This document shows, piece by piece, positions 1 to 41,182 of a stretch of 41,182 bases of DNA. The position numbers and the translations under genes are program-made. Source of the DNA: Melioribacteraceae bacterium (lineage in GTDB: Bacteria; Bacteroidota; Ignavibacteria; Ignavibacteriales; Melioribacteraceae); NCBI GenBank assembly GCA_021647785.1, contig JAKIUC010000041.1, positions 1 through 41,182 of the forward strand, written 5' to 3'. How positions within the stretch are numbered: the stretch's first letter is position 1; every line of letters starts with the position of its first letter. The notes below the pieces were generated by a model. The model saw only the letters and a program-made list of their open reading frames with translations. It did not search any database and had not been told where the DNA came from.

Positions 1-1693
1 TACCAGTAAAAGTAGTTGGAGAAGCTCCTATGTTTGGTCTAACTACAAAATGGCTGCTTTCTATCCCATCTTCATCTACGGCAGTTACATAATAATAATA
101 GGTGAAATTACGTACTGCACTTGAATCATAATATGAAGTTACAGAGCCATTTACGTTTGATAGACTATCATAAAGTAAACGTTCAATATCTCCTTCACCC
201 CGATAAATATTATAGGATACTGCTCCAGCTACCGATCCCCATTCAATGCCGATAGACCCTGGTTCCGAGGTAATATTTATCCAGGCTGGCGGTACGAGAT
301 TCATTTTTGGTATTTTCATATCATTTGCAAATATCTCTCTTGCTTTTTGATAATTACCAACCATATCGTTTACACCAGCTGTGCGGATAATATCATTTTT
401 CCATGCTATATCTTCATCAGACCAGCCTGCTGGATATGTATTTGGATCATATTTTTCTCCCCATATTTTTCCTAACGTATCAGCTTCTTGCGGTTCAATA
501 CCACCGGCGAGATGTGTTACCCACAAATTAATTGTATCACCTACCTCACTTTCAAATGGACCAAAGTAATAATGCATTTTTGCATCATACCAGCCATTGG
601 CGAGAAATGTTTTTTCAGTATCGCCATCAGGATTACGATAATGCGGATTACTATAACCACTTTCAGGTTGAAATAGTCCGGGATCAACTCCATATTTATA
701 TCTTGCTTGAAGAAAAGCTTTGAATGATATTAAATCGGTGTTAGCCAATGAATGCGGGTAAGTTTCAATACCCCACCAATGTAACGGAGAAGTTATCTTG
801 TCGCTTTCCATCAAGCGTCCATCGGCATGAAGAAATCCATGTCCAAAATAATAGGGAAAATAGAAACTTTGATTACCTTCGTGCCACTCACCTTCATCCT
901 CTAATGGTGTCTCTTTATTATCCGGGTTCCATTGGTACATTAAAATTTCTGATGGGTCTGTAATTCCGTCTGTTACACCATTACCCCAAAAGTTCCAATT
1001 AATTTCCTGAATACCTTCCGGAAATGCTTCTGAATGATATCCAGGGACATACCTTCTCTGCATTTTAATCCATATTGCCTTATAGTGATTGGGTGAAAGT
1101 GTATCCTCCTGCACCGGATCAAACCACTTGTACCAATATCCTTCATTTATAATTTGCTGATGGTTAATTACAATGTCCTGATATTCAGGATGACTCCAGG
1201 TATAGGTTGTTGTGTACATGGTTAATCCAAGCAAAGTCCTCGCTCTGTTTGTTCCTTTCATTTCACAATCGAGGTCCGGGTCAACTATAAATGTTGGGTC
1301 TTGATAACGTCCCGCGTTTACACCATCAACGGTAATTATAGGATAGGCATAACGCATATATTTTATCTGACCATCAACTTCTGCTCCTCCGAAAGTAAAC
1401 GTTGATACGCCGCTAACAAAGGGATTCCATGGATGTTCTTTATCATCATCGGTTAAAAATATATTATGAACACCATGCATATTATTTAAGTAACCAGGGT
1501 CTTCCCTATAATCGCCAGGGTAAATTCCATTTACCGTAGGTATTGTCCAAGCTTTAGTATGATTTTTAGGTTCAATTCTCCACATGAACCTTCCGCCATC
1601 CATTATAATACCCCACCTTTGTGCAGCAACATCACTCATGGATAGTAAAGTAAAAAAAAGAATAAATCCAATCAGAAGTTTTATGTTTTTCAT
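1..1693 (-). CDS. Secreted fibronectin type III-containing protein (3' end cut by window)
   Basis: This is an open frame of 564 codons running off the left edge without a stop, so the C-terminus is missing. It starts at ATG 1693 with a typical signal peptide (MKNIKLLIGFILFFTLLS..., then AQR). The body is rich in aromatic residues, Gly, Asp and Pro. Around residues 475-560 there is a fibronectin type III-like unit (PAWINITSEPGSIGIEWG ... YNIYRG ... YYYYVTAVDEDG). It lies 32 bases downstream of the TonB-dependent receptor gene and is probably co-transcribed with it. The same pairing, a receptor followed by a large FN3 protein, recurs at 31092-36784. By analogy I infer a cell-surface or secreted partner of the receptor. 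A T9SS C-terminal domain would be expected beyond the edge but cannot be seen. Enzymatic function unknown. Confidence 0.85.
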   Translation of the reverse strand, partial: MKNIKLLIGFILFFTLLSMSDVAAQRWGIIMDGGRFMWRIEPKNHTKAWTIPTVNGIYPGDYREDPGYLNNMHGVHNIFLTDDDKEHPWNPFVSGVSTFTFGGAEVDGQIKYMRYAYPIITVDGVNAGRYQDPTFIVDPDLDCEMKGTNRARTLLGLTMYTTTYTWSHPEYQDIVINHQQIINEGYWYKWFDPVQEDTLSPNHYKAIWIKMQRRYVPGYHSEAFPEGIQEINWNFWGNGVTDGITDPSEILMYQWNPDNKETPLEDEGEWHEGNQSFYFPYYFGHGFLHADGRLMESDKITSPLHWWGIETYPHSLANTDLISFKAFLQARYKYGVDPGLFQPESGYSNPHYRNPDGDTEKTFLANGWYDAKMHYYFGPFESEVGDTINLWVTHLAGGIEPQEADTLGKIWGEKYDPNTYPAGWSDEDIAWKNDIIRTAGVNDMVGNYQKAREIFANDMKIPKMNLVPPAWINITSEPGSIGIEWGSVAGAVSYNIYRGEGDIERLLYDSLSNVNGSVTSYYDSSAVRNFTYYYYVTAVDEDGIESSHFVVRPNIGASPTTFTG

Positions 1694-1725
1694 ATTTATT
1701 GTCTCCATTAAATTTTCAACCAAAA

Positions 1726-4700
1726 TTAGAAAGCGTACTCAACACCAAACCACATTTGTAACGGTTCACCATAGAATATCCAATAAGGACCTTGCTCTAA
1801 TATATTTGTAATTTCAGGATGTTCAACATCACCGGGTGTTAAACCTAATTTTTTAATTGTTCTAAAATAGTCCCTGTCAGTAAATCGAGTATAATTTTTA
1901 GCAGTGCTTAGAAATCCAATCAACCCAGGATTAAAATATCTTGTATTCAATAAATTACGGATATCAAAAGAAAAAGTTATCTCTGATGATCCGACATCGA
2001 TAGTTTTCATTATTCTCAGATCCAGCCTGCTAAAATCTTTCCACTTTAGATTAAAAGGATTAGTTTTATTAATTTGTGGATTTTCGTTCCATGTTATCCA
2101 CTCGCCTGATTCCCATTGGTATAACAACGAAACATTTAACTTTGAAAATATAGCATGAAGCACATTGTTTTCAAATTCTGGTGAATGAATTACTAAATTT
2201 GCTCTTAGAGTTGGTGTAGCCCTAGTAGTGATTGGTCTAGCCTCACGCTCTTCACGATCAAGTTCTGACGGAAGCTCGCTATACCTATCATATCCATAAG
2301 CACCCGATGTTTTTGTACGGTAATCAAAATTAGCCCAACCGCTGAAAATCCAATGTCTTGGTACCCTAATATCAATCTCAAATCCACGAACATTAGCAAA
2401 TCCGTTTGCAAAGTATCTACTATACACATAACTAGTTCTATCTGTTAATTCTGTTGATGCTATTTCATTAGTAATGTCCCTATAATATCCGGAAATTGTA
2501 ATTCTGAACCAGTTTTCTACCATTTGTTCAAAACCAAGTTCGTATTGAATTACTTTTCTAAAATCGAGATTAGAGTTAGAGATTCTTCTTAAAGAAGAAG
2601 AAGAGTAATTTGGACGATAGCTATCATAAAATAGTTGCGTAATAGTAGGTCTTTGGTAAAAGTAGCCATAATTAAAAAACAACTTACTATTTTCACTTAT
2701 TGGATGAGCTACACCTATTCGGGGAGAGATGTAAATTTTCCAGTTGTTTCTTGATGATACTGAATCTGGAAAAGAATATAAAGTATCCTCTATAAGTCCC
2801 CCGGCGTAAGCGTCATTAAAAATAGGCAAATCCGGTTCTTCATTGAATGAACCATCCATTCTTATCCCAGCATTAAACACTAAGCCTTCAAATTCTATTT
2901 TATCCTGAAAGTAAGCGGCAAATTCATAATAAGTAATATCTCTTTCTAACCATGATTTTTTTAATTCGTCAACTAACTCCCCTTTATATGTGTGAATTAG
3001 ATCTTTCCTTCCATAATCTAATTTCATCCTATTACGTAAAAACCAAATACCAGTCTTTATCATATGAACTTTATCTAACTGGTTGGTATAATCTGCCTTG
3101 AAGGTAAAGCTTTCACTTGATGTATAATCATAGTCTTGGTTGGCTGTTCCACCCATACCATGTTTTCCAAGTATATCTGCACCGCCAAAAAACTTATCGC
3201 CAACCCTAATGGTTGGAAAATATGGAGCGTTATCCAAACTATCACCACCAATAACTTTCACAATATCGCTCAAGTCTCTAAATGGCAGGTCAATTTCAGT
3301 GTTTTCTTTAGTTTTATTATAAGAGAAAACTACTTCGAAGAAGGAATTAGTGCTTATTACATTATTATATTTTAATGCATGATTAATTACATCCAAGCTA
3401 TTCATTTTAGTTAGACTTTGGGCGTTATACATACCTGTAGAATTTCCACTGGCAGCACCAAAAATTTGCCCGGCTACTATAGCGCTACTTACCCAATGAC
3501 GAGGATCTGCAAGGTTTGTAGAGCCTGCATTTGATGCAGCACCTTCTTGATTGCTTAGAAGACCATGATAGGAAAGTCTATTGTTTTTATTTATGTTATA
3601 ATTTAATTTCCAAGTACCCGAATACTCAGAATAATCTTTGCGGTAGAATCTAAAGGGATAAATACTTCGGTTATAATGACCTGCTACAAAGAAACTTAAT
3701 TTATTACTTGTAAATGGTACTGGTCCGGTAAGTGTTGCATCAATATTTAAATCAGGTTCGTCGGAATACTCTTGTGAACGATGTCGATACTTCCATATTT
3801 CTAAAGCTTCCTCTGCATTTGTGCCATAAGGAAGGGGTTCGCCCTCCCTTAGCTTATTATAGGTATCATTTTTATCAATTGTTGAATCTGCCCACCAGTT
3901 ATCCCAGCCTTGAAACAATAATGATTTTTCCTCTCCTGTCCAAGGCATGCTTTTGTAAACTGAATCCATACTTAAGAAACGACCCACATGATAATAGTTT
4001 TCGGCACTAAATATATTTGGTCCAAAATGTTTTTGCTGTATTGCACCTACATTTATATTTATTGAACCTGTATAATTAGTTAAACTCTGTTTCGTAACAA
4101 TATTAATAATTCCTGATTGAGCTTGCCCATATTCGGCATTAAAACCTCCTCGTATTACTTGAATCTCCTGTATAGCCCCCTGCGGCATATTAAGAACACC
4201 GACACCTGTTCTAGCATTTTGCATCGATATATCATCAACGTAAATACCAACCTCATCCATCTGTCCGCCTCGTATTTCAATTTGCCCTTTATCGTTACGA
4301 TAAACACCAGGTGCAAAAGCTATTACTTCGCGTACATCCGGGCTTACCGGTAAAGTAGCCATATCTTTTGTAGTTATTGAGGTTTGGGCAAAAGAAACAT
4401 CTGTTTTTATCTTTTCTCTATCGGCTACTACTACTACCTCCCCCTCTAGTTCTAAAGAGATATCTGATAACAATACGTTTAATTTTGTTGTACGGTCAAT
4501 ACTTATTATTACTTGCTCTATATATTCAGTTCTAAATCCAATAGAAGATATTTTTACTTTATACTCTCCGGGTGGTATATTTAATATCGTATAAAAGCCT
4601 TCAAAATCTGTAGCGGCACCAATAGTTGTTCCGTCTAACATAATGTTGGCTCCTGGAATGGCTTCGCCTGTTTTAGAGTCGGTTATAGTTCCGGATAATT

Positions 4701-4794
4701 TGCCTGTAATACCGGCAAAGGTTGTTGTGATTAATAAAAGTAGGAAGGTGAATATTTGTAGGAGTCTAAATAAATTGGTACACTTTTTATACAT
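1726..4794 (-). CDS. TonB-dependent receptor with carboxypeptidase-regulatory domain
   Basis: A 1022-residue outer-membrane active-transport receptor. The N-terminal signal peptide (residues ~8-28, ending TTTFAG) is followed by a carboxypeptidase-regulatory-like beta-sandwich at ~30-110 (GKLSGTITDSKTGEAIPGAN, FEGFYTILNIPPGEYKVKI). The plug domain spans ~120-235 (GVYRNDKGQIEIRGGQMDEV, GGFNAEYGQAQSGIINIVTK). A long beta-barrel then ends in the aromatic VEYAF typical of outer-membrane proteins. These are established marks of the SusC/CirA-like TonB receptor superfamily; the substrate cannot be read from sequence. The gene is divergent from a membrane-bound winged-helix regulator at 5361 and upstream of the FN3 protein at 1-1693. 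It resembles the receptor at 31092-33665 in its N-terminal domains. No damage seen. Confidence 0.93.
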   Translation of the reverse strand: MYKKCTNLFRLLQIFTFLLLLITTTFAGITGKLSGTITDSKTGEAIPGANIMLDGTTIGAATDFEGFYTILNIPPGEYKVKISSIGFRTEYIEQVIISIDRTTKLNVLLSDISLELEGEVVVVADREKIKTDVSFAQTSITTKDMATLPVSPDVREVIAFAPGVYRNDKGQIEIRGGQMDEVGIYVDDISMQNARTGVGVLNMPQGAIQEIQVIRGGFNAEYGQAQSGIINIVTKQSLTNYTGSININVGAIQQKHFGPNIFSAENYYHVGRFLSMDSVYKSMPWTGEEKSLLFQGWDNWWADSTIDKNDTYNKLREGEPLPYGTNAEEALEIWKYRHRSQEYSDEPDLNIDATLTGPVPFTSNKLSFFVAGHYNRSIYPFRFYRKDYSEYSGTWKLNYNINKNNRLSYHGLLSNQEGAASNAGSTNLADPRHWVSSAIVAGQIFGAASGNSTGMYNAQSLTKMNSLDVINHALKYNNVISTNSFFEVVFSYNKTKENTEIDLPFRDLSDIVKVIGGDSLDNAPYFPTIRVGDKFFGGADILGKHGMGGTANQDYDYTSSESFTFKADYTNQLDKVHMIKTGIWFLRNRMKLDYGRKDLIHTYKGELVDELKKSWLERDITYYEFAAYFQDKIEFEGLVFNAGIRMDGSFNEEPDLPIFNDAYAGGLIEDTLYSFPDSVSSRNNWKIYISPRIGVAHPISENSKLFFNYGYFYQRPTITQLFYDSYRPNYSSSSLRRISNSNLDFRKVIQYELGFEQMVENWFRITISGYYRDITNEIASTELTDRTSYVYSRYFANGFANVRGFEIDIRVPRHWIFSGWANFDYRTKTSGAYGYDRYSELPSELDREEREARPITTRATPTLRANLVIHSPEFENNVLHAIFSKLNVSLLYQWESGEWITWNENPQINKTNPFNLKWKDFSRLDLRIMKTIDVGSSEITFSFDIRNLLNTRYFNPGLIGFLSTAKNYTRFTDRDYFRTIKKLGLTPGDVEHPEITNILEQGPYWIFYGEPLQMWFGVEYAF

Positions 4795-4876
4795 AATTAC
4801 GGTTCCTTTTTGATGGAAGTATTCTGTAATAGCTTGAGCAAGTATATTAGTATATTATTAAAAGGTCAAGAAATAA

Positions 4877-4903
4877 ACTGTAAAGTAACAGTGAGGTAAC
4901 TGT
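4877..4903. promoter_or_regulatory. Phased ACTGT/ACAGT operator-like array
   Basis: Three alternating half-sites, ACTGT (4877-4881), ACAGT (4888-4892) and ACTGT (4899-4903), sit exactly 11 bases apart and form two overlapping dyads with 6-base spacers. The second dyad extends to AACAGT-N6-ACTGTT (4887-4904). The array lies 83-109 bases upstream of the TonB receptor start codon at 4794. Helical phasing of alternating half-sites fits cooperative binding of a dimeric or oligomeric regulator. The divergently encoded winged-helix protein at 5361 is the obvious candidate. Regulatory role is inferred. Confidence 0.45.
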
Positions 4904-5060
4904 TTTTATAAGTTGTCTTTTGTAGATTTTGGTTAGAATTCACACATTTCGGTTCAATGCGAACCTTAATGAATAGATACAATTATAATCAAATTTTTCT
5001 CATTTACCAATAGATTTATCCGTTTGGCAAAAAAAGTGAAACTTTTGCAACCAATTTTCC

Positions 5061-5190
5061 CAAAGGTCAGTCTTGTAAGGATGCATACTATAGTATGAGA
5101 CCTTATGTCGAAGAAAATATTCGATTCTTTTTTTACTTTGCCTCACTCTTTACCTTACACTTTAGTGCATCCTTACAAGACAGACCTTTG
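5061..5190. repeat. 25-bp terminal inverted repeat element (MITE-like)
   Basis: The arms CAAAGGTCAGTCTTGTAAGG-ATGCA (5061-5085) and their complement (5166-5190) match at 24 of 25 positions around an 80-base AT-rich centre. A near-identical direct repeat, AACCAAT plus T/C-TTT, flanks the element (5049-5058 and 5195-5204) and could be a target-site duplication. There is no room for a transposase, so if mobile it is a non-autonomous element. It lies in the promoter region of the regulator gene. Confidence 0.55.
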
Positions 5191-5360
5191 GAAGAACCAA
5201 TCTTTTACTCTTTCAAATATTATAATATTTTCACATATTTACTTATGAATTTTTTCTATATACAATCTAAATTATATGCAAGAACCTCTTTTGCGAATTT
5301 GGTTGGTATATACATAATTTGTTTTTTTGCAATTTGATATAATTAAATACTATATATTCT

Positions 5361-6632
5361 ATGTTGAACAATAAAGAAAAACTTGAAATATTAGGTAGCA
5401 TTATAAATAGCAAAGAATTTGCTAATTCAAAGTTAAAATGTGATTTACTCCAATATCTTGTTGAATGTTCTATAGATGAAAATGTTCCAAAAGAAACTAC
5501 AATTGCGATAGAACTTTATAATCGTGATAAAAACTTCAACCCTTCAGAAGATTCCATAGTTCGTTCTAACATACATAAACTTAGAAATAAACTTCAATAT
5601 TATTATCAAAACGAAGGGAAATCTGAAAAGATTAGGCTCACTATTCCTAAGGGGCGATATGAAGTTGAGTTCAAAGAAAAAAACCTTTTTAAAAAACAAT
5701 TGAAACAGTTCCTTTTATTAAGAGAGAAAATTTTTTTTCATCATTACATCTATTTAACTTTTACACTGCTACTGCTAATTGCTGTAATAATAATCTTAAA
5801 TACAAAGAGCGATATTAAGAATATTGATGACCCTATCTGGAATGATATAGTAACTAATAATTTTCCAATTAAATTAGTTTTTGGTGACTATTTCACTTTT
5901 AAAGAATTTGAGCAAGATTCTGATTATGGGCGAGAAATTAGAGATGATAGGATAAATTCTTATAAAGAATTAGAAAAGTATAGAATTACAAAAAAAGAAA
6001 GGAAAATCCACTCCACAGATTTATCGATGTTACCTCATCATACTTATAAAAACTTAATCGATATTCTTCCTATATTATATAATGCACATAATAGAGTTGA
6101 AGGAATACGTTCATCACTTTTAACTTGGGAAGATATTAAATCAAACAATATAATCTATTTTGGTAAATTTCTTAATCTTAGGATATTAAACTATTATACT
6201 TCCAAATTAAATATTCAACACCCTCCCGAAACCCAATTACTTAATATTTTAAATAATGCTGGTGATACAATAAAAACTTTTCTTCGAACACGTTCAACAA
6301 AAACAAGTACGATTCAAGAATCAAATGATTATTACAATAGAGATTATGCTCTTATATCTAAATTACCAGGACCTAATGGGAATTTTATTATTATATTTGC
6401 AGGTATCGGACATATATCTTTGGTTGAAACTGTAGATATGTTTACTTCACAATCTGGGTTGCAATATATTGAAGAACAAATGCTAAATAAATTTGATTCA
6501 TTACCCCTTTACTTTGAAATGTTAGTTGAGATTAGCGGATTTAAGCGGACAGGCGTTAGTCGTAAAGTCGTTTATTTTGATGCAATTGATCCGAGTTTAA
6601 TGCTTAATTTTAAGGATGTTGGGAAAGAATAG
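5361..6632 (+). CDS. Membrane-anchored winged-helix one-component regulator
   Basis: A 423-residue protein with an N-terminal DNA-binding-type region (residues ~1-105). It carries the motif NPSEDSIVRSNIHKLRNKL followed by RLTIPKGRYEVEF, which I recognise as the winged-helix domain found at the N-terminus of many Acidobacteria and Ignavibacteria regulators. A single hydrophobic helix at ~129-147 follows a basic stretch, so the N-terminus should be cytoplasmic. The C-terminal ~270 residues would then be periplasmic, possibly a sensor; they contain NGNFIIIFAGIGH, seen in relatives of this family. The layout parallels ToxR/CadC. It is divergent from the TonB receptor and I infer that it regulates that locus. 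A strong hairpin follows its stop codon. The ATG at 5361 has no Shine-Dalgarno sequence. Confidence 0.75.
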   Translation: MLNNKEKLEILGSIINSKEFANSKLKCDLLQYLVECSIDENVPKETTIAIELYNRDKNFNPSEDSIVRSNIHKLRNKLQYYYQNEGKSEKIRLTIPKGRYEVEFKEKNLFKKQLKQFLLLREKIFFHHYIYLTFTLLLLIAVIIILNTKSDIKNIDDPIWNDIVTNNFPIKLVFGDYFTFKEFEQDSDYGREIRDDRINSYKELEKYRITKKERKIHSTDLSMLPHHTYKNLIDILPILYNAHNRVEGIRSSLLTWEDIKSNNIIYFGKFLNLRILNYYTSKLNIQHPPETQLLNILNNAGDTIKTFLRTRSTKTSTIQESNDYYNRDYALISKLPGPNGNFIIIFAGIGHISLVETVDMFTSQSGLQYIEEQMLNKFDSLPLYFEMLVEISGFKRTGVSRKVVYFDAIDPSLMLNFKDVGKE

Positions 6633-6647
6633 ATTCTAATTTTATTT

Positions 6648-6691
6648 TTAAAGCCGTAGATACGTAGCGAGCTACGTATCTACGGCTTTAA
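6648..6691. terminator. Perfect 21-bp palindromic hairpin after regulator gene
   Basis: TTAAAGCCGTAGATACGTAGC and its exact complement are separated by only two bases (GA, 6669-6670). It begins 15 bases after the regulator stop codon. T-rich sequence follows on the + strand (TTCCTTTATTTTTG) and the other side is also AT-rich, so it may terminate in both directions. The length and perfection exceed a normal terminator, so it could also be a dispersed palindromic repeat serving as one. Confidence 0.7.
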
Positions 6692-7156
6692 GTTCCTTTA
6701 TTTTTGTCGTTTGCGATTTATCGCCATTTATTAAAAAATAATTCGAGTTTAATAATTTCCTAAACCATATTTTTTCATTTCTTCTTTTTCCAAACAATCA
6801 GTTTCTCCTTAGTGGGCAATTTATGAAAATGGTATGTTAGATCTCATCCGATGCAATAGGCAAGATTATCCTACAACTGCTTATATCTTCACCCAACTGC
6901 CAGATTACTATATTTATATTATTTTGTAAACTTAAACAAATATAGTAGTATGGCTACATTTTATTTTGATGTGCTGGATTATTTTTGAAAAAGAGCAAGG
7001 GAAATGTTGCGTAAAGAGGTTTCACAAATAAGGTAATCCTGCCGTGCAGGGATTATCTTATTCCTAAAAAGTACAAAGCAGTTTCGTAAAAACTTTAATA
7101 TTTATATATTTGAGCAATGTTTATACCATAAAAAATAATTACTTTACATCAAACCG
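6692..7156. other. Intergenic region without recognisable gene
   Basis: About 465 bases with no credible coding frame. It holds two small hairpins of the dispersed family seen elsewhere: GCGAT-TT-ATCGC near 6712-6723, and AATCCTGC-CGT-GCAGGGATT near 7036-7055. I see no other structure. Any promoter for the glycosyltransferase should be here. Confidence 0.4.
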
Positions 7157-7161
7157 AGGAG
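7157..7161 (+). promoter_or_regulatory. Shine-Dalgarno site pointing to an ATT start
   Basis: AGGAG at 7157-7161 lies 7 bases before the ATT codon at 7169, the position where glycosyltransferases of this family normally start. Most genes in this window lack such a strong site. It therefore supports 7169 as the ancestral, and perhaps current, start of translation. Confidence 0.6.
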
Positions 7162-7168
7162 AAAGAGA

Positions 7169-8173
7169 ATTAAACCAAAAGTATCCATTATACTCCCTTT
7201 TTTTAATGCTGAGTTTACACTTGATAGAGCAATTAAAAGTATTGCTCAACAAAGTTATAGAGATTTTGAGTGCATTTTGATTAACAATAACTCAACAGAT
7301 AAAAGTTACACAATAGCAAAAAAATGGGTGGGAAAAGATGAACGATTTCTTATAACTACTGAAAAAAAGCAAGGAGTTGTCTTTGCTTCAAATAAAGGTT
7401 TTGAAATTACAAAGGGAAAATATGTTGCAAGAATGGATGCTGATGATGTTGCCTATCCAACAAGATTAAAAAGTCAAATTGATTTTTTGGATAACCACTC
7501 TGATTATGGTGCAGTTGCCGGTTTAGTGGAGTACATTCCGCACTCGGAATATACCGATGGATTTAAGCGTTATGTAAATTGGAGTAATTCAATAATTACT
7601 TACAAGGAACTGCTAAATAAACAGTTTGTTGAGATGCCTCTTATTAACCCCACAACAATGTGGCGTAAAGAGGTTGCTAATAAAATTGGAATGTACCGTA
7701 GCGGAGATTTTCCTGAAGATTATGAAATGTGGTTACGGTGGTTAAGCAAAGGAATTAAGATTGCAAAAATTCCGGAAATTGTTCTTAAATGGTACGACTC
7801 TGAAAAAAGACTTACACGCACAAACCCGATTTATTCGAACGAATCTTTTTTTAAAGTTAAAACAAAGTACCTTTCTAATTGGTTGAAAAAGAATAACCCT
7901 TTCCACCCCAATGTTGTTGTGTGGGGTGCAAGTAAAAATTCACGAAAACGTGCAAAGCCCTTATTTGATAACGGTGTTGAGATAGCTTATTATATTGATA
8001 TTAAGTTGAGAACAAATTTAGATAGAGAGGTAATTTATTACGAAAATATTTCAACCCCAAACGAGGTTTTTATTTTGGTATATATGAAGCAAGAAAATGC
8101 AAGGAATGAAATAGAAAGTTTTTTAAAGAGTCGTGGTTTTCTTGAAGGTGTTAATTATTTATTGGTTTCGTAG
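7169..8173 (+). CDS. Family 2 glycosyltransferase with non-ATG (ATT) start
   Basis: An inverting GT-A glycosyltransferase. From 7169 the frame reads x-KPKVSIILPFFNAEFTL, the classic nucleotide-sugar-binding start of GT2 enzymes. The DxD-type metal motif MDADDVAYPTRL and the acceptor-side FPEDYEMWLRW motif follow. The C-terminal ~90 residues form a Rossmann-like extra domain (NVVVWGASKNSRKRA ... IAYYIDIK ... SRGFLEGVNYLL). The first ATG is at 7277, but starting there would remove the first beta-strand and the nucleotide-binding loop. Upstream, the frame closes at TAA 7136-7138 with no ATG, GTG or TTG. ATT at 7169, behind AGGAG, is the best start; alternatively ATG mutated to ATT and the gene is crippled. 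The rest is intact at 334 codons. Acceptor unknown. It stands alone, not in a polysaccharide cluster. Confidence 0.75.
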   Translation: MKPKVSIILPFFNAEFTLDRAIKSIAQQSYRDFECILINNNSTDKSYTIAKKWVGKDERFLITTEKKQGVVFASNKGFEITKGKYVARMDADDVAYPTRLKSQIDFLDNHSDYGAVAGLVEYIPHSEYTDGFKRYVNWSNSIITYKELLNKQFVEMPLINPTTMWRKEVANKIGMYRSGDFPEDYEMWLRWLSKGIKIAKIPEIVLKWYDSEKRLTRTNPIYSNESFFKVKTKYLSNWLKKNNPFHPNVVVWGASKNSRKRAKPLFDNGVEIAYYIDIKLRTNLDREVIYYENISTPNEVFILVYMKQENARNEIESFLKSRGFLEGVNYLLVS

Positions 8174-8269
8174 TATAATTCTATAATGCACAAAAGTGCA
8201 AAGCTAAGGCTGAAGCAAAGAAAAAGCAGAATCTAATATTTCTTATTCTTCGCTGTGGCAAATAATATC

Positions 8270-8374
8270 TTAACAAAAAAAAACTACTCGTCCCGCCACT
8301 GTGGGGTAGGATTTAACCAACAATACTATTAAAAAGAAAACTACAATAATTGCAATATCAATTGGTTGGAACAT
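8270..8374 (-). pseudogene. N-terminal fragment of a sodium:solute symporter
   Basis: A 34-codon frame with a perfect AAAGGAG seven bases before its ATG. It begins MFQPIDIAIIVVFFLIVLL, a good match to the first transmembrane helix of sodium:solute symporter (SSS) proteins. The similarity ends at a degenerate CCCGCCACTGTGGGG hairpin (8284-8298) and the frame stops shortly after (TAA 8270-8272). I read it as the surviving 5' end of a deleted transporter gene, downstream of the broken sugar genes at 8430-9246. Confidence 0.55.
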
Positions 8375-8429
8375 TTTTTCTCCTTTGATTTTATTTTAGA
8401 ACATTGAATCAAGCAGCAAGATTTAAGTA

Positions 8430-8770
8430 TCAAGATTCTAAAATTCTAAGATTAGTAATTTCCAGTTCAGTAAGTTCTTCCAAATATCCTTTTACTAATG
8501 CTTCAAAAATATTTATACGCATTGTAACTTTTGAAATATCCTTTTCGTCCTCCTCAACCGGACTTGAGGATGTTCTAACCATATCTCCAAAATCATATAA
8601 AACAGTACCGGGCATCACCGTATCAAGGTCAATAACACATTGACCTTCGTTTGTTTTTTTACTCAACATCACGTTATTTATCTTTGTACCATTGTGTGTA
8701 ATTCGTATAGGAAGTTCTTTGTTCTTTAATAATTTTGTAATCTTTTCGGATAAATTCCTTTCGCTACTAA
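8430..8770 (-). pseudogene. Sugar kinase (phosphotransferase family) remnant
   Basis: A fragment of an aminoglycoside-phosphotransferase-fold kinase of the N-acetylhexosamine kinase type. The recognisable segment is ITHNGTKINNV ... CVIDLDTVMPGTVLYDFGDM, followed by EEDEKDISKVTMRINIFEAL. Family members have HND-T-K-x-N-N at the catalytic loop; here the catalytic Asp codon reads GGT (Gly). The N-terminal lobe (about 200 residues) and the C-terminal part are missing. Its 5' side overlaps, in another frame, the C-terminal remnant of a nucleotidyltransferase, as if a deletion joined two neighbouring genes. Not functional as it stands. Confidence 0.7.
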
Positions 8771-9246
8771 ATCAGAAATTCTTTTCTGTGCTATTGGTTT
8801 ATCTTCCGAGTAAGTTAAGCCAAACCAGTTTGCATTTGTTTCTAAAACTTTTACTTTTGCTTTTTCACTTTTTATTAAATTATCGATAACGGAAGGCAAA
8901 TAAAATTCTGCCTTAAGATTATCTCTATTCTCTTCAATAAATTTTTTGAATTTTTTTTGAAATGATTAAATACCAATGGGGTAAACGCAAACATATTCAT
9001 AGATACTATTTCATCTCCGGTAAATGATTGCCACTCTCCATTCTCATTCTTGAATTGTATGTTTGAATAAACACTGTTAATTTCAGTACGCTCGACAATT
9101 GAGGAGAAATATTTGCTGCTATCAATTGCACAAACACCACGAGAAACAGAACCATACTCCGATGAAGTATTTTTCATTTTATAACCAATCAATGCATATT
9201 CATTTTCCTTCTCTATCGAATTCAAAAAATCTGCTGCAGTTGAATA
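8726..9246 (-). pseudogene. Sugar nucleotidyltransferase remnant (frameshifted)
   Basis: This is the C-terminal half of an NTP_transferase-type sugar nucleotidyltransferase. The visible part reads AADFLNSIEKENEYALIGYK, then YGSVSRGVCAID, VERTEI, and EIVSMNMFAFTPLVF. A frameshift near the A/T homopolymers at 8941-8958 moves the match to another frame, continuing NRDNLKAEFYLPSVIDNLI ... NWFGLTYSEDKPIAQKRI and stopping at 8726. The N-terminal nucleotide-binding half is absent; a TAG at 9247-9249 bounds the remnant. With the kinase and symporter pieces it suggests a lost sugar-salvage operon. Confidence 0.75.
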
Positions 9247-9317
9247 CTAATCTCCATCTGATTCCAAAGATAATTAGTTGTATGCGATTTTCCGCTTTCG
9301 TTTCTTATTGCATCAAA

Positions 9318-10919
9318 CTAAATACTTCTAATAGTATCTCGCAAAACCCCTAATGCTCTCTGGCTTAGTAAATCAATTTTCATTAATCCTATATCTTCAA
9401 TCGAGTACATATCTAATTGGGTGATAATCATTCCAAGCCCTTTATTACTGGCATACTCTAATGCTGTATAATTGGTTATTGGTTCGGGTGTTATCACTAT
9501 GCCACTTGGATGAATACTTAAATGGTGCGGAAAACCATCTAATCTGGAGGCTAACTTTGTAATACTTATCCAGGGTTCATTAGAAAAATTTAAGTCTTTT
9601 GCTTCTGGAAATTTCTGCGAAAGTTTGTCGAGATTCTTTGCTGCTGTCCACGGAATGTACTTACTATATTTTGAAATCTCACGGTTTGGTATTCCAAATG
9701 CCTTAGCTGTTTCTCTAAAGGCAGAGCGTGCACGGAATGTAATTATTGTAGAAATCATAGCAACTTTTTCGTAGCCATATTTATCGAACACATACCTAAT
9801 CATTTCGTCTCGCTCCTTCCAAGAAAAATCGATATCAATATCTGGCGGACTTTTTCTTCCGCGATTCAAAAATCTTTCAAAGTACAAATTGTGTTTAATA
9901 GGATCTACTTGTGTAAAATCGAGAGCATAGGCAACCAAACTATCTGCTACAGAGCCTCTCCCAATTGTAATAATTCTACGCCGCTTTGCCTCCATTATAA
10001 TATCCCACACAATAAGAAAATAATTACTAAACCCAAGCTCATCAATAACATTAAGCTCATAATGCAGTCGTTGGTTTGCATGTGAAGCATTGGATGTAAT
10101 TTTCTTACTAAGCCCATGAAAAGCCAATTCAGATAGTATCGATTCAGCAGTTCTATTATTCGGTTTAATAAAATATGGAAATTTATATTTGCCGAACTCC
10201 AGATTAACATTACACTCTTCTGCAATATACTCGGCATTAAAAATTGCTTCCGGAATATTTTTCCAAACTTTTTTTAATTCACTTGAAGACTTAAAATAAA
10301 ATTCTTCATCTTCTAATTCTTCCTCATTTATATTTTCCATTGTGCTGTTTCTTCTTATTGAACTTACCAGTTTGTGCAAAGCATAATCTTCTTTCTTTTC
10401 AAAATATGTTGGATGTGATGCTATATATTTTATTCCATTCTCTTTAGAAAACTCATACAACTTACGAGTACTCTGTTTAGTTTTTTGGGTAACAATAAGC
10501 TCCGAGTAAAAATTTGGAAGAGTTTTAATTTTATCTTTTGCAGCCCTTATAAATTTTAACGAAGAGCTAATTAAAAACATGTTGGATAAATCTTCATCCA
10601 ATAATTTGATTAGATTAAAATCATCTTTTAACTTTCTTGATGTAATTACTTTGGTTAACTCTGCATACCCTTTATTATTGCGGGCAATACAAATAAGAGA
10701 ATATTTTTCGTTGTTCGGGTCATCAATTAAAGCACCAAGTATTGGTTTAATATTTTTTACTGCTGCTATTTTTGCAAACTGAATTAAACCATACATACCA
10801 TTGGTATCGGTGAGCGATGCATATTTACTTTTATTATCTACAGCAAGTTCTATTAATCGCTCAACAGTAATTGTTCCCTTAAGCAAAGAGTATGTAGAGT
10901 GTGTGTGCAACGAAAACAT
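9318..10919 (-). CDS. DnaE-type polymerase, N-terminal half (PHP + catalytic palm)
   Basis: A 533-residue protein equal to the first half of a bacterial replicative-type (C-family) DNA polymerase alpha subunit. The PHP domain (1 to ~210) begins MFSLHTHSTYSLL with metal-ligand-type His5 and His7 and contains LTDTNGMYGLIQFA. The polymerase part contains GRGSVADSLVAYAL (320-333), PPDIDIDF with the two catalytic-type aspartates (D362, D364), HHLSIHPSGIVI, and the third palm aspartate in MKIDLLSQRAL (D516). It then stops after 17 more residues; intact relatives continue for ~500 residues with fingers, HhH and OB domains. Those parts are encoded separately at 11280-12956, upstream on the same strand. 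The frame is free of stops although neighbouring genes are decaying. Its stop codon abuts the nucleotidyltransferase remnant. Confidence 0.9.
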   Translation of the reverse strand: MFSLHTHSTYSLLKGTITVERLIELAVDNKSKYASLTDTNGMYGLIQFAKIAAVKNIKPILGALIDDPNNEKYSLICIARNNKGYAELTKVITSRKLKDDFNLIKLLDEDLSNMFLISSSLKFIRAAKDKIKTLPNFYSELIVTQKTKQSTRKLYEFSKENGIKYIASHPTYFEKKEDYALHKLVSSIRRNSTMENINEEELEDEEFYFKSSSELKKVWKNIPEAIFNAEYIAEECNVNLEFGKYKFPYFIKPNNRTAESILSELAFHGLSKKITSNASHANQRLHYELNVIDELGFSNYFLIVWDIIMEAKRRRIITIGRGSVADSLVAYALDFTQVDPIKHNLYFERFLNRGRKSPPDIDIDFSWKERDEMIRYVFDKYGYEKVAMISTIITFRARSAFRETAKAFGIPNREISKYSKYIPWTAAKNLDKLSQKFPEAKDLNFSNEPWISITKLASRLDGFPHHLSIHPSGIVITPEPITNYTALEYASNKGLGMIITQLDMYSIEDIGLMKIDLLSQRALGVLRDTIRSI

Positions 10920-11279
10920 ATTTTAAAAACCTTTGTTTGATTTTGAAAAGAAATAATGAATCTCGAACACCGAATAAAGAATAACGAAGTACAAAACTTT
11001 GTTCGGTGTTCCTTGTTCAATATTCTTTATTCAGAATTCTATTTTATATTCTTGTATGTTAAAAACAAACATTCCACAGAATGTCTCTACGTCTTTTTTT
11101 CTTAATCTTAATTCTTAATCTATTATCTTACCCTTGTACATTACAAGCGAACATTCTAGCGAAATCTCTCTACATTCTTCTTCATCTTAATTCTTAATTT
11201 AAAGCAAAAAAGGAGTAAAAATTAAGAGCAAGATTAGGATTAAGAATTTGTACCTCAATCTTTTTCCAGACGCATCCCC
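10920..11279. repeat. Repeat-filled spacer between the two dnaE halves
   Basis: These 360 bases show no coding frame and no recognisable leftover of polymerase sequence. They contain an inverted pair of GAACACCGAATAAAGAATA-like sequences (around 10962-10985 and 11006-11033), and a diverged direct duplication of an ACATTC...TCTCTAC...CTTAATTCTTAAT block (about 11068-11121 and 11149-11201). A further inverted AATTAAGA/TCTTAATT tract lies near 11220-11250. The small dyad ACATTC-CACA-GAATGT at 11069-11084 is part of the first block. Such AT-rich degenerate intergenic repeats are common in this kind of genome. Confidence 0.55.
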
Positions 11280-12956
11280 TTAACCTGCATAAGCTCTTTT
11301 TAATTTCTCTTTCCCTAATGATTCTATAATCATAAATTCTTCATCATAAACTTTTTCACTCTCGCCATAATACTTGTTTTCTACACTATCCTTCTGAGCC
11401 ATTGTTGAAATTAATTTATCCGAGATTATGGCTAAGTTAGAAACAATAATATTATGCCCATCCTCGCTATCAATCCTTCCCATTATAAAATAAGGTCCCA
11501 TCGAAAGAGTTTTTTCTGCAAACTGTGCATAGACTTTAGGAAAAAGAACCGCTTCAAAAGTTCCAGTCAAATCCTCAAGCGATAGAAATTTCATAATCTC
11601 CCCTCTCTTTGTTTTTATCCGCTTGGATGCCATAAACCATCCAACCATCCTTACTTCTTTGCCTCGATACTTTGATATCTCTTTTGAACTGATAACTTTT
11701 TTGTTGTTGGTTAAATAACTAAAAAACTGAAGTGGATGACGAGAAACCATATAGCCAAATGCCTCTAACTCAATTGCACATATTTTTTCTATTGTGTATT
11801 CTACATCAGTTATAATTTCATTCTCTAATTTATACGACTCATACTGGAATAAATCGCCCATCATTATTTTATGACTGACTATATAAATATCCAACAGACG
11901 CATTAAAGTTGGACGAGTCTCTCCAAAACAACTCATAGCTCCTATCCTTATCAAAAGGGCTGCCTCTTTGTAGCTTAATTTTGTACGATAAATAAAATTA
12001 GAGAGTGAACTATATTTACCATTGCTATTCCTTTCTTCTATCACTCGCTCAATTGAACTACGCACAATGTTTTTTACTGCCATAAACCCAATCTGTATCT
12101 CTCCATTTTTTCCTACATATTCATACTGGCTTTTATTTATCTCTGGTAATAATATTCTTAATCCCATACGCTTACTTTCTTGAATGTAAACAGCGGCAGA
12201 GTAATACCCTCCTCTATTGTTAAGAACATTTGCCATAAACTGGGCAGGAAAGTGTACCTTCAAATATGCAACTTGGTAAGAGAGAATTGCAAAAGAAGCA
12301 CTATGGGCTTTGTTAAAAGCATAACCAGCAAACGATTCTATCTGTTTCCACAATGCTTTACTTACGTTATGAGAATAATTTTTCTTTTTACACAACACAA
12401 AAAATTTATCAGCAAGTTTTTTCATTTCGGTATGCGAACGCATTTTCCCACTCATTGCTCTGCGAAGTAAATCTGCCTCCTCCCACGAAAACCCCACAAC
12501 ATAATGTGCAATTTTTAATACGTCTTCCTGATAAATCATAATTCCGTAAGTTTCGCTAAGATGATCTTCCATTTCCGGAATTAAGTATTTACATCTATTT
12601 CGGTCTTTATGCCTCGCAATAAATTCTTGCATCATACCACTTTCGGCAACACCTGGACGAATAATTGAACTTGCCGCCGTTAACATTTCAAAAGTATCGC
12701 ACTTAAGTTTTTTAAGTAACGATCTCATACCTGGCGATTCGATGTAAAAACATCCAATTGTGTTTCCTGTACGGATTAGCTCCTTTGTTCTTTCATCATT
12801 AAAAAGCATCTCCTGGTCAAAAATATCAAAATCAATTTTTCCACTTTTTCTTGGTATTACTGCATGAATTTTCGGGATAATTTTATTCTTTGCTGAAAGG
12901 TTATAATCAGCCATATTTATTACATTAGTTGGCATATTTTTGGTCAATTTCATCAT
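11280..12956 (-). CDS. DnaE-type polymerase, C-terminal half (fingers, HhH, OB)
   Basis: A 558-residue protein equal to the second half of a C-family polymerase alpha subunit. After a poorly conserved ~45-residue start, residues ~65-85 read NTIGCFYIESPGMRSLLKKL. The matches continue with SSIIRPGVAESGM, ETYGIMIYQEDVLKIA, DLLRRAMSGKMRSH and YAFNKAHSASFAILSYQ (fingers region). A helix-hairpin-helix-like segment (FIYRTKLSYKEAALLIRIGA) and an OB-fold (EVRMVGWFMASKRIKTKRGE ... NIIVSNLAII) follow. It contains no PHP domain and no catalytic palm aspartates; these are in the gene at 9318-10919. The two proteins together cover a ~1050-1090-residue polymerase almost without gap or overlap. It starts at tandem ATGs directly behind an SOS-box-like dyad, so I infer damage-inducible expression like DnaE2/ImuC. 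Confidence 0.9.
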   Translation of the reverse strand: MMKLTKNMPTNVINMADYNLSAKNKIIPKIHAVIPRKSGKIDFDIFDQEMLFNDERTKELIRTGNTIGCFYIESPGMRSLLKKLKCDTFEMLTAASSIIRPGVAESGMMQEFIARHKDRNRCKYLIPEMEDHLSETYGIMIYQEDVLKIAHYVVGFSWEEADLLRRAMSGKMRSHTEMKKLADKFFVLCKKKNYSHNVSKALWKQIESFAGYAFNKAHSASFAILSYQVAYLKVHFPAQFMANVLNNRGGYYSAAVYIQESKRMGLRILLPEINKSQYEYVGKNGEIQIGFMAVKNIVRSSIERVIEERNSNGKYSSLSNFIYRTKLSYKEAALLIRIGAMSCFGETRPTLMRLLDIYIVSHKIMMGDLFQYESYKLENEIITDVEYTIEKICAIELEAFGYMVSRHPLQFFSYLTNNKKVISSKEISKYRGKEVRMVGWFMASKRIKTKRGEIMKFLSLEDLTGTFEAVLFPKVYAQFAEKTLSMGPYFIMGRIDSEDGHNIIVSNLAIISDKLISTMAQKDSVENKYYGESEKVYDEEFMIIESLGKEKLKRAYAG

Positions 12957-12960
12957 AATT

Positions 12961-12984
12961 TATAGTGAATAGATGTTCACTATA
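12961..12984. promoter_or_regulatory. LexA/SOS-box-like dyad upstream of split dnaE
   Basis: TATAGTGAA-TAGATG-TTCACTATA is a perfect 9+6+9 inverted repeat starting 5 bases upstream of the ATG at 12956. Read on the gene strand, its core GAACATCTATTC matches 10 of 12 positions of the B. subtilis-type LexA box form GAACATATGTTC. The LexA motif of this lineage is not known to me, so the identification is by resemblance and by the function of the downstream gene. Confidence 0.5.
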
Positions 12985-13325
12985 GTACGATTATTTTTCT
13001 AATATATCAAGTAAATTTCTGGTTCCGCTTCTTAGATTGGTTCTCACCACTTGGTTAGTAACTAAGCGGTGAGCTATTATTAATCCCTTTGTGATTTATC
13101 GCCATAGTATCTTATCAGTAATATTCGTGTTTTATTTGGCAGAAAATTACAAATGACAACATTTAAATAACAAATAAATGCCAAATCTCAACATCAAAAT
13201 TCCAAAAAACGAGACACCTTAGCACAAATTTCTTGTTTGCGACTTGAATTTTATAAATTGAAATTTATTTGTAATTTATCTTTTTGAGATTTGTCTTTTC
13301 CAGTTCATCTGGGTTAGGTTTTAAA
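12985..13325. other. Intergenic region with imperfect hairpins and AT-rich repeat
   Basis: No gene is seen on either strand. An imperfect stem pairs CTCACCACTT with AAGCGGTGAG (13043-13073). A GTGATTTATCGCC element near 13090 is a degenerate member of the dispersed hairpin family. The stretch 13142-13300 carries ACAAATAACAAATAAATG-like blocks and a partial inverted copy (AAATTTATTTGTAATTTATC). It resembles the tract at about 14777-14880 on the other side of the ATPase gene. Confidence 0.4.
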
Positions 13326-13412
13326 ATGTTACAGAAAAAAACCTTGGTTTTAATTATAGTAATTAGTATAATAGCAACTACTATAATAGCAGAAGGTATA
13401 AGCGATGAATAA
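13326..13412 (+). CDS. Possible 28-residue single-helix membrane peptide
   Basis: A short frame starting at ATG 13326 encodes MLQKKTLVLIIVISIIATTI followed by IAEGISDE. That is two lysines, a ~17-residue hydrophobic helix and an acidic tail. It ends 8 bases inside the ATPase frame (the ATPase ATG is 13405-13407, this stop is TAA 13410-13412), an overlap typical of translational coupling. I do not recognise the peptide. The regular lysine-helix-acidic layout argues for a real product, but AT-rich sequence makes hydrophobic short frames common by chance. Confidence 0.35.
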   Translation: MLQKKTLVLIIVISIIATTIIAEGISDE

Positions 13413-14525
13413 AAAAGAAAACCCTTTCTATTTTGGCAACGAAGTTTATGATAGCGATTTTTGTAACAGAACTGAAGAACTAAATGAATTACAAAAAGAT
13501 ATAAATAGCGGCATAAATGTTTTACTTTATGCTCCAAGAAGATTTGGGAAAACATCACTTCTGAAAAAATTACAAACAAAATTAGAAGGTGATAAAAATT
13601 ACACTTTTATTTACTTCGATTTTTTTTAGTTTCAGATATAGACGAATTTATTCAAAAATATTTTAATACAATTGCAAAATGTTTTGAAACTACACCGCAA
13701 AAGGTTTTAAATCTTTTTAAAACAACTTTGCAATTTCATCCAATTGTAAATATGACTTTAAGTTCAATGGGTGATGTTTCTTACAATTTATCAATAGTAA
13801 GAAAAGAGCAAAACAATACTTTAGAAGACGTACTAAATTTGCCATTTGTGTACGCAAAAAAGTTTAATAAAAAAGTGATTGTTGTTTTCGATGAATTTCA
13901 AGAAATTGAACAATTCTCTATTGAGAAAAAACTTAGAAGCGTAATTCAAACTCATAGCAGAAATGTATCGTATCTTTTTAGTGGAAGTAAAAATACAATT
14001 TTAACACAGATGTTTAATGATAACCAAAGGGCATTTTATAAATCTGTGAAGCATTTACACATTGAACAAATAGTGCAAAAAGATTGGGTAAAGTTTATTC
14101 AAAATAAATTTACTGAAACAAAGAAAAATATTGATATTAAGTATATCGAAACAGCATTTGAGATTACAAATGGATTCCCCTATTATATGCAGCAATTAAT
14201 GTATATGATTTGGGATAACACTACTAAGCATGTAAACAAAGGCATTGTAAATAATTCATTGAAAATTATGTTACAACGAGAATCTAATTTATATGAATTA
14301 ATTTGGACGAACTTAACGCCCAACCAAAAGAAAACCCTTAAATATATAATCTTAAATGATGGACAAAATATTTATAGCAATAACAACTTGAGTGAATCTT
14401 CAATTAGTGCTACTACTTTAAAAAGCACAATTGAAGCTCTTATTAAAAAAGATATTTGCGATAAAAAAGATAATAGATACTACCTTATAGACCCTTTTAT
14501 GAAATATTGGCTACAAAATATTTAA
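13405..14525 (+). pseudogene. AAA ATPase (archaeal-ATPase type) with frameshift at T8 run
   Basis: A STAND/archaeal-type ATPase of about 373 residues in two frames. The first (13405-13629) holds the N-terminal EELNELQKDI and the Walker A APRRFGKTSLL, and ends GAT TTT TTT TAG. A -1 shift at the run of eight T (13620-13627) continues as LVSDIDEFIQKYFN into the second frame. That frame holds Walker B (KKVIVVFDEFQEI), the sensor-like SYLFSGSKN, ITNGFPYYMQQLMYMIW, and a C-terminal winged-helix region ending DPFMKYWLQNI, as in this family. Everything else is intact, so this is a young disruption, a sequencing slip, or recoding at a U-UUU-UUU slippery site. The partner or target of such ATPases is generally unknown. 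Strand and gene neighbours do not tie it to the split polymerase. Confidence 0.75.
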
Positions 14526-15168
14526 TTAATTGCTACAATTATTATGAAAACATTCATGAGTAATTTAAACTGCTTTAATACGTTTATTGTTAAAAATAGG
14601 TGGTAAGAGGTAATGTTAGTTTGCAAAAATCACAAAGCCAATACAATTATTGATTTGGATTTTTATAAATTAATACACAATATTGCCTTGTATTATTGAG
14701 GACTATATAGTATTACAACCTAAATCCTTCCCGAAAAAAACTCGGGACAGGTGTTTTTTATGTTAAGAAATTTTCAAATGATAAATAACAAATAACAAAT
14801 AAATGACAAAAATCAAATTTCAAAATTTAATTTCTTGGTTCTCAATTTGTTATTTATAATTTGATTTTTATCGTTTGCGGCTTTGCCGCCATATAGTATT
14901 AACACCTAAATCCTTGTTTTTTTTGTAAAGAAATTGTAAGGGTAAAAAACATTATATTTTTCTTTTCTTCGCCTTTGCCTCAGCCTTGCGGTTTACCGCC
15001 ATATGATTCTATAGAAGTATATCCATTATATGCCGTGGATAATATAGGCACAAAATGAATAAACCTTAACCAATACCCTCTATTAAATTTACATTCAAAC
15101 AATTTTTTTTCGTATCTTTATAACAATTGTAGAAATGAAAATAATAATAATAAAGGTAGAGAGAAATT
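14526..15168. other. Intergenic region with dispersed repeats and rnpB leader
   Basis: No gene is seen in these 640 bases. A direct repeat of ATATAGTATT-x-ACCTAAATCCTT lies at 14704-14729 and 14891-14915. Hairpins of the dispersed family are TCCCGAAAAAAACTCGGGA (about 14730-14748), GCGGCTTTGCCGC (about 14877-14889) and GCGGTTTACCGC (about 14988-14999). The tract 14777-14880 contains an ACAAATAACAAATAAATGAC block with a partial inverted copy. TATCTTTA at 15113-15120, similar to the Bacteroidota -7 motif TAnnTTTG, could be the promoter of rnpB. Confidence 0.45.
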
Positions 15169-15598
15169 GATGTCACAAGTTGGGCAGTTGCTACTCCTAA
15201 GTTCGCTTTTAGAGTAGAGGAAAGTCCGAACTCCAAAGAACAGAGTGCCGGGTAACCCCCGGGGGTTATAGGTGTAAACCTATAATTACGGAAAGTGCAA
15301 CAGAAAATATACTTTCTCGCCACGGCGGGATAAAGGTGAAATGGCAGGGTAAGAGCCTACCGCTTTGTTAGTAATAACAGAGGTCCGTTTAGGAGTCCCG
15401 ATTTATCGGGATCAGTGTAAACCCCACTTGGAGCAAGGTCATGTAAAGGACTCTTTGTATAGTTATATACAAAGCAAAGTTGTTCGCTTTGATGGTTCTG
15501 GGTAGATCGCTTGATTCTGATAGTAATATCAGAACTAGATAAATAATTGCCATCCCGCTTGCGGGATACAAAATTCGGCTTACAGACTTGTAACATCA
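15169..15598 (+). ncRNA. rnpB: RNase P RNA
   Basis: The catalytic RNA of ribonuclease P, which trims tRNA 5' leaders. The P1 helix is formed by GATGTCACAAGT (15169-15180) with ACTTGTAACATC (15587-15598). Universally conserved segments appear in order: GAGGAAAGTCCGAACTCC; AGAGTGCCGGGTAA; GGAAAGTGCAACAGAAA; GGTGAAATGGCAGGGTAAGA; AAACCCCACTTGGAGCAAGG; GGGTAGATCGCTTGA; and the 3' AAAATTCGGCTTACAG. At ~430 nt it has bacterial type A features and is slightly long. Two variable stems are built from CCCGATTTATCGGG (about 15397-15410) and ATCCCGC-TT-GCGGGAT (15553-15568), the same sequence type as dispersed intergenic hairpins here. recJ starts only 21 bases after P1. Confidence 0.95.
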
Positions 15599-15619
15599 TT
15601 TTCTGCTCTTTATAAAAAA

Positions 15620-17341
15620 ATGGTTGAAAAACGATGGACTCTCAAAGAAGCACAAGATGAACAAACTGTGCTTGCTTTAGCGGATAGTCTTAATATTTCT
15701 AATGTGTTAGCAACTATACTAATACTAAGAAATATTACAAACTTCCATGAAGCAAAGACCTACTTTAGACCTGAGTTAGACTCCCTTTACGATCCATTTT
15801 TAATGGATGGTATGCAAGAAGCCACCAATAGAGTAATTACTGCCATTACTAACAATGAAAAAATTGTAGTTTATGGTGATTATGATGTTGATGGAACTTC
15901 ATCCGCAGCACTACTATACCTCTTCCTCAAAGAATTAGATGCAGATGTTGAAGTTCATATTCCTAACAGACTTACTGATGGGTATGGGCTATCCATTGAA
16001 GCAATTGATATTCTATCCGAGAAAAAAACAGATTTAATTATAACTGTTGATTGCGGAATTACTGCGGTTGAAGAAGTTGCTCATGCTAATTCACTTGGTA
16101 TTGATACCATTATTAGTGACCACCATAAACCGAAGGAAGTAATTCCTGATGCTGTGGCTGTGTTAGACCCCATTAAACCTGGATGCAACTACCCTTACAA
16201 ATATCTTTCTGGTGCTGGTGTGGCTTTCAAACTTGCTCGTGCAGTTTCCGATAGAGTTGGACGTAAAGATGTTGTTTTAGAATATCTCGATTTAGTTGCA
16301 ATTGCCGCTGCTGCCGATATTGTACCACTTACAGATGAGAATAGAATTTTGGTGAAAAAGGGAATGGAAATGATTAACAAAAATCCAAGACCCGGAATTT
16401 TAGCATTAATGCACAAAGCAAAAAAGGAAGTTGGAAGTTTAACTGCCGGACAAGTGGTCTTTACAATTGCACCCCGTATAAACGCTGTTGGTAGAATGGG
16501 TGATGCAAAAAGAGCTGTTGATTTATTTGTTGAAGAAGATATGACCGAAGCAGAAAGAATTGCACAAATTCTTGAAGATGAGAACTATAAACGAAGAAAA
16601 ATTGATGAAATGACCTTTTCACATGCAATATCAATTATAGAAGAAGAAATAGATTTAGATAATGATGTTGCAATAATAGTTCATGTTGACGAATGGCACC
16701 CGGGAGTTATTGGAATTGTTGCTTCGAGAGTTGTTGAAAAATATTTCCGTCCGGCAATTATGCTCTCTACAATTGATGGAGTTGCTAAGGGTTCTGCACG
16801 AAGTATTTCCGGATTTAATATTTATGAAACACTTCAAGAATGTGATGATTTGTTAATCCAATTTGGCGGACACGAAGCTGCTGCCGGAGTTGCTTTAGAA
16901 ATAGAGAATATTTCTGAGTTCAGAAAAAAATTCAATACTCTTCTAAAAGAGAAAATGAAAGAAAAAAATATAGTTCCTGAGATTAAAATTGATGTCAAAA
17001 TTTCCCTTTCAGATATAACTCCTAAATTTGTAAGAATACTTGATCAGTTTGCTCCATTCGGTCCTGGTAATATGCGACCAGTATTTCTATCTGAAAATGT
17101 AAAATTAGCAAACCATCCCCGCATAGTAGGAAGAAACCATCTGCTCACCACATTAAAGCAAAATGGTGGCGATAAAGTATTTGATGCAATTGGGTTTAAT
17201 TTAGGATATTACTCGGAGGTTATTGCGAAAGATAGAGATTTAATAGATATTGTTTTTACAATAGAAAAAATTACTCGAAATGGGGTTTCTTATCCCCAAA
17301 TTAGATTAAAAGATATAAAAGTAAAAGAGAATGTTAATTAA
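15620..17341 (+). CDS. recJ: Single-stranded-DNA-specific exonuclease RecJ
   Basis: A 573-residue DHH-family 5'-3' exonuclease acting on single-stranded DNA in recombination (RecF pathway), base-excision and mismatch repair. The visible motifs are [10 protein letters not shown] (86-94; motif I, Mn-binding aspartates), TVDCGIT, SDHHKPK (DHH at 167-169), and [20 protein letters not shown], then [11 protein letters not shown] and [12 protein letters not shown] (DHHA1 domain), and a C-terminal OB-like region (GPGNMRPVF ... IGFN) follow. The length is normal for RecJ. The ATG lies 21 bases after the RNase P RNA with no obvious terminator between, so transcription may run through from rnpB. It heads a tight run with yebC, ruvC and ruvA. 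Confidence 0.96.
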
Positions 17342-17355
17342 TCATAGGTGTTCTT

Positions 17356-18081
17356 ATGTCAGGTCACTCCAAGTGGTCAACAATAAAAAGAAAGAAAGAG
17401 GCACTCGATCAAAAACGTGGCAAGATTTTTACAAAACTAATTAAAGAAATTACTGTTGCTGCCAAAGTTGCGGGTGGCGAGGTTGATAGTAATCCGAGAT
17501 TAAGATTAGCTGTGGACAACGCTAAATCTGCTAATATGCCCGCCGATAATATTACTAGAGCAATTAAAAAAGCTACTGGTGAATTAGAAGGTGTAACATT
17601 CTTAGAATTAATGTACGAAGGCTACGGTCCATCCGGAGTAGCGTTTATTGCCGAATGTTTAACCGATAATAAAAATAGAACTGTAGCCGAAGTTCGTCAC
17701 CTATTTACAAAGCACGGTAATGGTCTCGGAGAGACTGGCTCTGTAGCTTGGATGTTTGATAGAAAAGGTATTATTACCCTACCAATACAAGGGAAAGATG
17801 AAGATTTTATTTTCGAAATAATTCTTGAAGCTGGTGCTGACGATTTACAAACGGAAGAAGACTTCTATGAAGTTACAACTTCTGTTGATTCGTTTGAAAC
17901 TGTTCGCAAAGCTCTGGTTGATGTTGGTCTTAAAATAGAAAATGCCTCACTTCAATGGATTGCAAAAAACAGAATTGAAGTTGAAGGTGAAGATGCAGAA
18001 AAAGTAGAGAAACTTTTTGATACACTTGAAGATTGCGATGATGTACAAAGTGTTTATTCAAACGCTGATTTTAAAGAATAA
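17356..18081 (+). CDS. yebC: YebC/PmpR family protein (TACO1-like)
   Basis: 241 residues starting [20 protein letters not shown], the invariant opening of the YebC/TACO1 family. It continues with [16 protein letters not shown], the NARLR-like [20 protein letters not shown], and [20 protein letters not shown]. Family members are reported as transcriptional regulators or as factors easing ribosome stalling. Position next to ruvC and ruvA is widely conserved. It begins 14 bases after recJ and ends 18 bases before ruvC, so it is operonic. Nothing unusual in the sequence. Confidence 0.96.
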
Positions 18082-18099
18082 AAAACAACTACAATTAAA

Positions 18100-18636
18100 A
18101 TGATTATTATCGGAGTTGATCCTGGAACTATAATTACCGGTTTCGGGATACTTAAATATGAAAAAAATCAACTTAGTTACATTAACTCCGGTGTAATTAA
18201 AACTCCAAAAACAAAAGAGATTCCACCCCGCTTAGAAGTAATATATAACGAGTTAAATAGATTAATTAAATTCTATAATATATCCGACTTCGCCATAGAA
18301 ACAACATTCTTTAATAAAAATGTTCAATCTGTATTAAAGATTGGATATGTGCGTGGTGTCTCACTTCTTGCTGCTCAGCATAACAGACTTGAGATTGGCG
18401 AATACTCCCCTCGTGAAATTAAAAAATCTATTGTGGGAAATGGTGGAGCATCCAAAGAGCAAGTTCAATTTATGATTAAAAAATTACTTGCATTAAAAGA
18501 TGATTTTTCTACATTTGATGAAAGTGATGCATTAGCAATTGCAGCTTGTTATGCTTTCAAAAAAGATTCTCTATCACACAAAAGTGGAAGTTGGGAAAAA
18601 TTTGTTGAAGCAAATCCGGATAAAATAATTCAATAA
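18100..18636 (+). CDS. ruvC: Holliday junction resolvase RuvC
   Basis: A 178-residue endonuclease that cuts four-way DNA junctions together with RuvAB. The N-terminal IIIGVDPGTIITGFG carries catalytic Asp7. Glu67 lies in FAIETTFFNKNV, and the C-terminal acidic pair Asp140/Asp143 lies in FDESDALAIAAC, matching the D-E-D-D set of E. coli RuvC. YSPREIKKSIVGNGGASKEQ is also typical. Full length. ruvA follows after 6 bases. ruvB is not in this window. Confidence 0.96.
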   Translation: MIIIGVDPGTIITGFGILKYEKNQLSYINSGVIKTPKTKEIPPRLEVIYNELNRLIKFYNISDFAIETTFFNKNVQSVLKIGYVRGVSLLAAQHNRLEIGEYSPREIKKSIVGNGGASKEQVQFMIKKLLALKDDFSTFDESDALAIAACYAFKKDSLSHKSGSWEKFVEANPDKIIQ

Positions 18637-18642
18637 GGAGAA

Positions 18643-19239
18643 ATGATGATTGGATATTTAACAGGAAAAATAATTTCAAAAAAACCGACACAAATTATGC
18701 TTGATGTAAATGGCATTGGCTACATTATTAATATTACAATTTCAACATTTGAATCTTTACCGAAAAATGGTGATGAAGTAGTTTCACTTCACACATATTT
18801 GAATGTTCGTGAAGATGCATTAATACTCTTCGGGTTCTCTACACTGGCGGAGAAGGAGATGTTTGAACTTTTAATTGGTGTAAACGGAGTTGGACCAAAA
18901 TCAGCACAATCAATTTTATCCGGAATACAAATAGATGAACTACACACAGCATTGCGTAATAACGATTTAAGCAGATTAGTTGCAATACCCGGCATCGGTA
19001 AAAAATCTGGCGAAAGACTAATAATTGAATTGCGTGATAAAGTTGAAAAACTTTCCGATACTTTTGAAACAGCAATTGAGCCTAATTTTACAATTAGAAA
19101 AGATGCAATATTTGCCCTTACGCAGCTTGGGTATAATCAAAAAGTTTCTGAAAAAGCTGTGAGAAGTATTTTAGATTCCGAACCAGATTCAACTCTGGAG
19201 AATTTATTAAAAGACTCGCTGGCATTGCTTAATAAATAG
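18643..19239 (+). CDS. ruvA: Holliday junction branch migration subunit RuvA
   Basis: A 198-residue protein that tetramerises on Holliday junctions and loads RuvB. The OB-fold start MIGYLTGKIISKKPTQI, the helix-hairpin-helix motifs FELLIGVNGVGPKSAQSILS and LVAIPGIGKKSGERLIIEL, and a short C-terminal RuvB-contact domain (IFALTQLGYNQKVSEKAV) are all present. AAGGAG precedes tandem ATGs at 18643 and 18646; the second may be the real start, since most homologues begin MIG. Last gene of the rnpB-recJ-yebC-ruvC run; a hairpin follows. Confidence 0.96.
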   Translation: MMIGYLTGKIISKKPTQIMLDVNGIGYIINITISTFESLPKNGDEVVSLHTYLNVREDALILFGFSTLAEKEMFELLIGVNGVGPKSAQSILSGIQIDELHTALRNNDLSRLVAIPGIGKKSGERLIIELRDKVEKLSDTFETAIEPNFTIRKDAIFALTQLGYNQKVSEKAVRSILDSEPDSTLENLLKDSLALLNK

Positions 19240-19247
19240 AGCAAAAT

Positions 19248-19281
19248 AATTTTGGGATGAATTTATACCTAAAATTTTATT
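19248..19281 (+). terminator. Probable terminator after ruvA
   Basis: The stem AATTTTGGG (19248-19256) pairs with CCTAAAATT (19268-19276), including one G-U pair, around an 11-base loop. A T-rich tail follows. It starts 9 bases after the ruvA stop. The stem is AT-rich and so only moderately stable. Confidence 0.5.
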
Positions 19282-19406
19282 TGTGTTTTAAATATTTGTT
19301 AAATAACTTGCACTCAAGTTTTACTAATCACTTAAATAACAGAAGGAAAAACTATAGAATAAAACTCTACCATTATTAAATTATTTATTGTAAGTAGAGG
19401 TCCATT

Positions 19407-19649
19407 TTGGAATTATTTTTAATTATAGTTTTAACTGTTATATCCATTCTATCTTTATCCCTTATCTTCGGATTTAGGGGGTGGAATAAAATAAGTCATT
19501 TATTTTCAAGTGTTTTGGTGCTTTTGTTCAACAGAAGAGTTAGAACTAACCGAGTTGTTATCCCGCAAAGCGGGATACAGATCTATTCCACCCCACTTAA
19601 CCCAATAAAAACTAAATTCTCTTTCATAAATAGAAAAAGGAATAGATGA
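19407..19649 (+). CDS. Small hypothetical membrane protein containing a hairpin insert
   Basis: An 80-codon frame starting at TTG 19407 behind AGAGG. It starts with a hydrophobic helix (LFLIIVLTVISILSLSLIFG, residues ~3-22), followed by a basic tail (FNRRVRTNRVV ... FINRKRNR). A copy of the dispersed hairpin ATCCCGC-AAA-GCGGGAT (19560-19576) lies inside it and is translated as IPQSGIQ without breaking the frame. I do not recognise a family. It may be a real small membrane protein or a chance frame; the TTG start and repeat content lower confidence. Confidence 0.35.
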   Translation: MELFLIIVLTVISILSLSLIFGFRGWNKISHLFSSVLVLLFNRRVRTNRVVIPQSGIQIYSTPLNPIKTKFSFINRKRNR

Positions 19650-19753
19650 TATTTTTCTACTATTTGTAGTATTTGTGACATTTTTTTAAATCATTAAATA
19701 CTGAACTTAAAAACAGTTATTAAATATCATTATTCATTTACTATGGGGTTAAT

Positions 19754-20011
19754 ATGCAAATGAGAGAGAGTGCTTTCGAAAATCCAATTTCAGAATTAAT
19801 TAGTGATGAAATTTATTCATTATTAGTTAATAAAAATCTGATTAATGAAAAGAACCTAAGGGATTACAGAATTAAAAAACGGTTTAAGGAACTTCGAAAC
19901 AGTTCATTTAGTTCCACAGAAGCTATAGAAACAATTCGTGCAGACTATCCGTACTTACAATTTGATTCAATTAGAAAAATAATTTATTTGGGAAACAGGG
20001 TACGCTCGTAG
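19754..20011 (+). CDS. Small conserved-looking hypothetical, possibly helix-turn-helix
   Basis: 85 residues, starting MQMRESAFENPISEL (the second ATG at 19760 is an alternative start). It is charged and helical throughout. The C-terminal part, SSFSSTEAIETIRADYPYLQ then FDSIRKIIYLGNRVRS, has the spacing of a small helix-turn-helix of the kind in which a short turn precedes a recognition helix ending in basic residues. I do not know the family, and the DNA-binding idea is a guess from this pattern. A near-perfect 19-bp hairpin directly after the stop supports a real transcript. Confidence 0.55.
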   Translation: MQMRESAFENPISELISDEIYSLLVNKNLINEKNLRDYRIKKRFKELRNSSFSSTEAIETIRADYPYLQFDSIRKIIYLGNRVRS

Positions 20012-20019
20012 TGAATGTT

Positions 20020-20066
20020 AATTACTTAAGAGAATTAAAAAATTTAATTCTCCTAAGTAATTTTGC
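20020..20066. terminator. Strong hairpin terminator, probably bidirectional
   Basis: AATTACTTAAGAGAATTAA (20020-20038) pairs with TTAATTCTCCTAAGTAATT (20044-20062) with one mismatch and a 5-base loop. A T-rich stretch follows. It sits between the converging small gene at 19754 and the peptidase gene ending at 20149, so it can serve both. Confidence 0.7.
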
Positions 20067-20148
20067 TCTTCATATCTTCAAAAATGCTTTTAGCTCAGAA
20101 AAACTTTTTTTAATATAAAAGCATGCTTCTTGAATACTATAAGAATTG

Positions 20149-23100
20149 TCATCTTTCACTTAAAGTTAATTCAACATCTTTCTTTGTACCATCACGTTCA
20201 ATAGTAAATGTAACAGTATCACCAGGTTGGTGTTCTTTTAAATAGTTTGAATAATCTTTTAAGTTCTTTACATCTTTACCATTGAATGCAGTAATAACAT
20301 CACCTTTTAATATACCAGCTTTGGCTGCGGGTGAGTCTTCAGAAACACCAGCTATTTTAACACCTTCACCAGAGTAAGCAAAATCGGGCATTGTTCCGGT
20401 AGCTGCTTTTCTTTCGCCACCTTTTTTTCCCATTTGCGGCATTCCGTGTTTGCCACTTTTTGCTTTGCCGGTAAACGCCATAGGTTCTTCTCTCTGACCA
20501 AGATATTCTACTATTTCACGAGCAACTGTTGCTACTTTAATTAGACCATCAGCATCAATTTTTTCAGTATCATCTTCCGGAACGTGGTAGTCTGAGTCAA
20601 TGCCAGTATAGAATAGTTGAACTCCAGGAACGCCATTTTCGATAAATGCCATTTGGTCACTTGCATCTAAATCTTGTGTAATTAATTCTGATGCAACTCC
20701 AGTGGTAAAATCGGTACCCATAAATATAAATTTCCATTCGCGAGCAGTGTTACTATTTAATACCATTAATTTTCTGTCAAATAATCTTCCTACAGTATCA
20801 AGATTTAAGTTTGCAAGAATTTTTTCAATTATGAATTTTTTGTAGTTGGCAACAAAATAGCGTGAGCCAACCAATCCCGATTCTTCTGCCGTAAATGCTA
20901 CAAAGATAATTGTACGGGCTGGCTTAGCAGTTTTGCCAAGTGTTTTAGCAATCTCTAACATAACAGCTACACCACTTGCATTATCATCAGCACCATTGTG
21001 TATTTTCCCTTCGTTCCCTTTCTTTGCACCTGGTTTTCCAAGACCAAGATGATCGTAATGAGCACTAATAACAACTGCTTCAGATAGTTTAGGATTTACT
21101 CCTGGAATAATTGCAATAACATTTTTTAAAGTAACATTCTTTTTATCAAGTACATCTTGTTTCCAAGTTTGGAAATATGAACCATCATCACTGCCAGGTT
21201 GTAATCCATACTCCTCAAATTTCTTTGCAATATAATCTGCTGCATTATCAATTTCCGGAGTACCAATTGCACGTCCTTTTAATTCATCAGAAGCAAGGTA
21301 TGCAATTGTTTCCATCATTCTGCTTGAAGAGAATACTGGAGCAAGTGTAGCAAGGGCTTCTCTTTTTTCTAATTTAACTTCAACATCATGCGATGCCTCA
21401 TCTAAGATTTTCATCAATGGAGAATTACCAACAGCCCATTGACCTTTAGCAATGTTAGATGGCTCATCGCCAGTAAAGGCAAGGTAACTATACTTTCCAT
21501 AATGTGGTAGTTTTCTTGCAAGCCCACTCACTGCATCATCATTACCAATTGATAAGAGAGTAACAACCTGCTTCATATTTTTCGGATTAACAGCAGAAAT
21601 AAAGAAGCTATTATTCTCAGCAGATATATCTCGCTTACCATATCTAACACCGTTATTATTTAATTCGGAACCATATCCTTTAATAGCATTATTAACAACC
21701 GATGCAAATTTGTTATCTAAGCCAAGAACCATAACCGCTTTATCTGAAGGAAGTTCATCTACATCATTTTGTGATTCAACAATAAATTTATCCTCTTTCC
21801 CCTTTATCCACTTGGTTGTAAAGTCTTTATAATTTGTATAACGCTTGTTGCTTCCATCAGGTAAAATAACCAAAGTTTTTTCTGCACCATACGCTTTTGT
21901 AAATGTTGGAGGTGTCTCTCTTGGGTCTAAAATTCTAAATAAATCAAAATGTGCATCAACTAACATTTTATATGGTTTCTCTTTGAAGGAGAAATTATAT
22001 TTCACTTCTTTATCATTCATCTGAAAAACTTCTGTGTGCGTACCCTTTTCTGTAACAAGTGTAATAGGAACATCAATATAGAAGGGGTCTCCTTCCTGTG
22101 TTTGTTTTAAAGTAAAGGAGATGTTGTTAAAATCTCTAACCGTTTTAACTTTCACATCTTCTAAAATTAATGAAGGTGCACCTGTTTTCTCAATCCATTG
22201 TTCAAAGAACCATTTTAAGTCTTCACCCGTTACTTCCTCAAAAGCAATACGGATATCATCGAACGAAGCACGTTTGAATTTATTATCTCTGTTAAATTTT
22301 TGATAAGCTCTGATGAAATTTTCATCTCCAACTTTAAGTCTTAGCATATGATTAACCATCAATACTTTGCCATAACCTATAGCCTCACTCGGTTTATCGT
22401 GACGTGAAAGAAACTCACTTATTGGAAAATCATTTTCGGGAGTAACGAAGTTAGTATATTTTTGAAGAGTTGATCTTCTGTACTCTTCTGCTAATCCACG
22501 CTGCTCTTTAATAAGATGGTCAGCCATATACGCAGTAAGTCCTTCGCACCAATTACCCCCTTCAAAATCGACATAAACAGAATTGCCCCACCAGTTATGA
22601 AGTAACTCGTGCGGATAGGATGAATGAAGTATAAAAGGGAAGCGGATAATTTTTTCGCCAAGCAATGTAAATGAAGGCATTCCGTAACCAGTTTCCCAAA
22701 AGTTTTCTACAAGTGCAAATTTTGTATATGGATATGGACCAACAAGTTTACGATACATCTCCATATATTGTGCAGTAGTTTCAAGGTATTTGTTTGCCAT
22801 ACCCTCGTCTGGTGTACGTAAAAATGCCATTGCATCTACATTACCCATCGAGTATGTATATTCACTAAAAGCAGCTGCAATTAAAAATACTTCCTCTTGC
22901 GGAGTTGGAGAGTCCCAAGTATCAATGTGAACATCACCTTTCGTTTCATCCAAAGTACGCTTGCCAATTGTAACAACTCTCCAATCTTTAGGAAGAGTTG
23001 TAGTTAAGTTAAAAGTTATCATTTCTTTACTAAAGTAAGGTACCCAATATGTAGAGCCAGCAAGATAAACTCCTTTTTCCCAAATAATACCAGCAGATTC

Positions 23101-23514
23101 ACTGAAACCGCGTGCATAGTTTTCAGCACTCTGTTTTACTGGAGATGCAATTTCACCCTTATATTTAACGGTAAAACTAAAATCGCCAGAATGTCCCTCC
23201 GGAATTAAAACTTTATAAAGAGTCAACTTTAGTTTCTCATCTGAACCAGCATCATCTTTATCCATTCCAATATCTGCACCAGAAACATTCTCTTCAATTT
23301 TTTGAACAATTTCGTTTTTCTCAATTACTAAAGCGTGATGTAATTTAAATTCTAATCCATCTTTAAGTTGTGATTCATCAATTGTAATTTCATCCGTTAC
23401 CTCAAGTATAGAGGTAGTAGGCGAAATGACTGCACTAATTTTGTGATGGATTGGTGCATCTTGTCCATTTACCACTAAAGCAGTAAATAGTAATAATAAG
23501 ATTTTTTTAATCAT
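20149..23514 (-). CDS. Fused M1 aminopeptidase - M28 peptidase - PDZ protein
   Basis: An exported 1121-residue protein with two peptidase modules. From the ATG at 23514 it begins MIKKILLLLFTALVVNGQ, a good signal peptide; a longer frame reaches 23580 but its extra 22 residues come from an intergenic repeat. The M1 module (to ~residue 470) has HELLHNWW (His302, His306) and the distal Glu324 in NWCEGLTAYM, the HExxH-18-E zinc site. A middle region of unclear fold follows. The M28 module (from ~735) shows SAHYDHLGLG, HNGADDNASG, AFTAEESGLVGS, NLDTVGR and SDYHVPEDD, the full set of dizinc ligands. The C-terminus is a PDZ domain (GVSEDSPAAKAGILKGDVI). It probably degrades peptides in the periplasm or on the surface. 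It clusters with an M16 peptidase at 23716. Confidence 0.93.
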   Translation of the reverse strand: MIKKILLLLFTALVVNGQDAPIHHKISAVISPTTSILEVTDEITIDESQLKDGLEFKLHHALVIEKNEIVQKIEENVSGADIGMDKDDAGSDEKLKLTLYKVLIPEGHSGDFSFTVKYKGEIASPVKQSAENYARGFSESAGIIWEKGVYLAGSTYWVPYFSKEMITFNLTTTLPKDWRVVTIGKRTLDETKGDVHIDTWDSPTPQEEVFLIAAAFSEYTYSMGNVDAMAFLRTPDEGMANKYLETTAQYMEMYRKLVGPYPYTKFALVENFWETGYGMPSFTLLGEKIIRFPFILHSSYPHELLHNWWGNSVYVDFEGGNWCEGLTAYMADHLIKEQRGLAEEYRRSTLQKYTNFVTPENDFPISEFLSRHDKPSEAIGYGKVLMVNHMLRLKVGDENFIRAYQKFNRDNKFKRASFDDIRIAFEEVTGEDLKWFFEQWIEKTGAPSLILEDVKVKTVRDFNNISFTLKQTQEGDPFYIDVPITLVTEKGTHTEVFQMNDKEVKYNFSFKEKPYKMLVDAHFDLFRILDPRETPPTFTKAYGAEKTLVILPDGSNKRYTNYKDFTTKWIKGKEDKFIVESQNDVDELPSDKAVMVLGLDNKFASVVNNAIKGYGSELNNNGVRYGKRDISAENNSFFISAVNPKNMKQVVTLLSIGNDDAVSGLARKLPHYGKYSYLAFTGDEPSNIAKGQWAVGNSPLMKILDEASHDVEVKLEKREALATLAPVFSSSRMMETIAYLASDELKGRAIGTPEIDNAADYIAKKFEEYGLQPGSDDGSYFQTWKQDVLDKKNVTLKNVIAIIPGVNPKLSEAVVISAHYDHLGLGKPGAKKGNEGKIHNGADDNASGVAVMLEIAKTLGKTAKPARTIIFVAFTAEESGLVGSRYFVANYKKFIIEKILANLNLDTVGRLFDRKLMVLNSNTAREWKFIFMGTDFTTGVASELITQDLDASDQMAFIENGVPGVQLFYTGIDSDYHVPEDDTEKIDADGLIKVATVAREIVEYLGQREEPMAFTGKAKSGKHGMPQMGKKGGERKAATGTMPDFAYSGEGVKIAGVSEDSPAAKAGILKGDVITAFNGKDVKNLKDYSNYLKEHQPGDTVTFTIERDGTKKDVELTLSER

Positions 23515-23546
23515 TTTTGTACTCCATATTTTTTTAATAAGTAACC

Positions 23547-23648
23547 GGTGGTTTCGACTCCGCTCAACCACCTTCGACATAACTTCTCAATGTAGTGCAA
23601 GCTCAGTGCATCGCTCCGCTCAACCACCTCGACTCCGCTAAAACCACC
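23547..23648. repeat. GGTGGTT...AACCACC intergenic repeat cluster
   Basis: The perfect inverted repeat GGTGGTT-N12-AACCACC (23547-23572) has the centre CGACTCCGCTC. It is followed by further copies of CTCCGCTCAACCACC (around 23612-23630) and CGACTCCGCTAAAACCACC (about 23630-23648). This is a known style of intergenic repeat in Bacteroidota-like genomes, as far as I recall. It extends into the artificial upstream part of the peptidase frame. Confidence 0.6.
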
Positions 23649-23715
23649 TATGCTAAAGTTGTTTTTTAAATCCGTTCTTATTCGTTTTATTCGTTCAATC
23701 CGCGTGCTATTCTTT

Positions 23716-26295
23716 TTAATGAATAATTATTTCAACAGGATTTTCAATTATTAGATATTTTTTAGCAACACTTTTTACATCATCCAACTTAACATTTTTC
23801 AAAGCATCAAGAGCATTTTTATCTGCTTCAATATTACCTGCAAAGTAGTAAGAGTGTGCTAAGTAGTATGCCTGATTGATGCTTGATAATCTTCTGAACA
23901 TCATTCTTCCGAGATACATATTTACTGTTTTTTCTAAATCTTCTTCTGTAATTCCATCAGCAAATTCGGGATTAAATAGACCAGGAAATTGTGGAACAAG
24001 TTTTTCTACATTTTTTGGCTGCGTAGGTACTTTAACATAAATTAATGCTTTACCATTATTTTTACTAATTCCTGCAGACATTCGGTACGCCAGTCCCTGC
24101 TTTTCACGAATGTTGAATACAATTTCATCCCGCAGAATCAACGATAAAACACTCAATGCAGCTTCATCCTTTTTTTCATATTCCTTTACAAAACCATAAA
24201 ATGTGTGCGATTGCTCACCACCACCTTCTTGTTCATCCTTCTTGGGTTCATCCCATTTTTTATAACTACGCTCTTTCGCCAACCCGCTATATTCTGTAGT
24301 TACATCCGATTTGAAATCAGAAAAATATTCGTTAATAATTTTTGTATCAGCCTTTGAAACTACAGATACGATAATGTTGGATGGAACAAAATACTCTTTC
24401 CCAAATTCTAAAAACTGATTGTAATCTAAAACTTTAACATCCATTGTTTCAACTACTGGCTCCAATACTAACGATTCGTATGCTTGTTTATAAATTTCTT
24501 TACTCTTATCTTTTCCGCCCATCATCATTGAATGAGCACCAGCTTTGTTCACTTTGTTAAATTCTTCCTCTGTAGGAACAAAATTTAACATCTCCTCATT
24601 TAAGTATTTTATTGCTCCTTCTATATTATCCGCAAGTCCTTCTACCCTAATGTAGCCGAATGTTGGGCTTAAATATATATCGTCCATTGGAATAAAAGCG
24701 ATATCATTCACAACAAAACTTAGTCCGAAGTCGGCACTCTTCTTTTGGTTATCGGCAGATTTCATACGGTTGCCAAAGGCATCGTGCCATTTTTTTGCAA
24801 CATCATTTCTATATTTGGATTCGTGTTCAGCCTTGTACTTAAACATGTAATGAATTGCCAATAGATTGCTTGCTTCATTTTGTTTAGCAATTACTGTTGC
24901 TCTTGTACTATCATTTTTAAAAAGTTCAACCACAACTGTAGCACTATCCGCTATTTCTTCAGCCGCATAAGGGTGTTGAATAATTATACGCGGTTCGGTA
25001 GTGAGTTTAAATTTGTTTAACTCTTTGCCCGCTTCAATAATTCCATTGCCACTAAAGGCTTCAATGATAGCACCCAATCCGTTTTGTGCAATTAAATCGG
25101 CATTGTAAATACCAAACATGTGTGGTTTTTCAATCTGTTTAAAAAAGGAAGATTTCGATTTTATCGCTTCGGCTTTTATTGCATTATCAGTCAATTTTAA
25201 ATTGGAATTTTTTAAAATTTTATCGAGCAAGTTTGATATTTCTGAAATATTATCTTCACTATTAAGAGCAACATCCGCTTGTAAATAACTCCCTACAGAA
25301 TAACTGTGTATCACAAAATTCATCTTTTTTATTTGATCAGGAAATTTATCTTCCAACTCCTTTGTAATCTTATCCTTCTGCTTATCTAAAGAAATTTTCA
25401 GCAGTGAATAAAAGTCATCGGAATAATTGTTCACTTTATAGAAATGTTGAAGCATTGAAATTTCTCCTTTGTAAAATCTATGACTTATCATCTCTTTAGT
25501 CTCAGATTTTGGAGCATCAAACCCTGTTCCCCATTCAAGCATATTTGGTCTTACAACATTTCCGGGTTCAGCGTTGCCATAAATATCAGCAAGTAATTTT
25601 AACATTTCTGACGTTTTGAAATTTCCAATTACGCTCATTAACATATTATTAGGAACATAATTGTTTTTGTAGAAATCATAAACAAAATCTCTATCCATTC
25701 CTTTGATAGTTTCATAAGTGCCAAGCGTGGGAAGTGAAAGTGCATGACCAGTGTAGAGAATATCACCAACATTTCTACTTATCTGCTCTCGAGAGTTTGC
25801 AAGACTTTTTGCAATCTCTTCCAGTACAATGCCTTTCTCTTTTTCAAAATTATCTTCAGGTAAAATTGAATCGAATAACATTCCTGCTTGAATTTCCATT
25901 CCCACTTTAATATTTTCGGTTGGTGTTACCATCATATAATTAGTGTAATACTCGGAGGTGTTTGCATTGTTATATCCCCCAATTTTATCAGTTAAATCGT
26001 AGAGTTCTCTTTGCTCCCACTTAGATGTACCGTTAAACAATAGATGCTCTAACATATGACTCATACCGCTTGATGAAAATGTTTCATAAGCCGAACCAAC
26101 TTTAACTACAGTGTTAACACCAATCATTGGCAATGCAGGGTTTTCAACCAATAGAACTTTTATTCCATTATCTAATTGATGAATTGAAACACCTTTGGGT
26201 AATTGCTGAATCTCCTCTGTTGATTTGGCAGTTAATCCGCTATGCAATAGTAAGAATGAAATTAATAAGCTAATTAGTAATTGTTTTTTTAGCAT
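23716..26295 (-). CDS. M16 family zinc peptidase (insulinase/pitrilysin-like)
   Basis: 859 residues with a signal peptide (MLKKQLLISLLISFLLLHSG). The inverted zinc motif HMLEH (His80, Glu83, His84) is followed ~75 residues later by the third ligand in EKGIVLEEI (Glu159/160). That is the HxxEH-E arrangement of M16 peptidases. The second, inactive-type half is present (FVPSNIIVSVVSKAD; IREKQGLAYRMSAGISKNNG), so both lobes of the clamshell are encoded in one chain. It is predicted to degrade peptides in the periplasm. Leftward, upstream of the M1-M28 fusion, it suggests a peptide-degradation cluster. Confidence 0.93.
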   Translation of the reverse strand: MLKKQLLISLLISFLLLHSGLTAKSTEEIQQLPKGVSIHQLDNGIKVLLVENPALPMIGVNTVVKVGSAYETFSSSGMSHMLEHLLFNGTSKWEQRELYDLTDKIGGYNNANTSEYYTNYMMVTPTENIKVGMEIQAGMLFDSILPEDNFEKEKGIVLEEIAKSLANSREQISRNVGDILYTGHALSLPTLGTYETIKGMDRDFVYDFYKNNYVPNNMLMSVIGNFKTSEMLKLLADIYGNAEPGNVVRPNMLEWGTGFDAPKSETKEMISHRFYKGEISMLQHFYKVNNYSDDFYSLLKISLDKQKDKITKELEDKFPDQIKKMNFVIHSYSVGSYLQADVALNSEDNISEISNLLDKILKNSNLKLTDNAIKAEAIKSKSSFFKQIEKPHMFGIYNADLIAQNGLGAIIEAFSGNGIIEAGKELNKFKLTTEPRIIIQHPYAAEEIADSATVVVELFKNDSTRATVIAKQNEASNLLAIHYMFKYKAEHESKYRNDVAKKWHDAFGNRMKSADNQKKSADFGLSFVVNDIAFIPMDDIYLSPTFGYIRVEGLADNIEGAIKYLNEEMLNFVPTEEEFNKVNKAGAHSMMMGGKDKSKEIYKQAYESLVLEPVVETMDVKVLDYNQFLEFGKEYFVPSNIIVSVVSKADTKIINEYFSDFKSDVTTEYSGLAKERSYKKWDEPKKDEQEGGGEQSHTFYGFVKEYEKKDEAALSVLSLILRDEIVFNIREKQGLAYRMSAGISKNNGKALIYVKVPTQPKNVEKLVPQFPGLFNPEFADGITEEDLEKTVNMYLGRMMFRRLSSINQAYYLAHSYYFAGNIEADKNALDALKNVKLDDVKSVAKKYLIIENPVEIIIH

Positions 26296-26457
26296 GAAAA
26301 AACTCCTTTAATATGTTTTATTTTAAATTTTGTGGAAAATATTTAACTTCTGAGTTATGACGTTTTTAATGTGTATCAGTTCAAAAGAATAATCTAATCT
26401 TTCTCTTCAACTCAAGTCCTTTTATACATTACTCCGCCACGGCGGATTGTTTATTTT

Positions 26458-27792
26458 CTATTTGTGCTTTTTATTGCACAATTCCGGTTCAACGGGTTTA
26501 ATTATAAATGTAACTTCTATTTCTTCATCTTCTCTAATTAAATTAAATGAAATTTCTTCATCCCAATTTTTATATTGTAAATATTTTCTTAATTGAATTG
26601 AATTTTCAAAATCATTTCCATCAATTGAAAGAATAATATCTCCGGACTCTATTCCATTTTCATAAGCAATAGTTTCTGGCATAACAATTTTTACCGGGTA
26701 TCCCTTTCCATCATTCTTTCTTACTCCAAAACCGAATGAGGGATACATATCATGTTCCATCTCTTTTTTGCCCCAAATAAAATTGGCTAAACTCCGAATA
26801 ACAACTTTGTTTGGAGTTAAATCCATTGGCATATGTGCCATACGAGCTGGTCTCTTTTTTGTTTTTTCTTTCATCTCCGAGTCAGAAATTTCAGATACTT
26901 CACTCTCATCATCATTCATTTCATGTTCATCATCCAACTCAGGAACGTCAACAGTTACAAGAGATGCAAAAGATAAATCACTTCTATCTTTTATTATTCT
27001 ACCAATTCCTATATTATAAAAAACATGCCCGCTGCCTGCCAAAACAACTACAACTGCATCCGGATTTTCATTAGCAATTTTAATAGCACCTTCACCCATT
27101 GCTGCATCCCATAAACATTGGGCGGGATAGATGTTCCGAAACTGCTTCGGCATTGTTGCATCCATACCCTGCATAGCTACCTTAAAGAAAAATTTATGTT
27201 CTATGTTCGATGTATCAATAGCAGGTAGTACTTTCAAGTCCTCTTCTTCTAACGCACCAAGTCCGCCTCGTCCAATTTTGGATGCATACTTGCGTGGTGT
27301 GTTAACTCCGAATAATGGGATGTTTTTTTCGCGAGCATAATTAAAGATTGCATCGTAGTATCTATAATTATGGCTCCAAGTTTTTAGGTAACCAGTCTGT
27401 TCAATAAATGTATTTTCATCAGTTTCACCATTACTCCAAGCTGCTAATACTGAATCTTGAGCAGAGTTAAACATTTCCAAAGCTAAGATAACTTTTTTAC
27501 CAGATTCAACTAATCCTTCAATAACTGCCAATTGAACATCATGGTGTAATTGATTTGTATGAGTTTCACCAACTATTACTATTCTATATTCACTTAGTGA
27601 TTTTAACAACTCATCTTCAGTGATACTTTTTAATGTAGTTGTATTTACAATTTCATCTAAATTAACTTTGCAGAAATCATATTTCTTTTCAGTATCTCCT
27701 ATTGGTATTCTGTCAATATCAAATGATTGAGCTACATTTATTAGTGAACTTAATAAAAATATTAACAATAATAATATTAGTTTATTCTTCAT
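26458..27792 (-). CDS. ChaN-like haem-binding-fold protein with C-terminal PDZ domain
   Basis: 444 residues with a signal peptide (ILLLLIFLLSSLINVAQS). The N-terminal ~270 residues match the ChaN/Cofac_haem_bdg family: RIVIVGETHTNQLHHDVQL, ILALEMFNSAQDSVLA, IPLFGVNTPRKYASKI and VVVLAGSGHVFYNIGI. The family fold is reported to bind haem in Campylobacter ChaN, though many members may have other roles. A low-complexity acidic linker (ELDDEHEMNDDESEVSE) leads to a PDZ domain (AYENGIESGDIILSIDG ... WDEEISFNLIREDE). It starts 10 bases downstream of the NHL gene and so is co-transcribed with it. Confidence 0.88.
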   Translation of the reverse strand: MKNKLILLLLIFLLSSLINVAQSFDIDRIPIGDTEKKYDFCKVNLDEIVNTTTLKSITEDELLKSLSEYRIVIVGETHTNQLHHDVQLAVIEGLVESGKKVILALEMFNSAQDSVLAAWSNGETDENTFIEQTGYLKTWSHNYRYYDAIFNYAREKNIPLFGVNTPRKYASKIGRGGLGALEEEDLKVLPAIDTSNIEHKFFFKVAMQGMDATMPKQFRNIYPAQCLWDAAMGEGAIKIANENPDAVVVVLAGSGHVFYNIGIGRIIKDRSDLSFASLVTVDVPELDDEHEMNDDESEVSEISDSEMKEKTKKRPARMAHMPMDLTPNKVVIRSLANFIWGKKEMEHDMYPSFGFGVRKNDGKGYPVKIVMPETIAYENGIESGDIILSIDGNDFENSIQLRKYLQYKNWDEEISFNLIREDEEIEVTFIIKPVEPELCNKKHK

Positions 27793-27802
27793 TGTATCTC
27801 CT

Positions 27803-28798
27803 TTATTCTATTTCAATTACTTTTATTTGATGATTGTATAAATCTGCAATCCATAAATACTCTCCATGCACTAACACAGCTGCTGGTTTATTTAATTCCG
27901 ATAGTTTTGAACCACTTTCTCCAGTGCCTGCAATGGTTGTAACATTACCATCTTTATCAATTTTTAAAATTCTATGTGTTCCCATATCTGCAATGTAAAG
28001 ATTTTTATCTTTATCAATAGCAATACCGTGGGGCGTGCTTAGGGTATCTTTAAGAGTTAAAGTTGTAACCTCTTTGCCTGGCACAATTTTACGAATTAAA
28101 TGACTCCCTGCATCAGCCACATAAATAATTTCTCCGTCTGCTGCAATATCCATTACATACTTAAATGTAGCCTTGTCAGGTATCCCATCCTCGTTGCCAG
28201 TTTCACCACTACCTGCCAGCGTAGAAACCATTCCATCTTTTATTTTTCTTATACGTGCATTACCAATATCAGCAACTGCAACACCACCATCACTACAAAC
28301 AACTATGGCATGAGGAGAAACAAATTTAGCCGAATCTGCTTGTCCATCCATAAAACCTACTCGGTTAGGATTTCCCGCCAATGTGGAGACTTCAAAACCA
28401 CCTTGTGCATTTTTAGTAATTACTCTTATTGTATGATTGCCAGCTTCAGCAATATAAATTTTATCACTTTTTTCATCGTAGGCAACACCATGGGGTGATT
28501 TAATTTTTGCCGTTTCTGCAGGTCCATCTTTATAACCTTCTTTATCCGGACCACCAACTATTGTTGTAACTTTGCCATCAATAGTTACAATGCGAATTGC
28601 ATGATTATTTATATCTGCAAATATTATTGAATTTTCTTTGTAAGCTGCAAAGCGTATTGGTTTATTCAATTCTGCTGAATTGCCATCTGTAAAGCCAGCA
28701 TTTCCACTTCCGGTAACCAATTTCATTTTTTTAATTGGCTCTTTGCTGTATGTTGTAAAAGTAAATAATAATGCAAAAATTAGAATAGTTAATTTCAT
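27803..28798 (-). CDS. Secreted NHL-repeat beta-propeller protein
   Basis: 331 residues with a signal peptide (MKLTILIFALLFTFTTYS). About six NHL blades are present, each with the pattern 'I.IADAGNHTIRVI...G.VTTLAG', for example NSIIFADINNHAIRIVTIDG, DKIYIAEAGNHTIRVITKNA, EIIYVADAGSHLIRKIVPG and KNLYIADMGTHRILKIDKDG. NHL propellers are protein- or ligand-binding scaffolds; no catalytic residues can be assigned. First gene of the leftward two-gene unit with the ChaN-PDZ protein. Confidence 0.9.
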   Translation of the reverse strand: MKLTILIFALLFTFTTYSKEPIKKMKLVTGSGNAGFTDGNSAELNKPIRFAAYKENSIIFADINNHAIRIVTIDGKVTTIVGGPDKEGYKDGPAETAKIKSPHGVAYDEKSDKIYIAEAGNHTIRVITKNAQGGFEVSTLAGNPNRVGFMDGQADSAKFVSPHAIVVCSDGGVAVADIGNARIRKIKDGMVSTLAGSGETGNEDGIPDKATFKYVMDIAADGEIIYVADAGSHLIRKIVPGKEVTTLTLKDTLSTPHGIAIDKDKNLYIADMGTHRILKIDKDGNVTTIAGTGESGSKLSELNKPAAVLVHGEYLWIADLYNHQIKVIEIE

Positions 28799-29137
28799 AA
28801 TAATTCCTATGTATTATAAAAATATGTGCTAAAATATATGTAAAATTTAGTTACACGTGCGTAATATAATATTAAAGTAAAATGAATGCCAATCATAACT
28901 ATATATTGGGACGATTAAGCAGTAAAAGTAAAATTGAAATATTTTAATATAATGAATTTGAGTTACACATATTTTTTTGTAACTTAAATTTTAATAAAAG
29001 AAATGACTATTGAACTATGCAAAAATAATGTATAAGCATACTTTTATTTATGGTTGTTATTTTTGCACTTGTATCATTAAAATGAATAACTTTACTTTTC
29101 AAACTTTCACTATTCAATAACAAAATATGGAGTGTTT
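28799..29137. promoter_or_regulatory. Divergent promoter region between NHL gene and T9SS cargo gene
   Basis: This is a 339-base AT-rich region with no frame of note. The octamer AGTTACAC occurs twice (28849-28856 and 28961-28968). The second copy forms a dyad AGTTAC-N12-GTAACT (28961-28984). TATTTTTG at 29058-29065 matches the Bacteroidota -7 motif TAnnTTTG upstream of the rightward gene, but I see no TTG at the expected -33 spacing. Confidence 0.35.
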
Positions 29138-30850
29138 ATGAAAAAATTTACTACTATTCTAATTTCGTCAATTTTACTTTTCCTTTCTTCTTCTCTATTT
29201 GCCCAAGTACTTTTCTCTGATAATTTTGAATCGGGAACTGCAAGTGCAGAGTGGGGAGTTTACCGTGCAGGTGAAGAGACCGTAACCGCAGTACCAATGG
29301 GAGATGCACCAAAAGCTCTATCTAATGGTGGTAATTATGTTGGGTATTTGCAGGATAGTGACGGCACATATACCGGTGCTGCTATTGCTTTAGCTGGTGA
29401 TGTATCAGCAGCAAATTATAACATTGAAGCAGATGTCTATTGTTATGTAAATAATGCAAATGGTTCAGCTTATACTGGTGTTACTTTTTACTCTGATAGC
29501 ACAAGAAGTGTGTATCTCAAATTAGTTGCCGATTTTGATGGCAGCCAGAGAATGAGGTTATATAATAACAGACTAAATATGACAACTTTCCAATATACTT
29601 TCCATCATCAATTTGGTGCTGCTGATATGCCGAATGGAATTCCTACAGAAGATGGATGGCACAAAATGAGAGTTGAAGTTAGAACAATTAACGAAGATAC
29701 TACTGCTTTTTGGTCTTACTTTGATGGGGTATTATTAAATGGTTCTCCAGTTTATGATACTGGCGATGACAGAATGGCTTCTGGTAAGTTTGGATTATTT
29801 AGTTTCCAACAAGGGGAAACAGGTATTGCAGGCTACTACGACAATGTTGTTGTAACTGAAGTATCTGCTGAAACTGATAATTTATTTGCGGATGATTTTG
29901 AATCGGGAACAGCAAGCACAGAGTGGGGCGTTTACCGAGCAGGTGAAGAAACAGTAACAGCCGTACCAATGGGTGATGCACCCTCCGCTTTAGATGGTGG
30001 TGGCGATTATGTTGGATATTTACAAGATAGTGATGGCACATACACAGGTGCTGCCATTGCATTAGCTGGCGATGTTGATGAAACTGATTATTCTATTGAA
30101 GCAGATGTATATTGTTATGTTAATAATCCAAATGGTTCAGCTTATACTGGTGTTACTTTTTACTCTGATAGCACAAAAAGTGTTTATCTAAAATTAGTAG
30201 CCGATTTTGATGGCAGCCAAAGAATGAGGTTATATAATAATAGACTAAATATGACTACTTTCCAATATACGTTTCATCATCAGTTTGATGCTGCCGATAT
30301 GCCAAATGGAATTCCTACTGCAGATGGATGGTACAAAATAAAAGTTGAGGTGAGAACTATTAATGAAGATACCACAGCTTTTTGGAGCTATTTTGATGGA
30401 GTGCTATTAAATGGTTCTCCAATTTATGATACTGGCGTTGATAGAATGGCTTCAGGAAAATTTGGATTGTTTAGTTTTCAGCAAGGGGAAACTGGAATTC
30501 CTGGTTATTTTGATAATGTTGTTGTTAAAAAATTAGATGCTATTACTTCTGTTAAAGAGAATAGAGAAAAGATTAATACAGTACCTGAAGGATTTGTTCT
30601 TGAACAAAACTATCCAAATCCATTTAACCCAAGTACAGTAATCAATTTCTCAATTTCGGAGAGTGCGTTAGTTACATTAAAAGTGTTTAATATGTTAGGT
30701 CAGGAAGTGGCAGAATTAGTGAACAGTGTAAAATCAGCAGGTAGTTACAGTGCAACATTCGATGCTGCCAATTTACCTACTGGTCTTTATGTTTATACAA
30801 TTCGTGTAGATAACTACACAGCTACAAAGAAAATGCTGCTTATAAAATAA
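29138..30850 (+). CDS. T9SS-secreted protein with two near-identical jelly-roll repeats
   Basis: 570 residues from ATG 29138, chosen because GGAG precedes it and a signal peptide begins there (MKKFTTILISSILLFLSSSLFA); a GTG two codons earlier is possible. Two repeats of ~220 residues each start NFESGTASAEWGVYRAGEE / DFESGTASTEWGVYRAGEE and end FGLFSFQQGETGI.GY.DNVVV. They look like concanavalin/LamG-type carbohydrate-binding sandwiches by composition. The C-terminus is a type A T9SS sorting domain: LEQNYPNPFNPSTVINFSI ... VFNMLGQEVAELV ... GLYVYTIRV ... KKMLLIK. The product should be exported across the outer membrane and attached to or released from the surface. Ligand unknown. A perfect terminator follows. 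Confidence 0.92.
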   Translation: MKKFTTILISSILLFLSSSLFAQVLFSDNFESGTASAEWGVYRAGEETVTAVPMGDAPKALSNGGNYVGYLQDSDGTYTGAAIALAGDVSAANYNIEADVYCYVNNANGSAYTGVTFYSDSTRSVYLKLVADFDGSQRMRLYNNRLNMTTFQYTFHHQFGAADMPNGIPTEDGWHKMRVEVRTINEDTTAFWSYFDGVLLNGSPVYDTGDDRMASGKFGLFSFQQGETGIAGYYDNVVVTEVSAETDNLFADDFESGTASTEWGVYRAGEETVTAVPMGDAPSALDGGGDYVGYLQDSDGTYTGAAIALAGDVDETDYSIEADVYCYVNNPNGSAYTGVTFYSDSTKSVYLKLVADFDGSQRMRLYNNRLNMTTFQYTFHHQFDAADMPNGIPTADGWYKIKVEVRTINEDTTAFWSYFDGVLLNGSPIYDTGVDRMASGKFGLFSFQQGETGIPGYFDNVVVKKLDAITSVKENREKINTVPEGFVLEQNYPNPFNPSTVINFSISESALVTLKVFNMLGQEVAELVNSVKSAGSYSATFDAANLPTGLYVYTIRVDNYTATKKMLLIK

Positions 30851-30884
30851 ATCAAACGAAGTATGGGTTTATTTTATAACAGTC

Positions 30885-30972
30885 CCGCTTTTTCGGGGCT
30901 GCTACTTAAGTAGTAGTCCCTTTGGGGCTGCTGATAAAATAGTATTACTCCCTTTGCAGGGATGCTAAATAG
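30885..30972. repeat. Three tandem degenerate CCC/GGG mini-hairpins
   Basis: Three successive units follow the pattern AGT-CCC-(CTTT)-GGG-GCTGCT: CCCGCTTTTTCGGGGCTGCT (about 30885-30904), TCCCTTTGGGGCTGCT (about 30917-30932) and CTCCCTTTGCAGGGATGCT (about 30949-30967). They belong to the dispersed hairpin family and lie between the cargo gene and its terminator. Confidence 0.55.
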
Positions 30973-30979
30973 AAAAATT

Positions 30980-31010
30980 AAAAGAGGCGTTTTATTTGAA
31001 CGCCTCTTTT
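30980..31010. terminator. Perfect rho-independent terminator
   Basis: AAAAGAGGCGTT (30980-30991), a 7-base loop, and AACGCCTCTTTT (30999-31010) form a perfect 12-bp stem with A and T tracts at the ends, usable in both directions. It closes the T9SS cargo transcript. Confidence 0.85.
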
Positions 31011-31091
31011 AGTAAAAAGTTGTTTGTTTTTCTATCTATGATTCTTTTTTCTCAAAGTAACTAGTATTTAAATTCATTAATGTGGTAATCA

Positions 31092-33665
31092 ATGCTTACT
31101 AAAAAAATATGTTTTAAATCGAAAACAAAATATCTTAACATTTTTATAACACTCCTATTTTTATTTTCCCAAATTATTTTTGCTGGCACAACAGGAAAAG
31201 TTTCCGGAGTTATTACAGACGAAATCGGAGAACCTATGCCAGGTGTTAATGTAATGATTATGGGAACAACTATGGGGGCTGCAAGTGATATTAATGGTGA
31301 GTATTTTATTCTAAATATTCCTCCAGGAACTTATTCAATAAGAGCCACAATGGTTGGATATAAACCATACAAAGTTGATCAAGTAAAAGTAATAACTGAT
31401 TTAACAACAAAGATAGATTTCCCAATGCAAACTGCATCTTTGTTAATGGATGAGGAAGTAATTGTGGTTGCAGAACGTGCTTTAGTACAGAAGGATGAAA
31501 CTTCCAAAATTGCTGTTGTAACTTCTGAAGATATAATGAGCATGCCCGTTAATAGTATTCAAGAAATTTTAACAACCAAAGCAGGCTTTACCGTTGATGC
31601 TAATGGCGATTTACATGTTAGGGGTGGACGTACTGATGAAATTTCATTTATGGTTGATGGTGTAAAGATGGAGGATCCTCTTTATAGAGATAGTGAAAAC
31701 AATTTTAATAAAGATGCTATAAATGAAATGGTAATTATTAGTGGTACTTTTAATGCAGAGTATGGCGATGCTATGTCTGGAATTGTAAATATTACAACAA
31801 AAGATGGTGGTTCAAAATTTCATGGCAGAATTGAATATACTTCTCCAACATTAGTGGAATCTCCATATAGAACAGCAAATGCATTTGAAGGAGTTGAAGA
31901 TGAATTGGAATATAAAGAAACAAGTGTTCTCGATAATGCTATTGTTCCAGTTATTGGACAAATAAGAGGCTCACTAAGTGGACCAATAACTTCAAAACTC
32001 ACTTTTTTTATGTCGGGATATACAGTTAATACCGATAGCTATTTACCTCATGGTTATAATACCGCTGTTGATGGATTTGGAAAGTTAACTTTTTTTGTAT
32101 CACCCACCTTAAAGTTATCCCTTTCAGGTCAGATAACTAATAGTGAGAGACAAGGTTATAGTCATAAGTGGAAGTATAGAAGTGATAACCAAGCTCGTAC
32201 AAAAAAGAATACAAATAGAGAAATATTTATGTTAACCCATACGGTAAATAAAAACTTCTTTTATATTGCAAATATTTCTCGTTTCAATAACAAAATGAAA
32301 ATCCAAGTTGGTAATAAATCACCTTCCGAGTATGTTAGGGGTGTAACTGGCGAATCTGTTTATTTTTATGTTGACGGTGATGATTCGCGATACGCAGATA
32401 ATAGAACAACTACCTATCGCGGTAAACTTGATGCAACATGGCAGGCAAATAATAATCATCAATTCAAAGGTGGTATCGAACTTATTCAGCATGATATTAA
32501 TGTTAATGAAGAATCGGAACCTTGGCCATCAGGAGCAAATTTTAAAGACATTTATACGAAAACACCTTTTGAATTTGCCACATATCTTCAAGACAAAATT
32601 GAATACGATTATATAATTGTAAACGTAGGATTAAGATTAGACTATATAGATGCGAAAGCAAATATGTGGCGAGATATGACAAGGTTTGGTGAATTTGATG
32701 AAGATAATAATTTTATACCTGCCGAAGAAATTCCTGTTGATCCTCAAGTTCAATTAAGTCCACGTATTGGATTGGCTTATCCAATAACTGATGAAGCCGT
32801 TCTCCATTTTGCTTACGGACATTTTTTCCAAAACCCAAATTATAATTCTCTTTATTATAATGCTGCACGAGATATGTCTAGCACTTTACCTTTGGTCGGA
32901 AACCCATCTGCAAAAGCTCAAAAAACAGTTTCGTTCGAAGCAGGAATTAAGCAGCAGATTGGTGATAACTGGGCAATAGATGTTACCGCATGGAGCAAAG
33001 ATATAACAGATCTTTTATCAACTTTTCAAGTGAGTTATTTATCTAAAGATTATGTAGTTTTTTACAATTTGGATTATGCAAGTGTAAAAGGAATTGATTT
33101 AACATTAAAGAAAAAATATAGCAGCTATTTTTCTGGTTCAATTAATTATAGTTATATGATTGCAAAAGGAAATAACTCTCAGCCACTTGGCGGTTACACA
33201 AGTGCTTTCACTAAAGAGGAAGTTCCGCATCAAGAATATTTTTTAGATTTTGATCAGAGTCATAACTTTGCTCTGAATTTCAGCTTTTTTGTTCCGGCAA
33301 ATAAAGGGATTTTATCCGATCTTAATTTTAACTTTATCTACAGAGCATCTAGCGGATTGCCATACACACCTTATGTCGATCCTACAGTTCGCATTGATGT
33401 TAACTCGGCAAGAAAACCTTGGACATCAACTTTTGATTTTAGATTACAAAAAAGAGTTCCTCTCACTATTTTCTCTCTTGCCTTATTTCTTGAAGTTAAA
33501 AACTTGTTCGATACACAAAATGTATTGTGGGTTTATTCACGAACTGGAAAACCTTTCGATAATGGTCAACCTGGTTTAGTTGGCTCTACCCCTGATGCAA
33601 ATTACAATCCGGCTAATGTTGGACCACCAAGAACAATTAGTGCAGGAGTTCAAATAATATGGTAA
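31092..33665 (+). CDS. TonB-dependent receptor with carboxypeptidase-regulatory domain
   Basis: 857 residues. A signal peptide lies around residues 15-32 (NIFITLLFLFSQIIFAG). It is followed by the regulatory-like beta-sandwich (GKVSGVITDEIGEPMPGVNV, INGEYFILNIPPGTYSIRA) at ~33-110. The plug (LHVRGGRTDEISFMVDGVKM, GTFNAEYGDAMSGIVNITTK) runs to ~235, and the barrel ends GVQIIW. Close in design to the receptor at 1726-4794 but about 165 residues shorter. Its last codons overlap the longest frame of the next gene, and the real next start is 15 bases beyond its stop, so the two are one operon. The substrate cannot be inferred. Confidence 0.93.
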   Translation: MLTKKICFKSKTKYLNIFITLLFLFSQIIFAGTTGKVSGVITDEIGEPMPGVNVMIMGTTMGAASDINGEYFILNIPPGTYSIRATMVGYKPYKVDQVKVITDLTTKIDFPMQTASLLMDEEVIVVAERALVQKDETSKIAVVTSEDIMSMPVNSIQEILTTKAGFTVDANGDLHVRGGRTDEISFMVDGVKMEDPLYRDSENNFNKDAINEMVIISGTFNAEYGDAMSGIVNITTKDGGSKFHGRIEYTSPTLVESPYRTANAFEGVEDELEYKETSVLDNAIVPVIGQIRGSLSGPITSKLTFFMSGYTVNTDSYLPHGYNTAVDGFGKLTFFVSPTLKLSLSGQITNSERQGYSHKWKYRSDNQARTKKNTNREIFMLTHTVNKNFFYIANISRFNNKMKIQVGNKSPSEYVRGVTGESVYFYVDGDDSRYADNRTTTYRGKLDATWQANNNHQFKGGIELIQHDINVNEESEPWPSGANFKDIYTKTPFEFATYLQDKIEYDYIIVNVGLRLDYIDAKANMWRDMTRFGEFDEDNNFIPAEEIPVDPQVQLSPRIGLAYPITDEAVLHFAYGHFFQNPNYNSLYYNAARDMSSTLPLVGNPSAKAQKTVSFEAGIKQQIGDNWAIDVTAWSKDITDLLSTFQVSYLSKDYVVFYNLDYASVKGIDLTLKKKYSSYFSGSINYSYMIAKGNNSQPLGGYTSAFTKEEVPHQEYFLDFDQSHNFALNFSFFVPANKGILSDLNFNFIYRASSGLPYTPYVDPTVRIDVNSARKPWTSTFDFRLQKRVPLTIFSLALFLEVKNLFDTQNVLWVYSRTGKPFDNGQPGLVGSTPDANYNPANVGPPRTISAGVQIIW

Positions 33666-33679
33666 CCGGAGGAAAGTTT

Positions 33680-36600
33680 ATGTGCAAATTTTCAAATAGA
33701 TTTTTACTATTTCTAATATTATCTCTCTTTATTTCAGGAGTAATAACTGCCCAGCAAAGTTGTGCAGATTGTCATAAAGAGGCTAAGTTAGGAAAGTTAG
33801 TTCCGCTAAAAAAACCTGTCTCAAGTTTTGAAAGAGGTCTTGGTATTATGGATAAGGGACAAATAGCAAATTACTTAGGGAATTATGGAGTGCTATCAAA
33901 TTTTCACGAGTACTTTAATGAAGCAATACGGTGGCCAAAAGAAGCTGGCGGGCAAACTCATTATAGTTTCGGATTGGGGCTTGTTGTTGCTTCAAAAGGG
34001 AATGTAATTACATCCGTTGGTGTCGATAAGTACGATTGGGCACCTAAGGATGGTTCGCGCGGCAAAGTGTTTTCCGGGGATGTTACAGCCCCGCCTCCTG
34101 ATGAAACACCATTTCTTCCTCTTAGCGATAACCCAGAAACTTGGCCCGAAGGATATTTTGATGAAAATGAAATGTGGATTGATACACCTGGCGAACGCCA
34201 TTGGCCCGGTTTTTTTCGTTTAGATATTGATCCGGAATCGCCAACTTTTGGAGAAGAAGTGGTGGGGGAATTTGTTTCTGACCGAGATATTTACTGTGTG
34301 TTTGATGACGAAGAAAATTCAAACCCTGATGGAGCATTAGGTATTGAAGTTCAGCAAATGGCTTACACTTATGGGCGACCTTATGCGGAGGATTTGTTAA
34401 TATGGGAATATCAAATTTATAATAGTAGCGGCACCCAATTAGATAGTGTTTATGTTGGGTACTATGCTGTATTTAGACCTGACTTCGATAATGAAGATAA
34501 TATTGTAATTCTTGATTCTGACCCAAATGATGCCCACACAAATGGTGATTTTGTATATATCTATGATATTAATAATACCAAAGATGGGGCATGGAAAGAT
34601 GACCCGACAGATTTTGGTATTGTTGGAATCAATATTTTAGATACTCCAAAAGATATGGGAATAACGGATTTTCACTATTTCAGTAGAGAATTTGCTCCTA
34701 AAGTTGATGAAGAGAGATGGGCAATAATTAGCAGTAACCCAAACGACCCTAATTTAACTGTACCAAGTGCATATTTTCATGGTGCAGATAGAAGAATGGA
34801 TACTACAGACCCTGACAGTATGAAAGCATATTTTCCAACCGGTGCACCTATTAACTTTTATATTATGACAGGTCCTTTTACTCTTGAGCCTGGAGAAGTT
34901 GTTAAATCATCAATAGGATTAGTTATGGGTAATGCCGGAACAACTCCTTTTGAACCGGATACTACCGACCTGATGAGCAACTTGAGAACTTTAAGGCAAA
35001 TGTATGATAGAGCATTTCAAGGTTCTGGACCACCTAAAACTCCAAATGTTAAAGTTTCAGTTAGCGATAAACAAGCTAGAATTTTTTGGGATTCTGCCGC
35101 AGAAGATTCAAGAGATGCTCTTACCGGTAAAAAAGATTTTGAGGGTTACAAAATTTACCGTAGTGATAATTTAGGCAAAACATGGGGCAACCCAATTACT
35201 GATCAATTTGGAACTGTAGTTGGTTACAAACCAATAAAAATATTTGATTTAATTGATGGAATTAAAGGGCTTGACCCAGCTTTTAATCAGTCTCTTGGTG
35301 ATGATAGTGGTATTGAGCATAGTTATATTGATAAAAATTTACTTAACGGAATTGAATATTGGTACACAGTTACTTCCTACGATATGGGAAACCAAAATCC
35401 TGATAGTTTGGAACAATCTTATCAGTCTCCGCTTGGTAGTTCGCTAATGGAGCCGCATACAGTTAAAGCTGTTCCTGGAGTTAATCCTCAGAACTATACT
35501 GCTCCAACCTACGGTCCCAATTTAACACCTGAAGGTTCATTCCCCCCAATTGGCGGAGTGTGTAACGGATTAGTATCTCTTGATATTGTTGAACCAGATT
35601 CAATTACTGGGGATAATTATCTTGTAACTTTTGTCGATTCAACATTAGAAATTGTTGGAAAAGATACAAATTATGTACTTGGCTTTAACCTTTATAGAAT
35701 TGATGCTGGCACAACAGACACAACTCTATTACTCGACCATCATTTGTTTTCTAACGAAACTAAAGATAATTTACCAATTACCGATGGATTTAGATTGACA
35801 GTATATGACTCTCCCTCCGGAGTTGCTTCGCAAGGCTGGACTACTGTAAATGGTGATACATCTACATTCTATTGGAATACAAGCCCTGTTGATAAATACA
35901 AAGACGTTACAACTGGTGAGGTTATTTCAGAATTCATCTACACAATTGATGACTACAGAATTACAATTGATAGATCAGGAGAAGGGCTTAAAGCAACATT
36001 GTATGATCTCTTTACAGGAACTCTTTATCCTGATAGTGTTTATAATCTTCCATTGAAGGTTGAAATTATAACCGATCCGGAAAATCCGATTAGCGAAGGT
36101 ATTAATACTTTGCTTATGGAGTTTGCCGTTCTTGGACCTTGGGATTTTAGAAAGGATTTCTACAGCCCAGTTGGATGGGATTTGAAAATTGGTGGTAAAG
36201 CGTATTCTGCAGGAAGCCCTGGTTTCTATGAAAAACATATTGATATTTTGAACTTTGAAAAGTTTGATGTTGACCCAATAACCGGAGATACAACCTTTAC
36301 AGGATTGGGGTTGAATACAAACCACCAGCCCAATACTTATATTAATGCTTACGCCGATACGATTCATCAAGTTGCCATACCTCCTTCTGATGGGGACCAA
36401 TACACAATTTATACTTACAAACCTTTCAGAAAAGAGATTAGATATGAGTTCACTACAAAATCTACCGACTATTCAAACTTAGGGAATATAGACCTAAAGA
36501 AAATTAGAGCAGTTCCTGATCCTTATATCGTTTCTAATGAATTTGAAACCTCCCAATTTGGTAAAAGATTAATGTTCAACAATTTACCAAACGAATGTAA

Positions 36601-36784
36601 AATCTCAATTTTTACTGTGGCTGGTGATTTGATTGACGATATCTATCATAGTGACAATAAGGGTTATACATTCTGGGATATGCGAACCTATAACGACCAG
36701 TATATTGCTTACGGACTTTATGTCTTTATAGTTACACTTCCTGATGGACAGGAACATGTTGGTAAATTTTTAATAATTAAGTAG
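33680..36784 (+). CDS. Large secreted FN3/T9SS-type protein with N-terminal CxxCH motif
   Basis: 1034 residues from ATG 33680, which has GGAGG seven bases ahead and a signal peptide (MCKFSNRFLLFLILSLFISG). Just after cleavage comes SCADCHKEAK, a CxxCH haem-c attachment motif, the only one in the protein. The middle has fibronectin-type units (VKVSVSDKQARIFWDSAAE ... FEGYKIYRSDNLGKTW; HSYIDKNLLNGIEYWYTVTS). The C-terminus, EFETSQFGKRLMFNNLP ... ISIFTVAGDLIDDI ... GLYVFIVTLPDGQEHVGKFL, is a T9SS-like sorting domain. It follows the TonB receptor and precedes a PorV-type protein. Overall similar in kind to the protein at 1-1693. A surface partner of the receptor is likely; a redox role through one haem is possible but unproven. 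Confidence 0.88.
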   Translation: MCKFSNRFLLFLILSLFISGVITAQQSCADCHKEAKLGKLVPLKKPVSSFERGLGIMDKGQIANYLGNYGVLSNFHEYFNEAIRWPKEAGGQTHYSFGLGLVVASKGNVITSVGVDKYDWAPKDGSRGKVFSGDVTAPPPDETPFLPLSDNPETWPEGYFDENEMWIDTPGERHWPGFFRLDIDPESPTFGEEVVGEFVSDRDIYCVFDDEENSNPDGALGIEVQQMAYTYGRPYAEDLLIWEYQIYNSSGTQLDSVYVGYYAVFRPDFDNEDNIVILDSDPNDAHTNGDFVYIYDINNTKDGAWKDDPTDFGIVGINILDTPKDMGITDFHYFSREFAPKVDEERWAIISSNPNDPNLTVPSAYFHGADRRMDTTDPDSMKAYFPTGAPINFYIMTGPFTLEPGEVVKSSIGLVMGNAGTTPFEPDTTDLMSNLRTLRQMYDRAFQGSGPPKTPNVKVSVSDKQARIFWDSAAEDSRDALTGKKDFEGYKIYRSDNLGKTWGNPITDQFGTVVGYKPIKIFDLIDGIKGLDPAFNQSLGDDSGIEHSYIDKNLLNGIEYWYTVTSYDMGNQNPDSLEQSYQSPLGSSLMEPHTVKAVPGVNPQNYTAPTYGPNLTPEGSFPPIGGVCNGLVSLDIVEPDSITGDNYLVTFVDSTLEIVGKDTNYVLGFNLYRIDAGTTDTTLLLDHHLFSNETKDNLPITDGFRLTVYDSPSGVASQGWTTVNGDTSTFYWNTSPVDKYKDVTTGEVISEFIYTIDDYRITIDRSGEGLKATLYDLFTGTLYPDSVYNLPLKVEIITDPENPISEGINTLLMEFAVLGPWDFRKDFYSPVGWDLKIGGKAYSAGSPGFYEKHIDILNFEKFDVDPITGDTTFTGLGLNTNHQPNTYINAYADTIHQVAIPPSDGDQYTIYTYKPFRKEIRYEFTTKSTDYSNLGNIDLKKIRAVPDPYIVSNEFETSQFGKRLMFNNLPNECKISIFTVAGDLIDDIYHSDNKGYTFWDMRTYNDQYIAYGLYVFIVTLPDGQEHVGKFLIIK

Positions 36785-36827
36785 TTTCTTACCCCCCTTT
36801 GGTGGGGCAGATTTTCGGAGATATAAA

Positions 36828-37847
36828 ATGAAAAAACTTATACTAATATTATTGATTATCGCATTTCCAATTTTAACTTTTGGAGGAGACTTCTCTAAAG
36901 TTGGAACTGCTGCTGCTCAATTTCTAAAAATTGGTGTCGGGGCACGTGCTATGTCACTTGGCGGAACTTTTACTGCTATTGCAAGTGATGTTAGTACAAT
37001 TTATTGGAATCCTGCTGGTATCACAAATTTGAAAACAACTTCATTAGGGTTTACACATACGCAATGGTTTGCAGATATATCGCACGATTTTGCTGGGGTT
37101 TCAGTTCCTCTTTCATCAAGTGATTATATTGCAGTTTCTGCTACATCCCTAAGTACAAGTGAACAAGAAGTAACAACTATTGCACAACCTAATGGAACTG
37201 GTGTTTTTTATAATGTTAGCGATTTAGCAATTGGTTTAACTTATGCACGTCAATTAACCGACCGATTTTCAGTAGGTCTCTCGGCAAAGTACATTCAGCA
37301 AACTCTTTTTAACGAAAAAGCTTCATCACTTACTTTAGATATTGGTTCATATTTAAGAACAGGTTTTCACAATTTAATAATTGGTATGGCAATCTCAAAC
37401 TTTGGTGGTTCTATGCAATTAGATGGACGAGATTTAATTGCAATTACCGATATTAACAAAGATGTTTCAGGAAGCTACACACCTGATGGAAGATTAACAA
37501 CACAAGAATACGCATTACCGCTAATCTTTAGAGTTGGTCTATCTATGGATATTGTTGGTGGTCTTGATCCAATTATAGCTTCTGAAGAGAGCCGATTTAC
37601 TTTTGCAGTAGAAGGAACGCACTTAAATGATAACAATGAGCGTGTTAATATTGGTACTGAATATGCTTGGAGCGAAATGGTTTTTGCTAGAGCTGGCTTC
37701 AAGTTTAATTATGATCAAGAACAATGGACATTTGGTGCAGGATTAAATATTCCTCTCGGAAGCCAAATTGTTATTTTCGATTATGCATTTATTCAATTTA
37801 AAGACCTTGGTAATGTTTCACAATTTTCATTAGAATTAAGATTATAA
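36828..37847 (+). CDS. PorV/PorQ family outer-membrane protein
   Basis: 339 residues with a signal peptide (MKKLILILLIIAFPILTFG). The family signature follows: GTAAAQFLKIGVGARAMSLG then FTAIASDVSTIYWNPAGI, followed by amphipathic beta-strands to the C-terminus (SQFSLELRL). This is the FadL-like barrel family that includes PorV (LptO), the T9SS component that shuttles cargo from the translocon to the attachment complex. Genomes of this group carry several paralogues beside surface-protein genes, so this may be a locus-specific paralogue rather than the core PorV. It lies 43 bases after the T9SS-type protein. Confidence 0.9.
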   Translation: MKKLILILLIIAFPILTFGGDFSKVGTAAAQFLKIGVGARAMSLGGTFTAIASDVSTIYWNPAGITNLKTTSLGFTHTQWFADISHDFAGVSVPLSSSDYIAVSATSLSTSEQEVTTIAQPNGTGVFYNVSDLAIGLTYARQLTDRFSVGLSAKYIQQTLFNEKASSLTLDIGSYLRTGFHNLIIGMAISNFGGSMQLDGRDLIAITDINKDVSGSYTPDGRLTTQEYALPLIFRVGLSMDIVGGLDPIIASEESRFTFAVEGTHLNDNNERVNIGTEYAWSEMVFARAGFKFNYDQEQWTFGAGLNIPLGSQIVIFDYAFIQFKDLGNVSQFSLELRL

Positions 37848-37886
37848 GATTATTTAACTATCATAAAAAAAAAGGAGTACAACTTA

Positions 37887-38921
37887 ATGCAACTAAAAAC
37901 AGACAAATTATTAGCAGTACTATTACTAATTACAATTACATTCTTCTTCGGATGCCAAAAAGCTGAAGCACCAAAAGAGGAGAATGAAACACTTAAAAAA
38001 GAAGATGGAAAAGAACTTCCGGTAACAAAATTACCTAATGTGAAATCGGGTGCAGAATTTTATTTTTCGCCAGATAGCAAGAGCATGATTGGAAATGCTA
38101 AATTTGGTGATGATGAATCTCATAAAATTTATACTATTAATGTTGATGGAACTGGACTTAAAAAAATTAATGGTGATGGTGAAACTGCATGTTCTTACTA
38201 TTTCCCTGATGGTAAAAAATTAATCTGGACTTCAACTCACGATTTACTTGATTTACCTAAGGGCGATTGGTCAGACCCTTTGGATTACCCAACTGGAGCA
38301 GAACTCTACACAAGCGATCTTGATGGTGGAAACATTGTTCGTTTAACTAATAATAAATATTACGATGCAGAAGTTTCTGTTTCACCGGATGGTAAAAAAA
38401 TTCTGTTTACTCGTTCTATTGATGGCAAATGTGATTTGTGGATTATGAATGCTGATGGCACAAACGAGCATCAAATTACATTTACAGATGAATGGCAGGA
38501 GGGTGGTTCATTCTATCTGAAAGATAATAAAACAATTGTTTATAGAGCTTGGGAAAGAAAGAGCGAAGGAAAACGTGGAATGCCAATGACTATCTTCACT
38601 ATCGAAGATGATGGCTCTAACCTGAAACAAATAACTCACGATGATGGCACAAACTGGGCACCACATCCAGCTCCGGATAATGACCACTTTGCATTTATTA
38701 AAGTTTTACCTCCTCATAATTTTGAGATATTTATTATGAGTATTAAAACAGGCAAGCAAACTCGTATGACATATAATGATGCTTTTGACGGTTTTCCAGT
38801 AATTTCGGAAGATGGCAAAACAATGGCTTTTTCATCCAATAGAGATGAGCCAGAAGGAGTAAGAAATTTATCACCATATTTCATGGATATTACTTCATTA
38901 AATATAATTCCGGTAAAATAA
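37887..38921 (+). CDS. TolB-like WD40 beta-propeller lipoprotein
   Basis: 344 residues. The N-terminus ends in a lipobox (ITFFFGC-Q, Cys ~23), followed by a charged linker (KAEAPKEENETLKKEDGKE), so it is lipid-anchored. The body has repeats of the TolB/PD40 type: YTINVDGTGLKKINGDGE, YTSDLDGGNIVRLTNN, VSPDGKKILFTRSIDG, WIMNADGTNEHQITFTDE and EDDGSNLKQITHDDG. These propellers are binding modules in the periplasm or at the outer membrane; no specific partner can be named. A perfect terminator lies 12 bases after the stop. Preceded by GGAG. Confidence 0.9.
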   Translation: MQLKTDKLLAVLLLITITFFFGCQKAEAPKEENETLKKEDGKELPVTKLPNVKSGAEFYFSPDSKSMIGNAKFGDDESHKIYTINVDGTGLKKINGDGETACSYYFPDGKKLIWTSTHDLLDLPKGDWSDPLDYPTGAELYTSDLDGGNIVRLTNNKYYDAEVSVSPDGKKILFTRSIDGKCDLWIMNADGTNEHQITFTDEWQEGGSFYLKDNKTIVYRAWERKSEGKRGMPMTIFTIEDDGSNLKQITHDDGTNWAPHPAPDNDHFAFIKVLPPHNFEIFIMSIKTGKQTRMTYNDAFDGFPVISEDGKTMAFSSNRDEPEGVRNLSPYFMDITSLNIIPVK

Positions 38922-38933
38922 GAGTTCCATTTC

Positions 38934-38970
38934 AAAATGCCATTTCAATAATTTGAACTGGCATTTTTTT
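38934..38970 (+). terminator. Rho-independent terminator after TolB-like gene
   Basis: AAAATGCCA (38934-38942) pairs perfectly with TGGCATTTT (38959-38967), with a 16-base loop and a run of seven T. It ends the operon that begins with the receptor at 31092. Confidence 0.8.
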
Positions 38971-39016
38971 AATCAGATTTTAAAATCCCACTCAGTTAAG
39001 GAAATTCTATTAAAAA

Positions 39017-40348
39017 ATGGATACAACAAAAACTAATATCAGCAATACTATAACACTTGTGGTTGTATTATTATTACTAATGCTAACACCATTAACGGCA
39101 CAACATGGAGAAACGAATAAAGAGAAAACTGATTCACTAACAAAACCAAGCCATTCACATCAAAGAAATAGTGACCCAAGATACTCTGTTTTTGGACCTC
39201 CAAAACCGGCAGAATGGAAATTTCAACTAGCTTACGAATACAGAAAGGAAGAAGGAGTTTCAGCTTTTACTTTTTATCGCAAAGACCAAAGGAATAAAAC
39301 AATATTTTTTACAATATTGGATAATGCCTTTGATAATATAAATCAGTATCGAGTTCAACGAATATCTGGTGGTGCCAGTCTTTTCCCAATTAATGATGAC
39401 GATAGATATCAGTTAGATGTTGGAGGTATATTTGATAAAATTATAGATACCACACTTTATAATAACACCCTCTTTTCAAGATTTACTTGGAGACCAAATA
39501 GGCAATTATGGATGAGAGTTGGGTTTGAATACTACGATGGATATTTTCTCGGACAGAGTGGAAATATATATGGGGAATCGTCACTTAGTGCATATTATTT
39601 TGCTGCAAAATATAAAATGGGTTTTTTCTCTCCGGTTGCTGTTGTTGGCAGGGGTCATCTTGATGAAGGAGTGAACAATAGATTTGGCGGCGGTGCAATG
39701 CTCGATGGTCCATTTGGTTTATTTTTATTTGGCGGATATATTAAAAGTACAGATGAAACAGAAAATACCCGCACATTAGCTCTTGGCAGATGGGCACCTT
39801 TCAGACCAGACGGGTTACCAAGTGCAGTCTTTATATGGAAACATAGAGAGGATTATGATTTTCAATTGGGTGGAATCTTTTTTGGGCGAAGAAACCTATT
39901 TGTGCGTCCGGCAGCAGTGGGTATGGTTACAGGAATGTTTGTCAGCAATTTAACCCTACGAGCAAATACTCTTTTACGACAGAAAAAACTTATGACAATA
40001 ACTGATGATTTTCAAAATTCCGATTTCTCAGTTTACTATGTTCATCTTAATCAGAAAATTGCACCAACAAGTAGTGTTGGTTTTACAGTGGTTCAATTTT
40101 TCAAATTATTTACTGAAACAGAATTTTGGGTTTTCAATGAGCCAGTACTTGGTCTATTTTATAATGAAGAGACTAATCCTACGGTTAACTATAATCCGAT
40201 AACACACAAGATGGAGTTTGGAGATGAAACTGAAAAATATTGGTCGTTCCAGATTGGTTCAAAAATATTTGATTCATTTATGTTCAATATTATTTCCGAG
40301 CCAAGCCGAAATGGTTGGATAGTTTCAGCATCCTATTTGCTTAAATGA
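39017..40348 (+). CDS. Probable outer-membrane beta-barrel protein, unknown function
   Basis: 443 residues with an N-terminal hydrophobic segment (ITLVVVLLLLMLTPLTAQ) that fits a signal peptide. A short His/Lys-rich linker (SLTKPSHSHQ) follows. The rest alternates aromatic and polar residues in strand-like stretches (QLWMRVGFEYYDGYFLG, SAYYFAAKYKMGFFS, GGAMLDGPFGLFLFGGYI) and ends GWIVSASYLLK, as in outer-membrane barrels. I do not recognise the family. It has its own position after a terminator; the MITE-like element begins 6 bases beyond the stop. Confidence 0.7.
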   Translation: MDTTKTNISNTITLVVVLLLLMLTPLTAQHGETNKEKTDSLTKPSHSHQRNSDPRYSVFGPPKPAEWKFQLAYEYRKEEGVSAFTFYRKDQRNKTIFFTILDNAFDNINQYRVQRISGGASLFPINDDDRYQLDVGGIFDKIIDTTLYNNTLFSRFTWRPNRQLWMRVGFEYYDGYFLGQSGNIYGESSLSAYYFAAKYKMGFFSPVAVVGRGHLDEGVNNRFGGGAMLDGPFGLFLFGGYIKSTDETENTRTLALGRWAPFRPDGLPSAVFIWKHREDYDFQLGGIFFGRRNLFVRPAAVGMVTGMFVSNLTLRANTLLRQKKLMTITDDFQNSDFSVYYVHLNQKIAPTSSVGFTVVQFFKLFTETEFWVFNEPVLGLFYNEETNPTVNYNPITHKMEFGDETEKYWSFQIGSKIFDSFMFNIISEPSRNGWIVSASYLLK

Positions 40349-40353
40349 TTTTG

Positions 40354-40598
40354 AATGAGTACAGCGATTCAGCGTCAAATATAAAATCATAAAAAACAAT
40401 GATTTATGGAAGAGCAAAAAAATATTTTTCCTGTTATTTGAAGACAAATAAACCAGTAAACTGGTTAAATATTAGCTTGTATTTCATTAACCAATCCCGC
40501 CACTGCGGGATTGGTTAACAATAAGTTAGAGCTATTATAACCGGTTCACCGGTTTATTGGTCGAAATTATTTTGACCCCCGAATCGCTCAATGAGTAC
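40354..40598. mobile_element. MITE-like element with target-site duplication and nested palindromes
   Basis: The nine-base direct repeat AATGAGTAC (40354-40362 and 40590-40598) flanks a ~227-base element. Its ends are imperfect terminal inverted repeats: AGCGATTCAGCGTCAAAT at the left, and AGCGATTCGGGGGTCAAAAT read inward from the right. Inside, 40444-40564 is a long imperfect palindrome. It is centred on TTAACCAATCCCGC-CACT-GCGGGATTGGTTAA (40487-40518) and flanked by AACCAGT-AA-ACTGGTT (40451-40466) and AACCGGT-TC-ACCGGTT (40539-40554). There is no coding capacity, so any movement would need a transposase in trans. The central CCCGC hairpin is the same type as the dispersed hairpins in this window. 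Confidence 0.75.
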
Positions 40599-40670
40599 AA
40601 TCCACTTTTATAATTCTTTCAAAAAAGTTATATTCACCTTTCGTTTTAATATTATTTGTTAGGAAAATAT

Positions 40671-41051
40671 ATGAGTTTAATCATTCTTGCTGGTGTTATT
40701 TTAATTCACATAGCACTTATTCTATATACCGTATTTATTTATAAAGAACACAAATATAAAAGAGCAACAAAGGGGTTATTGATATTTATTACACTTGCAG
40801 TAGCTTTCGATATGTCGGCAACTATTAGTATGATGCTTGGAACTACAGAAACTTATTTTACACTGCACGGAATTTTTGGTTATACTGCATTACTTGTAAT
40901 GATTATTGATGCCACATTAATCTGGAGACATAAAAATAAGGTTGGAAGTGAAGTTCCATTTAGTATAAATTTAAACCGATATTCAAAATTTGCTTATGTA
41001 TTATGGGTTTTTGCTTTTGCTACCGGAGTATATTTAGCAGCTTCTAAATAA
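40671..41051 (+). CDS. Four-helix integral membrane protein, possibly HsmA/TIGR03987-like
   Basis: 126 residues from ATG 40671, preceded by AGGAAA; a TTG five codons earlier is less likely. Four hydrophobic helices can be marked: LIILAGVILIHIALILYTVF; GLLIFITLAVAFDMSATISM; LHGIFGYTALLVMIIDATLI; and FAYVLWVFAFATGVYLA. Short charged loops (YKEHKYKRATK, WRHKNKVGSE) lie between them. Size and pattern remind me of the HsmA/TIGR03987 family of unknown function; this is recollection, not a search result. Its promoter region contains the MITE-like element. Confidence 0.7.
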   Translation: MSLIILAGVILIHIALILYTVFIYKEHKYKRATKGLLIFITLAVAFDMSATISMMLGTTETYFTLHGIFGYTALLVMIIDATLIWRHKNKVGSEVPFSINLNRYSKFAYVLWVFAFATGVYLAASK

Positions 41052-41061
41052 TTAATGTTAT

Positions 41062-41182
41062 AACTCTTTAAAAATGTCAGTATCAAAACTCTTTAGAAAT
41101 GTCAGACTAATTTAATAAAATAATTTCACTAATAGAGAATTTGGGGTAACGTAAGGAGCCCGATAGGGCGACTGGAGTTACC
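41062..41182. repeat. Direct and inverted repeats at window end
   Basis: Two direct repeats, AACTCTTTAAAAATGTCAG (41062-41080) and AACTCTTTAGAAATGTCAG (41087-41105), have a 25-base period and differ at one base. After an AT-rich stretch come GGTAAC (41145-41150) and GTTACC (41177-41182), which enclose GCCC-GATA-GGGC (41158-41169), a possible nested hairpin. Iterated direct repeats near a stem resemble the ends of some insertion sequences, but the neighbouring sequence is outside the window. Confidence 0.4.

What the first reader, a model, noticed from the sequence alone, without database searches (positions are those of the whole stretch)
9318..12956. DNA polymerase alpha (DnaE type) split into two genes in swapped order
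The N-terminal half (PHP domain, D362, D364, D516) and the C-terminal half (fingers, HhH, OB) are separate, fully open genes. The C-terminal half lies upstream of the N-terminal half on the coding strand, so no simple stop or frameshift explains it. The break falls just after the third catalytic Asp, unlike the cyanobacterial intein-split DnaE, and no intein sequence is visible. A tandem duplication with reciprocal loss of halves would give this order. Both frames stay open (533 and 558 codons) while neighbours are decaying, which suggests selection for a two-subunit polymerase.
Basis: partly seen in the sequence, partly recalled or inferred. Interest (0 to 1): 0.85.

Follow-up and report, generated by a model that had tools for sequence, protein, structure and literature searches.

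The report
DNA-repair polymerase made as two proteins
A group of little-studied bacteria (Ignavibacteriales and kin) carries an extra, damage-response type DNA polymerase whose active site is divided between two separate genes that most genomes keep as a pair even where they lie far apart, which suggests an enzyme that works only when two proteins meet, one of them apparently switched on by DNA damage.

Summary
The window (an Ignavibacteriales genome that also has a normal 1155-aa DnaE1) carries a second, DnaE2-type polymerase as two open genes: N half (PHP, palm, all three catalytic Asp) and C half (fingers, HhH, clamp-like motif, OB), broken in the palm-fingers linker. The split is old: of 391 class genomes 60 have both halves, 4 only N, 4 only C; a tree puts all 18 tested split enzymes in one clade among intact DnaE2. 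Gene order is free: of the 60, 32 have the halves on different contigs, 6 over 20 kb apart on one contig, 22 within 20 kb (divergent 9, N->C 7, C->N 3, convergent 3). Both halves are under purifying selection. No intein or intron was found. A LexA-type box precedes 37 of 47 C halves (and lexA itself in this genome) but 1 of 58 N halves. A DinB/PolY is the usual partner. Most likely: a two-subunit DnaE2B polymerase for lesion bypass whose C subunit is SOS-controlled. Assembly and activity are inferred, not shown. Eight library searches found no report of it.

The parts
9318..10919 (-). N-half gene: PHP + palm/thumb of a DnaE2-type polymerase, 533 aa, with all three catalytic Asp
   Evidence: AF2 model pLDDT 87 matches DnaE structures at TMq 0.82-0.88
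11280..12956 (-). C-half gene: fingers, HhH, clamp-motif-like DLF, OB, 558 aa, with a new N-terminal extension
   Evidence: AF2 model pLDDT 75.7 matches DnaE structures at TMq 0.48-0.65
12963..12982 (.). LexA-type palindrome (minus strand TAGTGAACATCTATTCACTA, 1 mismatch to the family pattern), 6 nt before the C-half ATG
   Evidence: the only other site with at most 1 mismatch in the 4.25-Mb genome is in front of lexA
9834..9836 (-). codon of catalytic Asp D362 (PPDIDIDF)
   Evidence: invariant in 27 of 27
9828..9830 (-). codon of catalytic Asp D364
   Evidence: invariant in 27 of 27
9372..9374 (-). codon of catalytic Asp D516 (KIDLLSQ); the N half ends 17 residues after it
10920..11279 (-). 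spacer between C half and N half, with an inverted repeat (GAACACCGAA...TTCGGTGTTC, seen by eye); the spacer is 2 nt in the closest relative G003
   Evidence: G003

Best explanation
The two genes encode the two subunits of a DnaE2B-type accessory DNA polymerase. The N subunit carries PHP, palm, thumb and the three catalytic aspartates; the C subunit carries the fingers that bind the incoming nucleotide, the HhH DNA grip, a clamp-binding-like motif and the OB fold. Neither can be a complete polymerase alone, so the working enzyme should be a non-covalent heterodimer joined at the palm-fingers boundary, helped by new terminal extensions on the C subunit (and on the N subunit in many species). 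It most likely does lesion-bypass synthesis with a RecA-binding DinB/PolY, as proposed in print for intact DnaE2B-PolY pairs. LexA represses the C-half gene, so DNA damage supplies the missing half. Shown here: the split, its age and single origin, co-retention, purifying selection, conserved catalytic residues, a LexA-type box. Inferred: heterodimer, activity, lesion bypass, LexA binding.
For: Complementary domains. Catalytic Asp invariant in 27 of 27 N halves. 141 of 586 columns invariant in 28 C halves, including L369-F370 of a DLF motif that aligns with the DLF of E. coli alpha (that this is its clamp motif is recalled). Both halves in 60 of 391 class genomes, N only 4, C only 4, Fisher p about 1e-60, not corrected for relatedness, although the genes are over 20 kb apart on one contig in 6 and on different contigs in 32. 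dN/dS (NG86): window vs G003 N 0.117/1.373, C 0.170/1.364, DinB 0.141/1.007, DnaE1 0.078/1.362; closest pair N 0.008/0.322, C 0.012/0.309. The window breaks 0 of 83 columns invariant in the other 26 N and 4 of 145 in the other 27 C (range over members 0-8 and 0-6). One clade of 18 split among 34 intact, SH-aLRT 100. Box with 2 or fewer mismatches: C 37 of 47, N 1 of 58, DinB 7 of 33; shuffles 0.4, 0.5, 1.1%. Genome scans: a box at C in 9 of 9 relatives (by coordinates) and in the own genome, at lexA in 7 of 9 and in the own genome. PolY found in 32 of 39 genomes, 30 of the 31 with the split enzyme; in intact relatives it lies directly before dnaE2 in L136, L137 and L166-L169, and close by in L130 and L131. 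Extra terminal residues: Asp to FxESxGM is 50-52 aa in the 4 intact enzymes (of 34) that my expression measured, against N tail 18-50 plus C lead 47-134.
Against: Eight class genomes keep one half only, also at E 0.001, apart from C fragments in G049; these assemblies are 92-99% complete in 120-450 contigs, so gaps are possible but not proven. Among the 60 pairs, G025 has a C half lacking about residues 235-364, and a few halves are cut over contigs (G011, G015, G103, G032). The closest relative G003 has an in-frame stop in its C half. The own genome has a decayed second N copy. N and C distances correlate only at r = 0.53 over 18 genomes. The number of boxes per genome is no higher than that of the reversed control pattern (own 2 vs 3); only position is significant. 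Ten of 47 C genes lack a box at 2 or fewer mismatches: the four from family f13 (three at 5, one at 3), L242 at 3, and L070, L234, L235, L236 and L079 at 4-5 (L079 being G003, read from an internal start; its true upstream is cut by the contig). G017 has the split enzyme but no PolY match; G002 and G008 have the PolY without it. The complex was not modelled: the tool takes single chains.
Confidence: 0.77

Rival explanations
1. The halves are retained for separate jobs: for example the C half as a clamp- and DNA-binding regulator under SOS, the N half as a PHP/palm protein of another kind, no longer forming one enzyme.
For: Eight of the 68 class genomes with any half carry one only; N-C distance correlation only 0.53; the two differ in upstream boxes.
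Against: Catalytic Asp and many fingers residues are invariant; 60 of 68 keep both, often without close linkage; no further domain family recurs in the members: only PHP and DNA_pol3_alpha in 27 N halves; finger and HHH_6 in 28 of 28 and OB in 27 of 28 C halves, other weak hits in 1-5 members.
Confidence: 0.12
2. The two products are joined after transcription or synthesis (split intein, trans-splicing intron) into one chain.
For: Cyanobacterial DnaE is a precedent (PMC3919608 and PMC6390638, passages).
Against: No intein or Hint family among Pfam hits of 27 N and 28 C proteins; N tails are 18-50 residues and C leads mostly 47-80, which is short for split-intein halves (their sizes recalled); no intron RNA in the window or in six related loci.
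Confidence: 0.03
3. In this particular genome the pair is on its way to decay, a relic of a system that works in relatives.
For: Decaying neighbours, a decayed extra N copy on another contig, the stop in G003, a LexA box with one mismatch, 4 of 145 conserved C columns broken, among the higher counts of the 28.
Against: Both frames open; 0 of 83 conserved N columns broken; dN/dS 0.085 and 0.125 against G003.
Confidence: 0.07
4. Recent local tandem duplication of dnaE with reciprocal loss of halves, or a misassembly.
For: C->N order in this window.
Against: The same split in dozens of independent assemblies, in five single-contig ones with the halves 0.48-3.3 Mb apart along the record; single old origin; the C locus beside recJ in G001 and G004 without N.
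Confidence: 0.01

Closest known systems
Intact DnaE2B-PolY(-RecA) systems of Bacteroidetes (PMC12926913, and the Cellulophaga algicola system in PMC6511836; passages read)
   Same: DnaE2-type polymerase linked to an active Y-family polymerase with a RecA-NT-like tail; the split clade lies among intact DnaE2 in the tree; PolY before dnaE2 in intact relatives.
   Different: There the polymerase is one chain (1008-1050 aa in most relatives fetched here); here two genes, often not adjacent, with the LexA-type box at the C half and rarely at the N half.
Cyanobacterial split DnaE with split intein
   Same: A C-family polymerase encoded by two separate genes.
   Different: That one is joined by protein trans-splicing (PMC6390638, passage citing Wu 1998 and Caspi 2003); here an accessory DnaE2 beside an intact DnaE1, a break in the palm-fingers linker, and no intein found.
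Split PolB of Methanobacteriales (Kelman 1999) and trans-spliced split PolB of Nanoarchaeum (both as cited in PMC4104785, passage read)
   Same: A DNA polymerase in two polypeptides.
   Different: Unrelated B family, archaeal; proposed there to stem from an intein.
ImuA-ImuB-DnaE2 mutasome
   Same: LexA-controlled DnaE2 working with a Y-family protein.
   Different: Single-chain DnaE2A with ImuA and ImuB; those two were not searched for in this genome.

Membership tests
C-family DNA polymerase, DnaE | PHP, palm with three Asp, fingers, HhH, OB | tested here: met
   (all present, but on two chains; OB below the Pfam cut-off in the window protein)
C-family DNA polymerase, DnaE | one continuous polypeptide | tested here: not met
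DnaE2 | extra copy beside a DnaE1, no C-terminal tau-binding domain, incomplete PHP site | tested here: met
   DnaE1 of 1155 aa; the C half ends within 76 residues of the OB match; TDH of Taq DnaE reads TDT in the profile (alignment)
DnaE2 | phylogenetic placement with DnaE2 | tested here: inconclusive
   groups with 34 intact relatives away from 2 DnaE1, but no named DnaE2A/B/X reference sequences were in the tree
DnaE2B-PolY-RecA | PolY partner with RecA-NT-like tail | tested here: met
   IMS domains in the own-genome DinB, neighbourhood or co-occurrence; the tail motif was read by eye, not scored
DnaE2B-PolY-RecA | no imuA/imuB in the genome | not tested
   no search made
LexA/SOS regulon member | operator shared with lexA upstream of the gene | tested here: met
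   for the C half; not met for 57 of 58 N halves within 200 bp
Cyanobacterial split DnaE | intein halves at the new termini | tested here: not met
Two-subunit polymerase | physical complex with activity | not testable with these tools
   single-chain structure prediction only

The most novel reading that the evidence does not exclude
A mutagenic polymerase controlled by assembly: the catalytic (N) subunit is made outside LexA control, in some species right behind a purD-like gene, and only the LexA-repressed fingers/clamp (C) subunit is induced by DNA damage, so SOS completes the active site by delivering its missing half, an AND-type safety lock on error-prone synthesis that a single-chain DnaE2 cannot have.
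Probability: 0.35. Interest if true: 0.86.

Novelty: new variant of a known kind. Interest (0 to 1): 0.76.

Why it matters
A C-family polymerase naturally divided at the palm-fingers boundary and kept so in at least four families (f1, f2, f3, f13) would show that the bacterial polymerase fold can work as two chains, give a natural split-polymerase tool, and make a clear question testable: does dividing the active site give tighter SOS control of mutagenesis? Surveys that look for single-chain DnaE2 may miscount such genomes (inference).

Tried and rejected
Recent tandem duplication and misassembly: rejected on distribution, tree and synteny. Intein, group II intron: nothing found. Phage or plasmid origin: C half against phages, N half against plasmids and phages gave only matches under 60% identity (listed ones 23-37%); not a near source; C against plasmids was not run. 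Co-evolution by distance matrices: r = 0.53, not corrected for the species tree, weak. Structure of the complex: not run, the predictor takes one chain and no altered sequence. Calling the box significant from genome counts alone: rejected, because the reversed control pattern occurs about as often; only position counts. The ancestral N locus in the own genome was not found: contig C83 carries a decayed N copy, but its neighbours do not cluster with those of the N loci of G001/G004.
Full report
WHAT IS THERE. Window 9318-10919(-) and 11280-12956(-) are open genes of 533 and 558 aa. Together they cover a DnaE once: N half to profile position 569 of TIGR00594, C half from 563. Against solved structures the profile of N halves matches E. 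coli alpha to residue 575 and that of C halves from 591: the linker between palm and fingers. AF2 models of each half match DnaE structures best. The own genome also has an intact DnaE1 of 1155 aa and a decayed second copy of part of the N half on contig C83.

THE SPLIT IS OLD AND SHARED. Of 39 genomes (own and 38 relatives) 31 have N halves (open frames 530-592 aa, or contig-cut pieces in G011 and G015) and separate C halves; the other 8 (G002, G005, G008, G009, G010, G012, G020, G030) have neither. In 391 genomes of the class, after leaving out 4 of 68 N genomes and 21 of 85 C genomes that carry intact-type enzymes, 64 have N and 64 have C: 60 both, 4 N only, 4 C only. One of the 60, G025, has a C half lacking about residues 235-364; a few are cut over contigs. 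The eight single ones stayed single at E 0.001, apart from C fragments in G049. Of 392 genomes of the phylum, 32 matched N at E 1e-85: 27 of the own order with split genes, four of one other family (f38) with 1019-1029-aa frames, and one (f32) with a 1172-aa frame. Named records place the split in MAGs called Ignavibacteriaceae, Melioribacteraceae, Ignavibacteriota, Bacteroidetes, Chlorobiota and, once, Cloacimonadota: 18 of the 80 best loci are split (L149-L165 and the fragment L216); of the rest, those whose frame could be read whole are intact, three gave no match and several are cut by contig ends. The nearest intact ones are from KSB1, Aminicenantes, Zixibacteria and an uncultured MAG (L166-L169), 41-47% (N) and 47-52% (C) identical, each after a DinB gene. 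A quick IQ-TREE of 18 split (halves joined), 34 intact and 2 DnaE1 puts all split in one clade with SH-aLRT 100; its sister group is not firmly resolved.

ORDER IS NOT CONSERVED. Of the 60, 32 have the halves on different contigs (not proof of distance), 6 on one contig more than 20 kb apart (five of them single-contig assemblies, 0.48-3.3 Mb along the record), 22 within 20 kb: divergent 9, N->C 7, C->N 3, convergent 3. In the same genus, G001 and G004 have C beside recJ-yebC-ruvC-ruvA, as the window has (there with an ATPase gene between), with N on another contig; the RNase P RNA lies there too in the window and in G004. G003 has C->N with a 2-nt gap. So the adjacency is probably a later event of this lineage.

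SELECTION. NG86: window vs G003 N dN/dS 0.085, C 0.125, DinB 0.14, DnaE1 0.057, with dS 1.0-1.4, near saturation. Closer pairs: N 0.008/0.322 and C 0.012/0.309 (L234/L070); N 0.059/0.698 (L155/L066) and C 0.037/0.429 (L233/L080). G003 has one in-frame stop in its C half, a point against, in the window's nearest relative.

REGULATION. Most C halves start just after a palindrome like TAGTGnnCAAATGTnCACTA. Scored on distinct genes (200 bp upstream and 60 bp into the frame): at most 2 mismatches in C 37 of 47, N 1 of 58 (that one lies between divergent N and C), DinB 7 of 33; shuffled sequences 0.4, 0.5 and 1.1%. The ten C genes without are named under evidence against. In the own genome only two places match with at most one mismatch: before the C half and before a LexA with its DNA-binding and S24 domains. 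In nine relatives a box lies at C in 9 of 9 (five checked on fetched loci, four by coordinates) and at lexA in 7 of 9; for G024 and G035 no lexA site was identified, two of their sites each not being fetched. By coordinates, no box lies on the upstream side of N in 8 of 9; in G147 the box is in the C / DinB-N divergent region. The number of boxes per genome (3-5) is not above the reversed control (0-15).

PARTNER. A DinB/PolY (cluster c3) is in 10 of the 41 stretches compared, next to N or one gene away, and a DUF72 gene (c6, one member checked) in 8. PolY was found in 32 of 39 genomes: 30 of the 31 with the split enzyme (not G017) and two without it, G002 and G008. Its tail carries QExLF-like and RKKMLRAVTKIRDKYGY-like segments in most of 33, read by eye as a clamp motif (recalled) and as the RecA-NT motif of PMC6511836 (passages read). 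PMC12926913 (passages) describes a DnaE2B-PolY-RecA group in Bacteroidetes; the split enzyme fits it except for being split, with absence of imuA/imuB not tested. In L067, L068, L069 and L095 N follows a purD-like gene (named by eye).

NEW TERMINI. Between the third Asp and FxESxGM the four intact enzymes (of 34) that matched my expression have 50-52 residues; 58 split N halves have 18-50 from the Asp on, and 46 C halves 47-134 before that motif (start codons not verified). The C lead holds a recurrent DMxxYxLP-like segment. These may be docking parts; that is inference. In G116 (family f22) an otherwise intact relative has one in-frame stop in the same linker, a possible sight of how such a split can begin, or a sequence error.

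MECHANISM. Two chains, palm and fingers, must meet to form the site; the C chain brings the clamp-like motif; PolY and RecA probably join. LexA control of the C gene means damage raises the C chain. Physical assembly, activity and lesion bypass are not shown here.

LITERATURE. Searches (open-access PMC set; listings seen) showed no report of an intein-free split DnaE2. [quoted passage not shown] PMC6390638 (passages) describes a frame-split DnaE with an intein in Desulfonema. PMC4104785 (passage) describes split archaeal PolB. PMC8565304 (passages) describes other SOS motifs in Bacteroidetes.

Noticed in passing
L085 (own genome C83) 7853-8390: Decayed second N-half copy, 94% and 92% DNA identity to window 9753-10177 and 9314-9431 with an internal deletion; overlapping its start lies a 241-bp stretch 83% like window 19826-20062.
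   Followed up: partly
window 15172-15598 (+) and 15620-19239 (+): RNase P class A RNA just before a recJ-yebC-ruvC-ruvA cluster; the C half of the split polymerase keeps this neighbourhood in two same-genus genomes.
   Followed up: partly
window about 13400-14525 (+): ATPase (weak ATPase_2/AAA_14 matches) read in two frames, apparently frameshifted near 13620.
   Followed up: no
window about 8300-9250 (-): Remnants of a sugar nucleotidyltransferase-like and a kinase-like gene (named by eye) with stops in all frames.
   Followed up: no
L079 65-1741 (G003): C half of the closest relative has an in-frame TGA near its start (62nd codon of the frame read).
   Followed up: partly
L132 1146-4265 (-) (G116, family f22): Intact-type DnaE2 with a single in-frame TAG in the same palm-fingers linker, giving 553- and 477-aa frames 24 nt apart.
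   Followed up: partly
L118, L119 (family f13): Split halves in N->C order with two or three opposite-strand genes between them (and one same-strand gene in L118); C halves there lack a clear LexA box.
   Followed up: partly
L126-L129, L134, L135: Intact DnaE2 of family f4 follows a very large gene (at least 860 to 1390 aa, cut by the stretch ends) instead of DinB; identity not looked up.
   Followed up: no
G025 C11:112290-113696: C half with an in-frame lack of about residues 235-364 while its N half is whole.
   Followed up: no
window N half against PHROGs: Some phage DnaE families end or begin near residue 355-359 of the N half, suggesting phage DnaE genes broken at another point.
   Followed up: no
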